Origin: Rhizobium oryzihabitans
GTDB taxonomy: Bacteria > Pseudomonadota > Alphaproteobacteria > Rhizobiales > Rhizobiaceae
Direction: 5' to 3'
Length of the DNA: 64,000 nt
Assembly (NCBI RefSeq): GCF_010669145.1
Contig: NZ_CP048635.1
Span: 930,001 to 994,000, forward strand
In this document: positions 1-64,000 of the stretch, in pieces
Numbering within the stretch: position 1 is the stretch's first letter
How the letters are laid out: every line of letters starts with the position of its first letter
Translations under genes and position numbers: made by a program
The notes under the pieces: generated by a model
Told to the model about the DNA's origin: nothing
The model's input: the letters and a program-made list of their open reading frames with translations, nothing else
Databases searched by the model: none

Positions 1-306
1 CCGGCTCCATGAACGCTCTGGCAACTGCGTGATCTTGTTGGGGCGGTCGCCTAGCGCGACCTGGAAGTGCTCGGACATAAGATCGATGCCGACGTTCCCA
101 GCCGGCGGATGCCTGCGTCTACCCAACCCTCAAGGTGTCCGGCCGCACTTTGTGAACGGACGGCTTGCGGGTTCTGCTGAAGTCGAGTCGAACAACCGGC
201 TTTTCGACGCGAAACGCGTCATGGCCGAGAGAGATACCGACGCTCAATACCCCGCCTCGTCAAATATGCAACGTATCCGGTGCGGCTTTTACGTGGAAAA
301 GCGGTA
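1..306. other. left flank of the island, no confident gene
   Basis: This stretch lies outside the left copy of the 19-bp repeat, so it should be chromosome on the far side of the island. On the minus strand an open frame runs off the left edge from an ATG at about position 78 and begins MSEHFQVALGDRP. It could be the start of a leftward gene or a fragment. I do not recognise the family and see no good ribosome-binding site. Confidence 0.3.
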
Positions 307-325
307 TATGGCGGAGAGGGTGGGA
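307..325. repeat. left attachment-site repeat (att core copy)
   Basis: The 19 bases TATGGCGGAGAGGGTGGGA are identical and in the same orientation as 18470-18488, which is the 3' end of the tRNA-Ser gene plus its CCA. Similarity stops at position 326. A tRNA 3'-end copy at the opposite side of an integrase-bearing segment is the classical mark of site-specific integration, so this is taken as the far attachment site. Confidence 0.85.
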
Positions 326-412
326 CTCCTTCCCGCAAGCCCAAAATGCCTAGAAAATAAGGAGTTTCGAAACGTCGACCTGATGCTGTGTGTACCAATG
401 CTGTGGCCCACG

Positions 413-874
413 TCATACCCTGCGGTCAGGCACAAGGTCAAGGCTCGTGGAAGTGGGGCAAGTGATCTGTCTCGCCAGCTGTAGGGCAGTGGGAGTAAGG
501 CGTGATCGTGCGGATACCTGGCATTCCCAAACCACGATGACCCTCCAGCCCAAAGCTTCCAGTTCTGAGATAACCCTTCGATCACGGTCGATATTTCTTT
601 CGAACTTGGCATTCCAGAAGTCAGGATTTGTCTTCGGGTTTGATGCCACCTTGCACCCCAGATGACGATGCCAGAAGCAGCCGTGTAAAAAAACCACTGT
701 CTTATGACGAGGAAAGACGAGGTCGGGCCGACCGGGCAAGCCCGCGCCACCAAGCCGATATCTCAATCCTAGCTGATGTAGTGCCTTGCGAAGCGAGATT
801 TCAGGTTTGGTATCTTTTGAACGGATGCGGGCCATGCGCTTGGAGCGTTCGCTTGGGGTAAGGAAATCGACCAA
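413..874 (-). CDS. vsr: very short patch repair-type endonuclease Vsr
   Basis: The product is 153 residues, the usual length for Vsr, a strand-nicking enzyme that in E. coli repairs T:G mismatches arising from deaminated 5-methylcytosine. The N-terminus has RMARIRSKDTKPE. Asp51 (GRPDLVF), His64 and His69 (FLHGCFWHRH) match the E. coli active-site positions; E. coli Thr63 is Leu here. The start is TTG with GGGAGCGG upstream. It is divergent from the ATPase gene at 1076 and is the gene nearest the left attachment site. A cytosine methyltransferase lies 3.5 kb away in the same module, as expected for a Vsr partner. It could act in repair or as the nuclease of the module. Confidence 0.92.
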   Translation of the reverse strand: MVDFLTPSERSKRMARIRSKDTKPEISLRKALHQLGLRYRLGGAGLPGRPDLVFPRHKTVVFLHGCFWHRHLGCKVASNPKTNPDFWNAKFERNIDRDRRVISELEALGWRVIVVWECQVSARSRLTPTALQLARQITCPTSTSLDLVPDRRV

Positions 875-1075
875 AACACCGCTCCCGCTGCTTCGTGCCT
901 TTTCCTGAGGGCAGGAGCGGCACGTTTGATTCCATCTTTAGTAAATCGTTGATATAGACAGCGGTCACGAAAACATGAGCAACCACTGAATGCCGACGAT
1001 ACGGCTCCGCCAATTTTTCCGTGTAGAGGTGGCTCGGCCCCCTATTGCAGCAGCTTATTTGGAGTAAAAGAAGGC
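875..1075. promoter_or_regulatory. divergent promoter region between vsr and the ATPase gene
   Basis: About 200 bases separate the leftward vsr start from the rightward ATPase start, so promoters for both must lie here. The part nearest the ATPase gene is relatively AT-rich. I cannot place -35/-10 boxes with confidence. Confidence 0.4.
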
Positions 1076-3412
1076 ATGGGGACAGAGACTTTTCGAATCA
1101 GCTCGTATCTAAAAGACATTATTGGTCGCGACCTCGTGACCAACGAGTTTGTCGCAATATTCGAACTTGTTAAGAATTCCTTTGATGCAAAAGCCAAGAC
1201 AGTCGACATTGAGTTCGATCCCAGCGAGCGAACAATTACAATCGTTGATAACGGCATTGGAATGTCCCGAAAAGATATTCGCGATAAATGGTTGTTCGTT
1301 GCCTACTCGGAAAAGGCTCTTGTTGACCCCGATACTTACCGGGACAAGATCAGGCCAGCTGGCCAATTTGCTGGTAGCAAAGGTATCGGCAGATTCGCGT
1401 GTGATACCCTCGGCCAACAATTGGAGCTGTACAGCCGAGTGGAAGGCAGTAAATCCATATCAAGATTAGAAATTGATTGGACGAAATTCGAAGCAAGCAG
1501 CACCGACGAATTCCAAGACGTCCAGGTGACTCTTGATACTGTTAGCGCTTTCCCTTCCGGTGCAAATGCCAAAGCGCCCGTCGCGAATGGTACTGTCCTC
1601 GTAATTAAGAGCACGCGCCAGGAATGGGATGCAGAGCGAATTCGGCGACTACGCAAGGACCTAGCAAAGCTGATCGATCCGTTTGGGACCACTACCCATG
1701 TGAAAGTCCAAACGTGGCTGCTAGATGGCTCTACTGAGCAGATAGAGGGTGTAGACGGACCGGTTGGCAATGACGTCGCTGGGCTACTGCAGGAAAAAAC
1801 AAGTCGAATTGAGGTCGTGATCGAGGGCGACAAGATCACGAGCACCCTCTTTGACCGTGGACGGAAGATTTACGCCGTACGTGAACCGTCGCCATTAAGC
1901 GAACTGAGTGATTGCCGCATTGAAGGGCACATCTACTTCCTTAATAGGTCGGCAAAACATACGTTTACCGTCCGCATGGGGGTGCGACCAATTGAGTTTG
2001 GAAGCATATTTCTCTTCCTCAATCGGTTCCGAATTTTTCCCATAGGGGAGGAATTTGACGATACCTTTGGACTAAACCGAAGGAAGCAACAAGGGCAGTC
2101 TCGCTACTTTGGAACTCGCGATATAATCGGTCGGGTTGACGTGACAGCTCCTCCAAAGATGTTCCGCGAAGTATCGAGTCGTGACGCCGGACTCGTCGAG
2201 GACGCCCGAAGTCGAGCCCTATTCGAGGCAATCCGGAGGTACATGATCTTTCGGCTCGAAAGATATGTTGTCGGCGTGAACTGGGCAGACGCACGCGATC
2301 AGGAACGCGATACAGCTGAAGGTCTTGAGACAGATAGGGCGCGGGAACGGGTTTTGTCCGTGATAGGCACACTGGCTCGAACCAAAGATGTTGAAATCCT
2401 ATACTACGACAAGGAGTTGGTCAGGGTTTCCGACGATCCTGATCAGGTCACGGACGCGGCGCTCAAGGCCATGTCGGAGGTCGCAGAGAGCCGGGGAGAT
2501 ACTTCGCTCCTACGGCAGGTGGAAGACGCGCGTAGGCGGATCGAGGAACTTCGTGCTTCGAGAGAGGAGGCGAGAGAGATTGCGCAGCGCGCCGTTGAGG
2601 AAAGGCAGCGAGCTGACGCCATAATCGAGCGACTGGAACAACAGGCCGCGTTTCTCGGACGGAGTAAGGATGTTGATGTCGAGCGTGTCGAGCTGCTGAT
2701 GCACCAAGCCATCATTCATTCCGGTCATATTCGCTCAGCCATCTCAAACGCTGCGCACGAGATTAGGAACGTACTATCTCATGCTACGCTCCCCGAGGAG
2801 CTTGAGTTGGAAGATGCGGGAGATGTGGAGGACATTTTCGCCTCGATCCGCCAATCTGCTCGTCGAGTTACGGTATCCCTAGCAGAAGCGAGTCTTTCAG
2901 GCGATAGGCTGCGAACCGTGCTTTCCTTCGCTCCAAATATCCGAGTGGATTTGGAGACTGATGAAGTGCGCGGCGATCTAATGACCTTCCTCAAGGAATA
3001 CTTCGAGGTGAGGCTGTCGGGAATTCCGGGGATGCCGCATGCGGCCTTCGACGCGTCGGGCTTGTCACTTCACCGCGAGTTTTCACCTGTCGACGTCGCG
3101 GTCATTGTGGATAACCTTCAAGACAATTCCCGGAAAGCGAAGGCCAGCAGGGTCGAATTCAAAGCTGCGAAAAAGGGACAGAATGGCGTCGTCATCAGAG
3201 TTTCGGATGATGGTTTAGGCATTGATCAACGAAGAGTCGATCCAGCTAAGATATTTGAACGTGGCTACACCGGGTCAGCCACTGGGACAGGGCTAGGCTT
3301 ATACAGCGTCCGCCAGATCATCCAGAAGATGGGTGGCACAATCGAACTTGTTGGTGATGGCAGCCGCGCAGATTTCGATATTACTATTTTCGGGGATAAA
3401 CATGAACCTTGA
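1076..3412 (+). CDS. dual GHKL ATPase / histidine kinase-like protein
   Basis: The 778-residue product has two Bergerat-fold ATPase domains. The N-terminal one resembles the Hsp90/MutL/MORC type: N box around E30, N34 and D37 (ELVKNSFDA), G1 DNGIGM at 58-63, and glycine lid GSKGIGRF at 100-107. A central region of about 300 residues is unassigned. A charged helical stretch at about 460-545 is probably a coiled coil. It leads to a DHp-like helix with candidate phospho-histidine H561 (NAAHEIRNV) and a C-terminal histidine-kinase ATPase domain: N box about 679-689, G1 DDGLGI at 711-716, G2 GTGLGLYS at 737-744. The stop overlaps the receiver gene by 11 bp, so the two are translationally linked. 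No membrane segment is seen, so sensing is presumably cytosolic. The function in a defence module is inferred. Confidence 0.8.
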   Translation: MGTETFRISSYLKDIIGRDLVTNEFVAIFELVKNSFDAKAKTVDIEFDPSERTITIVDNGIGMSRKDIRDKWLFVAYSEKALVDPDTYRDKIRPAGQFAGSKGIGRFACDTLGQQLELYSRVEGSKSISRLEIDWTKFEASSTDEFQDVQVTLDTVSAFPSGANAKAPVANGTVLVIKSTRQEWDAERIRRLRKDLAKLIDPFGTTTHVKVQTWLLDGSTEQIEGVDGPVGNDVAGLLQEKTSRIEVVIEGDKITSTLFDRGRKIYAVREPSPLSELSDCRIEGHIYFLNRSAKHTFTVRMGVRPIEFGSIFLFLNRFRIFPIGEEFDDTFGLNRRKQQGQSRYFGTRDIIGRVDVTAPPKMFREVSSRDAGLVEDARSRALFEAIRRYMIFRLERYVVGVNWADARDQERDTAEGLETDRARERVLSVIGTLARTKDVEILYYDKELVRVSDDPDQVTDAALKAMSEVAESRGDTSLLRQVEDARRRIEELRASREEAREIAQRAVEERQRADAIIERLEQQAAFLGRSKDVDVERVELLMHQAIIHSGHIRSAISNAAHEIRNVLSHATLPEELELEDAGDVEDIFASIRQSARRVTVSLAEASLSGDRLRTVLSFAPNIRVDLETDEVRGDLMTFLKEYFEVRLSGIPGMPHAAFDASGLSLHREFSPVDVAVIVDNLQDNSRKAKASRVEFKAAKKGQNGVVIRVSDDGLGIDQRRVDPAKIFERGYTGSATGTGLGLYSVRQIIQKMGGTIELVGDGSRADFDITIFGDKHEP

Positions 3413-4352
3413 CTTTGGAATCCTTTGGATTGAGGATTCTTTTAGCCGTGAAGAAGAAGAAAATCTGCGGCGGCGCGTCCTTGACGCAGGTTTTATTGCA
3501 AGAATCGAAGTAATTCCGAACGGGACCGGGATCGAAGAACTATCCAGGGAACATGGTCTTTACCACCGATTTGATATTATCCTCCTTGACTATCGCCTGA
3601 AGGACGAAAACGGAGACGATCTCGCTCCTACGGTCCGGAGATTGTTCCCATCTACCACGATACTCTTTTATTCAGGTAGCGTGCCCGAAGACAGCCTGCG
3701 CCAGATGATCGCCGAAAAAAAGGTCGAAGGTGTCTATTGCAGCGCCAGGGGTCGCTTCATTGAACGGACCGGCGGACTCATTGACCAAACGGCAAGATCG
3801 CTGGACAGGCTCTCGGGAATGCGAGGACTGGCAATGCGTGTGGTCGCGGAATGCGACGATCTTATGAAGAAGGCCATACAGTGCATGGCCGTGCGCGATC
3901 CCAACTGCGCCGCGAAAGTGTCAGAACTCGACGAGGATGTCCTAACATTTGTTATGTCGATGAAGGAAAAGTACGAAGCGGCTGTTGAGGCCGACCTTGA
4001 CACGCGTTTCGGCACATTCGCAGTAGACAGCACGAAACTCTTCAAGCATTTTCGGCGACTTACTCAAGTGGTTGCATCCGACCCAAAGCCGTTTGGTCTC
4101 AGCGATGAGCAAGTCGAACGGCTACGCGAATTGCGGCGGCTTAGTGCCCAGTACGATCAAAAGGTTCTCAAGAAGCGAAATATCCTCGGCCACGTCATTG
4201 AGATCAAGAGTGACACGGGCTGGGTACTACAGGGAAGCAACGAGATTGGTGTCGGTGACTTCCCGGAAATCAGAAGGGTTTTCGCAGCCCACATCGACGC
4301 TCTTCGTGAAATGAGTGATCTCGTCCATTTCACGGAGCCGAAGCAAGCCTAG
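3402..4352 (+). CDS. receiver-domain protein paired with the GHKL kinase
   Basis: The start is the ATG at 3402 inside the 3' end of the kinase gene, which gives 316 residues. Residues 1-125 form a receiver-like domain: acidic pair E11/D12 (ILWIEDS), candidate phosphoacceptor D63 (IILLDYRL), and switch serine S91 or S93 (FYSGS). The usual conserved lysine is not evident; the equivalent stretch reads VYCSARG. The remaining 190 residues are mostly helical and charged, carry no recognisable DNA-binding motif, and do not match an output domain I know. It is presumably the phosphotransfer or signalling partner of the upstream kinase. Its 3' end meets the convergent methyltransferase gene. Confidence 0.75.
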   Translation: MNLDFGILWIEDSFSREEEENLRRRVLDAGFIARIEVIPNGTGIEELSREHGLYHRFDIILLDYRLKDENGDDLAPTVRRLFPSTTILFYSGSVPEDSLRQMIAEKKVEGVYCSARGRFIERTGGLIDQTARSLDRLSGMRGLAMRVVAECDDLMKKAIQCMAVRDPNCAAKVSELDEDVLTFVMSMKEKYEAAVEADLDTRFGTFAVDSTKLFKHFRRLTQVVASDPKPFGLSDEQVERLRELRRLSAQYDQKVLKKRNILGHVIEIKSDTGWVLQGSNEIGVGDFPEIRRVFAAHIDALREMSDLVHFTEPKQA

Positions 4353-5530
4353 CAGCATTTCGCCAAGCGCTTCAGCCAAAAGGGGTGGTACAGCGTTGCC
4401 GACCTGAGTGAAGCGTGGACATGCATCCTTTCGTCGTGCCCCCCCGTCGTATAGGGACCTTGAAATGAAAACCAATCCGGGAATGACTGCAGGCGCGCGT
4501 GTTCGCGGACAGTCATTGCCCTTGGCTCGGAATAGTGGATGAAGTCGTCAGGCAGCGTTCCAATCGTCGGAGACGGTGCGTTCGGATCGAGCGGCGTAGT
4601 TGACCGCTTCTTGATACCGAGGCGCATCCTGTCATCCGGCCGCAAACACACGCCACGCTCGCAGTTATCGAGAATGTCCTTCATCCGCTTAGTCGCAGCT
4701 TCAGTATGGCGCGGTAGTCGCATGTCGGTCGGCTGGGCAGGACTGCCAATCCTCATCAGTTGCTGAAATGTGCTAGTTGCTGAAGCCGCGCGCTGCAGGG
4801 TTTTGAACCCGCGATGGCCCCACTCGGCATCCAGGTGTAATCCGTCAATTTCTTCAAGGTCCGAGATCGCAGCCTTCGCACCCGTTTCCCCAGGACCAAG
4901 GCCCCTTGCCTTGAGGAACGCCTTTCGGCCCACGCGCATTCGCTGAATTGGATCAATCCCACGCAACGCACCTTTGATGGCCGCAACCAGCACGAACCGC
5001 GGTCGTCGCTGTGGTACACCCCAATCCGCAGCGCGCAATACATCGTACCATGTGTCATACCCGAGATCATCCAGAACCCGAACCACATAGTCGCGGTAGG
5101 TCCCGCCAGTTCTATGGTTCATCGACTGGAAGCCAACGACGTTCTCCAGCAAGACGAGACGTGGCCGTACAGTGTCGACATACTGCAGGTAAACGTCAAC
5201 CATGCGACTTCGGGGATCGTCCGGACGACGCAGGCCGTTCATGCTGAAACCCTGGCATGGGGGTCCGCCAGCGATCAGGTCAACCTTTCCGCGAAGGGCA
5301 AGCAGTTCTGCTTGATGTTGTACCAGAAGGTCCTGTGCATACCAGGCCCGTTTTTCCAACCATCTAGGCCAGCTATGGGTGGCGGAGCGCCTGTCCAGTA
5401 GATTATGCTTGTAGGTCGCAAATGCATCAGGATGGGCCTCGACGCCAAGCAGGGTCTTGAAACCGGCCTTACCCAACCCAAGCGAAAGGCCGCCGCATCC
5501 GGCGAAAAGGTCGATAGTTGTTGGCTTCAT
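4349..5530 (-). CDS. dcm: DNA (cytosine-5) methyltransferase, 3' end frameshifted
   Basis: This is a C5-cytosine methyltransferase with motif I FAGCGGLSLGL at 9-19, motif IV GGPPCQGFS with catalytic C92, motif VI ENV at 129-131, motif VIII QRRPR and motif IX near the C-terminus. Motif X is absent from this frame but present in the next one (TQVGNAVPPLLAEALG). The frames separate at a run of seven Gs near 4437-4443. Adding one G restores a 434-residue enzyme ending at 4227, which would overlap the convergent receiver gene by 126 bp. As written the protein is 393 residues with an aberrant tail and probably inactive. It is a plausible partner of vsr at 413. Loss of one G may be an assembly error or slippage. 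Confidence 0.88.
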   Translation of the reverse strand: MKPTTIDLFAGCGGLSLGLGKAGFKTLLGVEAHPDAFATYKHNLLDRRSATHSWPRWLEKRAWYAQDLLVQHQAELLALRGKVDLIAGGPPCQGFSMNGLRRPDDPRSRMVDVYLQYVDTVRPRLVLLENVVGFQSMNHRTGGTYRDYVVRVLDDLGYDTWYDVLRAADWGVPQRRPRFVLVAAIKGALRGIDPIQRMRVGRKAFLKARGLGPGETGAKAAISDLEEIDGLHLDAEWGHRGFKTLQRAASATSTFQQLMRIGSPAQPTDMRLPRHTEAATKRMKDILDNCERGVCLRPDDRMRLGIKKRSTTPLDPNAPSPTIGTLPDDFIHYSEPRAMTVREHARLQSFPDWFSFQGPYTTGGHDERMHVHASLRSATLYHPFWLKRLAKCC

Positions 5531-5682
5531 GTGACTGGCATCGCATGGCGTTCAAGGATTGTCCAGGGCGATAGCATCAGATAAGCCATCCACGATGTCC
5601 TCATTCATTGTCAAATCTCTATGGGATGACGCAGTCGCATTATAGCCTTGAGCCTAGATAGTTGAGGTTTACAAGTGGTTAA

Positions 5683-5715
5683 GTGGCAGATCGTACGTTC
5701 GTTCGCACTTGCCAC
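5683..5715. other. inverted repeat, candidate oriT region
   Basis: GTGGCA at 5683-5688 is repeated inverted as TGCCAC at 5710-5715 around a 21-base spacer containing CGTACGTTCGTTCG. It lies in the 428-base gap (5531-5958) just upstream of the relaxase gene, where transfer origins of mobilisable elements commonly sit. No nic consensus is recognised, so this is only a candidate. The rest of the gap holds the hairpin at 5872 and no evident gene. Confidence 0.3.
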
Positions 5716-5871
5716 AGCGGTCTGGACGGGCTTGTAGAGCTCCTGCGGCGGAGCAACTGCCCAAGCGTCCAACGGAGGCAACGTCAAAAAGAGAACATGC
5801 GGTTTCCTCGAAGCCAGCGGCGGCGATATCGCCCCGCGGCCCTCGGAGAGCCGATGTCATGAGCCCTGCGA

Positions 5872-5904
5872 ATGACTGTAGTCGGTCACTACAGTCATTT
5901 TTTC
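5872..5904 (+). terminator. strong hairpin with T-run upstream of the relaxase gene
   Basis: An 11-bp perfect stem (ATGACTGTAGT / ACTACAGTCAT, 5872-5882 and 5888-5898) has a 5-base loop and six Ts after it, so it has the form of a rho-independent terminator reading rightward. No gene precedes it on that strand. It may shield the mobilisation operon from read-through or be part of oriT structure. Confidence 0.55.
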
Positions 5905-5958
5905 CTTTCCGCCGGCGGCATTTATGGGCACGCTTCAGGCATCCCCTGAGCGCCCTCA

Positions 5959-7110
5959 ATGGCCTATCAATTCATCCATCTCGAGTCCTGGAGCCGCAAG
6001 CCCGACGACAAGGGCCGCTCCACCGATTTCATTTTTGACGAGGCGTCCCGGAAGCCGATCGCCTCGGTCCACGTCGCTGATCCCAAACCTCCGACGGTGA
6101 TTTACGGCCTCAGTGTCAATGAGGTTCGCCAAATGCACGATGAGGCAGTCGCGGCGGCGATGACACCCGGTGCACGGGGGAAACTCCGTAAAATCGCCTC
6201 GACGCAGAAAACCTTGCATACAGTCGTTGCATCGCATCCATACACCGTCGAGGACGTCCGCGCCGACCCGAAAAAGGCGAAGGAAGTGCGGGATTGGGAG
6301 CGGCGCACGGTTGCATGGCTCAAGGAACAATATGGGCTCGCGCTCAAATCCGTCATCCGTCATACGGACGAACAGCAATGGCATATCCACGCCTACGTGC
6401 TGCCGACCCATGATCCTGAGCTTCGGGCTGGATTGTACCATCCCGGCGGCGTCGCCAAGAAAGCGGTGAAGGCGGCCGGAAGGCGTGACGGCGAGGATGG
6501 GAAGGCGCTCAATAAAAGAGCGGACGTCGCCTACAAGTCGGCCATGCGCGACTGGCAGGATTCCTACCACGAAACCGTCGCCGTGCCTTGCGGCCTGACG
6601 CGCCTCGGTCCAGCCCGTCGCCGTCTTACACGGGAAGAGTGGAAAGCTGAGCAAGCCCAGGCACGGGCGCTTCAGAACGCCGTTGACCGAGCGGAGGCCG
6701 TGAAGCGGCAAGGTCAAGCCTACATTGATCGCACGAAGGCGGAGGCGACCGCCGTCAAGGCTGAAGTGGCACAGGCCAAAGCATCCGCCGACCGCCTGGC
6801 GGGGATCGGCGGTGCTGTTCGCGCCGTCGTAGACGGTATTCAGGAATCCCGAATCCGCGCCCAAATCCGCAACGACTTCGTACGCGATCTCGCCAAAGCA
6901 AAAGCAGCGATGGAAAAAGCGCAAGCGGAGGCCGCAAAAGCAAAAAACTCCCAGCGCAATGCCGAGAAGCAGGCTGCCGAGCAGCGTCACGCTTTCCGTC
7001 AACAGCGGGAACGGCTTGTGGCCGCGCAGCAGGAAATCCGGACATTGTCCACCGCACTCGCAGCGGCACTGGAGGAACCTGAACCGACACCGGGAGTACC
7101 AGCACCATGA
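5959..7110 (+). CDS. Mob-family relaxase / mobilisation protein
   Basis: The 383-residue product has a relaxase-like N-terminal half. Its key signature is a histidine cluster: H135 in VIRHTDEQQ and H142/H144 in WHIHAYVLP, the metal-binding motif of strand-transfer relaxases. The C-terminal third (about 210-370) is an Ala/Lys/Gln-rich helical region, probably coiled coil. Such proteins nick oriT and lead the transferred strand. It is the first gene of a rightward operon that continues with overlapping genes to 10634. The ATG start has only a weak ribosome-binding site. The exact MOB class cannot be assigned by eye. Confidence 0.75.
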   Translation: MAYQFIHLESWSRKPDDKGRSTDFIFDEASRKPIASVHVADPKPPTVIYGLSVNEVRQMHDEAVAAAMTPGARGKLRKIASTQKTLHTVVASHPYTVEDVRADPKKAKEVRDWERRTVAWLKEQYGLALKSVIRHTDEQQWHIHAYVLPTHDPELRAGLYHPGGVAKKAVKAAGRRDGEDGKALNKRADVAYKSAMRDWQDSYHETVAVPCGLTRLGPARRRLTREEWKAEQAQARALQNAVDRAEAVKRQGQAYIDRTKAEATAVKAEVAQAKASADRLAGIGGAVRAVVDGIQESRIRAQIRNDFVRDLAKAKAAMEKAQAEAAKAKNSQRNAEKQAAEQRHAFRQQRERLVAAQQEIRTLSTALAAALEEPEPTPGVPAP

Positions 7111-7793
7111 TGACGACAGGCGAAGAAATCTCGTGGACGAATGCTCGTGCGGTCCTTCGGGATATCGGCATGCCACACCTTGATTGGGCGCATGGTGTTG
7201 CCGTCAACATCGTGCGGCAGTGCCAGAACACACGGCATCGCCCGACCTACCATCAACAGACGTTTCTGGAGGCAGAATCTCCAGCCCTTCTGGCGTACCT
7301 CGAAAAGCTGGCGTCGTCGGGCGATAGCGTCGGATGGCGGACGCTTCGGGATCGTGTTCAGGTGCATGCTGATACTCTTCGAGATAGCGACATGCAGCCA
7401 TGTCGTCGGCCATGGCTGGCGGCAATCTGGCACGCGCTCCCCGAGTTGGCTGCTATAGGCCAGTCGATCCTCGACAAGCCATCAAAACCCAAGAGCGTGG
7501 CCGATTTCGAAGTCATGCCCGGGTCGGCGGATGCAGGCTCGGCCTCGGGGAACGGTGGAGACGAGAAAGGCAGCGCGGGGAAAACCGGATCGGCAGGAAC
7601 GGTGGCGAAACCGAAACCCTCGGCACGGCTGAAGCTGCCGATTGTCGCGTTTATCCTGACCGAAGCCGAAAAGAAGGCACTCGGCCTCGACAAGCCCGCC
7701 TCGGATGCCGACGCGAGGGATGAGGTCACGCCTGACGATCCAGACGAGACGAACCGCATATCGGGTCCAGAGATGTCGGGAGGTTTCAAATGA
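7107..7793 (+). CDS. hypothetical protein of the mobilisation operon
   Basis: This is a 228-residue soluble protein of unknown function. The ATG overlaps the relaxase stop by 4 bases and the stop overlaps the next start, so it is translationally coupled on both sides. Residues 1-130 look globular and helical. A low-complexity Gly/Ser/Lys linker follows, then a short conserved-looking segment (LKLPIVAFILTEAEKKALGL) and an acidic tail. Its position between the relaxase and the DotA/TraY gene suggests an accessory role in transfer, perhaps linking relaxase to the channel. That is inference only. Confidence 0.65.
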   Translation: MMTTGEEISWTNARAVLRDIGMPHLDWAHGVAVNIVRQCQNTRHRPTYHQQTFLEAESPALLAYLEKLASSGDSVGWRTLRDRVQVHADTLRDSDMQPCRRPWLAAIWHALPELAAIGQSILDKPSKPKSVADFEVMPGSADAGSASGNGGDEKGSAGKTGSAGTVAKPKPSARLKLPIVAFILTEAEKKALGLDKPASDADARDEVTPDDPDETNRISGPEMSGGFK

Positions 7794-9757
7794 TTGATCT
7801 GCTGGCTGAACCGCCGTCCACCGATATCGCATGGCAAATTGTCAACGCCGTGCTGCCGAGCGAGGCGACGACGATGTATGGTCGCGTCCTCCAGGTCTTC
7901 ACGTCGGTTCTGTTTTTCCTCGGCGGACTCTTCGTCGCTTACCAATCTACACAGGGCATCGTCGCCTCGGCCCGCACCGGACAGGCGCTCGGCGAACGGT
8001 GGCATACGATATGGACTCCGTTGCGCGTTGTCATTGGCCTCGGCCTGCTCGTCCCAACGCCGCAGACTGGCTTTTCCTCCGTTCATTACATCCTTCGAGA
8101 TTTTGTTGCCCGTCCCGGCATCAATCTTGGCAATGCCCTGTCGAATACGGGCATCACGACCGTGGTGAAAGAGGGCGTCACCATCACGCCCGCGTCCTCG
8201 AACGGATCAAGCATCGCGATGATGGTGCTGCGGCACGAAGTATGTGCGGCGGTCTACAACCAGGCGGGTAATCTTTGGGGTTGGAATGCGCGACTGCCCG
8301 ATCCTGACGGGAAAGTATCCGGTCTCGGCATTCTGGGATACGAGAAGCGGATCACTTGGGCTTACGGTCCGACATGTGGACAGTTTTCCGTCAGTGCGCT
8401 TGACGATCGCACGACGTTCTCGACTGCGAGGCGGGAGGCCATAAAGGCGTTCGTAAATGCCTTCCGGGCGGAGTCCGGCAGATATGCGCGTCTCGCTGCC
8501 GAGACCTCTGGGCTATCGTCCGCGGGCGCTGCGGCGAAGGCGGTGACGTCCAATGTCCTGTCGCCCGATCTCGTCCAGCGCATCCGCTCAATGGGAGCCG
8601 CCTATGACCGTGCGATGACGGCAGCCGCAAAAGAAGAGGCCAAGACCGTCGCTACCGCATCCCGTGACGCTCTTGTAAGGGATGCGCGTGAACAGGGATT
8701 CCTGACCACGGGCATGTACTGGAGTACTCTGGCGCAGGTTTCGGAAATCACGACGGCGATGACGAATGAACGGCCCGAGGACACACCGCCCCGTATCGAC
8801 GGAGACTTCAGTGAAGCGATCCAGAAAGCGTTCGACGCGCTTCGCTTGCAGGTGTCGGGTGAAGCGGAACGGCAGGCATTGAGCGCCAACGATTTCGCGG
8901 CAGCCGGCGACGAGACTGCTGACCCCGCCACGAAAATCATCGCGCCGATATCGCGCTCGATCATCGAATGGGCCGCGACGCCTGCTGACGACGGGCGACC
9001 TCATGATGAAATGGGCATTCTGGTTTCTTCGGGTCATGCGATGATGGCGGGTGTCTCCGCCGCCATCGCCGCGGGTGGTGTGATCGCGGGTGTTGCAGGG
9101 AACAAGGTCGCTGAGTTCTTCGGAGCGGCGGCAATTGACTACTTCCTCGACTGGTCGAGGTTCGCCATCATTCCTGTGTGGATCATGGGTGCGCTCAGGG
9201 CCTACGTAATCCCCATTATGCCGCACGTCTTCATGCTCGTGTCCGGTGTTGCTCTGCTCGTTTCCGTGATGGATGCAATGGTTGCCCTGACGATCTGGTG
9301 CCTCCGCTGGCTCAAGATGGACGGCAACGATGATTTCGCAGGAGACAGCGTCAAGCTCGGCTTGCTCTTCCTCGTCAATATCTTCTTGCGGCCGGCGCTG
9401 GCCATGCTCGCGGTATTTGCTGCCTATGGGGTGTTCAATCCCGTCCTCGGAATGCTGGACCGTCTCTGGGCAACAGCATTTCTGGCGCAGTCGGGAGGGC
9501 ATATTGTTGGCCTTCCCGGTTACATCGTGATGACCTTCGGGCAGACGTACATGATCTGGTACGTCGTCTTGAAAACATACGGGCAGATATGGGCACTTCC
9601 TGACCGCGTTCTGGCCTGGTTCGGTCAAAGCACGTCTTACGGCGAATCCGGGCTCGTCTCCGGTGCGTTCGGCGGAATGATAGCGGTTGCCGGACGCGGG
9701 ATGATGCCCAAGACTATTCTTCCAGGGCTTTCGAAAAAGGGAGGAAAACCGAAATGA
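7790..9757 (+). CDS. DotA/TraY family conjugal transfer membrane protein
   Basis: The 655-residue integral membrane protein resembles the DotA/TraY family of type IVB (IncI-like) secretion systems. The N-terminal region has a first membrane segment (VLFFLGGLFVAY) followed by the family-type stretch WHTIWTPLRVVIGLGLLVPT. A large non-membrane, probably periplasmic, domain spans about 120-390. Several hydrophobic segments fill the C-terminal third. No other Dot/Icm or Tra component lies in the island, so it would have to work with a helper system encoded elsewhere. Start and stop overlap the neighbouring genes by 4 bases. In IncI plasmids TraY is the target of entry exclusion, which suggests a role in recipient compatibility. 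Confidence 0.8.
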   Translation: MIDLLAEPPSTDIAWQIVNAVLPSEATTMYGRVLQVFTSVLFFLGGLFVAYQSTQGIVASARTGQALGERWHTIWTPLRVVIGLGLLVPTPQTGFSSVHYILRDFVARPGINLGNALSNTGITTVVKEGVTITPASSNGSSIAMMVLRHEVCAAVYNQAGNLWGWNARLPDPDGKVSGLGILGYEKRITWAYGPTCGQFSVSALDDRTTFSTARREAIKAFVNAFRAESGRYARLAAETSGLSSAGAAAKAVTSNVLSPDLVQRIRSMGAAYDRAMTAAAKEEAKTVATASRDALVRDAREQGFLTTGMYWSTLAQVSEITTAMTNERPEDTPPRIDGDFSEAIQKAFDALRLQVSGEAERQALSANDFAAAGDETADPATKIIAPISRSIIEWAATPADDGRPHDEMGILVSSGHAMMAGVSAAIAAGGVIAGVAGNKVAEFFGAAAIDYFLDWSRFAIIPVWIMGALRAYVIPIMPHVFMLVSGVALLVSVMDAMVALTIWCLRWLKMDGNDDFAGDSVKLGLLFLVNIFLRPALAMLAVFAAYGVFNPVLGMLDRLWATAFLAQSGGHIVGLPGYIVMTFGQTYMIWYVVLKTYGQIWALPDRVLAWFGQSTSYGESGLVSGAFGGMIAVAGRGMMPKTILPGLSKKGGKPK

Positions 9758-9927
9758 AGAAACTCATGATCTGGACGGCTGCTGGATTTGGTTTGGCACT
9801 GGCCTGCGGCTTGTCGGGACTGCCGCACCTGTCGGCCATGGTCATCACGCTGACCGTATTTTGCGCCGTGCCGGCGCTCCTAGTTGTGGCGCTTGATGTC
9901 CTGTCTCGCAGAGGAATGGTGCGATGA
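9754..9927 (+). CDS. small membrane protein, 57 residues
   Basis: The ATG overlaps the stop of the DotA/TraY gene (ATGA) and is preceded by GGGAGGAAAAC, a strong ribosome-binding site. The product begins MKKLMIWTAAGFGLALACG and has two hydrophobic segments separated by a short loop, ending in a basic tail. The stop overlaps the next start in the same way. It has no known family that I recognise. The tight coupling makes it a credible gene of the mobilisation operon. Confidence 0.65.
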   Translation: MKKLMIWTAAGFGLALACGLSGLPHLSAMVITLTVFCAVPALLVVALDVLSRRGMVR

Positions 9928-10265
9928 GGGACGTAACAATCGCCGTTATCCTTGCGGCAATTTCCACGGGAAACGCCAGTGCCGAAACCTTCCGGTTTCC
10001 CGCCTCGGCACGGGCGGCTTACGGTGTCCCGCAGGTCGACATTGCCATGTCTGTCTACATGCACCCGGATTGCGCGGACCGTTGGTCCGTGGATTACCCG
10101 GCAGGCTTCGCGTTTCGACGCGGTGGTCCAAATGGCGGGAACCTCTATGGCAACCCAGGCGGAGGAACATATGACGTCGCCATCAAAACAGAAGCCTGTC
10201 TGTCGCGGGGGTCTGATTACGTTGAGCCGGCCCGCACGACCTGGCACAAAGTTATCGTCTACTGA
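9924..10265 (+). CDS. small secreted protein of the mobilisation operon
   Basis: The 113-residue product has an N-terminal signal peptide (MRDVTIAVILAAISTGNASA) with likely cleavage after ASA. The mature part of about 93 residues is Gly- and aromatic-rich with two cysteines (about C70 and C92 of the precursor) that could form a disulfide in the periplasm. It overlaps the preceding small membrane-protein gene by 4 bases. No known family recognised. Its place after a DotA/TraY gene suggests an envelope role in transfer or surface exclusion, which is inference. Confidence 0.6.
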   Translation: MRDVTIAVILAAISTGNASAETFRFPASARAAYGVPQVDIAMSVYMHPDCADRWSVDYPAGFAFRRGGPNGGNLYGNPGGGTYDVAIKTEACLSRGSDYVEPARTTWHKVIVY

Positions 10266-10274
10266 GGAGGACCC

Positions 10275-10634
10275 ATGAAAACGATCCTGACCACCATTTT
10301 CCTCGCCTTGGCGACCTTATCGGCTAACGCCGGATCACTCTTGCAGCCGCCTGCCGACGCACTGCGCGTGGAGTTCACAAGTCCCGACACGTCGCCGACC
10401 GAGCGCCTGAAGGCTGGCCAGCCGTTGACCGTGGGCGTGGTCGTCAGCAGAACGACGGGGTCCGTGGAGGTTGTGCCGACTTTGACGCCGGAATGGATGA
10501 GCTATGATCCGAAAACACGCGAGTTTTCAGGTGTTCCAGCTTCTGGCGGACATGAGCTCGCCGTCGAAGTCACTGACGCCGGAACGGGACAGTCTGCTAC
10601 GGGCATTCTATCCTTCCACGTCGATGCGCGATGA
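10275..10634 (+). CDS. secreted protein with putative Ig-like (cadherin-like) fold
   Basis: The 119-residue product starts with a signal peptide (MKTILTTIFLALATLSANA). The mature part has the motif PEWMSYDPKTREFSGVPA, typical of the bacterial putative-Ig repeat in which a W-x-x-Y-D turn is followed by SG.P, then a closing beta strand. It may bind an envelope or surface partner. GAGGAGGACCC precedes the ATG. It is the last gene of the rightward mobilisation operon and is followed directly by a strong terminator. Confidence 0.65.
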   Translation: MKTILTTIFLALATLSANAGSLLQPPADALRVEFTSPDTSPTERLKAGQPLTVGVVVSRTTGSVEVVPTLTPEWMSYDPKTREFSGVPASGGHELAVEVTDAGTGQSATGILSFHVDAR

Positions 10635-10644
10635 GTAAGCGAAT

Positions 10645-10678
10645 GCAAAAGGGGTGGCGCTTCAGCCACCCCTTTTGC
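10645..10678. terminator. bidirectional terminator
   Basis: A 14-bp perfect stem (GCAAAAGGGGTGGC and its complement) encloses a 6-base loop, with A and T runs in the stem edges. It sits between the convergent ends of the mobilisation operon (10634) and the second methyltransferase gene (10705), so it can serve both strands. Confidence 0.85.
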
Positions 10679-10704
10679 CTTGTGGATCATAACTCATCAA
10701 ACGT

Positions 10705-12075
10705 TCAACGCATCATGTGAAAGTCCGTGACATCATCGGGTGCATCACCTTGCTCGGAATGGTACATGCTTGGAGCGACGCCCCGCATCAACTCCTGAAG
10801 ATCGATCGGGCGCGGACGACGGCGCTCTTCTCCGTCTTGCACGGGTTCCGGGTTATTGCCGTTGCGGGCATTCTCAAAGGCACGGTAGTGGCGCAATGCC
10901 TGACGAAGCTCGGACTTGGTGCCATTGGACAGGGCTTCGAAACCGGACGCGCTTTCCAAGGCCGCGATCTCCAAGGCCTCATTCTCGAAGGTGCGGCCAA
11001 AGAGCATATAGCGAGCACGCCCAAGGCTCGACTTGATGTTGCGGGCGGTTGCGCGTGAGCGCTGGTTGCCACGAACAAGCCACTGCATGAAGCGTTCCTC
11101 GGTCTTCGGGGAAATCTTTCCCGTCTGACGGTCGAGGATGACTTTTCCGATGATTTCGGCGGCCGTGGGCGGGACGGCGTTGGCGATCATCACCATAATG
11201 CGGCGTTTGTTCTTCGAGCACCATTTCCAACCCTCTGGAAACCCTTGGATACGGGACAGGAATTTCTGGTGGCCAACAGCTGCGTCCTCCAGCGGAGCGC
11301 TGTCATTCGGGTGCGCCTCATACTTGGCCTTCAGCGCTGCCGAGGGCGGCTCGCCCGATGTTCTGGTAATCGTCGCATAGGGCTCATCAACGCTGCGGAC
11401 GGCACGGCCGGCGCGAAGCGGCCGCGTGTAGATGTGTCCTTTCACGACGATATCGAGATTGTATTCCGGTCGCCACTGGTTCTCTGCCGTTGGCATTTCT
11501 CCCATCGCTTTGGTGAATTCCCGCCGCACGGATTTCGGTACGTCGGTGGCGGCATCCGCGATCGCGCCCTCAATGAACCCATCGCGTTCGCCGAGACGTC
11601 CCACGACGATCAGACGACGTCGCGCCTCTGGCGTATTGTAGTAGGAGAAATCGACCCGGCACTCTGAGATACCGTAGCAAGCTTTCTTCAACATCGTGCG
11701 CGCCTCGGCCCACGAGCGGGAGCGCGCTGCCTGAACGACGTTTTCCATGATGAACCATTCAGGGCGCACCGACGCAACGGTGATCGCGTATGCCAGGGTC
11801 AGTCTGGCGTTCTTGCCCTCGGCACGCTTGCCGGCCACGGAGAAGTCCTGACATGGAGGGCCACCCGCGATGAGGTCGGGTTTCAGGTCCACGATATCCG
11901 GGATAATGCTGAGAAGATCGGACAGGTCACGCTGATGAACGTGGTCGCCAATGTTCGTGCGGTAGGTCTCGACCGCGTCCGGCATGCTGTCATAAGCAGC
12001 GACGACATCAAAGCCAGCGCGCTTGAGACCAAGCGACATACCGCCCGCGCCACAGAAAAGTTCAACAACCTTCAT
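10705..12075 (-). CDS. DNA (cytosine-5) methyltransferase with C-terminal extension
   Basis: The 456-residue protein has motif I FCGAGGMSLGL at 7-17, motif IV GGPPCQDFS with catalytic C75, motif VI ENV at 111-113, motif VIII EARRRLIVVG and motif X IANAVPPTAAEIIG. About 140 residues follow motif X. They are charged and helical, unusual for a stand-alone enzyme, and could be a DNA-recognition or partner domain. It is clearly different from the methyltransferase at 4349. No restriction endonuclease lies beside it, so it may protect the island from host restriction during transfer or act as an orphan regulator. Confidence 0.9.
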   Translation of the reverse strand: MKVVELFCGAGGMSLGLKRAGFDVVAAYDSMPDAVETYRTNIGDHVHQRDLSDLLSIIPDIVDLKPDLIAGGPPCQDFSVAGKRAEGKNARLTLAYAITVASVRPEWFIMENVVQAARSRSWAEARTMLKKACYGISECRVDFSYYNTPEARRRLIVVGRLGERDGFIEGAIADAATDVPKSVRREFTKAMGEMPTAENQWRPEYNLDIVVKGHIYTRPLRAGRAVRSVDEPYATITRTSGEPPSAALKAKYEAHPNDSAPLEDAAVGHQKFLSRIQGFPEGWKWCSKNKRRIMVMIANAVPPTAAEIIGKVILDRQTGKISPKTEERFMQWLVRGNQRSRATARNIKSSLGRARYMLFGRTFENEALEIAALESASGFEALSNGTKSELRQALRHYRAFENARNGNNPEPVQDGEERRRPRPIDLQELMRGVAPSMYHSEQGDAPDDVTDFHMMR

Positions 12076-12196
12076 TCGATCTTCCTTTCACGACGCCCGT
12101 TTCACCCGCTGTGTAGCGGTGGCGCGTTAATGGAAGTCCGAAAAAACCGTTAAAGGTTTAGCGAAGGTGTAAATTTTCAGATATGAAAACTAAACA

Positions 12197-12222
12197 ACCA
12201 TCACGTATTTCTACATGATGGT
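12197..12222. promoter_or_regulatory. inverted repeat upstream of the second methyltransferase
   Basis: ACCATCA (12197-12203) and TGATGGT (12216-12222) form a 7-bp inverted repeat around a 12-base AT-rich spacer, in the gap between the leftward small-gene cluster (ending 12244) and the methyltransferase start (12075). The gap is AT-rich compared with its surroundings and should contain the methyltransferase promoter. The repeat could be an operator or a weak terminator. Confidence 0.4.
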
Positions 12223-12243
12223 GTGGCGGATGATTTCCGCATT

Positions 12244-12465
12244 TCAATGTGTGTCTTCACGTTGTTCGATCTCGCGGATCAGTTCCCATGCATCGCCAAG
12301 GGCGGCGTGTACTTTCTCCATCCGTTTTGCGACCGCCGCCCCGTCACGTGTTCCGAAATCGGAAAAGCGGGCTGCGATAGAACCGATCTCGTTGCGGAGA
12401 CGACAGTACGTATCGTGGTTCATGGGGAACCTGGCGATTGGAAAGTCGGAGATTTTCGCCTTCAT
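12244..12465 (-). CDS. small hypothetical protein, 73 residues
   Basis: The start chosen is the ATG at 12465 (MKAKISDFPIARFP), which has GGGGAGAAT just upstream. The product is a mostly helical soluble protein rich in charged residues, ending EQREDTH. It is the last gene of a leftward run of small genes beginning at about 14241. No family recognised. Such short proteins are typical of plasmid and ICE maintenance regions. Confidence 0.5.
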   Translation of the reverse strand: MKAKISDFPIARFPMNHDTYCRLRNEIGSIAARFSDFGTRDGAAVAKRMEKVHAALGDAWELIREIEQREDTH

Positions 12466-12478
12466 ATTATTCTCCCCA

Positions 12479-12817
12479 TCAGGCTTCTGTTTTAAGGGAT
12501 TCTTCATGGGCCGGCCCGAGCACCGCCACCAGAAAGCGACCCCGTGCCGCCTCGGCTGCCTCCCACGCCCGGATGACTTCTTCCATGTCGCGGAAGTCGC
12601 AATCAAACTCTATCGCATAGCTTCCAAGATGCTGGCGCAGCACGTGACGGGCGTGATCATCGCCTTCACCATCGCTCCCAACGAGATCGAACCGGACGCA
12701 CCCTTCGCTTGGGACGTCCACGACGATGGGCTCGACCCATTCATAGTTGCCCGACGGATCGACAATCGCCAGTTTGCCGCCGAAGCCGAAGTCGTCGAAT
12801 TTGAATTTCGTGTTCAT
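12479..12817 (-). CDS. hypothetical protein, 112 residues
   Basis: This is an acidic soluble protein beginning MNTKFKFDDFGFGG. Its start overlaps the stop of the upstream ribbon-helix-helix gene by 4 bases, which indicates translational coupling. The pattern is mixed strand then helix: DFRDMEEVIRAWEAAEAARG near residues 75-95. I do not recognise the family. The position among small plasmid-type genes suggests a maintenance or anti-restriction role, without direct evidence. Confidence 0.6.
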   Translation of the reverse strand: MNTKFKFDDFGFGGKLAIVDPSGNYEWVEPIVVDVPSEGCVRFDLVGSDGEGDDHARHVLRQHLGSYAIEFDCDFRDMEEVIRAWEAAEAARGRFLVAVLGPAHEESLKTEA

Positions 12818-13011
12818 GCACGTTGTCCTTGTTGGATGGCCTTTTGAACGAGGGTGGTGACAACCTCCCGGATCGTCATTTCATGTTGCGCGGCGTGAAC
12901 CTTGAGCGCTGTCAGGGTTCCGGAAGGAAGGTCCACCGTCAGCCTGTCCGCGCGGTCTCGTCGCGATGGGCGGCCTTGTTGGGTGAAGGATGCCTGAACC
13001 ATGTCACGCAT
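12814..13011 (-). CDS. ribbon-helix-helix type small DNA-binding protein
   Basis: The 65-residue protein has a basic N-terminus (QQGRPSRRDRADR), then a strand (LTVDLPSGT), a helix (ALKVHAAQHE) and a second helix (IREVVTTLVQKAI). This order and length match ribbon-helix-helix repressors of the CopG/ParD sort. It overlaps the upstream gene by 8 bases and the downstream gene by 4. It may autoregulate the small-gene operon or be an antitoxin. The downstream gene does not look like a known ParE or RelE toxin. Confidence 0.65.
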   Translation of the reverse strand: MRDMVQASFTQQGRPSRRDRADRLTVDLPSGTLTALKVHAAQHEMTIREVVTTLVQKAIQQGQRA

Positions 13012-13315
13012 CCTCGATCACAAAGAATCGGGCAATTGTGTCCTCGTCGGCGTGCTGTTCGGCGAAATCGCGCGCCTCCGACGTGTCAATGGCATGCAGC
13101 CCCTCGCCACCTGACCGCCCGCCCTGGACAGGCTGGGCCCACCGGGTCATCGCTCCTCCGTGCCCGGCGAGGAAGAAACGTCCGCGAGGCGTTCGGTACA
13201 GAGACGTGACCTCGTAACGAAAATCTCCCCTGTCGGAATCGTTCTCGAACGAGCAGATTTCCTCCGCTGTCGCCGTGTTGTAGCGGAGACCGTCGATGAT
13301 TTTGCTGATGTTCAT
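13004..13315 (-). CDS. hypothetical plasmid-type protein, 103 residues
   Basis: The start chosen is the ATG at 13315 (MNISKIIDGLRYNTATAEEI) with AAGGGAATGG upstream. The product has a strand-rich core (FRYEVTSLYRTPRGRFFLAGHGG) and an acidic helical C-terminus (ARDFAEQHADED). Proteins of this appearance are common on conjugative elements but have no assigned activity that I can name. The stop overlaps the ribbon-helix-helix gene start by 8 bases. Confidence 0.6.
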   Translation of the reverse strand: MNISKIIDGLRYNTATAEEICSFENDSDRGDFRYEVTSLYRTPRGRFFLAGHGGAMTRWAQPVQGGRSGGEGLHAIDTSEARDFAEQHADEDTIARFFVIEDA

Positions 13316-13504
13316 TCCATTCCCTTTCCATTGACCTTCGGGCAAAGCTTCGCCGCCGCGCGAAGGCGCGTTTTTCTCTGTTTCTACTTCCATTTTCAGG
13401 AGCTTATTTGATGTGGGAAGGTGCGTTTGTGACTGCCCACATACACAGTGTTCGTCCATTCGAATCGCTGTGCAAGATGGAAAATGCGCCGACGGTGAAG
13501 TTTT

Positions 13505-13810
13505 TTACGACACCAGGACAGGGCCGCTGACGATGCGGCGGATAGCTTCCTCGACAGCCGCGACGGCTTCTTCCCGCGTGTGGACGATGCCGTTGGCAAG
13601 GGAGCGGAGGCGTTTCGGAAATCCGTTCTCATCCCGTGACTGAATGTCTGGAATGTCGATGGAATAAACCCATCGGGCATCGGGGCACTTCTGGAGTTCT
13701 TCCATCCAGGCGCACAGCGGGTGCGGATATGAAGGGTGATTGACTTCGGCGGCGTCATGAACCGCGAATTCGTGTTCGGCGTAGTACCAGTCTATCGCGA
13801 TTGTCGTCAT
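13505..13810 (-). CDS. hypothetical protein, 101 residues
   Basis: The ATG at 13810 follows a perfect GGAGGT ribosome-binding site and overlaps the stop of the upstream small membrane-protein gene (ATGA). The product (MTTIAIDWYYAEHEFAVHDA) has a strand-rich N-terminal half containing WVYSIDIPD and a C-terminal helix (REEAVAAVEEAIRRIV). It has no cysteine cluster, signal peptide or membrane segment. No family recognised. Confidence 0.6.
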   Translation of the reverse strand: MTTIAIDWYYAEHEFAVHDAAEVNHPSYPHPLCAWMEELQKCPDARWVYSIDIPDIQSRDENGFPKRLRSLANGIVHTREEAVAAVEEAIRRIVSGPVLVS

Positions 13811-13986
13811 ACGTACCTCCTGATGAGCTTGCCAACGATCAGCAATGGTAACACGATCCAAAGAGCGAGGCTGCCCGCCTCGATCACTTCCGGTGCTTTG
13901 ATGGCGGAGGTGTGCAGGATCGCAAAGGCTGCCATGGCGATCGGCAGGCAGAGGACTCGTAAAACAGGCATGTCGTGTTCCTTCAT
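13807..13986 (-). CDS. small membrane protein, 59 residues
   Basis: The product MKEHDMPVLRVLCLPIAMAA has two hydrophobic segments (about 10-26 and 41-53) joined by a short polar loop and ends LIRRYV. The stop is fused to the next start (ATGA), so translation is coupled. It has no recognised family. It resembles the small double-spanning proteins often found in transfer and maintenance regions. Confidence 0.5.
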   Translation of the reverse strand: MKEHDMPVLRVLCLPIAMAAFAILHTSAIKAPEVIEAGSLALWIVLPLLIVGKLIRRYV

Positions 13987-14001
13987 GTGGAAATGTGGGT
14001 T

Positions 14002-14241
14002 TCAAGTGCGCGAAAAGCGTCGAAACGCCTGGATACCATCGCGCTGGATTTCCTGTTTCATGTCGTCGGCAGCTCCGGGCAGACGGGACTTCCCGACAAG
14101 GCGGCGCACGGACGTCGCTTTCTCGACCCTGTAGATGGATGCCACGTAGCAGAGGAGCCCCCCGCACGGTGCCCGCTCGTTAACCTCCTCGATCATGAGA
14201 TTGAAGGTCAGACCCGGAATGAGTGTGGTCCTTACGGCCAT
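14002..14241 (-). CDS. small hypothetical protein, 79 residues
   Basis: The ATG at 14241 is preceded by CGAGGTTC. The product begins MAVRTTLIPGLTFNLMIEEV, has three cysteines and a basic C-terminal half (RRLVGKSRLPG). It would be the first gene of the leftward run of small genes. Coding status rests mainly on its position and open frame, so it is the weakest call in the cluster. Confidence 0.4.
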   Translation of the reverse strand: MAVRTTLIPGLTFNLMIEEVNERAPCGGLLCYVASIYRVEKATSVRRLVGKSRLPGAADDMKQEIQRDGIQAFRRFSRT

Positions 14242-14331
14242 TTTGAACCTCGAAAGCGGCTGTTTTCATTGGCCTATTTATAACATTTCGTGAGAATCGA
14301 GCCCAGGGAATAACGCGGCATAGTTGAGTTG

Positions 14332-14421
14332 TGCCGGAGGCGAGGTTAACGGGATCGGTCGAATTTTAAGGGTTCCGGAATGAAGGGCCTGTTCCCTGTT
14401 CGATCCTGCCGGAGGCGAGGT
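14332..14421. repeat. pair of 15-bp direct repeats in a 450-base gap
   Basis: TGCCGGAGGCGAGGT occurs at 14332-14346 and again at 14407-14421, 75 bases apart centre to centre. The gap 14242-14689 has no convincing gene. It should hold the promoter of the small-gene operon and lies just downstream of the replication gene, so the repeats could be regulator or initiator binding sites. Two copies are too few to call iterons. Confidence 0.4.
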
Positions 14422-14689
14422 CGAACCCGCCCGCAGGGCGGAAGTCTTAACGTTCCCCGTCCCGATGCCTCCAGGACGGCCGGCACGCACAGCAGCAGTC
14501 ACCCGGTGGGCCGCAGCACCGCGGAGGACGGCAGCGCCGTTGACATAGCGAGCATGCTGGCAGGCTCGGCGGTGAGGGTGGGGAAATGGATTCAGGGGGT
14601 GTCCTTGACCCATCTGAACGGCCAAACGTGCTGTACGGGCGCGTATAGAGCCTCGTACAGTGCGTTTGACTTCAAAATGGACCCGTGGG

Positions 14690-16396
14690 CTATCCTAATG
14701 CGGGAACCGCATCTGAGATGGAGAAGAGCATATCGGAGCGGCAAGCATCGCGGTCCCCGGCACAGGGGATGACGCGGTAATTCGCGCATGTGGTTTCGGA
14801 ATCGACGTCTGCCGCAGGAGCGCCAGCATAGCGACCCGGAACGGGTGGCGCGGGACCGACTGACGCCGAAACCACATTCAGTATCTCCAGACGTGGAACG
14901 CGGCCGTCCTGCAAGGCGATCCAGACTTCGTGACTGGCTAGAGCCTCGGTGTCCTCGTCGCTGTTGTCGGGTAAGGCCGTATAGCTTGCGACTGTGTCAG
15001 ACGTCAGGGTGTTTGAACGATCGCACGGGCCTGCGGGAGCCTTTTTATCTATACACTGTTTTTCACACCCTTGCTCGATCGCCGAGATCAGATCATTCCA
15101 ACGATTGATGACGGTGCGCCGGGAAACCTTGGCGGCCTCCGCCAGTGCTGATTTCGTGACGTCGCCGCCCATGGTGGAAAGCGACCGGTAGGCTTCGGCG
15201 AGCTTGGAAAGGGTGCGATCCGCGTTCGACTTCGCGGCGTGCCGGCCTCCTGCTGCCTGACGGGCCGCCACGGATGTCATCCCGTCCACGACGTCCAGCA
15301 GGCGACCGCGATTTACGCGTGGGTTGTCCAGCTTTGCCGGATCGAAATGGGCCGCGAGGTAGTCGGCGACCTTGCCAGTGACATAGCCGACCTGCGTTTC
15401 GGAAAGCCCGGTTTTCTCCGCGAACATGGCGAGCGCCTGATGGAGATGATCGGCAAGGGCCTCACGAGTGCCGCGCATACGGCTATCGGCGGCAAAGTGC
15501 CATTCGGCAAGAAGGCGCTGCCCTTCCGTCCGGAGGGTGTCAAAGATAGTATTCGACGCGTTCAGCCCGAGGCCGGATTGAATGGCCGCGGCGCGACGAG
15601 CGAGCACTGGCCGACTTACACCTGTGTCGACGTAGTCGGCATATTCGGAGAGCGTCGGCCAGACGTCGGCGTTCGGGGTGATCGTGTGCCAGATCGGGGA
15701 CGTCGGGCATTTCATCCGCATCGTCATCGTCGGTGCGGCGGGGTCCGCGCCGATGTCGAGCAGCGCTGCCGCCAGGCCACGGCAAACGGCGTCAAATAGG
15801 CGGATCGGTTCCTTGCGGCATCGTTCGTCCTTCGAATTCCAAACCGCGGCTCCGTAGGGGAGCAACCAGATGAAGTGTGGTCTGATGAAACGGCCATCGT
15901 CTAGTCGGTCCCCGACGACGATGTGCGGAAGACAGGGAATCCGGCCATCCCGAACGTGTTCCAGGAGCTCGAAGATACACGCGTCGGCGGTTGGGAAAAC
16001 GCCGTCGCAATCCACGCGAAGCGCGGCCACAAAATCCTTGTTGAGCTCGATGTAGGGATAGTCGAGTGTCAGGACCTTCTCGCGGCATTGGACGTCGAGG
16101 GTGGCCTTGTCCCAGGACGCACGCGCACGACCCCGGCGGGGTACGAGCGATACGAAATACTTCAGAACGAGATTGTCCTCTGAACGCAGACCGTCCTCGT
16201 GGAATGGCTCCCGATAGCGTCCACCTACGTTCTTGCCGAAAGGAAGTTCGTAACCCTCGGTGATACGCTTCCGGACAAGGTCTTTCTGACCGGCGTTACG
16301 AATGGCGAACTCGTTTGTGGTGATGGCAGTCCGGTGGCCAGTTCCACGACTGGCCTGGCGCTGTGCCTCTGTATAGCGGGTCTCGAACCCACACAT
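14690..16396 (-). CDS. plasmid-type replication initiator / replicase-like protein
   Basis: From the ATG at 16396 the product is 568 residues; a TTG at 16486 would add 30. The N-terminal half resembles plasmid replicase/primase proteins, with LDYPYIELNKDFVAALRVDCDG-like strands, then CLPHIVVGDRL and the aromatic stretch FIRPHFIWLLPYG. The middle carries a helical domain. A clear helix-turn-helix lies near residue 430 (ALAEAAKVSRRTVINRWNDL). Such proteins start replication of plasmids and of excised integrative elements, so the island may replicate after excision. The C-terminal 100 residues are low-complexity. Family assignment is by pattern only. Confidence 0.6.
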   Translation of the reverse strand: MCGFETRYTEAQRQASRGTGHRTAITTNEFAIRNAGQKDLVRKRITEGYELPFGKNVGGRYREPFHEDGLRSEDNLVLKYFVSLVPRRGRARASWDKATLDVQCREKVLTLDYPYIELNKDFVAALRVDCDGVFPTADACIFELLEHVRDGRIPCLPHIVVGDRLDDGRFIRPHFIWLLPYGAAVWNSKDERCRKEPIRLFDAVCRGLAAALLDIGADPAAPTMTMRMKCPTSPIWHTITPNADVWPTLSEYADYVDTGVSRPVLARRAAAIQSGLGLNASNTIFDTLRTEGQRLLAEWHFAADSRMRGTREALADHLHQALAMFAEKTGLSETQVGYVTGKVADYLAAHFDPAKLDNPRVNRGRLLDVVDGMTSVAARQAAGGRHAAKSNADRTLSKLAEAYRSLSTMGGDVTKSALAEAAKVSRRTVINRWNDLISAIEQGCEKQCIDKKAPAGPCDRSNTLTSDTVASYTALPDNSDEDTEALASHEVWIALQDGRVPRLEILNVVSASVGPAPPVPGRYAGAPAADVDSETTCANYRVIPCAGDRDACRSDMLFSISDAVPALG

Positions 16397-16546
16397 GCCG
16401 TTCGAGCGGTCGGGCCAAATTTGTTGACACGGTAGGTTGTGACAGTCCTCGGTGCCGGCTGGGATATGTCCCAGCCTCGGGCTCAACCTTCAAAAATGGG
16501 GGTCTTTACAACAATCGCGCCGTTGGCAATCATGGAATTGTCCTTG

Positions 16547-16592
16547 AAAAAACACCGCTGAGGGTTCCAGCCCGTTGATGTGGTGTTTTTTT
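16547..16592. terminator. terminator between integrase and replication gene
   Basis: AAAAAACACC (16547-16556) pairs with GGTGTTTTTT (16582-16591) across a 25-base centre, giving A and T runs on both sides. It lies beyond the integrase stop in its direction of transcription, so it should end integrase transcripts before the replication gene. Confidence 0.6.
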
Positions 16593-16718
16593 ATGGTCAT
16601 GCGCGGCGGCGCACAGGTCAAGCGCCGAAAATATGTTCCGTATCCGAAACTATTTGGGGCTGCCGTCATGTACAATTACGTGATGCTTTCCATGCCCCCA
16701 CCCCGACATTCGTCGGCT

Positions 16719-16761
16719 GCGGCCCTCCCCTGGGGAAGGGCCTCACGCCCCTCACGGGGCG
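16719..16761. other. two adjacent GC-rich hairpins downstream of the integrase
   Basis: A near-palindrome at about 16719-16740 (GGCCCTCCCC and GGGGAAGGGCC) is followed by a perfect 6-bp stem CGCCCC/GGGGCG (16746-16751 and 16756-16761, 4-base loop). They sit just past the integrase stop at 16805. They may be terminator structure or part of a replication or recombination site. Confidence 0.35.
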
Positions 16762-16804
16762 ACTGGGTCTCATCGCCGTCGCGCAAGCGCTCGGGCGATG
16801 CAGG

Positions 16805-18385
16805 TTATTTAATCTCAAATCTCGGGAACTTCGCTATTTCGTGCGCCAATACGTGAGGTTTGAAACCGCCGTATGCTTCCCCTTCGGTCGCGGGGATATG
16901 GCCTTGCATGTAGTCACGTGCTCCAACATCCATGTAAACGCCTCGGGCTTCAGTCTTGAAAAAATGACGCCACGCGTGGTTTGGCCTTATCCTATCGTCA
17001 TCCACGCCGAGTTTCCTGACCCAATCGGCCAGCCGCTCACCGACCTTGTTGTACTGCGGATTACCTTCGGTGCCGCCACGATGTCGAGAAGGGTCGTAAA
17101 ACAACGGGCCTTTCCGTCTCGCCTTAACAAAGTCCAAGAATCCCTGGTCAACGAGGTGCGAGTGGATGGCGACAAATCGTGGATTCCGGTTCTTTGTCGA
17201 TCCAGCCTCTGGCGTGATCCAGATCAGGGAGTGCCCGTCATGAACTTGGATATCTTCTTTGCGTAGCTGCGCGATCTCGCCCACTCGTGCTCCTGTGTAA
17301 GCACATAACCAAGGAACCCAACGGTACGCTGCCTTCATCTCGGATGAGCACCTTGCGGGTGGCATAGCAAGCGATCCTTTCAAGATCGTCATTGCTTCAT
17401 CGATTGTAAACCACTTCTGGCGCGTTGTCGTCTTATGGGGTACCGCGACCGTTATTCCATCAAGCGGGTTGACCTGTATACGCCTGTTTCCTTTTGCCCA
17501 TGTGCATGTTGCGCGAAGGCATGCCAAATGACCGTCTCTAATGGAAACGGCGCTCAGGCCTTTTTTGAGGAGGCTGTCTTTCCAGTCAACTACCCAGTCG
17601 GCGGTCAAATCGCGAATATCTGGCACCTCGAGCGCCACTTTTGCGATAATCCCCTTCCACTTCTTATAGGTGGCCGCAGCCTGTTGTTTTTCGGCGAAGA
17701 AATCCTCGAAAACCTGGAGCAGGCCGTATTTTCCAGAATCCTCATGACCGTTTTCCTTTGGAGCCTTCTTTGGCGCGAGTTCAAGTTGGGGAAAACGATC
17801 GGCATCAGGATCGGGACGGTAGTCTCCGTTTGAGAGCTTCAGCAGATGTTCCTTTGCTTGCATGACGGCATGGGCGACGGCGTTGCGGAGGAGTGTCATG
17901 CTCAGGTCGTCGACACGATAGCCGTGACGATTAAGATAGTCATTGATCGCTCGGTCATTGCGGCGAACCTTGTATGTTTCCATGACTCGCTCGAAAAGCG
18001 CGTCATCCTTGGTCAATTGGAAGACCTTCACTTTCTCCGGGCGAAGATGCAGATGATCAGCAATCAGCGATGCCTCTCGAAGGTGAGGTGTTCCTGGATC
18101 ATCCTCATTTTCGGCAATCATCGCTTGATAGATTTCCCCGGACATGGCGACCGCTTGCTTCTGGGAAAGGGAAATTTGGCCGGCAGATAGCTGCCGCCAT
18201 CGTGCTTCGGTTTCCGCGAGTATCCGGGCATGCACAATCTTGGCTTCTTGGGGATCGCGTGTGCCGAGGCTGACCTTTTCCTCTCTTTTTCCTACAAGAG
18301 GAATCAGATGCTCAGGAACGCGCTTTCGGAATTGATAGATACCTGTGGTGGGGTGCTTTGTGGGACGTGACATTTTCAGGACCAT
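16805..18385 (-). CDS. int: tyrosine-type site-specific integrase
   Basis: The 526-residue tyrosine recombinase has catalytic residues R367 (AYTGARVGEIAQLR), K398 (GSTKNRNPRF), H470 and R473 (HAWRHF), H496 (YMQGH) and nucleophile Y505 (GEAYGGF). An N-terminal arm-binding segment (PTTGIYQFRKRVPEHL) and a core-binding domain at about 220-320 precede the catalytic domain. The gene starts 86 bases from the 3' end of tRNA-Ser(CGA) and reads away from it, the usual layout for islands that integrate into tRNA 3' ends. It should catalyse integration and excision at the repeats 307-325 and 18470-18488. An internal ATG at codon 5 is an alternative start. Confidence 0.95.
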   Translation of the reverse strand: MVLKMSRPTKHPTTGIYQFRKRVPEHLIPLVGKREEKVSLGTRDPQEAKIVHARILAETEARWRQLSAGQISLSQKQAVAMSGEIYQAMIAENEDDPGTPHLREASLIADHLHLRPEKVKVFQLTKDDALFERVMETYKVRRNDRAINDYLNRHGYRVDDLSMTLLRNAVAHAVMQAKEHLLKLSNGDYRPDPDADRFPQLELAPKKAPKENGHEDSGKYGLLQVFEDFFAEKQQAAATYKKWKGIIAKVALEVPDIRDLTADWVVDWKDSLLKKGLSAVSIRDGHLACLRATCTWAKGNRRIQVNPLDGITVAVPHKTTTRQKWFTIDEAMTILKGSLAMPPARCSSEMKAAYRWVPWLCAYTGARVGEIAQLRKEDIQVHDGHSLIWITPEAGSTKNRNPRFVAIHSHLVDQGFLDFVKARRKGPLFYDPSRHRGGTEGNPQYNKVGERLADWVRKLGVDDDRIRPNHAWRHFFKTEARGVYMDVGARDYMQGHIPATEGEAYGGFKPHVLAHEIAKFPRFEIK

Positions 18386-18469
18386 GTGGACCGCCTTTGT
18401 GTACCAAAGCGACGGTTACAAATCCCTTAAAACTCAATGTCTTGAGCGTTTCCAATAGCTTCTGTGATT

Positions 18470-18488
18470 TATGGCGGAGAGGGTGGGA
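18470..18488. repeat. right attachment-site repeat inside tRNA-Ser
   Basis: This is the right copy of the 19-bp direct repeat, covering the CCA and 3' acceptor and T-arm edge of tRNA-Ser(CGA), identical to 307-325. The tRNA remains whole, so the crossover restores or preserves its 3' end. Confidence 0.85.
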
Positions 18489-18563
18489 TTCGAACCCACG
18501 ATACCCTTGCAGGTATGCCGCATTTCGAGTGCGGTGCATTCGACCACTCTGCCACCTCTCCGC
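18472..18563 (-). tRNA. tRNA-Ser (anticodon CGA)
   Basis: The minus strand folds as a class II tRNA with acceptor stem GCGGAGA/TCTCCGC, anticodon loop CTCGAAA giving CGA, a long variable arm, T-loop TTCGAAT and an encoded CCA. The length, about 89 bases plus CCA, fits tRNA-Ser. It is the integration target of the island on its 3' side. Confidence 0.95.
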
Positions 18564-19050
18564 ATGCGCGAACGCTTGCGTTGCGCGCTCCTCTTAAACA
18601 TCAATGGCGGGACTGACAAGGGAAATTTCTTGTTTGTGTCACAAATTATTCGTCATGGGCGAGGCCGGGGAAAAGCTTTGGCATACGGCCGTTTTCGCGG
18701 ATATTTTTGACGTGACAAGCCTCAAGCTTCAGCCGTGCGCGTCATGTTCGAACCATCAGCTTCACAGCCGTTAGTAACGCCGTAAGATTTCCACGATCCG
18801 GTCACCCTGCTCCCGATCCGGCAGAAGGGTGGGCCGCCGGCTAGCGCCGCGGCCGGTGTCTGGCTGAATTGGAGGAAAGACTGGCGATCAGGCAGAGCAC
18901 GGTGACGGCGGAAAGAGCATCGTGCCGGGGGCGATCATCAGCGTGTTGCATGTGGCGGCAATGATACACGAAATAAACAGATGCGCAGCCTCAAGCCGCA
19001 TCCATCAGATGGCGGCGCCACGGCGAGAAGACGGCGAGCAGCTTTCGTCG
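18564..19050. other. intergenic stretch with no evident gene
   Basis: About 490 bases lie between the tRNA 5' end and the end of the leftward ATP-grasp/deacetylase gene. It must carry the tRNA promoter near 18564-18700, where an AT-rich stretch is seen. I see no convincing coding frame; short open frames lack ribosome-binding sites. Confidence 0.5.
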
Positions 19051-21294
19051 CTACACGAACCGGAACGGCAGGCCAGAGATCAGCGCTTTGACAAATCGCT
19101 TTTTCTGAAAATGCCCGTTCAGCGATACGCGGGGCAGCAGTGTCGGCTTTTCGAGACTGTGAGGTCCGAGAACACCAGCCTGCGTGGTAACCGCAACGGG
19201 AAACCCCGCGTCAAACACCGCCTTCGCCTCACGCTCTCCGGCGGCTTTCGACCAGCCATAGGGATAGGAAAAGGACCGGGGCGGATGGCCAACATAGGTC
19301 TCTACTCGGCGCGTCGATTCCTCGATCTCGTAAGCCAGACGCGCCGCATCGATCCTGCGCATGTTCACATGCGTCATGGTATGGGCACCGAGATGAGCGA
19401 GCGGATCTGCCGACAGCACCTTGAGTTCCCGCGCATCCATGACGAGTTCGTCCACGATCGCGATGGGATCGATACCGTGTTGCCTCGCGGCGCGATCGAT
19501 CCTCTCCACCGCCTCGTCTTCCGCCAGGGTCTGGACGAAGGCTTCAAGGCGCGTGAATGCCTCCGCTTTTTGGGAAAGACTGGCGGATTTCACGTATTCC
19601 GGCCCGGACCCGAAATCGAACTCGAAGGACGCAGCTTTCTGCGTCAGCGCGGCAGCGGTTTCCCACCACACGCTGCGTGTCCTCTCGACAAAACCCGTTG
19701 TGATGAAAATCGTGTAGGGAACGCCGTATCTGCGGAAAATCGGGGCCGCATATTCGGCATTGTTACGATAACCGTCGTCAAGCGTGAAGGCGCAGAACGA
19801 CCGCTTGTCGGAATCATCAGCAAGCAGGCTTGGCAGATCATGCAGATGAACGGGAACGAGACCACATTCGAGTGCGGCCTCTATCGCCTCTTCCAGAAAC
19901 TGCGGCGTGATGGACAAATGCGCATTCGGCGCAAATGCCGGCCCCCCCATGTCCGGGCGCACATGGTGTAGCGTGAAGATAACGCCGCGTCCGGCAAAGG
20001 ATGGAAAGGCCGAACGAACCGCCGGGAGAGAGCTCACCTCCAGCCCCGCCCTTATCGCCCCGTATTTCAGGGAGCGTTTGACCGATTGCAGCAGCATTCC
20101 TGTCGATTGTCGTGAATTCAGACCGGGCAAAACCCGTTTTTTGATGACTCTCCCGACCGTGAGCGGCAGATCGATCAGGCCTGGCAAGGGATCGTTGGGC
20201 GCAAAAGCGGCCCAGCTCCGGATTTTGCGCAAAGAGGCCAAATACTCGCCGATGCCCGCCTGGCCGCGCCGGTTCAACATGAACGCCGCAACGGCATCAC
20301 GGACAAGATAGGACCACGACACGCCATTCCGCGCGAGCGGTGCTCTGTCGGTCGGCACATCATTGGCCACCTTCCACAGCATGGCGCCAAGATCGACGCC
20401 GGCAGCCGAACAGAGGCCAAACCACGACCACGGGCGCGGATTGACATCAAGGAGTTTAAGCGACCCATCCCTGCCATCCCGCTTGAACTCCACCTCGACA
20501 AGCCCGCTATGACAGGCCGGTTTCAATATTTTCCGGGCCGCATCGATCGCTTCAACATTATCGACAACCTCGACGCAGGTACTGGTATAACCGAAATCGA
20601 CGGGATATTGGCGCGTGCGCCGGGCGGTGAATTCGGCAACCGGCTCACCTTCCCGCCACAGCGCCGCATAGGAAAACTGGCTTTCTCCCCCGCCGGGAAT
20701 GAGTTCCTGCACCACGACATTGCCCGCACCGATCTCGGCACTCGCCTCGGCAAAAGCGGCTTTCAGCGCCTGCCGGTCATCGGCGCGGATAACCTTCGCC
20801 CGCGAAATCACGGTGTCGCCGCCGCCCATATTCGGCTTCAGGATAACGGGGAATGTGACGTCGAGCGCATCGGCATCATCGGCGGATGTCAGCGCATAGG
20901 TTCGGGGAAAACTGACACCGAGTTCCGCAGCACGTCTGTAGAGCAGCGGCTTCTCACACAACCATTGAAGGGATGCCCAATCGGGCAGAACGATCCTGTA
21001 AAGAGCGGAAAGCTCTTCGCGATGTTCCGAAACAAGCTGCACCTCGCCATCTCCCGAGGGCACCAGAAGGCAACCCTTCAGATGATGCTTCGTGGCCATT
21101 TCACGCAGGAACGATATCGCCCCGGCATCGCGCGGACCGGACCAGCGGATCGTTTCCCGCACGAAACGCGACCAGCCCGGCAAAGGTGAATCATGTGTGA
21201 GATAGTGCACGGACACGTTCAGGGCGCCAAGGCTGCGGGCAAGGGCAAGCGTGCCGTGAGCGCCCCCAACAATAACAACACCTGGAATGGTCAA
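19051..21294 (-). CDS. ATP-grasp / polysaccharide deacetylase (NodB) fusion protein
   Basis: The 747-residue product joins two enzymes. Residues 1 to about 400 are ATP-grasp: a Rossmann-like start (VVIVGGAHGTLALARSLG), then FPVILKPNMGGGDTV, VVVQELIPGGGESQ and LLDVNPRPWSWF, the usual carboxylate-amine ligase signature. Residues about 440-747 are a NodB-type carbohydrate esterase: FTLDDGY at 503-509 with D506/D507, metal-binding H638 and H642 (GAHTMTH), and PRSFSYPYG. The likely role is making or trimming a cell-surface or secreted glycan or glycopeptide. No signal peptide is seen. The single continuous frame shows a true fusion. It is monocistronic here. Confidence 0.85.
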   Translation of the reverse strand: MTIPGVVIVGGAHGTLALARSLGALNVSVHYLTHDSPLPGWSRFVRETIRWSGPRDAGAISFLREMATKHHLKGCLLVPSGDGEVQLVSEHREELSALYRIVLPDWASLQWLCEKPLLYRRAAELGVSFPRTYALTSADDADALDVTFPVILKPNMGGGDTVISRAKVIRADDRQALKAAFAEASAEIGAGNVVVQELIPGGGESQFSYAALWREGEPVAEFTARRTRQYPVDFGYTSTCVEVVDNVEAIDAARKILKPACHSGLVEVEFKRDGRDGSLKLLDVNPRPWSWFGLCSAAGVDLGAMLWKVANDVPTDRAPLARNGVSWSYLVRDAVAAFMLNRRGQAGIGEYLASLRKIRSWAAFAPNDPLPGLIDLPLTVGRVIKKRVLPGLNSRQSTGMLLQSVKRSLKYGAIRAGLEVSSLPAVRSAFPSFAGRGVIFTLHHVRPDMGGPAFAPNAHLSITPQFLEEAIEAALECGLVPVHLHDLPSLLADDSDKRSFCAFTLDDGYRNNAEYAAPIFRRYGVPYTIFITTGFVERTRSVWWETAAALTQKAASFEFDFGSGPEYVKSASLSQKAEAFTRLEAFVQTLAEDEAVERIDRAARQHGIDPIAIVDELVMDARELKVLSADPLAHLGAHTMTHVNMRRIDAARLAYEIEESTRRVETYVGHPPRSFSYPYGWSKAAGEREAKAVFDAGFPVAVTTQAGVLGPHSLEKPTLLPRVSLNGHFQKKRFVKALISGLPFRFV

Positions 21295-21468
21295 AGTCTG
21301 ATCCCCGTCCTACTCCATACCTTGATCGCAAAAATTGTTAAATAAATTGGATATTTCTAAAGTATCTAACGGACGGGTATCGGATTGCGGTATCCGAAGC
21401 GCTTTCTGCTCTTTCAGCTTATTACGAACGCTTCGGTATCTGCTTTGAATGTGACTGCGGATCCCGCC

Positions 21469-21858
21469 TCAGGCCTCTTTACGCACGGCGCGCGGCTCGC
21501 CATTGTCATCCACCGCAACCATGATGAAGACGGCCTCCGTGACCTTATCCCGGGAGTCCTGATAGTGCCTGCGGGTCCAGGCCTCGATCTTCAGCGTGAC
21601 GGAGGTGCGGCCGACCTTTTCGATCCTGGTGTAGACGCACAAGGTATCGCCGATCTTGACCGGTTTCTTGAAGACGATTTCATGAACCGCCACGGTGACG
21701 GTGCGCCCGCCCGCCACATCATTGGCGCGCACGAAAGCGGCAAGGTCCATCTGCGACATCACCCAGCCGCCGAATATATCCCCGGCCGGATTGGCGTCCG
21801 CCGGCATGGCAAGCGTTCTGAGCGTGAGTTCCATATCTGCGGGCGGTTGCTGGTCCAT
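21469..21858 (-). CDS. acyl-CoA thioesterase, hotdog fold (YciA-like)
   Basis: The 129-residue protein matches the YciA-type hotdog thioesterase in length and motifs: an N-terminal TLAMPADANPAGDIFGGWVM with the catalytic Asp in the DIFGGW helix start, then VHEIVFKKPVKIGDTLCVY. These enzymes hydrolyse acyl-CoA in the cytosol. The gene stands alone, leftward, with short gaps on both sides. The C-terminus ends NGEPRAVRKEA. Confidence 0.9.
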   Translation of the reverse strand: MDQQPPADMELTLRTLAMPADANPAGDIFGGWVMSQMDLAAFVRANDVAGGRTVTVAVHEIVFKKPVKIGDTLCVYTRIEKVGRTSVTLKIEAWTRRHYQDSRDKVTEAVFIMVAVDDNGEPRAVRKEA

Positions 21859-21992
21859 CTCTCAAAATCCTTTCACAAACCTCCCGCCGCCGGACTTAAA
21901 CAACCGCGCGCCCTCAGCCAATAGCCGATTTTTCGCGGCAGCCCTTCCAAAACAGCAAGGAATCACAGAGCCATCGTAAGCTTCGGTTAACC

Positions 21993-22226
21993 ATGATGGG
22001 GCACGATTCCAAAAAACGCGAGGGCGTGCGAATGGCCTATGACTGGAGTGGAAATAACACGATACAGCAGCGCTACGACCGCATCATCCTGGCGGTCGCC
22101 GGCGTCGTCGCCATCAGCCTTGCGACCGGGACACTTGCCCTGCGCTCGCAGGACGGGCCGGATGGCACCATAAGCCTTGCCAAACAGCAGCGGCTCGATT
22201 CGGAAAAATGGCACCTGCGGCTCTGA
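21993..22226 (+). CDS. small single-span membrane protein
   Basis: This is a 77-residue hypothetical protein. A polar N-terminus (MMGHDSKKREGVRMAYDWSGN) precedes one hydrophobic segment (IILAVAGVVAISLATGTLAL) and a short polar tail. An internal ATG at codon 14 is an alternative start. It ends 4 bases before the convergent ABC transporter gene. No family recognised. Confidence 0.55.
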   Translation: MMGHDSKKREGVRMAYDWSGNNTIQQRYDRIILAVAGVVAISLATGTLALRSQDGPDGTISLAKQQRLDSEKWHLRL

Positions 22227-22230
22227 TCCA

Positions 22231-24039
22231 TTAATGCGAAGCACTATCCGGCTTCGCTGGATTTTCCTTGGCAGGCGTATGATCCAGATGGGCCACAGCC
22301 GGCGAAAGAACTGACAGAAATGTCTCGGACCTTCCGATATAGACAATCGCCATGCCTTCAATAGCGTGCAGAACCTCGGCCAGCGTATCCTGCGTCTGTT
22401 TTTCCAGCCCTTCCAGCAGGTCGTCGATGACGATGAATTTCGGTTTTAGCAACAGGGCATTGGCGATCCTGATGCTCGCCTGCTCATCCGAATCCAGCCT
22501 CTTGTCCCAGCGGATGTTTTCATCGAGACGGGAGGCCATGTCGCCAAGCCCGCATGCGGTGAGCGCCGCGAGATACTCTTCCTCCGCAAATCGCTGGGGC
22601 GCGCGCGGATAGGCGAGAATTTCGCGCAGCGTGCCCGTTGGCAGATAGCCGTGCTGGGCGATGAAAAGCGTATCGGATTGTTCGGGCATTTCTATTCTGC
22701 CCTGCCCCCATGGCCACAGGCCCGCCATCGCAGCAAAGAGCAGCCGCCGGTTCACGCCCTGCTCGCCATTGATCATGAGACGATCACCGGGCCCGATTGC
22801 AATGTCGGCCTCGCGCAGCCGGAAGCTCCGCTCCAGATCCTGCCCGCCCGCATCGCGGCAGATAATCACCGACTGCAGCCGGATCTTTTCATTGTCAGCG
22901 CTTCGTTGCAGGTCGATCGCCAGCCCATGCTGCTCGACGCTGTCCATCTGGATCAGGGCGTTACGAAACACCGAAACGCGCTGCAGCGTCGCCTTCCAGC
23001 TGGCGATCGGCCCGAAATTGTCGATATACCAGCGAAGTGCAGTATTGACCTGGTTGAAAGCCCCCACCGCCATCATCAGCCCGCCGAAGGTGAGGTTGCC
23101 GGAAAAATAGACCGGTGCAGCGATCAGAATGGGCGCGACAACCGCCAGCCAGCCGTAACCGGAAGACACCCAGGTCAAATGGGTCAGCGCCATGGCCAAT
23201 CCGCGGATCACACCGAGTACGGCGTCGATATCGACGCCGATCCGCCGCCGCTCGTTTTTTTCACCGCGCGCAAGTGCAATCGCCGCCAGGTTTTCGCTGG
23301 CGCGCATCAGTGAAAAGCGCAGTTCAGCCTCTTTTGAATACCGTTCCGCATTCAGCCCGACCAGACGGTAACCGACGAGGTTGCTGAGCAGCGATGCCGA
23401 ACCCGCGTAAAGGATTGCCGCCCAAACCATATATCCGGGAATTGCGACCGGATCGCCATTGATGGTGATGGAGAAACCCGCCGAGAGTGACCAGAGAACG
23501 CCGATAAAGCTGATGAGCAGGATCGTTGCGTTTACAAGGCCGATGGAAAGCGCCGTGCTGCTTTCCGCAAGGTTGCGGACATCATCATGGAGACGCTGGT
23601 CCGGGTTGATCGCGATCGTACCGAAACCGGCAAGACGCGCGGCGCGCCCGGGCTTCAGCCACTGATCCACCATATCCTTGGCAAGACCCTCGCGCATGTT
23701 CAGCGCCGTCATCTGGTTGAGCCAGGTCTGGATAACGTTGAGAAGCAGCAGCAGCCCGGCAATGATGGCGAAGACTTCCAGCTGGTGGAGGAAGGCGTCG
23801 AGATCGCGCCGTTCCAGCGCGTTGTAAAACGGTGCGTTCCATTCGTTAAGCCTGATCTGCCCATAGGCAGTGAGCAATATCACCGCCAGAAGTGCGATCG
23901 ACAGCATTATCAACCGGGTGCGCACCGGCGACGTCCAGAAGGCACGACCCATCATGCGCAGCTGCGCAGGAAAATCGAGGTCGAAGCCCGAAAGGTTGGC
24001 CGCGCTCTTGCGCTGATCGTCGGTCACCGTGGTTGCCAT
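22231..24039 (-). CDS. SbmA/BacA-like ABC transporter with degenerate ATPase domain
   Basis: The 602-residue protein has an N-terminal membrane domain of the SbmA/BacA/YddA type (RLNEWNAPFYNALERRD near 65-81, then five or six spans) and a C-terminal ABC ATPase fold. The ATPase motifs are eroded: Walker A reads GEQGVNRR at 425-432, with the Lys and Ser/Thr replaced by Arg; the signature reads LDSDEQ at 515-520 instead of LSGGQ; Walker B ends IDDL without the Glu at 535-540; and the H-loop His is Arg (IGRSE). The frame is intact over its whole length, so this looks like a conserved pseudo-ATPase rather than a pseudogene. It is divergent from the transglutaminase cluster, so peptide transport for that system is plausible. 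Confidence 0.85.
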   Translation of the reverse strand: MATTVTDDQRKSAANLSGFDLDFPAQLRMMGRAFWTSPVRTRLIMLSIALLAVILLTAYGQIRLNEWNAPFYNALERRDLDAFLHQLEVFAIIAGLLLLLNVIQTWLNQMTALNMREGLAKDMVDQWLKPGRAARLAGFGTIAINPDQRLHDDVRNLAESSTALSIGLVNATILLISFIGVLWSLSAGFSITINGDPVAIPGYMVWAAILYAGSASLLSNLVGYRLVGLNAERYSKEAELRFSLMRASENLAAIALARGEKNERRRIGVDIDAVLGVIRGLAMALTHLTWVSSGYGWLAVVAPILIAAPVYFSGNLTFGGLMMAVGAFNQVNTALRWYIDNFGPIASWKATLQRVSVFRNALIQMDSVEQHGLAIDLQRSADNEKIRLQSVIICRDAGGQDLERSFRLREADIAIGPGDRLMINGEQGVNRRLLFAAMAGLWPWGQGRIEMPEQSDTLFIAQHGYLPTGTLREILAYPRAPQRFAEEEYLAALTACGLGDMASRLDENIRWDKRLDSDEQASIRIANALLLKPKFIVIDDLLEGLEKQTQDTLAEVLHAIEGMAIVYIGRSETFLSVLSPAVAHLDHTPAKENPAKPDSASH

Positions 24040-24332
24040 TCATTCCATTCCGAAACGTCAGTCGGCAAAGAAAGCGGGCCGCGACCCTGCGCCTTGCGAT
24101 GCCAAGCAATAACACGCCGTTCGACCTTGTCTACAATCCCGTCGAAATCACTGTGGCGGCGGTTGAAAAGCCCGGGCAATTCTCTGCGCAGGCAAACATC
24201 GCGGCCTTTACCAACAATGCGATGGCCCCCGGAAATGATCCTTGCTTTCTTTTCCTGCATTGCACAAAATCCGAATAATTTCAGAGGGGCGGACAAACCG
24301 CATAAACCGGAAAAACCGGGCAAGGCAGATTA

Positions 24333-27300
24333 ATGGCGATCAAAGCGAGCATCTATCATCTGACGCATTATAAATATGACAATCCGGTTCGCCTTGGACC
24401 ACAGATCATAAGATTGAAGCCCGCCTCCCATTCCAGAACCCGCGTCATCAGCCACTCGCTCAAGGTTTCGCCCTCCAACCACTTTGTGAACCTGCAGCAG
24501 GACCCATACGGCAACTACCTCGCCCGGTTCGTTTTTCCCGAGCCGACAACGGAGTTCAAGATCGAGGTCGATCTTGTCGCCGATATGACGGTTTACAACC
24601 CGTTCGATTTCTTTGTCGAGGAAGAGGCGACCAAGTGGCCGTTCGACTATCCGCAGGAACTGCGGGACGATCTCTCGATCTACATGAAACCGGAACCGAC
24701 CGGCCCTCTGCTTTCCGCCTTCATGGCCACCGTGGACCACACACCCGGACAGCCGACGGTGGATATGGTCGTTGGTCTCAACGCCCGTCTGCAACAGGAA
24801 ATCGGTTACGTCATCCGCATGGAGCCGGGTGTTCAGACCCCGGAAGAAACGCTGGCCTCCGGCAAGGGTTCATGCCGCGACACCAGCTGGCTGTTCGTCC
24901 AGATATTGAGGCATCTCGGCCTTGCTGCGCGTTTCGTGTCGGGATACCTCATTCAGCTCACCCCCGATCTCAAGGCACTGGACGGTCCATCCGGCACCGA
25001 AGTGGATTTCACCGATCTGCACGCCTGGGCCGAGGTCTATATGCCGGGCGCCGGCTGGATTGGCCTTGATCCCACGTCCGGGCTTCTCACAGGCGAAAGC
25101 CATATTCCCTTGGCGGCCACACCGCATTATCGCAATGCCGCGCCGATTTCCGGCGGTTATTTCGGCGAGGCGAACACGGAATTCGCTTTCGACATGCAGG
25201 TCCGGCGCGTTGCCGAAACCCCGCGCATCACCAAGCCCTTTTCAGACGAAAGCTGGGAGAGCCTCAACGCGCTCGGCGAAAAGGTCGATCAGGTTCTGAA
25301 CGCCCACGACGTCAGGCTGACCATGGGCGGCGAGCCGACCTTCGTTTCCATCGACGACTTCGAATCCGAGGAATGGAACACCGGGGCGGTGGGGCCGACG
25401 AAACGCGAAAAGGCGGACGCCTTGATCCGCCGCCTGCGTGAACGTTTCGCCCCCGGCGGTTTTCTGCATTACGGACAGGGAAAATGGTATCCGGGCGAAA
25501 GCCTGCCGCGCTGGACCTTTTCTCTCTATTGGCGAAAGGATGGAATGCCGATCTGGCAGGACCCGGCGCTGATCGCCGAAGAAGGCGCGGATGCCGGCGT
25601 CGAGGCCGAGGATGCGCAGAAGCTCCTCAGCGGCATCGCCACCCATCTCGGCATTGAGCCGGAGCTGGTGCTGCCGGCTTACGAGGACCCGGCCGAATGG
25701 ATCATCAAGGAAGGCAGCCTTCCCGACAATGTCGATCCGTCCAATTCCAAACTGAAGGACCCTGAAGAGCGAAACCGTATTGCCCGCGTGTTCGAACGCG
25801 GCCTGACGACGCCAACGGGTTATATTCTTCCAGTGCAGGCGTGGAACGCCAAGGCGGACGGCAAGCGCTGGGTCAGCGAGAAATGGAAGACACGGCGCGG
25901 CAAGATTTTCCTCGTTCCGGGCGACAGCCCCGTGGGTTACCGCCTGCCGCTCGGCACCCTGCCCCACGTGCCGCCATCCGCCTATCCCTATATCCACGAG
26001 GCTGATCCCTCGATCCCGCGAGGGCCGCTTCCCGACATATTCAAACCTTCCGGGCGCGCCTTGCCGGAAGCCTCCTTCCATGCCGATGAAGCCTCCAGCC
26101 AGGAGCGCATCGAACAGACGCTCGGAGAAATCGGCGGCGCGGTGCGCACCGCTATGTCGGTGGAACCACGCGACGGCCGGCTCTGCGTCTTCATGCCGCC
26201 TGTCGAACGTATCGAGGACTATCTCGAACTGATCGCGGCGGCGGAAGCGGCGGCGGCCGATCTCGGATTGCCCGTTCACATCGAAGGTTATGCGCCCCCG
26301 CATGATGAGCGCATCAATGTCATTCGCGTCGCGCCCGATCCCGGCGTCATCGAGGTCAATATCCACCCCGCCTCCAGCTGGAAGGATTGCGTCGACATCA
26401 CGACCGCAGTCTATGATGAAGCGCGCCAGACGCGTCTCGGCGCAGACAAGTTCATGATCGATGGCCGCCATACCGGCACCGGTGGCGGCAACCATGTGGT
26501 GGTGGGCGGCGCCAACCCCAATGACAGCCCCTTCCTGCGCCGGCCCGATCTTCTGAAAAGCCTCGTTTTGCACTGGCAGCGGCATCCGTCCCTTTCCTAT
26601 CTGTTCTCCGGCCTGTTCATCGGCCCGACAAGTCAGGCGCCACGCATCGACGAAGCCCGTCACGACAGTCTCTACGAGCTGGAAATCGCGCTTTCGCAGG
26701 TTCCTGCCCCCGGCGAGGGCGTGCCGCCGCTGCCCTGGCTGGTCGACCGCCTGTTCCGCAACCTCCTGACGGATGTGACGGGTAATACCCACAGGGCCGA
26801 AATCTGCATCGACAAGCTGTTTTCGCCGGACGGACCGACCGGCCGCCTCGGCCTTGTGGAATTCCGTGGCTTCGAAATGCCGCCGAATGCCCGCATGTCG
26901 CTCGCCCAGCAATTGCTGGTGCGCGCTCTCATCGCCCGCTTCTGGCAAAATCCCGCCGGCGGCAAATTCGTGCGCTGGGGCACGGCGCTCGCCGATCGCT
27001 TCATGCTGCCGCATTACATCTGGGCGGATTTTCTGGATGTACTCGCCGACCTCAGGGAAAACGGCTTCGACCTGAAGCCCGAATGGTTCACAGCACAGCA
27101 GGAATTCCGTTTCCCCTTCTTCGGCGAGGTGGAGTATGAGGGCGCGAAACTGGAATTGCGCCAGGCTCTGGAACCCTGGCACGTGATGGGTGAACAGGGC
27201 GCCATCGGCGGAACCGTGCGTTTTGTCGACAGCTCCGTGGAGCGCCTGCAGGTGCGCCTCGAAACATCCAACCCGTCCCGCTTTACCGTGGCCTGCAACG

Positions 27301-27659
27301 GACGTGCGGTTCCGCTCGTCGCAACGGAGAACCACAGCGTTGCGGTTGCCGGTGTCCGCTTCAAGGCATGGCAGCCCGCCTCGGGCCTGCATCCCGTGCT
27401 GCCCGTCAATTCACCCTTGACCTTTGACATTTATGATACATGGTCGAGGCGATCGATCGGCGGATGCATCTACCATGTTGCTCATCCGGGCGGGCGCAAT
27501 TACGAGACGTTTCCCGTCAACGGCAACGAGGCCGAGGCACGACGCCTTGCCCGTTTCGAACCATGGGGACATACGGCAGGGCAATATCCGCTTCATGCGG
27601 AAACCGTGTCGCCAGAATTTCCGCTGACGCTCGATCTGCGCCGGCCATACGGAGTTTAA
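24333..27659 (+). CDS. transglutaminase-like / DUF2126 protein
   Basis: The 1108-residue cytosolic protein has an N-terminal transglutaminase-like domain with bacterial N-domain (1-100) and catalytic triad C181 (GSCRDTSW), H230 (DLHAWAEV) and D246 (GLDPTSG). After about residue 310 follows the large DUF2126 region, including [18 protein letters not shown] and [20 protein letters not shown], which resembles the glutamine-synthetase-like amidoligase fold proposed for this family. It heads a three-gene operon with an ATP-grasp/alpha-E protein and another transglutaminase. The set is predicted to form or cleave amide bonds in a peptide product. The substrate is unknown. Confidence 0.9.
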
Positions 27660-27660
27660 A

Positions 27661-30066
27661 TTGTCCAAAGCCCCGGCAACGGAACGCAAGACGGAAACGA
27701 GCGCGCCACCGCGCGGGCTTGACTACTCCACCTTGCCGGGTGTGGCCGATGAAATGCTCGACACCAACGGCAAGGTCAGGCCGGTCTGGAAGAACCTGCT
27801 CGGTGCGCTCTCGCGCATGTCTGAGCGCGAACTGCATGAACGCTTTGCCCGCACCGACCGCTATCTGCGCGATGCGGGCGTGTTCTACCGCGACTACGGC
27901 AAGGGCAGCAGCGAAAGAAACTGGCCGATCTCCCATATTCCGGTGCTGATCGACGACAGGGAATGGACGGTTCTTTCCGAAGGGCTTAAACAGCGCGCCA
28001 ATCTTCTCGAAGCCATGGTCGCCGATTTTTACGGCGAAAACCGGCTGGTGAAGGAAGGTTACGTGCCGCCGGCACTGATCGCCTCCAATCCGGAATATCT
28101 GCGGCCGATGGTCGGCGTAAAACCGGCAAGCGGCCACTATCTGCATTTCTGCTCCTTCGAAATCGGGCGCGGACCTGATGGAAACTGGTGGGTGCTGGCC
28201 GACAGGACGCAGGCGCCTTCGGGCGCAGGTTTCGCGCTCGAAAACCGGGTGGCGACCACGCGCGCCCTGTCCGACATCTATGCGGAAACCCATGTTCACC
28301 GGCTCGCCTCGTTTTTTGGCGCTTTTCGCGACACGTTGCAGTCGCACAGAAAACACCCCGATGACCGTATCGCGGTGCTGACGCCCGGACCCGCCAACGA
28401 AACCTATTTCGAACACGCCTATATAGCCCGTTATCTCGGCTTCATGCTGCTGGAGGGTGAGGATCTGACCGTGGTCAACGGCCGGGTCATGGTCAGAACC
28501 GTGGCAGGGCTGAAACCGATCGGCGTGCTCTGGCGGCGTCTCGACGCTTCCTACTCCGATCCGCTGGAACTCAACCAGCAGTCCCATATCGGCACGCCCG
28601 GCATGGTGCAGGCGCTGCGCAACGAGGCGCTCACCATCGTCAATGCGCTTGGCAGCGGTATTCTCGAAACGCGGGCCTTGCTTTCCTTCATGCCGCGCGT
28701 CTGCCGCCACCTGCTTGGCGAAGACCTGAAACTGCCGTCGATCGCGACCTGGTGGTGCGGGCAGGAATCCGAACGGCGCCACGTTGCAGGCAATATCGAA
28801 GGCATGGTCATCGGCCCTGCCTATTCCCGGCTTCCCTTCTTCGATGACAACGGCCAATCGGTGCTCGGCTCGTCCCTGCGTGAAACGGCAAAGGAATCGA
28901 TCAGCGACTGGCTCGCATCCGACGGCCACAGGCTGGTCGGCCAGGAGGTGGTTACACTCTCCACCACGCCGGCCTATGTCGACAACAAGCTCGTGCCACG
29001 CCCGATGAGCCTTCGCGTTTTTGCCGCCCGCACCCAGGATGGCTGGCAGATCATGCCGGGCGGTTTTGCGCGGATCGGCAGCAGCAACGACGTATCCGCC
29101 ATCGCCATGCAATCGGGCGGCAGTGCGGCGGATGTCTGGATCGTCAGCGACAAGCCGGTGGAACGCACCACGCTTTTGCCGGCGGAAGAAAGCTTCACCC
29201 GCAACATGCCGGGCAGCCTGCCAAGCAGGGCCGCCGACAACCTCTTCTGGCTCGGCCGCTATATCGAACGCTCGGAAGGCGCGCTGCGCATCCTGCGTGC
29301 CTGGCACGGGCGTTATGCCGAATCGGCCGATCCGCGCCAGCCCCTGCTTGCCCATGTGACGCGCTATCTGGAAGCGCTCGACGTGGAGATGAACGATGCC
29401 GTGCCGGAAAGCCTGCTGAACAACATCAACAGCGCGGTTTATTCCGCCAGTAATATCCGCGACCGCTTTTCACCGGACGGATGGCTGGCGCTGAACGACC
29501 TTGCCAAGACCGCCCGCCGGTTCCACGCAAAGGTGTCGCCTGGCGACGACGCGACCCATGCCATGACGATCCTGTTGCGCAAGCTTGCGGGCTTTGCCGG
29601 TCTGGTGCACGAAAACATGTATCGCTTCACCGGCTGGCGTTTCCTGTCGATCGGCCGTTATCTCGAGCGTGGCCTGCATATGACACGGCTTCTCGGCCAT
29701 ATGACAGGCCCCGATGCGCCTGATGGATCCTATGACATGCTGCTGGAAATCGGCGACAGCGTCATGACCCATCGCCGCCGCTACAATGTCAGCACGGCGG
29801 GCCTGACGGTCACCGATCTTCTGGCGCTCGATCCGCTCAACCCACGGTCCATCCTGTTTCAGCTGAACGAAATCCGCACCGAGGTGGAACAGCTTCCGAA
29901 CGCCTTTGTAAACGGCCAGATGTCGCCTTTTTACCGCGAGGCGATGCGGCTGCATTCCGGCCTTGCGGTCATGACGCCGGAAAACATGAATGGCGCGATC
30001 TATCGCCAGCTCGAAACGGACATGGAGCATCTGTCCGATGTTCTTGCCCAGACCTATCTCGGATAA
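27661..30066 (+). CDS. circularly permuted ATP-grasp / alpha-E domain protein
   Basis: The 801-residue protein starts at TTG 27661, one base after the previous stop, with ACGGAG upstream. Residues about 60-480 are the circularly permuted ATP-grasp type 2 domain (YFEHAYIARYLGFMLLEGEDL, VLWRRLDASYSDPLEL). Residues about 510-800 are the all-helical alpha-E domain (ADNLFWLGRYIERSEGALRILR). Fusions of these two domains usually lie beside transglutaminase genes, as here. The expected activity is ATP-dependent amide ligation on a peptide. Located in the cytosol. Confidence 0.9.
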   Translation: MSKAPATERKTETSAPPRGLDYSTLPGVADEMLDTNGKVRPVWKNLLGALSRMSERELHERFARTDRYLRDAGVFYRDYGKGSSERNWPISHIPVLIDDREWTVLSEGLKQRANLLEAMVADFYGENRLVKEGYVPPALIASNPEYLRPMVGVKPASGHYLHFCSFEIGRGPDGNWWVLADRTQAPSGAGFALENRVATTRALSDIYAETHVHRLASFFGAFRDTLQSHRKHPDDRIAVLTPGPANETYFEHAYIARYLGFMLLEGEDLTVVNGRVMVRTVAGLKPIGVLWRRLDASYSDPLELNQQSHIGTPGMVQALRNEALTIVNALGSGILETRALLSFMPRVCRHLLGEDLKLPSIATWWCGQESERRHVAGNIEGMVIGPAYSRLPFFDDNGQSVLGSSLRETAKESISDWLASDGHRLVGQEVVTLSTTPAYVDNKLVPRPMSLRVFAARTQDGWQIMPGGFARIGSSNDVSAIAMQSGGSAADVWIVSDKPVERTTLLPAEESFTRNMPGSLPSRAADNLFWLGRYIERSEGALRILRAWHGRYAESADPRQPLLAHVTRYLEALDVEMNDAVPESLLNNINSAVYSASNIRDRFSPDGWLALNDLAKTARRFHAKVSPGDDATHAMTILLRKLAGFAGLVHENMYRFTGWRFLSIGRYLERGLHMTRLLGHMTGPDAPDGSYDMLLEIGDSVMTHRRRYNVSTAGLTVTDLLALDPLNPRSILFQLNEIRTEVEQLPNAFVNGQMSPFYREAMRLHSGLAVMTPENMNGAIYRQLETDMEHLSDVLAQTYLG

Positions 30067-30070
30067 CCCG

Positions 30071-30949
30071 ATGCTTTACGATCTCTCCCTGCATATGGGT
30101 TACACCTACGACACCCCGGCCCACGGCGCGCGCCACATTATCCGCATCCTGCCCCTGTCGATCCCGGGTCGGCAGCGGCTCGTTGCCGGTTCCCTCGATG
30201 TTTTGCCCGTGCCGGAAGAGCGCGCCACCTTCGAGGACTTCTTCCATCAATCGGCGACCTCCGTGTATCTGCGCGCGCCGCATGAAAAGCTGGATATCCG
30301 CATGCAGGCGCGCGTGATGGTGGAAGCGCCGGCGCTGACGGCCGATTTTTCACCCGAACTTTCACGGCTGCCACAGGACCTTGCCGATGTCTGGTCGCTC
30401 GATTTCCAGTCGCCCCACCACTTTATTGGCGCCAGCCCGAGAATAGGGATGGATTCGGCAATCGCAGCCTATGCGCGGGAGCTGCTGAAACCGCGAATGA
30501 CTATTCGCGAAATCGCGCTCGCCATGTGCAAACGCATCCACAAGGACTTTACCTATGATGGCGAGGCAACGACCGTGGATACGACGCCATCGGAAGCCTT
30601 CAAGCTGAAACGCGGCGTGTGTCAGGATTTCTCGCATATCATGATCATGGCGCTGCGCAGCCTCGGCATTCCCGCCGGTTATGTCAGCGGCTTCCTGCGC
30701 ACCATTCCCCCGCCGGGCAAGGAACGTCTGGAAGGGGCCGATGCAATGCATGCCTGGGTTCGCGTCTGGTGCGGCGAGGCGGCAGGCTATCTGGAACTCG
30801 ACCCCACCAATGATATCGTCGCCGGAAGCGACCACATCGTTGTCGGTTATGGCCGGGACTATTCCGACGTCGCACCGGTGATCGGGGTATTGAAGAGCTA
30901 TGGCAACCAGCAGATAAAACAGGCTGTCGACGTCATCCCCGTCCAGTAA
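30071..30949 (+). CDS. transglutaminase family protein
   Basis: From the ATG at 30071 the protein is 292 residues: an N-terminal beta-rich domain (1-110) followed by the transglutaminase-like core with C184 (KRGVCQDFSH), H227 (MHAWVRVW) and D244 (LELDPTND). It is shorter than the first transglutaminase of the operon and lacks DUF2126. The start is 4 bases after the preceding stop, so it is the third gene of the same operon. It probably works as a peptidase or amidase on the product of the ATP-grasp enzyme. Confidence 0.9.
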   Translation: MLYDLSLHMGYTYDTPAHGARHIIRILPLSIPGRQRLVAGSLDVLPVPEERATFEDFFHQSATSVYLRAPHEKLDIRMQARVMVEAPALTADFSPELSRLPQDLADVWSLDFQSPHHFIGASPRIGMDSAIAAYARELLKPRMTIREIALAMCKRIHKDFTYDGEATTVDTTPSEAFKLKRGVCQDFSHIMIMALRSLGIPAGYVSGFLRTIPPPGKERLEGADAMHAWVRVWCGEAAGYLELDPTNDIVAGSDHIVVGYGRDYSDVAPVIGVLKSYGNQQIKQAVDVIPVQ

Positions 30950-31106
30950 TGATGCAAGGTGTATTGTTTCGAACTTTGCTGGAATTAATTCTTAAAAATA
31001 CTTCAAAAACTGCGCCAGTTTGAGCGCCGCATAAAATTGAACCCATCACGTTAGCGGATTTTACATCGTTTGCGGGTTTCCTGCGCTCAGTCGTATATTC
31101 TAATCC

Positions 31107-32354
31107 GTGAGCCTCATCATGACCGTCTCCGCCTATCAAAAACTGAAGCGCCGTTTCCTTGCCGACACCAACGGTAATTTCGGCATCATGACGGCAATAT
31201 TGCTACCGGTGTTGCTTGGCTTTGCCGGCGCTGGAATAGAGCTGGCGAACGTGATGCAGATAAAAGCAAACTTGCAGAATACGGCGGATTCTGCCGCTCT
31301 TGCGGCCGCGACCGAGGCTCGTTTGAAAGAAGGCGAACTGACCGACGAAAAAATCAAGGAAATCGCTAGGGCATTCATCACCACCCAACTGGAAAAGGAC
31401 CTGACCGAAGAAGAGAAAAAAGAACTTGAGAAGAATTCTCCGGTCAGCATCGGTACGACGGAAGATGCGCGCGGCAAGACCTTCACCATACAGACCACTA
31501 TCAACTATAAGGTGAAGCTCAATCCGCTGCTCGGGTTCATAGGCGCGAAGACACTCGACATCGCGGCGACCGGTACCGCAAAAAGCACCGTCAACAAGGG
31601 TGCGCCAATTTCCATGTATCTGGTGCTCGACCGCTCGGGATCAATGTCTTTCAAGACGGATACTATCAATACCGCGAAAAAATCATGCCCGAACTACACT
31701 GCCAGCAACTGGGGCAAGAGTGAATCCCAAGTCACGTCCAGCCCATGCTACGTCAACAAGGCGACATCACTAAAAACCGCCGTTGGCTTTCTCGTGACAA
31801 CCTTAAACAAGGCAGATCCAACATATACCAGCGGTGGTTCAGAACTCGTTCGAACAGGTGCCTCGGTTTATACTCATGAGGCCTATGCGGCTCAGCCCAT
31901 CGGCTGGGGCACGAGCGGCGTTTTGAATTATGTCGATAAACAGATCCCGGAATTTCCATCAGGTGGCACTGACGCGACGAGCGGCCTGAACGCCGCTTAC
32001 AACGCTCTTAAAAAATCCAATACAGCTGAAACAACCGCGCATAAGACTAAGAAAAACGAATCCTTCGAGCGCTACATCGTTCTCATGACGGACGGCGAAA
32101 TGACGGGGTACAGCGCAAATTGGGATTCCGCCATAGATCAGAAGGTGCGCAATACCTGCGAAACGGCCAAGAAAGATGGCATCAAAATTTTCAGCGTGGC
32201 CTTCATGGCGCCTGACAAGGGCAAATCGCTCCTGCAATATTGCGCATCCAACCTCGACAATTATTACGCGCCCGAAAACATGCAGCAGATCGTCACCGCC
32301 TTCGGTGAAATCGCTCGCAAAGCCGCCGGCAGCGTAGCCACGCTGACAAATTGA
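31107..32354 (+). CDS. TadE/TadG-like protein with von Willebrand A domain
   Basis: The 415-residue protein begins at GTG 31107 (ATG 31119 is an alternative). The N-terminal segment NGNFGIMTAILLPVLLGFAG followed by NLQNTADSAALAAAT is the prepilin-like TadE/G anchor. A VWA domain follows with the metal site DRSGSMS at about 173-179, a conserved Thr and LMTDGEM. An insertion with two cysteines lies after the first site. It should be an envelope-anchored, periplasmic protein. No tad/cpa pilus genes lie nearby, so the partner system is elsewhere. Confidence 0.85.
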   Translation: MSLIMTVSAYQKLKRRFLADTNGNFGIMTAILLPVLLGFAGAGIELANVMQIKANLQNTADSAALAAATEARLKEGELTDEKIKEIARAFITTQLEKDLTEEEKKELEKNSPVSIGTTEDARGKTFTIQTTINYKVKLNPLLGFIGAKTLDIAATGTAKSTVNKGAPISMYLVLDRSGSMSFKTDTINTAKKSCPNYTASNWGKSESQVTSSPCYVNKATSLKTAVGFLVTTLNKADPTYTSGGSELVRTGASVYTHEAYAAQPIGWGTSGVLNYVDKQIPEFPSGGTDATSGLNAAYNALKKSNTAETTAHKTKKNESFERYIVLMTDGEMTGYSANWDSAIDQKVRNTCETAKKDGIKIFSVAFMAPDKGKSLLQYCASNLDNYYAPENMQQIVTAFGEIARKAAGSVATLTN

Positions 32355-32514
32355 CGAAAAGTTCAGCGAGCGCGACCTGAAGACGGCGTCGCTCGCGAGA
32401 AGCAATGCTTCCGGGCGATGCTACCCGGCTGCATGGCTGGCAAGTCGTGGGCGGCAGGTGACAGCGGCGGCGGCCCGTGGCATAGGAGGGCGCTCCCATT
32501 CACAGGCCCCCGTC

Positions 32515-34137
32515 ATGATCCGCATCGAAAATATCAGCAAGTCAAACAGTCACCGCATTCTTTACATCGAGGCCTCCGCCGCACTCAATCGCGGCGAGAA
32601 GATTGGCCTTGTCGGCCCGAACGGCGCTGGCAAGACCACGCTGTTCCGGATGATCACCGGAGAGGAACAGCCCGATGAGGGACAGGTCGTCGCCGAAAAG
32701 GGCATGACGATCGGCTACTTCAATCAGGATGTCGGCGAAATGTCCGGCCGCTCAGCCGTGGCCGAAGTCATGGAAGGCGCCGGCCCGGTCAGCGAAGTGG
32801 CGGCCGAGCTCAGGCAACTGGAAGCCGCCATGTCCGATCCCGACCGGATGGACGAGATGGACGCCATCATCGAACGTTACGGCGAAGTGCAGGCGCGGTA
32901 TGAGGAGCTGGACGGATATGCGCTCGAAGGCCGTGCCCGCGAGGTTCTGGACGGTCTGAGCTTCAGCCAGGAGATGATGGACGGCGATGTCGGCAAACTT
33001 TCCGGCGGCTGGAAAATGCGCGTGGCGCTCGCCCGCATTCTTCTGATGCGACCGGACGTGATGCTGCTCGACGAACCCTCGAACCATCTCGATCTCGAAA
33101 GCCTGATCTGGCTCGAGGATTTTCTGAAGAACTACGACGGCGCGCTTTTGATGACCTCGCACGACCGCGAATTCATGAACCGCATCGTGACCAAGATCAT
33201 CGAGATCGACGGCGGCAGCCTCACCACCTATTCCGGCGATTACGGCTTTTACGAACAGCAACGGGCGCAGAACGAAAAACAGCAGCAGGCGCAGTTCGAA
33301 CGCCAGCAGGCCATGCTTGCCAAGGAAATCAAATTCATCGAGCGCTTCAAGGCGCGCGCCTCGCACGCCGCGCAGGTGCAGAGCCGCGTGAAGAAACTCG
33401 ACAAGATCGACCGCGTCGAACCCCCACGCCGGCGTCAGACGGTCGCTTTCGAATTCGCACCTGCGCCCAGATCGGGCGAGGATGTCGTCGCGCTGAAGAA
33501 AGTGAATAAGGCCTATGGCAGCCGCACGATCTACGGCGAACTGGACTTCATGGTACGGCGCAAGGAACGCTGGTGCATCATGGGCGTCAACGGTGCCGGA
33601 AAATCGACATTGCTGAAACTGGTGACCGGCACAACCGAGCCAGATTCCGGCAATGTCACGCTCGGCGCCAGCGTCAAGCTCGGTTATTTCGCCCAGCATG
33701 CCATGGATGTTCTGGATGGTGACAGCACCATTCTGGAATGGCTGGAGGAGCGCTTTCCGAAAGCGGGCCAGGCGCCGCTGCGCGCGCTTTCCGGCTGTTT
33801 CGGCTTTTCCGGCGACGATGTGGAAAAACGCTGCCGCGTTCTCTCCGGCGGTGAAAAAGCCCGTCTCGTCATGGCCGCCATGCTGTTCGACCCGCCGAAT
33901 TTCCTCGTGCTGGACGAGCCGACGAACCATCTCGACCTCGACACCAAGGAAATGCTGATCAAGGCCCTGTCGCAATATGAAGGCACGATGCTGTTCGTTT
34001 CCCACGATCGCCATTTCCTGGCCGCGCTTTCAAACCGGGTGCTGGAACTGACACCGGACGGAATCCACCAATATGGCGGCGGATACACGGAATATGTGGA
34101 AAGCACCGGACAGGAAGCGCCGGGCCTGCGCAGCTAA
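32515..34137 (+). CDS. ABC-F family ATPase
   Basis: From ATG 32515 the protein is 540 residues with two ABC ATPase domains and no membrane segments. Domain 1 has Walker A GPNGAGKTT, signature LSGGWKMR and Walker B MLLDEPSNHLD. Domain 2 has GVNGAGKST, LSGGEKARL and LVLDEPTNHLD. They are joined by a charged helical linker (FERQQAMLAKEIKFIERFKA), the ABC-F hallmark. Family members act at the ribosome, aiding translation or antibiotic release. It is closest in layout to YheS/Uup-type members. Confidence 0.92.
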   Translation: MIRIENISKSNSHRILYIEASAALNRGEKIGLVGPNGAGKTTLFRMITGEEQPDEGQVVAEKGMTIGYFNQDVGEMSGRSAVAEVMEGAGPVSEVAAELRQLEAAMSDPDRMDEMDAIIERYGEVQARYEELDGYALEGRAREVLDGLSFSQEMMDGDVGKLSGGWKMRVALARILLMRPDVMLLDEPSNHLDLESLIWLEDFLKNYDGALLMTSHDREFMNRIVTKIIEIDGGSLTTYSGDYGFYEQQRAQNEKQQQAQFERQQAMLAKEIKFIERFKARASHAAQVQSRVKKLDKIDRVEPPRRRQTVAFEFAPAPRSGEDVVALKKVNKAYGSRTIYGELDFMVRRKERWCIMGVNGAGKSTLLKLVTGTTEPDSGNVTLGASVKLGYFAQHAMDVLDGDSTILEWLEERFPKAGQAPLRALSGCFGFSGDDVEKRCRVLSGGEKARLVMAAMLFDPPNFLVLDEPTNHLDLDTKEMLIKALSQYEGTMLFVSHDRHFLAALSNRVLELTPDGIHQYGGGYTEYVESTGQEAPGLRS

Positions 34138-34197
34138 CCGGAAGCCGGACGCATAGGCCCGCTACGGCAACTTTCGTACTCGATACCGGAGAAGCAG

Positions 34198-35208
34198 ATG
34201 CGGATCGTCGTCTATAGCGCCAAACCCTATGACAGGCAGTTCCTTGACGCGGCCGCAGGGTCCGGCATGCGGATGCAATATTGCGAAGCACGGCTGTCTC
34301 TTGAAACGGTGGCACTGGCCAAGGGCGCTGTCGCGATCTGTGCCTTCGTCAACGATGATCTGTCGCGGCCCGTGCTGGAAAAACTGGTGGAGATGGGCGT
34401 GCGGCTCGTTGCGCTGCGCTGCGCCGGCTTCAATCAGGTCGATATCGCGGCTGCCGAAAAGCTGGGCCTGACCATTGCGCGCGTACCTGCCTATTCGCCC
34501 TATGCAGTCGCCGAACACACGATGGCGCTCATCCTGGCGCTCAACCGCAAGATTCACCGCGCCTATAACAGGGTGCGCGAAGGCAACTTCGCCCTGGATG
34601 GCCTGCTCGGTTTCGATCTTCACGGCAAGACGGTGGGCATCGTTGGTACCGGAAAGATCGGCGCGATTTTCGCACGCATTGCTGCCGGCTTCGGCTGCCG
34701 TATCATCGGCCATGATCCTTACCCAAATCCAGATTGCGAAGCCCTTGGCATGGTCTATGTCACCCGGGAGGAATTGTTCCGTACATCGGACGTTCTCGCG
34801 CTGATGTGCCCGCTCACGCCTGAGACCCGTCATCTGATCCGCCGGGATACATTGCCGCTCCTGAAGAAGGGCGTCATGCTCGTCAATACCAGCCGCGGGG
34901 CTATCATCGATACACGCGCCGCGATTGCGGGCCTGAAGGACGGCACGATCGGCAGTCTCGGAATCGATGTCTACGAGGAGGAGGCGGATCTCTTTTTCGA
35001 AGATCTTTCCAACGATGTGCTGCGCGACGACGTCTTTGCGCGATTGCTGACTTTCCCGAATGTTCTGGTCACCGGCCATCAGGGGTTCTTCACGCACGAA
35101 GCGCTCAAGAACATCGCAGACACCACGATCGGCAATGTGCAGAGCTTTTTCGACACCGGCAAAGCCCTGCACGTCGTTTCCACCCGGCAGCTGGCAGGCC
35201 CTGCCTGA
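34198..35208 (+). CDS. ldhA: D-lactate dehydrogenase-type 2-hydroxyacid dehydrogenase
   Basis: The 336-residue NAD-dependent D-2-hydroxyacid dehydrogenase has Rossmann motif GIVGTGKIG (about 147-155), catalytic Arg in [10 protein letters not shown], Glu in the [13 protein letters not shown] stretch and His in VTGHQGFFT, all typical of the fermentative LdhA subgroup. GGAGAAGCAG precedes the ATG. The flavin-dependent L-lactate-type dehydrogenase follows at 35345, so the pair may interconvert or consume both lactate isomers. Confidence 0.88.
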
Positions 35209-35344
35209 TCTCCGCTGCGGCCGGCAAAAAGCCTTTCGATAGGGTACTGAAATCGTCCGCAATGCAATTGCCCGTCCCAGATCTCCGGTATAGGTTTCGG
35301 GCGATCTTTTGATACGTTTTCACACCGGACCGGTCGGATAACAG

Positions 35345-36493
35345 ATGCAACTCAAGGACTGCTATAATTTCCACGATTTTCGCCGCATGGCGAAACAGCG
35401 TCTTCCCGGACCGATCTTCAACTACATTGATGGCGCTGCCGATGACGAGGTGACGTATCGACGAAACACGGCCGCTTTCGAGAATTGCGATCTCGTTCCC
35501 GACGTGTTGCGGGGGGTGGCGGATGTGGACATGTCTGTCACCGTCATGGGGCAGAAGCTGGCAATGCCGGTCTATTGTTCACCAACGGCGCTGCAGCGCC
35601 TCTTCCACCACCAGGGAGAGCGGGCGGTGGCGGCAGCGGCGGGAAAATACGGCACCATGTTCGGCGTCTCCTCGCTCGGCACCACCAGCCTCGAGGAAGC
35701 ACGCCGCATCAGCGGCGGGCCGCAGGTCTATCAGTTCTATTTCCACAAGGATCGCGGCCTCAACCGCGATATGATGGCGCGCGCCAAGACTGCCGGCGTG
35801 CAGACGATGATGCTGACGGTAGACAGCATCACGGGTGGAAACCGCGAGCGGGACAAGCGCACCGGCTTTGCCATTCCCTTCAAGCTCAATCTTTCCGGCA
35901 TCGCGCAATTCGCCATGAAACCGGCATGGGGGATCAATTACCTCACGCATGAGCGCTTCAGCCTGCCGCAGCTTGACGGCCACATCAAAATGGATGGTGG
36001 CGCGCTTTCCATCAGCCGCTATTTCACCGAGATGCTCGACCCTTCCATGAACTGGGACGATGTGGCGCAGATGGTGCGCGAATGGGGCGGGCCCTTCTGC
36101 CTGAAGGGGATCATGTCCGTCGATGACGCAAGACGCGCGGTCGAGATCGGCTGCAGCGGCATCGTGCTCTCCAATCATGGCGGCCGCCAGCTCGATGGCT
36201 CCCGCAGCGCCTTCGACCAGCTCGCCGAGATTGTCGACGCGGTCGGTGACCGGATCGATGTCATGATGGATGGCGGCGTGCAGCGCGGAACCCATGTGCT
36301 CAAAGCACTGTCACTGGGCGCGAAAGCCGTTGGGCTCGGCCGCTATTACCTTTTTCCGCTCGCTGCCGCCGGACAGCCCGGTGTGGAGCGGGCTCTCGAA
36401 CTAATGCGCATCGAAATCGAGCGCGATATGAAGCTTATGGGCTGCACCACCGTCGACCAGCTGACACGCCGGAACCTTCGTTTTCGCGACTAA
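35345..36493 (+). CDS. lldD: FMN-dependent L-lactate / alpha-hydroxy acid dehydrogenase
   Basis: The 382-residue protein is a full-length FMN-dependent alpha-hydroxy acid oxidase. It shows N-terminal FNYIDGAADDE, substrate and flavin loop QFYFHKDRG, catalytic base His in SNHGGRQLDGS (about 279-289), and the FMN phosphate site MMDGGVQRGTHVLKAL. These enzymes oxidise L-lactate or related acids at the inner membrane face. The gene follows the D-lactate-type dehydrogenase after about 135 bases, possibly with its own promoter. Confidence 0.88.
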   Translation: MQLKDCYNFHDFRRMAKQRLPGPIFNYIDGAADDEVTYRRNTAAFENCDLVPDVLRGVADVDMSVTVMGQKLAMPVYCSPTALQRLFHHQGERAVAAAAGKYGTMFGVSSLGTTSLEEARRISGGPQVYQFYFHKDRGLNRDMMARAKTAGVQTMMLTVDSITGGNRERDKRTGFAIPFKLNLSGIAQFAMKPAWGINYLTHERFSLPQLDGHIKMDGGALSISRYFTEMLDPSMNWDDVAQMVREWGGPFCLKGIMSVDDARRAVEIGCSGIVLSNHGGRQLDGSRSAFDQLAEIVDAVGDRIDVMMDGGVQRGTHVLKALSLGAKAVGLGRYYLFPLAAAGQPGVERALELMRIEIERDMKLMGCTTVDQLTRRNLRFRD

Positions 36494-36562
36494 GGCGACT
36501 GGAAAAACTGAACGGAGCTTTCAACCGAAATCCCGCGTCTCTATCGGCGAGCCGGAAGACAA

Positions 36563-36907
36563 TCACAGCCGGCCACTGGCATCACATGCCATTTCAATCG
36601 TGTTTCGCCGATGCTCCAGAAGCGCAGCCCCGATACTCCAGACAAGCGCCAGACAGATCAGCCCACAGACACCACCCGCCATCAATGAACGATGGCGCTT
36701 GGTGCCGGAAACAAACAACCATCCGACAGTGGCATAGGCCGCGAGCGCCGGCACGGCGGCTATCAGAACGGAGATTGGCCCGTCGCAATCAACGGCATCG
36801 ATGCCGATGGCGCGATATTCGTTCGGTGTTCCCAATAGCCCAAGGGCGGCGACGGGAAACATCGCAGCTAAAACGGCATAGCGGAAAAATCGCGGCGTAT
36901 CGGGCAT
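36563..36907 (-). CDS. hypothetical membrane protein, 114 residues
   Basis: The ATG is preceded by ATGGAGAAGCC. The protein has four hydrophobic segments (FFRYAVLAAMFPVAALGLLG, ISVLIAAVPALAAYATVGWLF, LMAGGVCGLICLALVWSIGA and shorter flanks), so it is an inner-membrane protein. Two cysteines lie near the first and third spans. No family recognised. It is convergent with lldD and divergent from the MarR-GNAT gene. Confidence 0.65.
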   Translation of the reverse strand: MPDTPRFFRYAVLAAMFPVAALGLLGTPNEYRAIGIDAVDCDGPISVLIAAVPALAAYATVGWLFVSGTKRHRSLMAGGVCGLICLALVWSIGAALLEHRRNTIEMACDASGRL

Positions 36908-37088
36908 GGCTTCTCCATAGCCGGATAATCAATTATGCGAACCTGCAAGAAACCGGGTGAAGGGGTTTCCACCGACGGCAGCGGCTTCAACACCCCACTT
37001 GCGAATTGCTGGATTGAAGATTGCCCGCTTTCGCAGGGAAATCCAGCATTTTGAATGGCTTTCATCTTGGCAGGCCACGCAAATCATG

Positions 37089-37115
37089 ATTATCGTTGCA
37101 TCATGCAACCATAAT
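37089..37115. promoter_or_regulatory. 27-bp operator-like palindrome at the MarR-GNAT gene start
   Basis: The core GTTGCAT-C-ATGCAAC is a perfect inverted repeat extended on both sides by ATTAT/ATAAT with only one mismatched pair (27 bp in all, centred on 37102). Palindromes of this size at a MarR gene's own 5' end are typical autoregulatory operators. Confidence 0.75.
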
Positions 37116-37124
37116 GGATTTAAC

Positions 37125-38084
37125 GTGCCTCAACAATCCCTCACCATAAACGACATCCGCTCCACCTCGCGTCGGCTTGTCCGCGAGCTCGGTTTTATGG
37201 GCGGAGACTTCGCTGGCACCGACTTGCCGCCCTCTGCGGTGCATGCCCTGATCGAAATCGACGCATGCCCGGGCATCACGGCGCGTGATCTCGGCAAGCT
37301 GCTTCGGCTTGAGAAATCCAGCGTCAGCCGCATGCTTCGCAAACTCGTTCTGTCCGGCGACGTCCGGGAAGAGACGGACGATGAAGATAGTCGTATCAAG
37401 CGGCTGCATCTCTCTGGACAAGGGCAGGAACGGGCCGGCGCCATTCACAGCTTTGCAAACAGGCAGGTGTCGAGCGCGCTGACGCGGCTCACGCCGGCGG
37501 ACGGCCATACGATCCTCGAAGGACTTCGCCTTTACGCCGATGCGCTGGGAGGCCGGAGCGACAACGCGGCTCCCACCATCGATATCGTCGAAGGCTATAG
37601 ACCAGGCCTCATTGCCCGCATCACCCAGATGCACGCGCTTTATTATGCCCGGACATCGGGCTTCGGCCAACGCTTCGAATCCATTGTGGCTGAAGGCCTC
37701 GCCTCCTTTTGCAACCGTCTGGAAAACCCGAAAAATGCAATCTGGGTCGCAATGCGGGGACAGGAGATCATCGGCTCCGTCGCAATCGATGGCGAGGATC
37801 TGGGGCCGGGTGTGGCGCATCTGCGCTGGTTCATCGTCGATGACGGCGTGCGCGGCGGCGGTGTCGGGCGCAGGCTGCTGGCAACCGCACTCGCCTTTGC
37901 GGATGAAAATGCCTTCGATGAGACCCATCTATGGACGTTCAACGGCCTTTTGGCCGCACGGCATCTTTACGAGGCCCATGGTTTCGCATGTGTCGAAGAA
38001 CATCCGGGCAGCCAATGGGGAAGCGAGGTTCTGGAGCAGCGTTTTGTCAGGCAACTCAACGGCATGCCCGCCCCGCGCGGCTGA
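37125..38084 (+). CDS. MarR-type regulator fused to GNAT acetyltransferase
   Basis: The protein has an N-terminal winged helix (about 30-130: ITARDLGKLLRLEKSSVSRMLRKL as recognition region, then the wing EETDDEDSRIKRL) and a C-terminal GNAT domain with the acetyl-CoA loop VRGGGVGRRLLATAL. I chose GTG 37125, after the operator palindrome, giving 319 residues. An ATG at 37086 would put the operator inside the coding region, and an ATG at 36957 reads through noncoding-looking sequence. The fusion probably senses a small molecule and acetylates it or a related one. Confidence 0.85.
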   Translation: MPQQSLTINDIRSTSRRLVRELGFMGGDFAGTDLPPSAVHALIEIDACPGITARDLGKLLRLEKSSVSRMLRKLVLSGDVREETDDEDSRIKRLHLSGQGQERAGAIHSFANRQVSSALTRLTPADGHTILEGLRLYADALGGRSDNAAPTIDIVEGYRPGLIARITQMHALYYARTSGFGQRFESIVAEGLASFCNRLENPKNAIWVAMRGQEIIGSVAIDGEDLGPGVAHLRWFIVDDGVRGGGVGRRLLATALAFADENAFDETHLWTFNGLLAARHLYEAHGFACVEEHPGSQWGSEVLEQRFVRQLNGMPAPRG

Positions 38085-38086
38085 GC

Positions 38087-38524
38087 TCAAACGCTGCTGA
38101 GCAAAAGGCTGGTTTCGCTATTTGAGACGCCGTCTATCATGCGGACCTCTCGCAGCACGCGATCGAAATCCGAGAGGCTTCCGGCGCGGATGTTTGCCAC
38201 AAGGTCCCAATTGCCGTTGGTGGTGTGCAGCGAGGAAATCTCTGCGATGCCACGCAGCTTGCGGATGACCTGCGTGGTGGATTTACCCATCACCTCTATC
38301 ATCATGACCGCATGCACCGCCCGGTCATCATAATCCTCGCGCACCCGCACGGTGAAACCAAGCAGCGTGCCGGTTTCCGTCAAGCGGTCCAGCCTGTTTT
38401 GAACCGTTCCGCGCGCCACACCCAGCACATCCGAGAGCTTGGCCAGCGAAGCGCGGCCGTCGACCCGCAGATGGGCAATGATTTGCCGGTCGAGCTCATC
38501 AGGTATGTATTTTGCGATGCTCAT
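38087..38524 (-). CDS. Lrp/AsnC family transcriptional regulator
   Basis: From the ATG at 38524 the protein is 145 residues; an ATG at 38548 is the alternative. It has an N-terminal helix-turn-helix (LDRQIIAHLRVDGRASLAKLSDVLG then VARGTVQNRLDRL) and a C-terminal RAM effector domain (AVMMIEVMGKSTTQVIRKLRG). It is divergent from ocd-ctlX, which it most likely controls in response to an amino acid such as arginine or ornithine. Confidence 0.9.
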   Translation of the reverse strand: MSIAKYIPDELDRQIIAHLRVDGRASLAKLSDVLGVARGTVQNRLDRLTETGTLLGFTVRVREDYDDRAVHAVMMIEVMGKSTTQVIRKLRGIAEISSLHTTNGNWDLVANIRAGSLSDFDRVLREVRMIDGVSNSETSLLLSSV

Positions 38525-38554
38525 CTGAATATCTGACAGAATTGACAACTGGAC

Positions 38555-38569
38555 TGAACATATTGTTCA
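38555..38569. promoter_or_regulatory. 15-bp palindrome in the lrp-ocd divergent region
   Basis: TGAACA-TAT-TGTTCA is a perfect 6+3+6 inverted repeat with an AT centre, located between the Lrp-type regulator and ocd starts. It has the form of an Lrp-family binding site and could control both genes. Confidence 0.6.
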
Positions 38570-38657
38570 AAATAGTTTCAGAAACAACAAGCTTCTGCGA
38601 TTTCGGTTGAACAGGCACAGTGGATATCTTCGCTCCAGCAAGTGAGGAGTTGCCCAG

Positions 38658-39707
38658 ATGCCCCTGTCCCCGTCCGCAAAAGCCCTGATCCCTTTCGTCA
38701 GTGTCGAGAACATGATGCGCCTCGTGCATCATATCGGCATCGAGCAGATGCTCGTCGAGCTTACCGATGCCATAGAGGCTGATTTTCGCCGTTGGCAGTG
38801 CTTCGACAAGACCTCGCGCGTCGCCTCCCATTCGCGAGAAGGCGTCATTGAGCTGATGCCGACGTCCGACGGCGAAATCTACGGCTTCAAATATGTAAAC
38901 GGCCATCCGAAAAACATGGCCGATGGGCTTCAGACAGTCACCGCCTTTGGCCTGCTTGCATCCGTCTCCAACGGTTATCCGGTACTTTTGACGGAGATGA
39001 CCCTGCTGACGGCGCTGCGCACCGCCGCCACCTCGGCAATGGCCGCCCGGCATCTGGCGCCGAAGGGCACCCGGGTCATGGCGATGATCGGCAACGGAGC
39101 GCAGGCGGAATTCCAGGCGCTGGCAATGAAGGCGGTGATCGGCATCGAGGAAGTACGCCTTTACGATATCGATCCCCGCGCCACTGAAAAGACGGCCGCG
39201 AACCTGAGTGGGAGCGGCCTGACCGTAGCCCCGTGCAAATCGGCCCAGACCGCGATCGAGGGCGCCGGCATCATCACCACCTGCACCGCAGACAAGCAAT
39301 ATGCGACGATCCTGACCGACAATATGGTCGGCGCTGGTGTACACATTAACGCCATCGGTGGCGATTGCCCCGGCAAGACGGAACTGCACAGGGATATTCT
39401 GCTGCGCGCCGATACCTTCGTCGAATACCCGCCGCAGACGCGCATCGAGGGCGAAATCCAGCAGATGGACCCGGATTATCCGGTGACCGAGCTTTGGAAA
39501 GTGATCCTTGGCGAAGCCGAAGGCCGGCGAGACGCGCGCCAGATCACCCTGTTCGACAGCGTCGGTTTCGCCATCGAGGATTTCTCCGCGCTACGTTACG
39601 TGCGCGGAAAACTTGAGGGCTCCAGCTTCTATCAGGAGATCGACATCATCGCCGATCCCGATGACCCACGCGACCTCTTCGGCATGCTGCAACGCGCCCG
39701 GAGCTGA
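38658..39707 (+). CDS. ocd: ornithine cyclodeaminase
   Basis: The 349-residue protein fits ornithine cyclodeaminase/mu-crystallin, which converts ornithine to proline and ammonia using NAD. Seen are the substrate region EMTLLTALRTAATSAMAARH, the Rossmann loop MIGNGAQAEFQALAM (about 137-151) and the conserved HINAIGGDCPGKTEL with the catalytic Asp. GAGGAGTTGCCCAG lies upstream of the ATG. It is the first gene of an operon with ctlX and is divergent from an Lrp regulator. Confidence 0.93.
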   Translation: MPLSPSAKALIPFVSVENMMRLVHHIGIEQMLVELTDAIEADFRRWQCFDKTSRVASHSREGVIELMPTSDGEIYGFKYVNGHPKNMADGLQTVTAFGLLASVSNGYPVLLTEMTLLTALRTAATSAMAARHLAPKGTRVMAMIGNGAQAEFQALAMKAVIGIEEVRLYDIDPRATEKTAANLSGSGLTVAPCKSAQTAIEGAGIITTCTADKQYATILTDNMVGAGVHINAIGGDCPGKTELHRDILLRADTFVEYPPQTRIEGEIQQMDPDYPVTELWKVILGEAEGRRDARQITLFDSVGFAIEDFSALRYVRGKLEGSSFYQEIDIIADPDDPRDLFGMLQRARS

Positions 39708-39709
39708 GG

Positions 39710-40642
39710 ATGAAAACGATGAAAAAAACCTATTCCATTCAGGCTCCGGCCGCAGTCGTCATGGTGCGGCCGCACCATTTCACGGTTAATACCGAGACCG
39801 CAGCCGACAACCGCTTTCAGGCGACACCGGCCAGCGGCGAAGACCTCAGCGCGATTGCCCATCGTGAAATCACCCGCGCCGCTCAAATGCTGGAAAGCCA
39901 TGGCGTAGCAGTGCACCTCTTCGAGGACGAAAGCACGCGGACGCCCGACTCGGTCTTTCCCAACAACTGGTTTTCCACCCATGCGGGCGGCCATGTCGCC
40001 ATCTATCCGATGAAGGCGGAAAGCCGCAGGCTTGAGCGCCGCCAGGATGTCATCGAGATGCTGAAGAGCCGCTACCGCGTTCAGGACATCATCGATTATT
40101 CCGGCCTTGAGCCCGACGGCCTTTTTCTTGAAGGCACAGGCGCCATGGTGCTCGATCACATCGACCGTGTCGCTTACGCCGTGCGCTCCGACCGCACCGA
40201 TCCGATTGCGCTCGAACGATTCTCGACCCATTTCAACTTCGAACCGATGGTATTCGATGCCCGTGACGAGGCGGGCGTGCCGGTCTATCACACCAATGTC
40301 CTCATGTGCATCGGCACGGATTACGCGATGATCGGTCTCGACATGATCGCCGACGAGAACCGTCGCACGGAAATCGTTACCCGGCTTGAACGTTCGGGGC
40401 GGCGGGTCATCGGCCTCAGCAACGCTCAGATCCGCAGCTTCGCCGGCAATGCGCTCGAGTTGCAGGGCCGCGATGGCCGCATCCTTGCGCTCTCAACCAC
40501 GGCATACGCCTCGCTGACGGCGGAGCAGGTAGCCGCAATCCGCGAAAGCGCGGTTCCAGTGGCGCTGGATATACCCACCATTGAAAAGGCCGGCGGTTCG
40601 GTGCGCTGCACGCTTGCCGGTATTCATCTGACACCACGGTAA
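39710..40642 (+). CDS. ctlX: citrulline utilisation hydrolase / arginine deiminase-like protein
   Basis: The 310-residue amidinotransferase-fold enzyme has FPNNWFSTHAGG, EGTGAMVLDH (acid), YHTNVLMCIG (His) and C-terminal GGSVRCTLAGIH with the nucleophile Cys. This pattern fits the CtlX group that hydrolyses citrulline or arginine-type guanidino or ureido groups. It begins 2 bases after ocd, so its product ornithine can pass straight to ocd. A second ATG lies at codon 4. Confidence 0.85.
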   Translation: MKTMKKTYSIQAPAAVVMVRPHHFTVNTETAADNRFQATPASGEDLSAIAHREITRAAQMLESHGVAVHLFEDESTRTPDSVFPNNWFSTHAGGHVAIYPMKAESRRLERRQDVIEMLKSRYRVQDIIDYSGLEPDGLFLEGTGAMVLDHIDRVAYAVRSDRTDPIALERFSTHFNFEPMVFDARDEAGVPVYHTNVLMCIGTDYAMIGLDMIADENRRTEIVTRLERSGRRVIGLSNAQIRSFAGNALELQGRDGRILALSTTAYASLTAEQVAAIRESAVPVALDIPTIEKAGGSVRCTLAGIHLTPR

Positions 40643-40650
40643 GAAATCGG

Positions 40651-40685
40651 AATGCAAGCGCAGGAATCTCTGCGCTTGCATTTTT
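40651..40685. terminator. terminator after ctlX
   Basis: A 13-bp perfect stem (AATGCAAGCGCAG and its complement, 40651-40663 and 40670-40682) with a 6-base loop runs into a T-run. It also faces the convergent idonate-type dehydrogenase gene and can act on both strands. Confidence 0.88.
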
Positions 40686-40710
40686 ATACCGCCATGTTGC
40701 CCAGCTTCGA

Positions 40711-41742
40711 TCAGAAGGCCAGCTGGACCTTCATCGATTTGCTTCTGTCGCCGGCGGCCTCAAAAGCCGCGACCGCCTCTTCCAACGGGAAGGTTCCGGT
40801 CAGCAGCGGCTTCAGGTCGACCCGGCGCTGGTTGATGAAATCGACGGCAAGTCCGAATTCCTCGTGGAAACGGAAAGTGCCTTTCATTTCGATTTCCTTG
40901 GCGACCACCATATTCTGCGGAATGGAAACATCGCCGCCGAGACCGAGTTGAACCACGGTAGAGCGCGGTTTCAGCGCTTCGAGACCCGAACGCACAGCCC
41001 TTTCGTTTCCAGAAGCTTCGAACTGGACGTCGAAATAGCCCTTGTTTGCCGAATAGGCGGAAAGCACGTCGGGGTCGCTGGCGACATTGATGACCCGGTC
41101 GGCACCAACGGCGAGCGCCTTTTGCAGTACCGCATCCATGACGTCGGTCGCAACGATTTCCCGGGCGCCATGGGCACGGGCCGCGATGATAGCCAGCGCG
41201 CCGATCGGCCCGCATCCGGTGACCAGGACCCGCTTGTCGGTCAATGCGCCGGCGCGGTGGACACCGTGCAATGTGACCGCGAATGGCTCGGCCATGGCCG
41301 CTTCATGGATGGAGATGCCATCGCGCACCTTGTGGCACTGGTATGCCTCGGCGATGAGGCGCTGGCGGAACGCGCCCTGAATATGCGGCATGGGCATGGC
41401 GGAACCATAAAAACGCATGTTCAGGCACTGGTTCTGCTGGCCCTTCAGGCAGAATTCGCAATGGTTGCAGGGCCGGCTCGGCGAGACGGCGACGCGGTCG
41501 CCGACGGCCAGATGAGAAACGCCCTCCCCCAGAGCCTTGATGGTGCCGGCCACCTCATGGCCGAGGATCATCGGTTCGCGCACCCGCACCGTGCCGAAGC
41601 CGCCGTGATTGTAATAATGCAGGTCGGAGCCGCAGATGCCACCTGCCTCGATCGCCACATCGACCTGTCCCGGGCCGGGCTGTTCCGCCTGCCGTTCCTC
41701 GATCCGCAGGTCCTTGGCTCCATGGATGACAACCGCTTTCAT
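40711..41742 (-). CDS. zinc-dependent L-idonate 5-dehydrogenase-type alcohol dehydrogenase
   Basis: From ATG 41742 (GGGAGGAGCG upstream) the protein is 343 residues. Catalytic zinc ligands are the Cys and His in GGICGSDLHYYNH and the GHEVAG stretch. The structural zinc site is CNHCEFCLKGQQNQC, and the Rossmann motif is GCGPIGALA. It is a medium-chain dehydrogenase of the idonate/sorbitol group acting on sugar acids or polyols. It is the last gene of the leftward sugar-acid gene set. Confidence 0.85.
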   Translation of the reverse strand: MKAVVIHGAKDLRIEERQAEQPGPGQVDVAIEAGGICGSDLHYYNHGGFGTVRVREPMILGHEVAGTIKALGEGVSHLAVGDRVAVSPSRPCNHCEFCLKGQQNQCLNMRFYGSAMPMPHIQGAFRQRLIAEAYQCHKVRDGISIHEAAMAEPFAVTLHGVHRAGALTDKRVLVTGCGPIGALAIIAARAHGAREIVATDVMDAVLQKALAVGADRVINVASDPDVLSAYSANKGYFDVQFEASGNERAVRSGLEALKPRSTVVQLGLGGDVSIPQNMVVAKEIEMKGTFRFHEEFGLAVDFINQRRVDLKPLLTGTFPLEEAVAAFEAAGDRSKSMKVQLAF

Positions 41743-41810
41743 ATTCGCTCCTCCCATAAAGGCGGGCTTGGCGGCAATTGCCGCCGAAGCCTATTGTCTT
41801 TGGATCTGTC

Positions 41811-42485
41811 TCAGATATCGACCACGAGGCCCTTGGCTTTCAGCACCGCCTCGAGCTTGCTGACCTCGATCACCGACTTGCCCTGCTTGTAGGCTTCGAT
41901 GTAACCGGCCTCGGCATCTTCGCGGGCCTGCGAAAGCTTTGCGGCTTCCTGTGCTTCCTCGCGTCTCACGACAACCAGCCCGTCGGCGTCACCGACGATG
42001 ATATCGCCCGGATTGATGATTTCGCCGCCAACGATGACCTGATCATTAACCGCGGCAATGGTTTCCTTGACAGTGCCCTTGATGCAGACACTGAGCGAGA
42101 AGACGGGGAAGCCGAGATCCCGCAGCTGCAGCGTGTCGCGCACGCCGGTGTCGGTCACCAGGCCGCCGATGCCTTTTGCGAGGCAGGCGTTGGCGAGAAC
42201 GTCGCCGAACGAACCGGCTTCTTCATATTCACCGGCGGAAACGACGATGATGTCGCCCGGCTTGGCGTAGTTGATGGCAAGCTGCAGCATGATGTTGTCG
42301 CGCGGCGCGCATTTGACCGTGAAAGCCGGGCCGCACAGCTTCATGCGATAATCGACGGGCTTCAGCCGCGAGGACAAAGCGCCGCGACGTCCCTGCGCCT
42401 CATGGATCGTGGCGGGAGAGAATTTGGCAAGAGCGTCGACATCCGCCTGGTCCGGACGCTGCGCGATATCTTTAATGTGGATCAT
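41811..42485 (-). CDS. RraA-like / hydroxy-acid aldolase family protein
   Basis: The 224-residue protein has the RraA/HMG-aldolase fold: SPATIHEAQGRRGAL, the GPAFTVKCAPRDN stretch, VVSAGEYEEAGSFGDVLANACLAKGIGGLVTDTGVRD with the metal-site Asp and Arg, and GDIIVGDADGLVVV. Members include 4-hydroxy-4-methyl-2-oxoglutarate and 4-carboxy-4-hydroxy-2-oxoadipate aldolases. A close paralogue lies at 51411 in the same leftward set. In this setting an aldolase or decarboxylase for a hydroxy-oxo acid is likelier than RNase control. Confidence 0.85.
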   Translation of the reverse strand: MIHIKDIAQRPDQADVDALAKFSPATIHEAQGRRGALSSRLKPVDYRMKLCGPAFTVKCAPRDNIMLQLAINYAKPGDIIVVSAGEYEEAGSFGDVLANACLAKGIGGLVTDTGVRDTLQLRDLGFPVFSLSVCIKGTVKETIAAVNDQVIVGGEIINPGDIIVGDADGLVVVRREEAQEAAKLSQAREDAEAGYIEAYKQGKSVIEVSKLEAVLKAKGLVVDI

Positions 42486-42507
42486 GAAAACCTCCCACGT
42501 TGAAACT

Positions 42508-42530
42508 GTCGGCGAGAACGTCTCGCCGAC
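42508..42530. promoter_or_regulatory. intercistronic hairpin between the binding-protein gene and rraA-like gene
   Basis: GTCGGCGAGA-ACG-TCTCGCCGAC is a perfect 10-bp stem with a 3-base loop and no T-run. Downstream of a periplasmic binding-protein gene such hairpins commonly protect the upstream mRNA and lower downstream expression. Confidence 0.6.
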
Positions 42531-42578
42531 CGATGATGGTTTGAATTGCTGGTATGATGGCCGAAGCTGAGCCGGGGC

Positions 42579-43415
42579 TCAGGGGATCGGATCGAACTTC
42601 AGTTCGGAAAGAGGCACGACCTTGTCGGTGCGTGTCATCTTGTATTCGGTGTTCGGGCCAAGCCACTTGTCCCAGATACGGTTGATTTCGCCATCCGCAT
42701 CGAGCTTGCGAAGGATTTCGTTGATCTTTGCGGTCAGCGCCGGATTGTCTTTGGCCATGCCGATGCCGATGGGCTGGAAGAGCATCGGCTCTTCGATCAT
42801 CCGCATCTGCTTGCCCTTGGTCTTGGATTCGTTGACGAACTTGGTCATCGTCATGGTGTTGCCAACGATGCCGCGCGCCTTGCCCTGCTGGACGGCGAGG
42901 TAAGCGGACGCCGTATCCTGGAATGTCAGCGGCTCGGACTTGTTGAGCTTGACGGACATTTCCGAAGTGGAACCCTTGCTGGACGCGATACGCTGGCCGA
43001 CGAAGTCGGACTTCTTGGTGCCGGGGTCGTCAACCGGAACAATCAGCATTTCCTTTGCCAGATAGTAGGGGTCGCTGAACTGGATCTGTTCAGCGCGGCT
43101 CTGGGTGTAGGCGAGATTGGCAACCGAGAGATCGACGCGGCCAAGCTTGACTTCGGGAACGCGCGCTTCAACGGAAACGGGCTTGATCTCGGCCTTGACG
43201 CCGAGTTCCTTGGCGATGGCGCCGCACAGATCGACGTCGAAGCCGGCCATTTCGCGCGTCTTCGGATCCGGCGAGGCAAAGGGCGGCACGTCTGCGAATG
43301 TCGCGCAGCGTAGCGTCTTGTTCGCAATGATCGTGTCGAGCTGGTCGGCCTTGGCCGGCAGGACCGCGGCGGAGGTCGCCAATGCGGCGGTAAGAGTGAT
43401 GGACTTCCAGTTCAT
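42579..43415 (-). CDS. ABC transporter substrate-binding protein (polar amino acid type)
   Basis: The 278-residue periplasmic protein has signal peptide MNWKSITLTAALATSAAVLPAKA. The mature part follows the family-3 solute-binding layout (LRCATFADVPPFASPDPKTR, GFDVDLCGAIAKELG, ANLAYTQSRAEQIQFSDPYY). It should bind an amino acid or small organic acid for the permeases and ATPase encoded immediately upstream in the leftward operon. Confidence 0.9.
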   Translation of the reverse strand: MNWKSITLTAALATSAAVLPAKADQLDTIIANKTLRCATFADVPPFASPDPKTREMAGFDVDLCGAIAKELGVKAEIKPVSVEARVPEVKLGRVDLSVANLAYTQSRAEQIQFSDPYYLAKEMLIVPVDDPGTKKSDFVGQRIASSKGSTSEMSVKLNKSEPLTFQDTASAYLAVQQGKARGIVGNTMTMTKFVNESKTKGKQMRMIEEPMLFQPIGIGMAKDNPALTAKINEILRKLDADGEINRIWDKWLGPNTEYKMTRTDKVVPLSELKFDPIP

Positions 43416-43448
43416 TTCAGTTCTCCCTGTTATTATAGAGGATAGGTC

Positions 43449-44216
43449 CTAGTGTCTCAGATCGGCGAGGAACCGCTGGGCACGGGGATGTTGCGGATTT
43501 TTGAAAAACTCTTCGGGTTTCGCCGTTTCGAGGATGCGGCCGGCATCGATGAACCAGATGCGGTCGGCCACTTCACGGGCAAAGCCCATTTCATGTGTCA
43601 CGCAGAGCATGGTCATGCCTTCGGCAGCAAGGCTCTTCATGACGGCGAGCACCTCTCCGACCATTTCCGGGTCGAGAGCGGAGGTCGGTTCATCGAACAG
43701 CATGACCGGCGGCTCCATGGCAAGCGCTCGCGCAATGGCAACGCGCTGCTGCTGGCCGCCGGAAAGCTGGGCGGGATAGGAGCTGGCCTTGTCGGCAAGT
43801 CCGACACGATCGAGAAGCTTCAACGCCTTTTCATGTGCGACCGCCGGGGAAACACCCTTCACCCGGATCGGCGACATCGAGACATTCTCCACCACCGAAA
43901 GGTGCGGGAAGAGGTTGAAACTCTGGAAGACGAAACCCACCCGGCTGCGCAGCGCGTTCAGTTCCCTGGCGCGCATCTGGGCATGGATGTTCTTGCCATC
44001 CAGCATGATCGAACCACTACTGATCTCTTCCAGCCGGTTGATCGTGCGGATGAGGGTGGACTTGCCGGAACCCGATGGCCCGCAGATGACCACGACTTCG
44101 CCACGGGTGACGTTTTCGTTGACATCCTTGAGCACCTGATAATCGCCATAGCTTTTGCAGACCTGCGAAAGCGTGATGGTGTAGGCGTCCTGAGTGGCGG
44201 AAACTGACGCGGTCAT
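43449..44216 (-). CDS. ABC transporter ATP-binding protein (polar amino acid type)
   Basis: The 255-residue ATPase has Walker [11 protein letters not shown]-loop [12 protein letters not shown], signature LSGGQQQR, Walker [15 protein letters not shown] and switch His in VTHEMGF. It is a GlnQ-type subunit that powers the neighbouring permeases. It overlaps the upstream permease gene by 4 bases and precedes the binding-protein gene. Confidence 0.93.
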
Positions 44217-44973
44217 AGCTGCTCCGTAACAATATTGGCGGGGGCCGGTGCCGTGTCGGCGGCGAGCTTGCCGCGCGGACCGGCCCGCCGGCGGGCGATA
44301 CGCCGCTCGAGACGATTGGCGACATGGGTCAGCGACCAGCAGATGATGTAATAAACAAGCGCCAGAATGAGGAAGACCTGGAAGGGCTGGGTCAGGAGCT
44401 GGTTGTTCACCTGGTTTGCCGCAAATGTCAGGTCCGGCACATTGATGACGTAGCCGAGGGTCGTGTCCTTGATGGTGGACACGAAGGTCGAGATCAGGCT
44501 CGGGATCATATTATAAAGCGCCTGCGGCAGGATGATATAGCGCATCGCGCTGAAATATCCGTGCCCCAGTGCACGCGCCGCATCCATCTGCCCCGCCCCA
44601 GCGATACGATGCCGGCGCGGACGACCTCACTCATGAAGGCGCCCTGATAGACGACGAGCGTTGCCAGCATGGTGACGAAGCTCGGCACATCGGCCCCGGT
44701 CCAGAGCGGAACGAGAAAGTAGCTCCAGAGAATGAGCATCAGCAGCGGCACGCCACGCGTAAAATAAACCACGGCAGTGACCGGCCAGCGCAGCAGCCGC
44801 CATTTGGACAGCCGCGCAAGCGCCATCAGAATGCTGACGGGAAAGGCAAGCGCGATGCTGAGCGCCGAAAGGATGAGCGTGTTGGCAAGGCCGCCGAGCG
44901 GCCCGTTGGGATATTGGCCGATCAAGAGGAGCAGCCAGTAGTCCTGGATGATTGCGATCATGTCGTGGATCAT
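44213..44973 (-). pseudogene. ABC transporter permease, disrupted by a one-base frameshift
   Basis: The first part (from ATG 44973) reads as a HisM/GlnP-type permease up to VVRAGIVSLGRG. The second part continues in another frame with QMDAARALGHGYFSAMRYIILPQAL, the EAA loop, through to 44213. Restoring one base at about 44590, where the minus strand reads GGGGCGGGGCAG, gives a normal 253-residue permease. It is the second permease of the ABC system. Either an assembly error or a recent inactivating deletion explains it. Confidence 0.85.
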
Positions 44974-45677
44974 GCCCGGGCCCTCCGCAGAGGGTCGGCA
45001 CGCATGGAGATATAGGCTCCGAGACCCATGATCAGCAGCGAGAAGAACAGGTAAAGCACGGTGGCGACCAGATAGACCTCAAACGTCCGGAAACTCAGAT
45101 TTTCGACTTCCTTGACGGCATGGGTAAGCTCGGGCGCACCAATCAGAACGCCGAGACTGCTGTTCTTGAACAGCGAGGTGCTGTGATTGATCAGCGGTGG
45201 CAGTGCATTGCGAACGCCCTGCGGCATGATGACGAAACGCATCGCCGAGACATAGCTGTGACCAAGCGCGCGTGCCGCTTCCATCTGGCCGGGATTGATG
45301 GAACGCACGCCCGAGCGCAGATCCTCGCTGAAATAGGCCGCCTGACAGAGGCCAAGGCCGATGATGGCGAAGATCGATTCCGCGTTGTGGCTCGACAGCC
45401 AGTTCCCCAGTCCGCTTGGCAGCAGCGTGAAGATACCGAAATACCAGAGCATGAGCTGCACGAGTGTCGGAACGTTGCGGTGATAGGAAACATAGGCCGC
45501 CACAAGCGGATCGCCGAACCGGAAGGGTGACAGGCGAATGGCAAGCAGAACGACCGCCAGTGACATGGCGAGTAGCCAGGAGCCGGCATAGATGATGAAC
45601 GTCATCTGGATGCCATGCAAAAGCATCGAGACGTAGTCCGCATTGCTCAGAATTGCCCAGAGGTCGAAACCGCTCAC
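44970..45677 (-). CDS. ABC transporter permease (polar amino acid type)
   Basis: The 235-residue inner-membrane protein has about five spans and the conserved EAA-type loop QMEAARALGHSYVSAMRFVIMPQG that contacts the ATPase. It overlaps the SDR gene upstream and the second permease downstream by 4 bases each. It forms the heterodimeric channel with the neighbouring permease for an amino acid or small acid. Confidence 0.92.
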   Translation of the reverse strand: MSGFDLWAILSNADYVSMLLHGIQMTFIIYAGSWLLAMSLAVVLLAIRLSPFRFGDPLVAAYVSYHRNVPTLVQLMLWYFGIFTLLPSGLGNWLSSHNAESIFAIIGLGLCQAAYFSEDLRSGVRSINPGQMEAARALGHSYVSAMRFVIMPQGVRNALPPLINHSTSLFKNSSLGVLIGAPELTHAVKEVENLSFRTFEVYLVATVLYLFFSLLIMGLGAYISMRADPLRRARA

Positions 45678-46462
45678 GCGACTTTACCTCCAGAGCCGCC
45701 CGTCGCTGCCGGATATCCCACAGTCTGGGGCTTGGCTGTCTGCAGCCCGCCCATGACCTGCAGCGTCGGGGTAATTTCCATATGGCCGATATTCATGGAA
45801 ACGGGTGCGGCGATGGCGAATGCGATCGCATCGGCGATATCGGACGCCTGCGGCAGTTCGAAACCATCGATGAAACGCTCGCGAATGCTCGGATCGTCGC
45901 CATGAACATGATTGAAGATGTCGGTTGCAACACGGCCGGGGCAGATTTCCGTCACCCGCACGCGCCTGCCGAAAGCATCGAGACGCAACTGGTTGGACAA
46001 CATCGCCACGCCCGCCTTGCTGGCGTGATAGGTCGAGTTGCCGCCGAAATTATAATTGCCGGCGATGGATGAGATGTTAATGACATGGCCGCGATCGCGC
46101 GCCACCATGCCAGGCACCACCATGCGGCACAGATGAAGGACGGCGCGGAGGTTGACGTCGATCAGAAGATCGATATCGCCCTCATCCGCTTCCAGAAACT
46201 TTTTCGGGCGGTCGACGCCGGCATTGTTCACGAGGACATCGAATGCGACTTCGCTGGTGAGTTTTGCAAGCGCCGGCCGATCCGTCACATCTATGGTATG
46301 GACGAAGCAGCCCGTGCGCTTCGCCAGCTGGTTGAGAGCGTCAGCGCTTCTGGCAACCGCATGGACTTCCAGCCCCTCGCGGCAAAGCCGCTCAACAACG
46401 GCTGCGCCAATTCCGGAAGATGCGCCGGTAACGAGTGCGGTCTTGTAGTCTGAGAATGGCAT
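45674..46462 (-). CDS. SDR family oxidoreductase
   Basis: The 262-residue classical short-chain dehydrogenase has cofactor loop TGASSGIG at 14-21, NNAG, active-site Ser in NISSIAG and YHASK, with C-terminal PGRVATDI. The likely substrate is a hydroxy acid or sugar acid, from the operon. It heads the group of genes that includes the ABC transporter. A 180-base gap upstream probably contains a promoter. Confidence 0.9.
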   Translation of the reverse strand: MPFSDYKTALVTGASSGIGAAVVERLCREGLEVHAVARSADALNQLAKRTGCFVHTIDVTDRPALAKLTSEVAFDVLVNNAGVDRPKKFLEADEGDIDLLIDVNLRAVLHLCRMVVPGMVARDRGHVINISSIAGNYNFGGNSTYHASKAGVAMLSNQLRLDAFGRRVRVTEICPGRVATDIFNHVHGDDPSIRERFIDGFELPQASDIADAIAFAIAAPVSMNIGHMEITPTLQVMGGLQTAKPQTVGYPAATGGSGGKVA

Positions 46463-46491
46463 GTTTGTCCCCTATCGTTGACCAAACATTA

Positions 46492-46504
46492 GTGAAGCTT
46501 TCAC
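46492..46504. promoter_or_regulatory. short palindrome upstream of the SDR-ABC operon
   Basis: GTGAA-GCT-TTCAC lies 30 bases upstream of the SDR start at 46462 in the 182-base gap before the previous gene's end. It could be an operator for this sub-operon; 5-bp arms make the call weak. Confidence 0.3.
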
Positions 46505-46644
46505 CGCTTGCCTAAGACCGATTTTTTTTGGAGTAATAAGCAACTTGTATGGATGAGTGAGACAACATCGCTTTCGCCGATGCGACAGCCCAGCCTCTGG
46601 AGATACGCGCCTCGCGCGCGAACCCCACGGTCTAGGAGAACCTT

Positions 46645-47580
46645 CTAGACAACCGGCGTCGGCAAGTCATTCCCCGCAAAATGCGCATCCAGATTGGCAA
46701 GAACCAAAGCACCCATTTGAAGCCGCGTCTCATGGGTCGCGGCACCGATATGGGGAGCCAACACGACATTGCGCATACCGATCAGTTCCTCGGGAACATG
46801 GGGTTCGTTCTCAAACACATCGAGTGCCGCGCCCTTCAGCCCCCCGGATGACAGAATATCCACCAGCGCCTTTTCATCCACGAGGGAGCCTCTGGCGATA
46901 TTGACGAGAACCCCGTCGGGGCCAAGAGCTTCCAGCACCTCGCGGTTGATCGCGTGTTTCGTCTCTGGCGTTGCCGCCGCCGCAACGATCAGGACATCGC
47001 AGGCACTGGCGAGCAAAACCGGCGTCGGATGATAGTCATAGGCCACGTCCCGTTTTTGCCGGCTGAAATAGGAGATTTCCGCATTGAAGGCTTCCAGCCG
47101 TGTGGCGATGGCGCGGCCTATGCGGCCAAGGCCATAAATGCCGTAGCGCCGCCGCGACGCCTTGTTGCCGAGCGGCAGCTCCCCTTTTTTCCACTCTCCG
47201 GAGCGGACATGGTGATCGGCGCGCACAAGCTGGCGCAGCAGCATGATGGAGAGGCCGATGGCCAAATCGGCCACGTCTTCCGTCAGCACATCCGGCGTGT
47301 TGGTTACCCTGAAACCGCGCGCCCGGGCCTGATCAAGATCGACCTTGTCGAAACCGACACCGTTGATGGCGACGATTTCGAGAGCGGGGAGACAGGCGGC
47401 AAGCTCGGGGTCGACGCCGATATGGCCGCCGGTGACCACAGCCTTTATCGAAGCCGCCTCTGCCTGCAGAAACGCCTGCTTGTCGGATATTTCATGCCAG
47501 CGGTGGACCCGGAAGCGTTTTTGCAGCTCGGCCTCGATCTGCGGCTGAAGAGGGTAGGTTTGCAGAAGATCAGGCTTCAT
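46645..47580 (-). CDS. 2-hydroxyacid dehydrogenase
   Basis: The 311-residue D-2-hydroxyacid dehydrogenase has VAINGVGFDKVDL, the Rossmann motif GIYGLGRIG (about 146-154), catalytic Arg in VNIARGSLVDE, Glu in DVFENEPHVPEEL and His in LAPHIGAATHET. It belongs to the glyoxylate/hydroxypyruvate reductase-like branch. It lies 10 bases after the second SDR gene in the same leftward operon, fitting a pathway of hydroxy- and oxo-acid interconversion. Confidence 0.9.
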   Translation of the reverse strand: MKPDLLQTYPLQPQIEAELQKRFRVHRWHEISDKQAFLQAEAASIKAVVTGGHIGVDPELAACLPALEIVAINGVGFDKVDLDQARARGFRVTNTPDVLTEDVADLAIGLSIMLLRQLVRADHHVRSGEWKKGELPLGNKASRRRYGIYGLGRIGRAIATRLEAFNAEISYFSRQKRDVAYDYHPTPVLLASACDVLIVAAAATPETKHAINREVLEALGPDGVLVNIARGSLVDEKALVDILSSGGLKGAALDVFENEPHVPEELIGMRNVVLAPHIGAATHETRLQMGALVLANLDAHFAGNDLPTPVV

Positions 47581-47589
47581 GCGCGCTCC

Positions 47590-48345
47590 TCACCCGCGGC
47601 CGACGAATGGCATGCCGCTCGCCATCACGGTCATGGTCAGCACGTTTGCTTCAAGCGGCAGCGACGCCATGTGCAGCACAGCCTTTGCAACGATGCTCGC
47701 ATCAATGGTCGGCTCGACAGCGGTGCTGCCATCGGCCTGCAGCACACCTGTTGCCATGGCGCGCGTCATTTCCGTGCTGGCATTGCCGATATCGATCTGA
47801 CCGCAGGCGATGTTGAACGCCCGTCCATCGAGCGCGGCGGACTTGGTAAGTCCGGTGATCGCGTGTTTGGTCGCCGTGTAAGGCGCTGAACGCGGCCGCG
47901 GGGTGGTGGCGGAAATCGAACCGTTGTTGATGATGCGCCCGCCCTGCGGAACCTGCGCCTTCATCTGTCGAAACGCCGCCTGGGTGCAGAGAAAGGCGCC
48001 GGTGAGATTGACCCCCACCACGGCGTTCCAGGTTTCGAATGGTACATCCTCGATATGGACCGCCGGCGCCGACATGCCGGCATTGTTGACCAGAAGGTCC
48101 AGACGGCCAAAACGCTCGTTGACTTCCGTAAAGAGCCGTTCCACGTCGGCGGGAACGGAAATATCGGCCGCCACGACCAGAAGGCGGTCGCTGTAGTCGC
48201 TCCATTCGGCAGAGGCGGCTTCGAGAACCTCCCGCCGCCGCCCTGTTATCGCAACGCTGTAACCATCCTCCAGCAGAGCTGCGGCAATCGCCTTGCCGAC
48301 GCCTGTTCCTCCGCCCGTGACGAGCGCGATCTTTCCTTTACTCAT
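47590..48345 (-). CDS. SDR family oxidoreductase
   Basis: The 251-residue protein has TGGGTGVG at 10-17, NNAG, the active-site Ser in [10 protein letters not shown] and YTATK. GGAAGGAGAAACGGC precedes the start. Its ATG overlaps the denD stop (ATGA), which indicates coupling with denD. It probably oxidises a hydroxy-acid intermediate of the denD pathway. Confidence 0.9.
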
Positions 48346-49327
48346 GCCGTTTCTCCTTCCAGCTCGTCTTCGACATGCGCCTGAATGATATCGGCGAAGG
48401 ATGTTTCCGCGCGAAAGCCGAGCGAAAGTGCCAGTTGCGGATCGTAATCCTCAGCCCAGCCGTCGACGATCCGGATGATCCGCTCGTCGGGAACACGCTT
48501 GATAAGAGAAACCGCCTTTTCCCCGGCAAAGACGCGCAGCGCCTCGATCTCGTCTGCAACCGTGGCCGAAAGCCCCGGCATGATGAGATTGCGGCGAACG
48601 CCAAGCCCGAAAGATCGATGGTTGCCGCGCGCAGCAGGAAGGAGACGGCAGAACGCGGGCTGGCGAACCAGTGCCGCACGGTATCGGCAACGGGCAGCAC
48701 CGCTTCCTGCCCGACCAGCGGTTCGCGCAGAATATTGGAGAAGAAACCGGAAGCGGCCGCATTCGGCTTACCGGGACGAATGCAGATGGTTGGCAGGCGG
48801 ATGCTGACGCCATCGAAGAAACCGCGGCGGCTATAGTCCGAAAGCAGCAGTTCGACGATCGCCTTCTGCGTGCCGTAACTTGTCAGCGGCGCCGTCAGGA
48901 ATTCGTCGCCGATCACCTTGGGGAAAGGCGATCCGAAGACGGCCAGCGACGAGCAGAAGACCACCCGGGGCCGGTATCCATCCTTCTGGTGTTTGAGCCT
49001 GATAGCTTCGAACAGTGAACGCCCGCCATCGAGATTGATGCGATAGCCTTTCTCGAAATCGGCCTCCGCCTCGCCCGAAACCACGGCGGCGAGGTTGAAG
49101 ATCACATCCGGCCGTTTTGCGACCAGCTTTTCGGCCACGCCGGTATTCGACAGATCGCTGCGCTCGATCGTCACCTTGCCGCCGAACCCCTTCGGCACTG
49201 CCGGCTCGAAAACATCCGTCAGCGTCATTTCGGTGATCTTCACACCGCCAAGCGCGCCATCCGAAGCAAGGTGCTGCGTCAATTTTCGGCCGATCATTCC
49301 GGCCGCGCCGATTATCAGGATATGCAT
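48342..49327 (-). pseudogene. denD: D-erythronate dehydrogenase, disrupted by a one-base frameshift
   Basis: The N-terminal 240 residues match an NAD-dependent epimerase/dehydratase-like DenD (IIGAAGMIGRKLTQHL, FCSSLAVFG, the SYGTQKA Tyr-Lys pair). The remaining part, MPGLSATVADEIEALRVFAG and on, is in another frame. Restoring one G at about 48605, where the minus strand reads TTGGCG, gives 328 residues. DenD oxidises D-erythronate to 2-oxo-erythronate, which assigns this operon to four-carbon acid sugar catabolism. Either an assembly error or decay. Confidence 0.85.
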
Positions 49328-49371
49328 GATTTCACCTTTGATTGACCGGCGGGGCCGGCTCGATTGAGTTT

Positions 49372-50882
49372 TCAGTCATCGTCGCCCTGAAAAACGACCT
49401 CGCGGCGACGCATGATCGCCGGCATCGCCATCATGATCACGACGATGGCGGACAAAGCGAGCAAGGTGGCGCTGATCGGATGGGTGACGAATGTCGAGAA
49501 GCTACCCTGCGAGATCAGCAGTCCAAGGCGCATATTCTGCTCCAGAAGCGGACCGAGCACGAAGCCAAGCACCAGCGGTGCCGGCTCGCAGCCGATCTTG
49601 CGCAGAAAGAAGCCGACAATGCCGAACACCGCACAGAACAGAACATCGACGACGCTGTAGGACAGGCCAAAGGCGCCGATTGCGCAGAACATCAGAATGG
49701 CCGGGCACAGGAAGCGGTAGGGAATACCGAGAAGGCGAACCCAGATGCCGATCAGCGGCAGGTTCAGCACAAGGAGCAGAAGATTGCCGACCCACATGCT
49801 GGCGATCAGACCCCAGAAAAGATCGGGCCGCGACTGCATGACTTCGGGTCCCGGCGTGATGCCCTGGATCATCATCGCACCGACCATCAGCGCCATCAGG
49901 CCGTTGGCGGGAATGCCAAGGGTTAAAAGCGGGATGAAGGAGGTTTGAGCACCGGCATTATTGGCGCTTTCCGGCCCTGCCAGCCCTTCGATCGCGCCCT
50001 TGCCGAAACGGGACGGATCCTTGGCGATCTTGCGTTCCAATGCGTAACTCGCGAAAGAACTCATGATGGCGCCGCCGCCGGGCAAAACGCCAAGGAAAGA
50101 GCCGAGCGCCGTGCCGCGCAGGACGGCCGGAAAGGCCTGCCTGAAATCCTCTCTCGTCGGCATCAGCGATCCGGTCTTTACCGCCCCGAATCCCGCTCCA
50201 CGCCTTGCTGCAGGTTGAAGAGGATTTCACTCACGCCGAGGAGACCGATGGCAAGGACGACGAAATCGATACCGTCGAACAGTTCGGCCATGCCGAAGGT
50301 GAAACGCTGCTCACCCGATGTCGGGTCGATGCCGACCAGACTTAAACCGATACCGAAGGCAACCATGCCGACCGCCTTGACCGGCGATCCGCTGGACAGG
50401 AAGACGGCAAACAGAAGGCCGAAGATCACCAGACTGAAATAATCGGCCGGTCCAAAGGCGAGCGCGACCGCGGAAAGCGGCTTTGCGACGACGACGATCA
50501 GAACGGTCGCCACCGTACCGGCAAAGAATGATCCAAGCGCCGCCGTGGCCAGCGCCACGCCCGCCCTGCCCTGCCGGGCCATGGCATATCCATCGATGCA
50601 GGTGACGACGGACGAGGATTCGCCCGGCAGATTGACGAGGATCGCCGTCGTCGAGCCGCCATATTGCGCGCCGTAGAAAATGCCCGCGAGCATGATCAGC
50701 GCTGCCGTGTCCGGCATCGTGTAGGTGATGGGCAAAAGCAGTGCGACGGTCGCGGAGGGACCGATGCCCGGCAGGATGCCGATCATCGTGCCGAGCGTAA
50801 CGCCCAGCAGGCAGTAGAAAAGGTTGACCGGCGTGACAGCGACACCGAAACCGAGAACGATATTGGCAAGAAGATCGGTCAT
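49372..50882 (-). pseudogene. tctA: tripartite tricarboxylate transporter TctA, disrupted by a one-base frameshift
   Basis: The large membrane subunit is split into 234 residues (from ATG 50882: GIGPSATVALLLP, GIFYGAQYGGSTTAILVNLPGE) and 263 residues ending at 49372 (GVLPGGGAIMSSFASYALE, LLTLGIPANGLMALMVG). Restoring one G at about 50188, where the minus strand reads GGGGCGG, joins them into a 503-residue TctA of normal length. It is the ion-driven permease of the TTT system with tctB and tctC just upstream. Confidence 0.88.
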
Positions 50883-51337
50883 GGCAGCAGGGCAATCCTC
50901 TGTCCGAGGCCCACAACAAAAATGAGGATGCAGGCAATGATGAGCACCGCGGAAAGCAGAAGGACCTCAACCGGGCGAATTCTTCCGTAAGCGATGCAGG
51001 CGAGCACGATCAGCACGAAGGCGGCGGCAACGAAGCCCAATGGCTCGATAAGCAGCGCAAAGCCGACAATTCCGGCGACAGCCAGGAACGGGCGAAGTTT
51101 CGGCGCCTCCCACACCTCGGACCGGGTCTTGCCCAGCAGATCCTGCAAAATCAGCGCCATGCCGAGCGCGAACATCAATACCGCGATGACCGTCGGCATA
51201 TAGCCGGGTCCGGGCTGGAAATTGGTGCCCATGCTCAGCGGCCGCGCGCCGTAATAGAGCCCGGCGGCAACGACCAGGAAAAAGGCTCCGGACAGAATAT
51301 TCGCCGTCAGTTTCGAGCCGGTCTTATGTTCGGCCAT
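50879..51337 (-). CDS. tctB: tripartite tricarboxylate transporter small membrane subunit TctB
   Basis: The 152-residue protein has four hydrophobic segments (ILSGAFFLVVAAGLYYGA, MPTVIAVLMFALGMALIL, AGIVGFALLIEPLGFVAAAFVLIVL and VLLLSAVLIIACILIFVVG), the TctB layout. It overlaps tctA by 4 bases and starts after GGGAGGAGAAAATC. It is the small integral subunit of the TTT transporter. Confidence 0.88.
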   Translation of the reverse strand: MAEHKTGSKLTANILSGAFFLVVAAGLYYGARPLSMGTNFQPGPGYMPTVIAVLMFALGMALILQDLLGKTRSEVWEAPKLRPFLAVAGIVGFALLIEPLGFVAAAFVLIVLACIAYGRIRPVEVLLLSAVLIIACILIFVVGLGQRIALLP

Positions 51338-51360
51338 GATTTTCTCCTCCCCTCATTGAG

Positions 51361-51392
51361 GAATACGCCGTGCCTTGCGACACGGCGTATTC
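51361..51392. promoter_or_regulatory. intercistronic hairpin between rraA-like gene and tctB
   Basis: GAATACGCCGTG and CACGGCGTATTC form a perfect 12-bp stem with an 8-base loop and no T-run, in the 73-base gap. It may stabilise upstream mRNA or set different expression levels within the operon. Confidence 0.55.
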
Positions 51393-51410
51393 AAACGTCA
51401 GCCAGTCGGA

Positions 51411-52079
51411 TCAATCCGCCCAGACGCATCCCTTTGACCGCATCATTTCATAACGATCCTCGATATCCATCTTGCCTTGGCGGTGCAGTTCCATCATGTG
51501 GTTCTCGTGGTCGTCGCGCTCCCGGCACGATTTGACGAGCTTTGCGATATCCTTTTCACGAACGACGACGACGCCGTCGTCATCGCCGCAGACGATATCG
51601 CCGGGGCTGATCAGTTCACCGCCGACCACAACCGGATGGTTGATGGTGCCGAGCGTATCCTTCGAGGTTCCCTTCATGCAAAGACCGAGGGAAAACACCG
51701 GGAAACCGATCTCGCGCAGCCCTTTGCCATCACGCACGGCGGCGCTGACGACAAAGCCGACGATGCCCTTGCCGATGCAGGCAGCGGCCAGCACATCGCC
51801 GAAGCCGCCCTGATTGGGATTATCGCCGCCATCGATGACCAGCACGTCGCCGGGCTTTGCAAGGTTGATGGCTTCGAAAATCATCAGATTGTCGCCAATA
51901 TGGCATTTCGCAGTAATGGCCGGCCCGCAGATTTTCAGGCCGGGCTTGATCGGCTTGATGCGATAATCGAGCGCACCAAGCTTGCCCTGCGCCTCATGAA
52001 TGGTGGCGGGGCTGAATTTGCTGATCGCTTCGATATCGGACTTGGAGGGGCGCTGGAAATTGCGGATCACATGGGCCAT
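51411..52079 (-). CDS. RraA-like / hydroxy-acid aldolase family protein, second copy
   Basis: From ATG 52079 the protein is 222 residues and clearly paralogous to the product at 41811 (SPATIHEAQGKLGALDYRIKP, KCHIGDNLMIFEA, GGFGDVLAAACIGKGIVGFVV, GDIVCGDDDGVVVV). It lies between tctC and tctB, an unusual insertion for a TTT operon. It probably cleaves or isomerises a hydroxy-oxo-acid made in the pathway. Confidence 0.85.
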   Translation of the reverse strand: MAHVIRNFQRPSKSDIEAISKFSPATIHEAQGKLGALDYRIKPIKPGLKICGPAITAKCHIGDNLMIFEAINLAKPGDVLVIDGGDNPNQGGFGDVLAAACIGKGIVGFVVSAAVRDGKGLREIGFPVFSLGLCMKGTSKDTLGTINHPVVVGGELISPGDIVCGDDDGVVVVREKDIAKLVKSCRERDDHENHMMELHRQGKMDIEDRYEMMRSKGCVWAD

Positions 52080-52111
52080 TGGCCGGGTTCCTTTCACTAT
52101 TCGGTCATGCC

Positions 52112-52130
52112 TGGGCCACAGGCCGGCCCA
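52112..52130. promoter_or_regulatory. intercistronic hairpin after tctC
   Basis: TGGGCC and GGCCCA form a 6-bp stem around a 7-base loop in the 96-base gap between tctC and the rraA-like gene. Like the other hairpins in this operon it lacks a T-run and may tune message stability. Confidence 0.4.
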
Positions 52131-52175
52131 AACGTCATTTCGATTGAGAGTGGGAAAGCTGCCGATCCCGGCCGC

Positions 52176-53129
52176 TTATTTTGTCCAGAGCTTGCTTTTC
52201 CAAAGCTCGGCCAGATTGGCGTTGCCCTGCTTGAGCGCGTCTGCGAATTCGACCTGGGTCAGCGGCAGCATGGTCAGTTCACGCTTCTTGGCGTCGGCAA
52301 GATAGTCGGGGTCCTTCAGCGCCTTCTGGAAGGCATCGACCAGCTTGGCCTCGACATCCGCGGGCAGGCCTTTCGGTGCGCCGAAACCCGCAAGCAGGCT
52401 GAACTGAACATTGTAGCCGGCCTCCTTGAATGTCGGCACATCAGGAGAAAGCGGCGAACGCTCGGCACCGGAAGTCGCAAGCACGCGAAGGGCACCGGAG
52501 CGATTGTCGGCGAAGACCTCGTTGAGGTTCATGAAACCGAGCGTGACGTGATTGCCGAGCATGGCAAGCCTTGCGGGACCACCGCCGTTGAAGGGAACGA
52601 AATTGAGCTTGACGCCCGCCGCATCCTCAAACAGCAGCGCCGTGATCTGGCTCGGATGTCCGATGCCCGTTACGCCGACGACGACCGGATTTGCCTTGGC
52701 CGCATCCACAAATTCCTGGGCGGTCTTGATCGGCGACACCTTGTTGACCGTCAGCGCCAGATCGCCGCCGATCTGGTTGGCGAGCGGCGTGAAGGCATCC
52801 GCCTTGTAACTGGCATTGCCCTGCACGATCGGTGAATACATGGACGGGAAATTCAGTGCCCCGATCGTGTAGCCGTCGGGCTTGGCATTGGCGATATAGG
52901 TCGCCCCGATGAGGCCACCCGCGCCTTCGCGGTTTTCCACCACGACAGATGTGCCGAGGTATTTTTCGAGATAGGGCACGAGCGCCCGCGACTGGATATC
53001 GGTGCCGCCACCGGCTGGATAACCGATGACGAGCGTCACCGGCCGCTCCGGATATTCCGCAGCCGCCCCTCCCGCAGCCAGGATTCCCGCAGCCGCCAGC
53101 ACGCTCAACAGAGATGTTTTCAAACGCAT
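52176..53129 (-). CDS. tctC: tripartite tricarboxylate transporter substrate-binding protein
   Basis: From ATG 53129 (GGGGAGGAAAAGAT upstream) the protein is 317 residues with signal peptide MRLKTSLLSVLAAAGILAAG. The mature part fits the Bug/TctC family (YPERPVTLVIGYPAGGGTDIQSRAL, VVVENREGAGG, IGALNFPSMYSP). It binds a carboxylate in the periplasm for TctAB. It is the first transporter gene after the LysR gene, which reads the same way. Confidence 0.9.
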   Translation of the reverse strand: MRLKTSLLSVLAAAGILAAGGAAAEYPERPVTLVIGYPAGGGTDIQSRALVPYLEKYLGTSVVVENREGAGGLIGATYIANAKPDGYTIGALNFPSMYSPIVQGNASYKADAFTPLANQIGGDLALTVNKVSPIKTAQEFVDAAKANPVVVGVTGIGHPSQITALLFEDAAGVKLNFVPFNGGGPARLAMLGNHVTLGFMNLNEVFADNRSGALRVLATSGAERSPLSPDVPTFKEAGYNVQFSLLAGFGAPKGLPADVEAKLVDAFQKALKDPDYLADAKKRELTMLPLTQVEFADALKQGNANLAELWKSKLWTK

Positions 53130-53223
53130 ATCTTTTCCTCCCCGATACGCTTTCATCCGGGAGGCTAGAAAGAAGCCATCAATAACACAAATACCGAGTT
53201 TTCAACTTACCCATACAAATCGT

Positions 53224-54111
53224 TTATGGGTTAAGGGACGGCTCGCGCCTTGCCACCGCCCGCAACAGGTCCCGGAACAGCCTGAACGTCCGCTCATCCA
53301 CCTCCCTGCTCTTCAGGAGATGAATGGAGCGATAGATGACGGGATCCGTGATATGGGCGGCCTGAAGCTGACCGGCCTCCTGCTCCTGCTGCACGGAATT
53401 CCACGACAGGATCGTCGCACCAATACCGGCATTCACGGCGCGTTTGATCGTATCCTGCCCATCGATTTCCATCGTCACATTCAGGTTAATACCGGCGCGG
53501 GCGGCAGCCTCATCTATCGATACGCGAAGCGGGTTGTCCTTCGGCGGCAGGATCAGGTTAAGCCTTGCCGCTGCCTCAAGCGGCATGGAGCGGCCTATGG
53601 GTCTTGAGGACACCGCAAACAGGCTCTCCTTGACGATGAGATCGTCGGCCTTCTCCTCCGCGCCGACCAGTGCGACGGCCATATCCACCTTGCCGAGGCG
53701 AATGAGGCGCAGCGACTCGTCATTGCGTGCCTCTATCAGCCGCAGCGACACCTTGGGCATTGACCCGGCAACCTCGCTGATGATGTTCGGCGCAAAGGCG
53801 GTGGCCCAGGAGGGGATGAGGCTCAGCCGTATCACCCGCTCATCCAGATAGGCCATGGCCCGCATTTCCGCCTCTGCCTGCCGGACTTTCTCCGTAATCT
53901 CCCGCGCATGGACAAGAAGGATTTCGCCCTTCTCCGTCGCCTTCACACCGCGCGCCAGCCGGTGAAGCACCGGAAACCCCACCAGCCGCTCCAGTTCCGT
54001 GATGTGATGGCTGAGCGCGGGTTGTGCAATCCCCAATTGCCGCGCCGCCGCCGACATCGAGCCGCAATCGACAATCGCGACCAGATATCGCAACCTGCGC
54101 AAATCCAACAT
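53224..54111 (-). CDS. LysR family transcriptional regulator
   Basis: From ATG 54111 the protein is 295 residues, with an N-terminal winged helix (LRYLVAIVDCGSMSAAARQLGIAQPALSHHITELE) and a periplasmic-binding-like effector domain. It reads the same way as tctC and lies upstream of it, so it is the obvious candidate regulator of the sugar-acid genes, with the 53130-53223 gap as the likely control region. An ATG at 54135 is an alternative start. Confidence 0.9.
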   Translation of the reverse strand: MLDLRRLRYLVAIVDCGSMSAAARQLGIAQPALSHHITELERLVGFPVLHRLARGVKATEKGEILLVHAREITEKVRQAEAEMRAMAYLDERVIRLSLIPSWATAFAPNIISEVAGSMPKVSLRLIEARNDESLRLIRLGKVDMAVALVGAEEKADDLIVKESLFAVSSRPIGRSMPLEAAARLNLILPPKDNPLRVSIDEAAARAGINLNVTMEIDGQDTIKRAVNAGIGATILSWNSVQQEQEAGQLQAAHITDPVIYRSIHLLKSREVDERTFRLFRDLLRAVARREPSLNP

Positions 54112-54329
54112 GCCCGCTTCACCTCCCAGGTTCAAAACGCGATCATGACATCAAACCGCCGCCCGGGCCTAGGGCAAAAAGACCTTTGTCGGGCGGTTCG
54201 GCTCTCCCGCCACCTTTCCGGGCGCTTGGTAGAGCGGCGATGGGGTAAGACAAGATTCTTATGGTAGCCGGCTATGGCTTTTCTCCGCCCTTCCACCATG
54301 ACACGGTCATGGCTGCGATGGGGAGCGCG

Positions 54330-55259
54330 ATGGATCCTAAAAAAGGTATTTTGTTCAAGCTGGCGGCCATGCTGGCATTCACTGTCATGTCCGCCTGCGT
54401 GAAGGGGCTGGACGGAGCGATCCCGGTTGGCGAAGTCGTCTTCTGCCGGGGCTTTTTTGCCCTCATTCCCCTCTGTTTCTGGTTTCTTGCCTCCTCCGAG
54501 CGAATAACCATTCCGGCCGCGAAAAATATCGGCAGACTGCTTGCGGGCAGCTCGGCCGGGCTCGGCGGCATGTTCTTCGGCTTTCTGGCGCTTGCGTATC
54601 TGCCGCTGGTGAATGTGACGGTGCTGAGCTACACGACCCCGCTTTTCACCATCATGCTGGCGGCGCTGCTGCTGCGCGAAAAAGTGCGGATATACCGCTG
54701 GTCCGCAGTGCTGACCGGCTTCATCGGCGTCTTCATCACCCTGTCGCCGAACCTCGTCCTAGATGCCGCCTCAGGCCCCGCCCAGATCGACAGCATCGCC
54801 ATGATCGGAACGGCGCTGGCGCTGACCGGCGCACTTTGCGCCGCCTTTTCCTCCATCGCCGTCCGCCACCTGAACAGTATCGAAAAGCCATCACGCATCG
54901 TGCTCATCTATACGCTAGCGGGTGTCGTCGCCGGCTTCGCCACGATCGGATTTGGCTGGAAGATGCCGGATTTTCACCAGTTCCTGCTGCTCGCCGGCGG
55001 CGGGCTTGCCGGCGGCATCGGCCAGATCACCATGACGCTCAGCCTGCGCCACGCCCAGGCCTCGCTGCTGGCGCCCTTCGACTACACCACAATGATATGG
55101 GCAATCGCCCTCGGTTATCTCTTCATGGCCGAGGTGCCGACGGGCGCGACGATTGTGGGTGCACTCACCGTCATCGCCGCCGGGCTGTTCGCCATGTGGC
55201 GTGAAAACCGACTGGCGAAACAGGCTGTTAGGGAGCCGACAGCGTCAGCTGTTCGGTGA
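54330..55259 (+). CDS. EamA/DMT family transporter
   Basis: From ATG 54330 (GGGGAGCGCG upstream) the protein is 309 residues with ten predicted spans in two EamA repeats (GEVVFCRGFFALIPLCFW, YLPLVNVTVLSYTTPLFTIMLA; second repeat SLRHAQASLLAPFDYTTMIWA). It is a drug/metabolite-superfamily inner-membrane permease of unknown substrate. Its 3' end overlaps the convergent EamA gene by 32 bases. The two proteins are clear paralogues. Confidence 0.88.
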   Translation: MDPKKGILFKLAAMLAFTVMSACVKGLDGAIPVGEVVFCRGFFALIPLCFWFLASSERITIPAAKNIGRLLAGSSAGLGGMFFGFLALAYLPLVNVTVLSYTTPLFTIMLAALLLREKVRIYRWSAVLTGFIGVFITLSPNLVLDAASGPAQIDSIAMIGTALALTGALCAAFSSIAVRHLNSIEKPSRIVLIYTLAGVVAGFATIGFGWKMPDFHQFLLLAGGGLAGGIGQITMTLSLRHAQASLLAPFDYTTMIWAIALGYLFMAEVPTGATIVGALTVIAAGLFAMWRENRLAKQAVREPTASAVR

Positions 55260-56154
55260 CGCGCTTTTTGTGCAGCCGCCTTTCGCGCCACAGCGTGAAC
55301 AGGCCGGCGGCAACCACGATCGAGGCTCCGAGAAGGGTCGTCAGCGCGGGCACCTGATCCATGAAGGTGTAACCGATCAACAGCGCCCAGATCATCGTGG
55401 TATAATCGAAGGGCGCCAGCAGCGAAGCCTCCGCATAACGCAGGCTGAGCGTCACCAGTATCTGCGCGATACCGCCGATGAGACCGGTTCCGATCAGCAG
55501 GGTCCATTGCCAGACAGTCGGCATTTTCCAGCCCATGCCGATGCTTGCAAAGCCGATGACCGTCGTGAGGAGCGTGAAATAGAAGATGATCGCGCCGGTA
55601 TTTTCGCTTTGCGTCAGATGCCTTATCTGGATCATCGATATGGCGGAGAAAAAAGCGGCGGCCAGACCGAAAAGACCGCCGAGCATGGCAACGCTCGTGC
55701 CGGAAGAGATATCGGAAACATCGAAGGAAAAATGGGGCGACAGGATAAGCACAATGCCGCACAACCCGAAAACCACCGCCGTCCAGCGATAAATCCTGAC
55801 GACCTCCTTCAAAAGAAAGACCGCCAGAATGACGGTGAAGAGCGGCGTGGCATAGCTGATGGCAGTCGCATCGGCGAGCGGAATGTAAGAAAGCGCCAGA
55901 TAGCTGAAAACCATGCCGCCGGTTCCGGAAAAACTCCTCACCAGATGCCCGCCAATGTGACTGGTGGCGACCTGTTGGCGAAATCCGCCCTGAACGGCCA
56001 TCCACAGACAAAGCGGCAGCATGGCCACCGCCGATCTGAAGAAAACGACCTGCCCGATCGGTATCTCGCCCTTGAGACCGCTGATACAGGCGCCCATCAG
56101 CACCAGAGCGAGGGCAGCGGAGATTTTAAGGAGAATGCCTTTGCGGGAATCCAT
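55228..56154 (-). CDS. EamA/DMT family transporter, paralogue
   Basis: From ATG 56154 the protein is 308 residues with ten spans. Motifs parallel the neighbour (GQVVFFRSAVAMLPLCLW, YIPLADATAISYATPLFTVILA, SLRYAEASLLAPFDYTTMIWA), so the pair arose by duplication with inversion or by placing two family members tail to tail. It is divergent from the 5-oxoprolinase operon and may export or import a related metabolite. Confidence 0.88.
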   Translation of the reverse strand: MDSRKGILLKISAALALVLMGACISGLKGEIPIGQVVFFRSAVAMLPLCLWMAVQGGFRQQVATSHIGGHLVRSFSGTGGMVFSYLALSYIPLADATAISYATPLFTVILAVFLLKEVVRIYRWTAVVFGLCGIVLILSPHFSFDVSDISSGTSVAMLGGLFGLAAAFFSAISMIQIRHLTQSENTGAIIFYFTLLTTVIGFASIGMGWKMPTVWQWTLLIGTGLIGGIAQILVTLSLRYAEASLLAPFDYTTMIWALLIGYTFMDQVPALTTLLGASIVVAAGLFTLWRERRLHKKRVTEQLTLSAP

Positions 56155-56349
56155 GGTTCGTTCCTCTGGACGTCTTTGAACCGTTTCACCACGCGGGGCC
56201 GGGATATCAAACCTCAAACCCGTGTCCATAGAAACTTCGTCTGACCCCATCAATGCTGCCCACATGGTAGCTATTGCTGATGAAATGGGGTGCGGACTCC
56301 GATCCGTTTGCCTGCCGCCTTGGGGACGAAAAAGACGTTGGAAACCAAT

Positions 56350-56808
56350 ATGGATCTGGAAAAGATCAAGAAACTGATCGAGTTTGTCGGCTCTTCGCGA
56401 GTGTCCGAATTGACCGTGAGCCAGGAGGGAACCACGGTCCGGATCATTCGCGACAACAGCGCCGTTTCACCGCCATCGCCGCAGCCCAAGGCTTCTCCGA
56501 TGACGGAAGCGGCACCCGAGACGCCGCGCGCCGAAGAACAGGCACCGGCATCCGCCGCAGCGGCTGCGGGACCATCCGGCATCGTCACGGCACCCTCATT
56601 CGGTCTTTTCCATCGCGCCCCAAGCCCCGGCACGCCGCCTTTCGTCGAAGCCGGCGATGAGGTTGCGGAAGGACAGGAACTCTTCATCATCGAGGCCATG
56701 AAAGTCTTCAGCACGGTCAGGGCGGAACGAGGCGGCAAGATCGCCCGGTTTCTGGCCAATGACGGCGAAGATGTGGAACTCGGACAGCCGGTGCTGGAGT
56801 TCGAATGA
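56350..56808 (+). CDS. biotin carboxyl carrier protein (AccB-like)
   Basis: From ATG 56350 the protein is 152 residues: an AccB-type N-terminus (MDLEKIKKLIEFVGSSRVSE), an Ala/Pro linker (40-75) and a biotinyl domain with EAMKV, K118 being the biotin acceptor. It starts a rightward operon with biotin carboxylase and the PxpB/C/A genes. It is probably the carrier for a dedicated carboxylase in 5-oxoproline or urea-type metabolism rather than for the housekeeping acetyl-CoA carboxylase. Confidence 0.88.
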   Translation: MDLEKIKKLIEFVGSSRVSELTVSQEGTTVRIIRDNSAVSPPSPQPKASPMTEAAPETPRAEEQAPASAAAAAGPSGIVTAPSFGLFHRAPSPGTPPFVEAGDEVAEGQELFIIEAMKVFSTVRAERGGKIARFLANDGEDVELGQPVLEFE

Positions 56809-58199
56809 TGGATGCGTCACTTCCAAAGGCAGCAGCCGAACAAAGAGCATTCGACAGCGTCCTTATCGCCAACCGCGGCGAAATCGCACTCCGCGTGCAG
56901 CGCGCCTGCCGTGAACTCGGCCTGAAAACCATCATGGTCTATTCGGAAGCCGACAAGGATGCGGATTACCTGAAAGCGGCCGATACCGCCATCTGCATCG
57001 GCCCGGCCTCTCCCGGCCAGAGCTATCTGAATGTGCCGGCAATCCTGCTTGCCATGAACCTGACGGGTGCCGGTGCGGTTCACCCCGGTTATGGTTTTCT
57101 GTCCGAAAGGGCATCGTTTTCGCAAGCGGTGGAGGAAGCGGGTGCGGTTTTCATCGGTCCACGCGCCGACGCCATCCGCACCATGGGTGACAAGATCGCG
57201 GCCAAGCGGGCGATGATGGAGGCCGGCGTGCCCTGCGTTCCCGGTCCCGATTCCGCCCTGCCGGATGACATGGCGGAGGTTTCGAAAATCGCTGCCGAAA
57301 TCGGCTATCCCGTCATCGTCAAGGCAGCCGGCGGCGGCGGCGGGCGCGGCATGCGTGTCGTGCACGAGGCCTCTGCTCTTCAGGACGCCGTCCTCGTCAC
57401 GCGGGAAGAGGCAAGCCGCGCATTTGGAACGCCGGAACTCTATATCGAGAAATTTCTCGAACATCCCCGCCATGTCGAAATTCAGGTTCTCTGCGCTGGC
57501 CAGGGCGGCGGCGTATGGGTGGGTCTGCGCGATTGCTCCATGCAGCGGCGACACCAGAAGGTCGTCGAAGAAGGTCCGGCCATCGGCATCCCGCCCGATG
57601 TCGCGGCTTTCGTCGGCAATCGCTGCGTCGAAGCCTGCCGCCAGATCGGTTATCGCGGCGTCGGCACCTTCGAGTTTCTTTACGAGAACGGCGAATTTTA
57701 TTTCATCGAGATGAATACCCGCCTGCAGGTCGAACATCCGGTCACGGAAATGACCTCGGGTGTGGATCTGGTACGCCAGCAACTTCTCGTCGCTCTCGGC
57801 CATCCACTTGAAATCTCGCAGGAAGACATCGTCTGCGAGGGACATTCGATCGAGTGCCGCATCAATGCCGAGGACCCCTACAACTTCGTTCCCTGCCCCG
57901 GTCTGATCACCCAGCTTCACCTGCCGGGCGGACCCGGCGTGCGGGTCGATACGCATGTGACGGCGGGTTATCGCGTTTCGGCGCATTACGATTCCCTGAT
58001 CGCCAAGCTCATTGTCCATGCGCCGACGCGCGAACAGGCGATCATGCGCATGCAGCGCGCGCTTGGCGAAATACGCATCGAAGGCGTCTCCACCAACCTG
58101 CCGCTGCATCGGGAAATATTGCAAGACCCGGCCTTCTCCGAAGGCGGCACTGATATCCATTACCTCGAACATTGGCTTGCAGCGCGGAGTTCAAAATGA
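56805..58199 (+). CDS. biotin carboxylase (AccC-like)
   Basis: The 464-residue protein has the biotin-carboxylase N-domain (VLIANRGEIALRV, HPGYGFLSE), ATP-grasp Gly-rich loop KAAGGGGGRGMRV and active-site region EMNTRLQVEHPVTE. It carboxylates biotin on a carrier with ATP and bicarbonate. It overlaps the upstream carrier and the downstream carrier-like gene by 4 bases. In this operon it likely serves the PxpB/C carboxyltransferase-like subunits. Confidence 0.9.
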   Translation: MMDASLPKAAAEQRAFDSVLIANRGEIALRVQRACRELGLKTIMVYSEADKDADYLKAADTAICIGPASPGQSYLNVPAILLAMNLTGAGAVHPGYGFLSERASFSQAVEEAGAVFIGPRADAIRTMGDKIAAKRAMMEAGVPCVPGPDSALPDDMAEVSKIAAEIGYPVIVKAAGGGGGRGMRVVHEASALQDAVLVTREEASRAFGTPELYIEKFLEHPRHVEIQVLCAGQGGGVWVGLRDCSMQRRHQKVVEEGPAIGIPPDVAAFVGNRCVEACRQIGYRGVGTFEFLYENGEFYFIEMNTRLQVEHPVTEMTSGVDLVRQQLLVALGHPLEISQEDIVCEGHSIECRINAEDPYNFVPCPGLITQLHLPGGPGVRVDTHVTAGYRVSAHYDSLIAKLIVHAPTREQAIMRMQRALGEIRIEGVSTNLPLHREILQDPAFSEGGTDIHYLEHWLAARSSK

Positions 58200-58636
58200 A
58201 GCGACAGTCTGTTTCGATATCCCGCTACAGCGAGCCGGGCATCATTGCCGATCTTGCCGCTCACCTTGAGCGCAACAACGTATCCGCCATCGAAATAGAG
58301 ACGCCGGATGGGTCACTGAAGATCGTCGCCATGACAGGGGGCCAGGCTCCTGCCGCACCACGGCCCGCTGAGACTGCCAGGGCGTCGGCAAAGACGGGGG
58401 AAATCCTTGCCCGCGCGCCGATTGCCGGCATCTTCACGCCAGCGCATCCGCAACGCCCCGACCGTCCGGTTCAGACAGGAAAATCGGTTGTGAAGGGAGA
58501 AATCGTTGCATTCGTGACAGTTGGACCGGTGATCGTTCCGGTAATCGCCGACAAGGCCGGCACCGTCACCGAAGTGGTGGCAGAGGCCGGCGCGCTTGTC
58601 GGATATGGCTCTCCCCTTCTCAAGACCGAAGCATGA
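58196..58636 (+). CDS. biotinyl-domain protein lacking the biotin lysine
   Basis: From ATG 58196 the protein is 146 residues. An N-terminal helix region (IIADLAAHLERNNVSAIEIE) is followed by a biotinyl/lipoyl-like beta domain (ILARAPIAGIFTP, VKGEIVAFVTVGPVIVPVIAD). Where carriers have E-A-M-K the sequence reads TVGPVI, so no biotin can be attached. It may be a structural subunit or a docking partner. It overlaps biotin carboxylase and pxpB. Confidence 0.75.
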   Translation: MKRQSVSISRYSEPGIIADLAAHLERNNVSAIEIETPDGSLKIVAMTGGQAPAAPRPAETARASAKTGEILARAPIAGIFTPAHPQRPDRPVQTGKSVVKGEIVAFVTVGPVIVPVIADKAGTVTEVVAEAGALVGYGSPLLKTEA

Positions 58637-59346
58637 TGGTGACGTCGATGAGCAATACCTCGCTGAAAACGCCCCACCTTTCCCCCGCCCATCTGGGCCT
58701 GCCGAAAATCTCGATGATCGGCAACAAGACCTTTCTGATCGAAGCACCCGGCGAACTGGATTTGCCCGCGCAGCGGCGCATCTGGGCGCTGACGCGCGCG
58801 CTGAAGGACCGCCCCGAGGTGCTCGAACTCATACCCGGCATGACCAACCTCCTGATCGTGCTACGTCGCACGCCGGAGGATGCCGGGCGTTTGCAGGACG
58901 AGCTTCTCGACATCTGGCAACGCACCAGCGAACTTGATCTTCTGGGCAAGACCCTCGAGGTGCCGACGACCTATGGCGGTGAGCACGCCATCGACCTTGC
59001 CGCGATCTGCGATTATTCGGGCCTGCCGGACAGGGAAGTCGTGCGCCTGCATTTCGAGCAGACCTATACGGTTTTTGCCGTCGGCAGCGCGCCTGGCTTC
59101 GGTTATCTCGGCGGTCTTGATCCGCGCATTTTCATGCCACGCAAGAAAGTTCCGTCGCTTCGCATGTTGAAGGGCATGGTGACCATCGGCGGCATGCAAT
59201 CCGGCATCTCGGTTCTGACCGGGCCGAATGGCTGGAATTCGCTGGGTTTCACCGAAATCACCATGTTCGACGCCACGGCCGAGCAGCCGGCGGTGCTTTC
59301 GCCCGGCGACAGGGTTCGTTTCCTTCCTGAAAGGATCGAACTATGA
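58633..59346 (+). CDS. pxpB: 5-oxoprolinase subunit PxpB
   Basis: The 237-residue protein matches PxpB/KipI-type (AHS1): LIEAPGELDLPAQRRIWALT, VPTTYGGEHAIDL, AVGSAPGFGYLGGLDPRIFMPRK and GMQSGISVLTGPNGWNSLGFT. With PxpC and PxpA it forms the ATP-dependent 5-oxoprolinase that opens 5-oxoproline to glutamate. It overlaps pxpC by 4 bases. Confidence 0.92.
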   Translation: MMVTSMSNTSLKTPHLSPAHLGLPKISMIGNKTFLIEAPGELDLPAQRRIWALTRALKDRPEVLELIPGMTNLLIVLRRTPEDAGRLQDELLDIWQRTSELDLLGKTLEVPTTYGGEHAIDLAAICDYSGLPDREVVRLHFEQTYTVFAVGSAPGFGYLGGLDPRIFMPRKKVPSLRMLKGMVTIGGMQSGISVLTGPNGWNSLGFTEITMFDATAEQPAVLSPGDRVRFLPERIEL

Positions 59347-60341
59347 TCCATATTCTTGCCTGCGGTCCGCTGAACACCGTCCAGGATCTCGGCCGCGCGG
59401 GCTACCGCAATATCGGCATCACCGCCACGGGCGCGATGGACCCCATCGCGCTCAGGGTCGGCAATATCCTCGTCGGCAACGGCGAAGATGCCGCCGCGAT
59501 TGAAATCCAGACCTTCCCTTTCCGCATCGAATTCGAAGAGGCCCTGACCTTCGCGGTCACCGGCGCGGATTGCGCGGCTCGGCTTGATGGCGCGGATCTG
59601 CCGCCCTACTGGTGCACTCGGGCTGAAAAAGGTCAAATACTTGAGCTTTCGACGCCGCTGAAGAATGCCCGTGCCTATCTTTGCCTTCAGGGCGGCATCG
59701 ATGTTCCCGTGGTGATGGGATCGCGCAGCACTTCGCTTCGCGGCTCCTTCGGTGGCCACGAAGGACGCCATCTCGCCACCGGCGACAGGCTTGCGCTTCT
59801 GCCATCCGAGGCCTCGCCACTGCCCGCAAACGGCCTTGGCGTCATGCCGCTTGCCGATGCGATGCCGGATATGTTTCCGGTGTCCGACAATGGTGAATTG
59901 CTGCTGCGCGCCATTCCCGCCGCCGAACACGATCTTTTCGGCGAAGGTGCGGAACGTTTCTGGTCCGAAGCCTGGAAAATCACCTCGCAGAGCGACCGCA
60001 CCGGCTACCGGCTTGCCGGCACGCCACTTATGCTTTCGGCTCCCGTCGAATTACGTTCCTATGGCGTCATTCCGGGTGTGGTTCAGGTGCCGCCGGGCGG
60101 CGAGCCGATCATCCAGATGAGCGACGCCAATACGGCCGGCGGTTATCCCAAGATGGCTGGCATCATCGACAGCGATCTGTGGCGGCTCGGACAGGCGCGC
60201 ATCGGCAGTCGCATCCGCTTCGTACAGGCGACGGTACGTGAGGCGCTGGAAGTCGAACAGGCGATCGACGCCTATTTCGCGGATATCCGCAAGACCCTGC
60301 CGCTGGTCACCGCCGCACTCGGCACGTTCACAAGACGATAA
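59343..60341 (+). CDS. pxpC: 5-oxoprolinase subunit PxpC (carboxyltransferase-like)
   Basis: The 332-residue protein is of the AHS2/KipA type: GPLNTVQDLGRAGYRNIGI and TGAMDPIALRVGNILVGN near the start, then YLCLQGGIDVPVVMGSRSTSLRGSFGG and GVVQVPPGGEPIIQMSDANTAGGYP. It is the partner of PxpB. The presence of biotin-carboxylase genes in the same operon leaves open a biotin-dependent carboxylation or amidolyase variant. Confidence 0.92.
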   Translation: MIHILACGPLNTVQDLGRAGYRNIGITATGAMDPIALRVGNILVGNGEDAAAIEIQTFPFRIEFEEALTFAVTGADCAARLDGADLPPYWCTRAEKGQILELSTPLKNARAYLCLQGGIDVPVVMGSRSTSLRGSFGGHEGRHLATGDRLALLPSEASPLPANGLGVMPLADAMPDMFPVSDNGELLLRAIPAAEHDLFGEGAERFWSEAWKITSQSDRTGYRLAGTPLMLSAPVELRSYGVIPGVVQVPPGGEPIIQMSDANTAGGYPKMAGIIDSDLWRLGQARIGSRIRFVQATVREALEVEQAIDAYFADIRKTLPLVTAALGTFTRR

Positions 60342-60366
60342 TTCTGAAAAACAAGGAGAGGGAACC

Positions 60367-61134
60367 ATGAAGATCGATGTTAATTCCGATATGGGCGAAG
60401 GTTTCGGCGTCTATAAGGTCTGCGACGACGAGAAACTTATGGAAGTCGTCTCTTCGGCAAATATCGCCTGCGGATTCCATGCGGGCGATCCGGAAATGAT
60501 GGCGCGCATGGTGCGTCTCGCCAAACAGAACGGCGTCGGCGTCGGCGCCCATCCGGGCCTCGCCGACCGTCTCGGCTTCGGCCGCCGCGAAATTCCCGTC
60601 GATGCGGAAGAAATGGAACAGCAGGTTCTCTACCAGCTCGGCGCGCTTTCGGCGATTGCGAGGGCGCAGGATGTCGCGCTCTCCCATATCAGCTTCCATG
60701 CCGCCATGGGCAACATGATCAACCGCGACGCGGCCCTTGCCGAGCGGATCATGAAAAAAATCAGGGCGGTCGATCCCAATCTCATCGTTTTTTCGATGCC
60801 GGACATGCTGATCGAAAAGGCCGCGTTGGATTGCGGGCTGAAAGTGCTCAACCTCTTTCTCGCCGACCGGGCCTATGATGTGAAGGGTCAGCTCGTGCCG
60901 CGCAAGCTGCCAAATTCCGTCATCAAGGAAGAGGGAAAAGTGCGCGCGCGGGTGCGTCAGTTTCTGGAAAAAGGCACGGTCACGACGATCGAAGGTGAAA
61001 TCATCCCCGTTCGCGCCAGATCGATCCTCGTTCACAGCGATACGCCCGGTTCGCTCGAGCTTGCGCGCACGGTGCGTAGCGAAGTGGAAGCCTGCGGCGG
61101 CAGCGTCGTTCCGGCTCGCGAAGTGGTCGCCTGA
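60367..61134 (+). CDS. pxpA: 5-oxoprolinase subunit PxpA (LamB/YcsF family)
   Basis: From ATG 60367 (AAGGAGAGGGAACC upstream) the protein is 255 residues: VNSDMGEGFGVY, IACGFHAGDPEMM, VGAHPGLADRLGFGRR and LVPRKLPNSVI, the full LamB/YcsF pattern with metal-site His residues. It completes the PxpABC set and ends the rightward operon. Confidence 0.93.
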   Translation: MKIDVNSDMGEGFGVYKVCDDEKLMEVVSSANIACGFHAGDPEMMARMVRLAKQNGVGVGAHPGLADRLGFGRREIPVDAEEMEQQVLYQLGALSAIARAQDVALSHISFHAAMGNMINRDAALAERIMKKIRAVDPNLIVFSMPDMLIEKAALDCGLKVLNLFLADRAYDVKGQLVPRKLPNSVIKEEGKVRARVRQFLEKGTVTTIEGEIIPVRARSILVHSDTPGSLELARTVRSEVEACGGSVVPAREVVA

Positions 61135-61172
61135 AGCGGCATACGCCTCATATCCTGAAGCACAAAAAGCAA

Positions 61173-61204
61173 GGCACCGCATTCCATGTCTGGAGCGCGG
61201 TGCC
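61173..61204. terminator. bidirectional terminator after the pxp operon
   Basis: GGCACCGC (61173-61180) pairs with GCGGTGCC (61197-61204) and the loop itself pairs TCCA/TGGA. Ts follow on the plus strand and a T-run (TTGCTTTTTG) follows on the minus strand, so it can end both pxpA and the convergent ABC ATPase transcript. Confidence 0.75.
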
Positions 61205-61286
61205 GTAATTTTGCCGGCTATGGAATACGGCCCGGATTTCGATCCGCCGCCAGCCGGGCCGCCTGAGCGACCCGGCCGCAGAAGCA

Positions 61287-62390
61287 TCAATTCAGCTGGA
61301 TCACGTGATTGCTGTCGTTCGTCCAGCTCAGCTTCACCCGATCGCCGGCAGCGCTGACGGCATTGGTGAACCCTTCCGTTTGGGTCTGCCGGTAGGCGAT
61401 CATCGGCTCGCCATTGTCCAGACGCAGATAATAATGCAGCATGAAACCGCGATAAACGACCTGCTCCACCCGCGCCATGGTGGAATTGCTGGCGTTTTCA
61501 CCTGCGTCCACCGCAAGCGGTGAGACCGAAATCGCTTCGGGGCGAACGGTTACGACGACCTTGTCGCCCTGAACCGCGCCCATATCCTCGACATCGAGCC
61601 GCACGCCGGAACCGGTGACCAGCCTTGCGGAGCGACCATTGCGCTCCGCCACGCTCGCCTCTAAGAAGTTCGAGGCGCCGATGAAACCGGCGACGAAGCG
61701 CGTCAGCGGCTTCTGGTAGATTTCGCCTGCCGGTGCGATCTGCTCGAGATTGCCGTCCCGCATCACGGCGATCTGGTCCGCCATGGTCAGGGCCTCGTCC
61801 TGATCATGCGTCACCATGATGGTGGTGAGGCCAAGCCGCTGCTGCAGGCTGCGGATTTCAACCTGCATGCTTTCCCGAAGGCCCTTGTCGAGTGCGCCAA
61901 GCGGCTCGTCCAGAAGCAGCATCGAAGGTTCGATCACCAGCGCACGCGCCAGCGCCACACGCTGCTGCTGGCCGCCGGAAAGCTGCGCCGGTAGCCGGTC
62001 GCCGAAGGCGTGCAGCTGAACGAGATCGAGCGCCTGCTTCACGCGCCCTTGCCGATCAGCCTTGGAAACGCCCCGCATCTCGAGGCCGAAAGCGACGTTT
62101 TCGGCAACGGTCATATGGGGAAACAGGGCATAGTTTTGAAACAGCATGCCGACATTGCGGCGATGAACCGGGGTGCGCGTGGTCGGCTTGCCACCAACCA
62201 CGATTTCACCAGAAGTGGGATCGACAAGCCCCGCAATCATGCGAAGGCACGTCGTTTTCCCGCATCCGCTCGGACCGAGAAGCGCCAGGATTTCCCCTGC
62301 CTTGACGGTAAGCGAAACATCATCGACGGCAACGACCTGACCGCTGTAATGCTTGGTCAGTCTTTCCAGGCGGACTTCTACGGATTTCAT
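61287..62390 (-). CDS. spermidine/putrescine-type ABC transporter ATP-binding protein
   Basis: From ATG 62390 the protein is 367 residues: Walker A GPSGCGKTT, Q-loop LFQNYALFPHM, signature LSGGQQQR, Walker B MLLLDEPLGALD, switch His VTHDQDE, and a C-terminal TOBE domain (about 280-365). It is of the PotA/FbpC group. It lies after the binding-protein gene in a leftward operon continuing from the window edge. Confidence 0.9.
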   Translation of the reverse strand: MKSVEVRLERLTKHYSGQVVAVDDVSLTVKAGEILALLGPSGCGKTTCLRMIAGLVDPTSGEIVVGGKPTTRTPVHRRNVGMLFQNYALFPHMTVAENVAFGLEMRGVSKADRQGRVKQALDLVQLHAFGDRLPAQLSGGQQQRVALARALVIEPSMLLLDEPLGALDKGLRESMQVEIRSLQQRLGLTTIMVTHDQDEALTMADQIAVMRDGNLEQIAPAGEIYQKPLTRFVAGFIGASNFLEASVAERNGRSARLVTGSGVRLDVEDMGAVQGDKVVVTVRPEAISVSPLAVDAGENASNSTMARVEQVVYRGFMLHYYLRLDNGEPMIAYRQTQTEGFTNAVSAAGDRVKLSWTNDSNHVIQLN

Positions 62391-62400
62391 CTGCGTTCCC

Positions 62401-63456
62401 TCAGCCGTTAAAGGTCTGGTTGTATTTTTCGAGCCATTGGGCGCGGCGCGGAATGATGTATTTCCAGTCCGGCGTGAAGAGGTTGAGCGATTCCATCTTC
62501 GCTTCCGGATAGGCAAGGAACTTCGCCGTCTCTTCGCTGAACTCGATGCCCTTGACCGAAGGGGCGCTGAGCGTGGCTTCAGACAGCATCTTCTGCACGC
62601 CCGGATCGAGGATGCGGTTGATATAGGCAAGCGCAAGATCCCGATGCGGCCCGCCCTTGACGAGCGCGATGGAGTTGATGCCGGTGAATGCGCCTTCCTT
62701 CGGGAAGGTCATGTCCAGCGGCACGCCCTTTTTGGTGTGCGGATAGACGGCCTTGGAATATTCGATGCCGCCGAAATCCGCCTGGCCCTGCGCAACCATC
62801 ATCGTCTGCGCTTCCGCGTCATAGATGGAAAGGACGTTCGGCTTCAGATCGGCAAGTTTCGCCCAGCCGGCATCCGTATCGTATTGCGCTTCTTTCAGCG
62901 GCTTGCCGGTCGCAAGTGCGGCCGCCACCATCAGCATCAGAACGCTCTGGGTGTTCTTCGGCGTATTCAAAAGCATGCGGCGGGCATATTTCTTGTCGAA
63001 CATCTGTTCGTAGCTCTCGAACGGCTTGCCCGTCGTCGGATTGTAGAACAGGCCGGCGATCGAAATTGCAAAACCAACACCGAAATTGTCTTCGAAAAGA
63101 TAACGGGAATAGACGTTCTTGAGGTTGGGGATTTCATCTGCCGGCAATTGCTCGATCAGGCCCTCCTCCTTGGCCTGGGGAACGCCGACATCGTCCATCG
63201 ACATCACGCTATATTGCGGATTTTCGCGGGTGGCGCGCAGCGTCGCGATGTTGGCAAGCGTTGCGCCTTCGGTGGTCAATACCCGGCACTTGTATTCCTT
63301 TTCGAAAGCCGGGATCACTTCCTTCTTGATCAGCCCGCCCTGCGCCGAATTATAGACGCCGACATACATGGTGCGGTCCTGAGCGGAAGCCGCGGTATAA
63401 AAATAGGGTGTGGCGAGCGTAGCAGCGCTGACTGTCAGAAAACTGCGCCGTTTCAT
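62401..63456 (-). CDS. extracellular solute-binding protein (PotD-like)
   Basis: From ATG 63456 the protein is 351 residues with an N-terminal KRRSFLTVSAATLATPYF, a twin-arginine-type signal. The mature part matches spermidine/putrescine-type family-1 binding proteins (MYVGVYNSAQGGLIKKEVIPAFEKEYKC). It delivers an unidentified ligand, possibly a polyamine or similar cation, to the permeases upstream of it. Confidence 0.88.
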   Translation of the reverse strand: MKRRSFLTVSAATLATPYFYTAASAQDRTMYVGVYNSAQGGLIKKEVIPAFEKEYKCRVLTTEGATLANIATLRATRENPQYSVMSMDDVGVPQAKEEGLIEQLPADEIPNLKNVYSRYLFEDNFGVGFAISIAGLFYNPTTGKPFESYEQMFDKKYARRMLLNTPKNTQSVLMLMVAAALATGKPLKEAQYDTDAGWAKLADLKPNVLSIYDAEAQTMMVAQGQADFGGIEYSKAVYPHTKKGVPLDMTFPKEGAFTGINSIALVKGGPHRDLALAYINRILDPGVQKMLSEATLSAPSVKGIEFSEETAKFLAYPEAKMESLNLFTPDWKYIIPRRAQWLEKYNQTFNG

Positions 63457-63502
63457 GATAATGGTCTTGTCTGTCATTTCCGGTACCCCTCTTGTTGTTG
63501 AT

Positions 63503-64000
63503 TTACATAGCCATTGCCCGGCGCAGACCCACCAGCCTGTCGAGGACGAGCACGACGGTAACCGCCAGAGCGATGATGATGGTGGACATGGTCGCGACCG
63601 AAGGATCGAAGACCGTGCCGATCTGGCGATAGAGAACGATGGGCACGGGCAGGTTCGCGGAATCGGCCAGCCACATCGAAACGGGATAATTGTCGAAAGA
63701 AACCATGAAGCAGAAGATCGAGCCGGAGGCGACGCCGGGCGCGATCTGCGGAAAGATCACCCGCGTAAAGGTTTTCCAGCGGGTGGCGCCAAGCGTGCGC
63801 GCCGCCTCCTCAAGGCTCGTATTGACGAGCTGGAGGCTGGTCAGAACCGTGCGGATCACATAGGGCGACGTCACCACGGTGTGGGCGATCAGAAGCTTAA
63901 GCTTGGTATCCATCCAGCCGAAGCCGGAGAAGAGCTGCAGCAGCGCAAGGCCGGTCACCAGCACGGGGAAGATCAGCGGCGAAAGCAGCAGCCCCTTCAT
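63503..64000 (-). CDS. ABC transporter permease, cut by the window end
   Basis: At least 165 residues of an inner-membrane permease remain. It has four or five spans and the EAA loop SLEEAARTLGATRWKTFTRVIFPQ, matching PotC-type permeases. The 5' end lies beyond position 64000. It belongs to the same leftward operon as the binding protein and ATPase. Confidence 0.88.
   Translation of the reverse strand: MKGLLLSPLIFPVLVTGLALLQLFSGFGWMDTKLKLLIAHTVVTSPYVIRTVLTSLQLVNTSLEEAARTLGATRWKTFTRVIFPQIAPGVASGSIFCFMVSFDNYPVSMWLADSANLPVPIVLYRQIGTVFDPSVATMSTIIIALAVTVVLVLDRLVGLRRAMAM

What the first reader, a model, noticed from the sequence alone, without database searches (positions are those of the whole stretch)
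413..5530. Uncharacterised defence-type module: Vsr, dual-GHKL kinase, receiver protein, C5 methyltransferase
Seen: four genes in the first 5 kb of a tRNA island: a Vsr nuclease; a protein with an Hsp90/MutL/MORC-like ATPase at its N-terminus and a histidine-kinase core at its C-terminus; an overlapping receiver protein with no DNA-binding domain; and a cytosine methyltransferase. Known: MutL/MORC-like ATPases with Vsr and Dcm enzymes have been proposed as restriction-type systems (Iyer, Abhiman and Aravind 2008), and two-component phage sensing exists in Detocs. Inferred: here both ideas are combined, with phosphotransfer gating a methylation-linked nuclease. I know of no described system with this four-gene set.
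Basis: partly seen in the sequence, partly recalled or inferred. Interest (0 to 1): 0.88.

Follow-up and report, generated by a model that had tools for sequence, protein, structure and literature searches.

The report
Methylation-linked two-component defence module
A mobile DNA island carries a recurring bacterial gene set that pairs a DNA-marking enzyme with a DNA-repair-like sensor kinase and a switch protein whose far end looks like an RNA-cutting toxin domain, which suggests a suicide-type antiviral alarm rather than a classical DNA-cutting restriction system.

Summary
The four genes are real, at the stated places, at one end of an 18-kb element bounded by a 19-nt repeat of a tRNA-Ser end. 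In 73 related loci from nine named phyla the constant unit is three genes: dual-GHKL kinase, receiver, C5 methyltransferase (68 of 73). Vsr is labile (22 of 73; at least 16 changes on the kinase tree), so more likely a mismatch-repair helper than the effector. Two corrections: the likely phosphoacceptor is H543 (His in 73 of 73 kinases), not H561 (18 of 73); and the receiver's helical C-terminus carries an RNxxxH signature (R and H invariant in 62 chosen domains) typical of HEPN ribonucleases. In two related clades that domain is missing and a caspase-like gene follows a shorter receiver. Best reading: phosphotransfer triggers a host-directed effector when self-methylation is not found. The HEPN call rests on the motif and weak profile matches; fold searches gave no hit. 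The general association (GHKL kinase, receiver, C5 methylase, often Vsr) was published in 2021, so the set is not wholly undescribed, but the window's proteins lack those published domains, and no effector was recognised in the parts read.

The parts
413..874 (-). vsr: DNA mismatch (T:G) endonuclease Vsr, 153 aa; accessory gene, divergent from the kinase
   Evidence: aligns to a solved DNA mismatch endonuclease (1cw0, E. coli Vsr as recalled) at 1.2e-34 over residues 7-132, with the HGCFWH stretch shared
1076..3412 (+). Dual-GHKL sensor kinase, 778 aa: N-terminal MutL/HgiDII-like ATPase module, DHp region with H543 (HQ motif), C-terminal HATPase_c
   Evidence: BbrUII/HgiDII model 7.9e-25 over residues 16-209, under that model's cut-off; no transmembrane-like hydropathy window
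3402..4352 (+). Receiver protein, 316 aa: REC domain (E11, D12, D63) plus all-helical C-terminal domain with R259-N260-x3-H264 (HEPN-like signature)
3807..4352 (+). C-terminal effector-candidate domain of the receiver (residues 136-316)
   Evidence: pLDDT 91.4; sub-threshold Pfam matches to five HEPN-superfamily models among 42 relatives
4349..5530 (-). C5 cytosine DNA methyltransferase, 393 aa, tail to tail with the receiver gene
   Evidence: GGPPCQGFS at residue 88, ENV at 129; C5 methyltransferase in 68 of 73 relatives
307..325 (.). Distal attachment repeat of the island (19 nt), identical to 18470-18488
18470..18488 (.). Proximal attachment repeat at the 3' end of the tRNA-Ser gene

Best explanation
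A methyltransferase-guarded, phosphorelay-triggered abortive defence module. The C5 methyltransferase marks the host's own DNA (inferred from family). The kinase's N-terminal MutL/HgiDII-like ATPase module engages DNA or a DNA-bound complex and, when self-marking is missing or invading DNA is met, activates the C-terminal kinase core (inferred). H543 is autophosphorylated and passes phosphate to D63 of the receiver (inferred from invariance and architecture). Phosphorylation releases or dimerises the receiver's C-terminal HEPN-like domain, which cuts RNA and stops the cell (inferred). Vsr, where present, repairs T:G mismatches that arise from deaminated 5-methylcytosine (inferred). Shown here: the genes, the recurring three-gene unit, invariance of H543, D63 and R259/H264 in the sets aligned, Vsr lability, and a caspase-like gene in place of the HEPN-like domain in related clades. 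In short: an R-M-like system in which the restriction step is replaced by a phosphorelay with a host-directed effector.
For: 73 related kinase loci were collected: 64 in species genomes, 7 in viral contigs, 2 in further genomes. A C5 methyltransferase is in 68 of 73, 64 of these within 300 nt of kinase or receiver; 3 of the 5 lacking it are cut by contig ends. Kinase and receiver distances correlate (rho 0.73, n=58), kinase-methyltransferase 0.39 (n=65), Vsr with the other three 0.14-0.33 (n=16-20) (shared ancestry not removed). H543 is His in 73 of 73 and at the aligned column in 12 distant plasmid kinases. D63, R259 and H264 are invariant in 61 receivers chosen for length over 270 aa; RNxx[AG]H is in 58 of 74 ORFs classed as receiver and in 7 of 1325 other ORFs. 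42 isolated domains: sub-threshold matches to HEPN_MAE_28990 (3, best 0.0014), RiboL-PSP (2), Swt1 (2), RNase L (1), Apea (1) among 57 families. Profile comparison with 59 MAE_28990 HEPN proteins scores 27.5 against 40 column shuffles (mean 11.7, max 20.2), RN..H motifs in register. In 7 loci a gene with invariant GHG and C.S follows a shorter receiver; 6 of its 10 weak PDB matches are caspases, best E 0.06. No family is shared by more than 3 of 86 neighbours of Vsr-less modules. Patchy: 3 of 394 family genomes and 3 of 398 phylum genomes, own included in each; on a tRNA island.
Confidence: 0.45

Rival explanations
1. One reading: phosphotransfer gates Vsr as the restriction nuclease of a methylation-linked system.
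For: vsr lies beside the module here and in the held stretch of 22 of 73 loci; Vsr-superfamily nucleases occur with MORC/paraMORC R-M operons (PMC2292703, passages).
Against: 51 of 73 loci show no Vsr (some stretches are cut short by contig ends), and in several of the 22 it lies kilobases away; at least 16 changes of Vsr state on the kinase tree against 5 for methyltransferase arrangement; Vsr distances track receiver and methyltransferase only weakly; an HhH-GPD gene stands beside L049 and L070 instead; the window's Vsr is close to a solved mismatch endonuclease.
Confidence: 0.07
2. Regulatory model: the receiver's C-terminal helical domain is not an enzyme but a binding module that, when phosphorylated, switches the methyltransferase or the kinase's ATPase; the module controls methylation or an unlinked restriction enzyme.
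For: No fold match or above-threshold HEPN hit for the domain; receiver and minus-strand methyltransferase are tail to tail in 33 of 73 loci; Bellieny-Rabelo et al. propose a two-component system associated with R-M.
Against: Invariance of a catalytic-type R..H pair in 62 chosen domains from a set of loci that spans nine named phyla; replacement by a caspase-like gene, i.e. another effector class; MBL-fold or HNH genes beside shorter receivers in distant relatives.
Confidence: 0.25
3. Addiction model: the module mainly stabilises its mobile element; the methyltransferase acts as antidote, and loss of the element (fading methylation) triggers the effector.
For: Sits on a tRNA island with an integrase-like and a weakly Mob_Pre-like gene; distant relatives sit on plasmids; R-M systems have been called selfish elements (PMC8011034, passage).
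Against: Also found in large chromosome-sized records (for example L010, L012); does not exclude defence, since the same sensing would serve both.
Confidence: 0.15

Closest known systems
HEF_HK (PF19191) / Response_reg_2 (PF19192) two-component-like systems (Bellieny-Rabelo et al. 2021, PMC8011034; abstract, parts 1-4 of 7 and passages seen)
   Same: HATPase_c_3 + DHp + HATPase_c kinase next to a receiver-like gene, C5 methylase, and often Vsr or HNH_2 genes
   Different: The window's kinase and receiver match neither Pfam model; DHp is HQ not HE; receivers are mostly about 300-325 aa with RNxxxH, while three PF19192 proteins fetched here are 525-647 aa and I saw no RNxxxH counterpart in them (read by eye); no HEPN or caspase effector is named in the parts read
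MORC/paraMORC GHKL ATPases in R-M operons (Iyer, Abhiman and Aravind 2008, PMC2292703; passages seen)
   Same: GHKL ATPase module with C5 methylase and Vsr neighbours
   Different: Passages read name C-terminal nuclease, TIR or unknown domains, no kinase core; the term 'receiver' occurs 0 times
BbrUII/HgiDII family restriction enzymes (NCBIfam NF050001)
   Same: Kinase residues 16-209 match the model at 7.9e-25
   Different: 87 bits against a 550-bit cut-off; only the N-terminal part is shared; here a histidine-kinase core follows
HEPN RNases, MAE_28990 type
   Same: RNxIAH-type motif
   Different: Here fused to REC; similarity weak and no fold hit
Detocs (recalled; paper not read)
   Same: Two-component phosphotransfer used against phages (recalled)
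   Different: Gene set and effectors differ and no methyltransferase is part of it (recalled)

Membership tests
HEF_HK / Response_reg_2 system | Kinase matches PF19191 | tested here: not met
   Window kinase: 5 Pfam families at E up to 10, PF19191 not among them; among 24 relatives it is not in the 25 most-matched families shown of 44, so at most 2 of 24
HEF_HK / Response_reg_2 system | Receiver matches PF19192 | tested here: not met
   No match for the window receiver at E up to 1 nor in its genome at 0.001; matches in 10 of 61 relatives, best 1.4e-4
HEF_HK / Response_reg_2 system | Core His followed by Glu/Asp; REC lysine conserved (as described in PMC8011034) | tested here: not met
   H543-Q; no conserved Lys column in receivers
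HEF_HK / Response_reg_2 system | HATPase_c_3 + HATPase_c architecture with C5 methylase neighbour | tested here: met
HEPN superfamily | Conserved Rx4-6H with polar residue after R (recalled definition) | tested here: met
   R259-N260-x3-H264; R and H invariant in 62 chosen domains, N in at least 90%
HEPN superfamily | HEPN fold | tested here: inconclusive
   Confident helical model (pLDDT 91.4); no HEPN chain among the rows shown
HEPN superfamily | Ribonuclease activity | not testable with these tools
   needs a biochemical assay
Vsr | TIGR00632 above cut-off and alignment to a solved Vsr | tested here: met
   149.4 bits versus 97.85; alignment to 1cw0
Type II restriction-modification | Modification enzyme plus cognate sequence-specific DNase | tested here: inconclusive
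   C5 methyltransferase met; no nuclease family common to Vsr-less modules: HNH_2 in 3 of 86 neighbours; unlinked enzymes not searched
Two-component system | DHp His, ATP-binding kinase core, receiver Asp | tested here: met
   H543 73 of 73; HATPase_c motifs; D63 invariant in 61
Detocs | DtcABC gene set | not tested
   recalled only

The most novel reading that the evidence does not exclude
A new class of R-M-like immunity in which self-marking by a DNA methyltransferase is read by a MutL/HgiDII-like sensor kinase and 'restriction' is delivered not by a DNase but by phosphorelay to interchangeable effectors: a receiver-fused HEPN ribonuclease here, a caspase-like protease in related clades, and HNH or metallo-beta-lactamase-fold genes beside shorter receivers in distant plasmid relatives, some with genes annotated as N-6 or type I methyltransferases.
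Probability: 0.35. Interest if true: 0.9.

Novelty: new variant of a known kind. Interest (0 to 1): 0.72.

Why it matters
If right, it links three things usually kept apart: DNA modification as self-label, bacterial two-component signalling, and death effectors (HEPN RNase or caspase-like protease). It would give a concrete function to a published but functionally unassigned kinase-receiver-methylase association, name the residues to test (H543, D63, R259, H264), and move Vsr from effector to repair helper.

Tried and rejected
Fold searches with the whole receiver were filled by REC domains, so the C-terminal domain was modelled alone; that gave no clear match in PDB or viral models. Profile searches of solved structures with the domain gave only weak unrelated hits, the best two to an antiapoptotic membrane protein at 0.006-0.017. 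A first HEPN profile of 8 proteins, one of them wrongly picked (L088), gave almost nothing (probability 5%); a profile of 59 proteins gave the signal quoted. The search with A5 for standalone HEPN relatives showed, in the 120 of 379 rows listed, almost only receivers of the same family. NCBIfam gave nothing useful for the caspase-like gene.

I considered Vsr as effector, and a hidden common nuclease beside Vsr-less modules. Of 137 genes adjacent to the modules in all loci, 94 belonged to Vsr-less loci and were under 1400 aa; I scanned 86 of these, leaving out five caspase-like genes, the L072 receiver half, a second methyltransferase (L037) and one ORF at a contig edge (L070). Commonest Pfam families: HNH_2 3, HTH_23 3, and HMGL-like, HhH-GPD, HTH_29, HTH_28, HTH_32 2 each; PADLOC: two HNH models 3 each, mad2 2, a type II nicking model 2. 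Vsr was sought only in the held stretch, which contig ends shorten in some loci.

Paper searches listed no paper that, in the passages I read, describes a receiver-HEPN protein with a methyltransferase; most listed papers were not opened. Passages only were seen of PMC12137116, PMC12839542, PMC8195603 and DefensePredictor PMC13092281; the last has a figure legend with predicted systems whose listed domains include HATPase and REC, identity not readable from the text.

Hand labels in the tree: L010 (receiver interrupted), L072 (receiver split in two ORFs) and L036 (R-I-E-F-A-H variant) were counted as HEPN by me, L101 as caspase-like by motif alone; L044, L065 and L069 had no label. The tree is a quick one with long branches among plasmid rows.
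Full report
What is there. The window's first 5.5 kb encode vsr (413-874, -), a 778-aa protein with two GHKL ATPase domains (1076-3412, +), a receiver protein (3402-4352, +; an upstream GTG at 3333 is also open) and a C5 cytosine methyltransferase (4349-5530, -). The kinase and receiver genes overlap by 11 nt and receiver and methyltransferase by 4 nt, tail to tail. Neither kinase nor receiver has a transmembrane-like hydropathy window. The set lies inside an element that runs from an exact 19-nt repeat at 307-325 to its copy at 18470-18488 at the 3' end of a tRNA-Ser gene, with an integrase-like gene next to the tRNA. The module is at the end away from the integrase. Its G+C (0.54) is below that of the right-hand chromosome (0.60).

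Recurrence. The kinase finds thousands of relatives (5090 proteins at E up to 0.001 of 7997 scored; best 120 shown). I collected 64 loci from species genomes, 7 from viral contigs and 2 from genomes of the window's family: 73 loci. By record title they fall in nine named phyla: Pseudomonadota 38, Bacteroidota 14, Chloroflexota 5, and one each of Verrucomicrobiota, Bacillota, Acidobacteriota, Zixiibacteriota, Nitrospinota and Campylobacterota; 10 have no named phylum. A C5 methyltransferase is found in 68 of 73, and 64 of these lie within 300 nt of kinase or receiver; of the five without, three are cut by contig ends and two Pseudomonas loci (L011, L012) lack it in the held flanks. A receiver-type frame follows the kinase in 71 of 73. 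Prevalence is low and patchy: 3 of 394 genomes of the family at E up to 1e-80 and 3 of 398 of the phylum at 1e-30, the window's own genome counted in each; the two others in the phylum search match only part of the model and their surroundings were not examined.

Vsr is accessory. It is found in the held stretch of 22 of 73 loci, in some of them kilobases from the kinase and in one (L020) as a weak match. On a kinase tree its presence needs at least 16 changes over 73 rows (21 positive at over 80 bits, window included), while methyltransferase arrangement needs 5. Vsr distances correlate weakly with those of the other genes. The window's Vsr aligns to a solved mismatch endonuclease over residues 7-132. 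Beside two Vsr-less modules (L049, L070) there is an HhH-GPD glycosylase, in L049 with the iron-sulphur motif of endonuclease III; glycosylases of this superfamily include T:G repair enzymes (established knowledge, not tested). Taken together Vsr is best read as repair of deaminated 5-methylcytosine. Among 86 genes adjacent to Vsr-less modules no Pfam family is shared by more than 3: HNH_2 (L039, L052, L068) and HTH_23 (3 each) lead, so no constant fourth gene was found.

The phosphoacceptor. When 12 distant plasmid kinases are added, all have His at that column, followed by Glu or (L101) Ala. H543, with Gln behind it in the window, is therefore the likely phosphorylation site.

Effector exchange. 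In seven loci (L046, L050, L056, L061, L066, L078, L079) the receiver is only 228-248 aa and a 211-232-aa gene follows, with invariant GHG and C.S motifs; 6 of its 10 PDB matches at E up to 10 are caspases, best 0.06, and one of four members scanned weakly matches Peptidase_C25 (0.12) while the others match unrelated models or nothing. This is suggestive, not proven. These loci fall in two separate clades of the kinase tree, and a plasmid relative (L101) has by motif the same arrangement; starred branches force three changes of this label. In other plasmid relatives at about 24-36% identity over the matched part, short receivers stand beside genes annotated HNH (L098, L108) or MBL-fold (L100, L105), and the nearby methyltransferase can be annotated N-6, Eco57I-type or type I (12 of 100 matched plasmid records looked at). 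None of the 11 annotated plasmid receivers read has RNxxxH in the corresponding place; L102 has one R[NH]xxxH match at residue 175 of 357. So the RNxxxH domain seems to belong to the window's HQ lineage.

Mechanism. The kinase N-terminus matches the BbrUII/HgiDII restriction enzyme model (7.9e-25 over residues 16-209, well under that model's cut-off). HgiDII is, as I recall, paired with a C5 methyltransferase. The simplest joint reading is a sensor sharing the ATPase part of such enzymes, whose DNase is replaced by a kinase core, with the output moved to the receiver. That phosphorylation activates an RNase and that unmethylated DNA is the trigger are inferences. Results that limit this: the methyltransferase lineage is exchanged between close kinases (L013, L017, L073, L076, of which L013 and L076 are near-copies) and two loci have none.

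Known or new. Bellieny-Rabelo et al. 2021 (PMC8011034; abstract, parts 1-4 of 7 and passages read) reported kinase-like and receiver-like genes with C5 methylases, HNH_2 and Vsr, and proposed a two-component system; they found no other known domain in the receivers. The window's proteins do not match their two Pfam domains, differ at the DHp and REC signature residues, and carry a different receiver output. Iyer et al. 2008 (PMC2292703, passages) link MORC/paraMORC ATPases, methylases and Vsr, without a receiver. The HEPN survey (PMC3710099, passages) links HEPN to R-M and Abi systems; its one mention of receivers is about another fusion. I therefore rate it a new variant of a known kind, with a bolder reading not excluded.

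Noticed in passing
window 10705-12075 (-): A second, different C5 methyltransferase (456 aa) in the same island.
   Followed up: no
window 5959-7110 (+): Weakly Mob_Pre-like gene (Pfam 0.0018, below cut-off), then genes without a Pfam match up to 9757: perhaps a mobilisation region of the island.
   Followed up: no
L011, L012 (Pseudomonas): Module without a C5 methyltransferase in the held flanks, but with vsr and, upstream, a gene of about 1830 aa; the L012 one matches TrwB_AAD_bind. Genes of about 1800 aa also lie next to vsr in L042 and L051; whether they are the same family was not checked.
   Followed up: partly
L010:12301-14446: Receiver gene appears interrupted by minus-strand ORFs between its REC part and its C-terminal part.
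   Followed up: no
L099 (Campylobacter coli plasmid, 5953-10406): Conjugative plasmid with the same tail-to-tail order of kinase, response regulator and dcm but a different receiver C-terminus; 41 of the 100 plasmid records matched are Campylobacter.
   Followed up: partly
L100:3122-8291 and L105:4495-9271: Kinase, short receiver and a gene annotated MBL-fold hydrolase; in L100 next to a type I methyltransferase subunit: possibly another effector class.
   Followed up: no
L065:12270-12698: Receiver of only 142 aa (REC alone) after the kinase, with no effector recognised.
   Followed up: no
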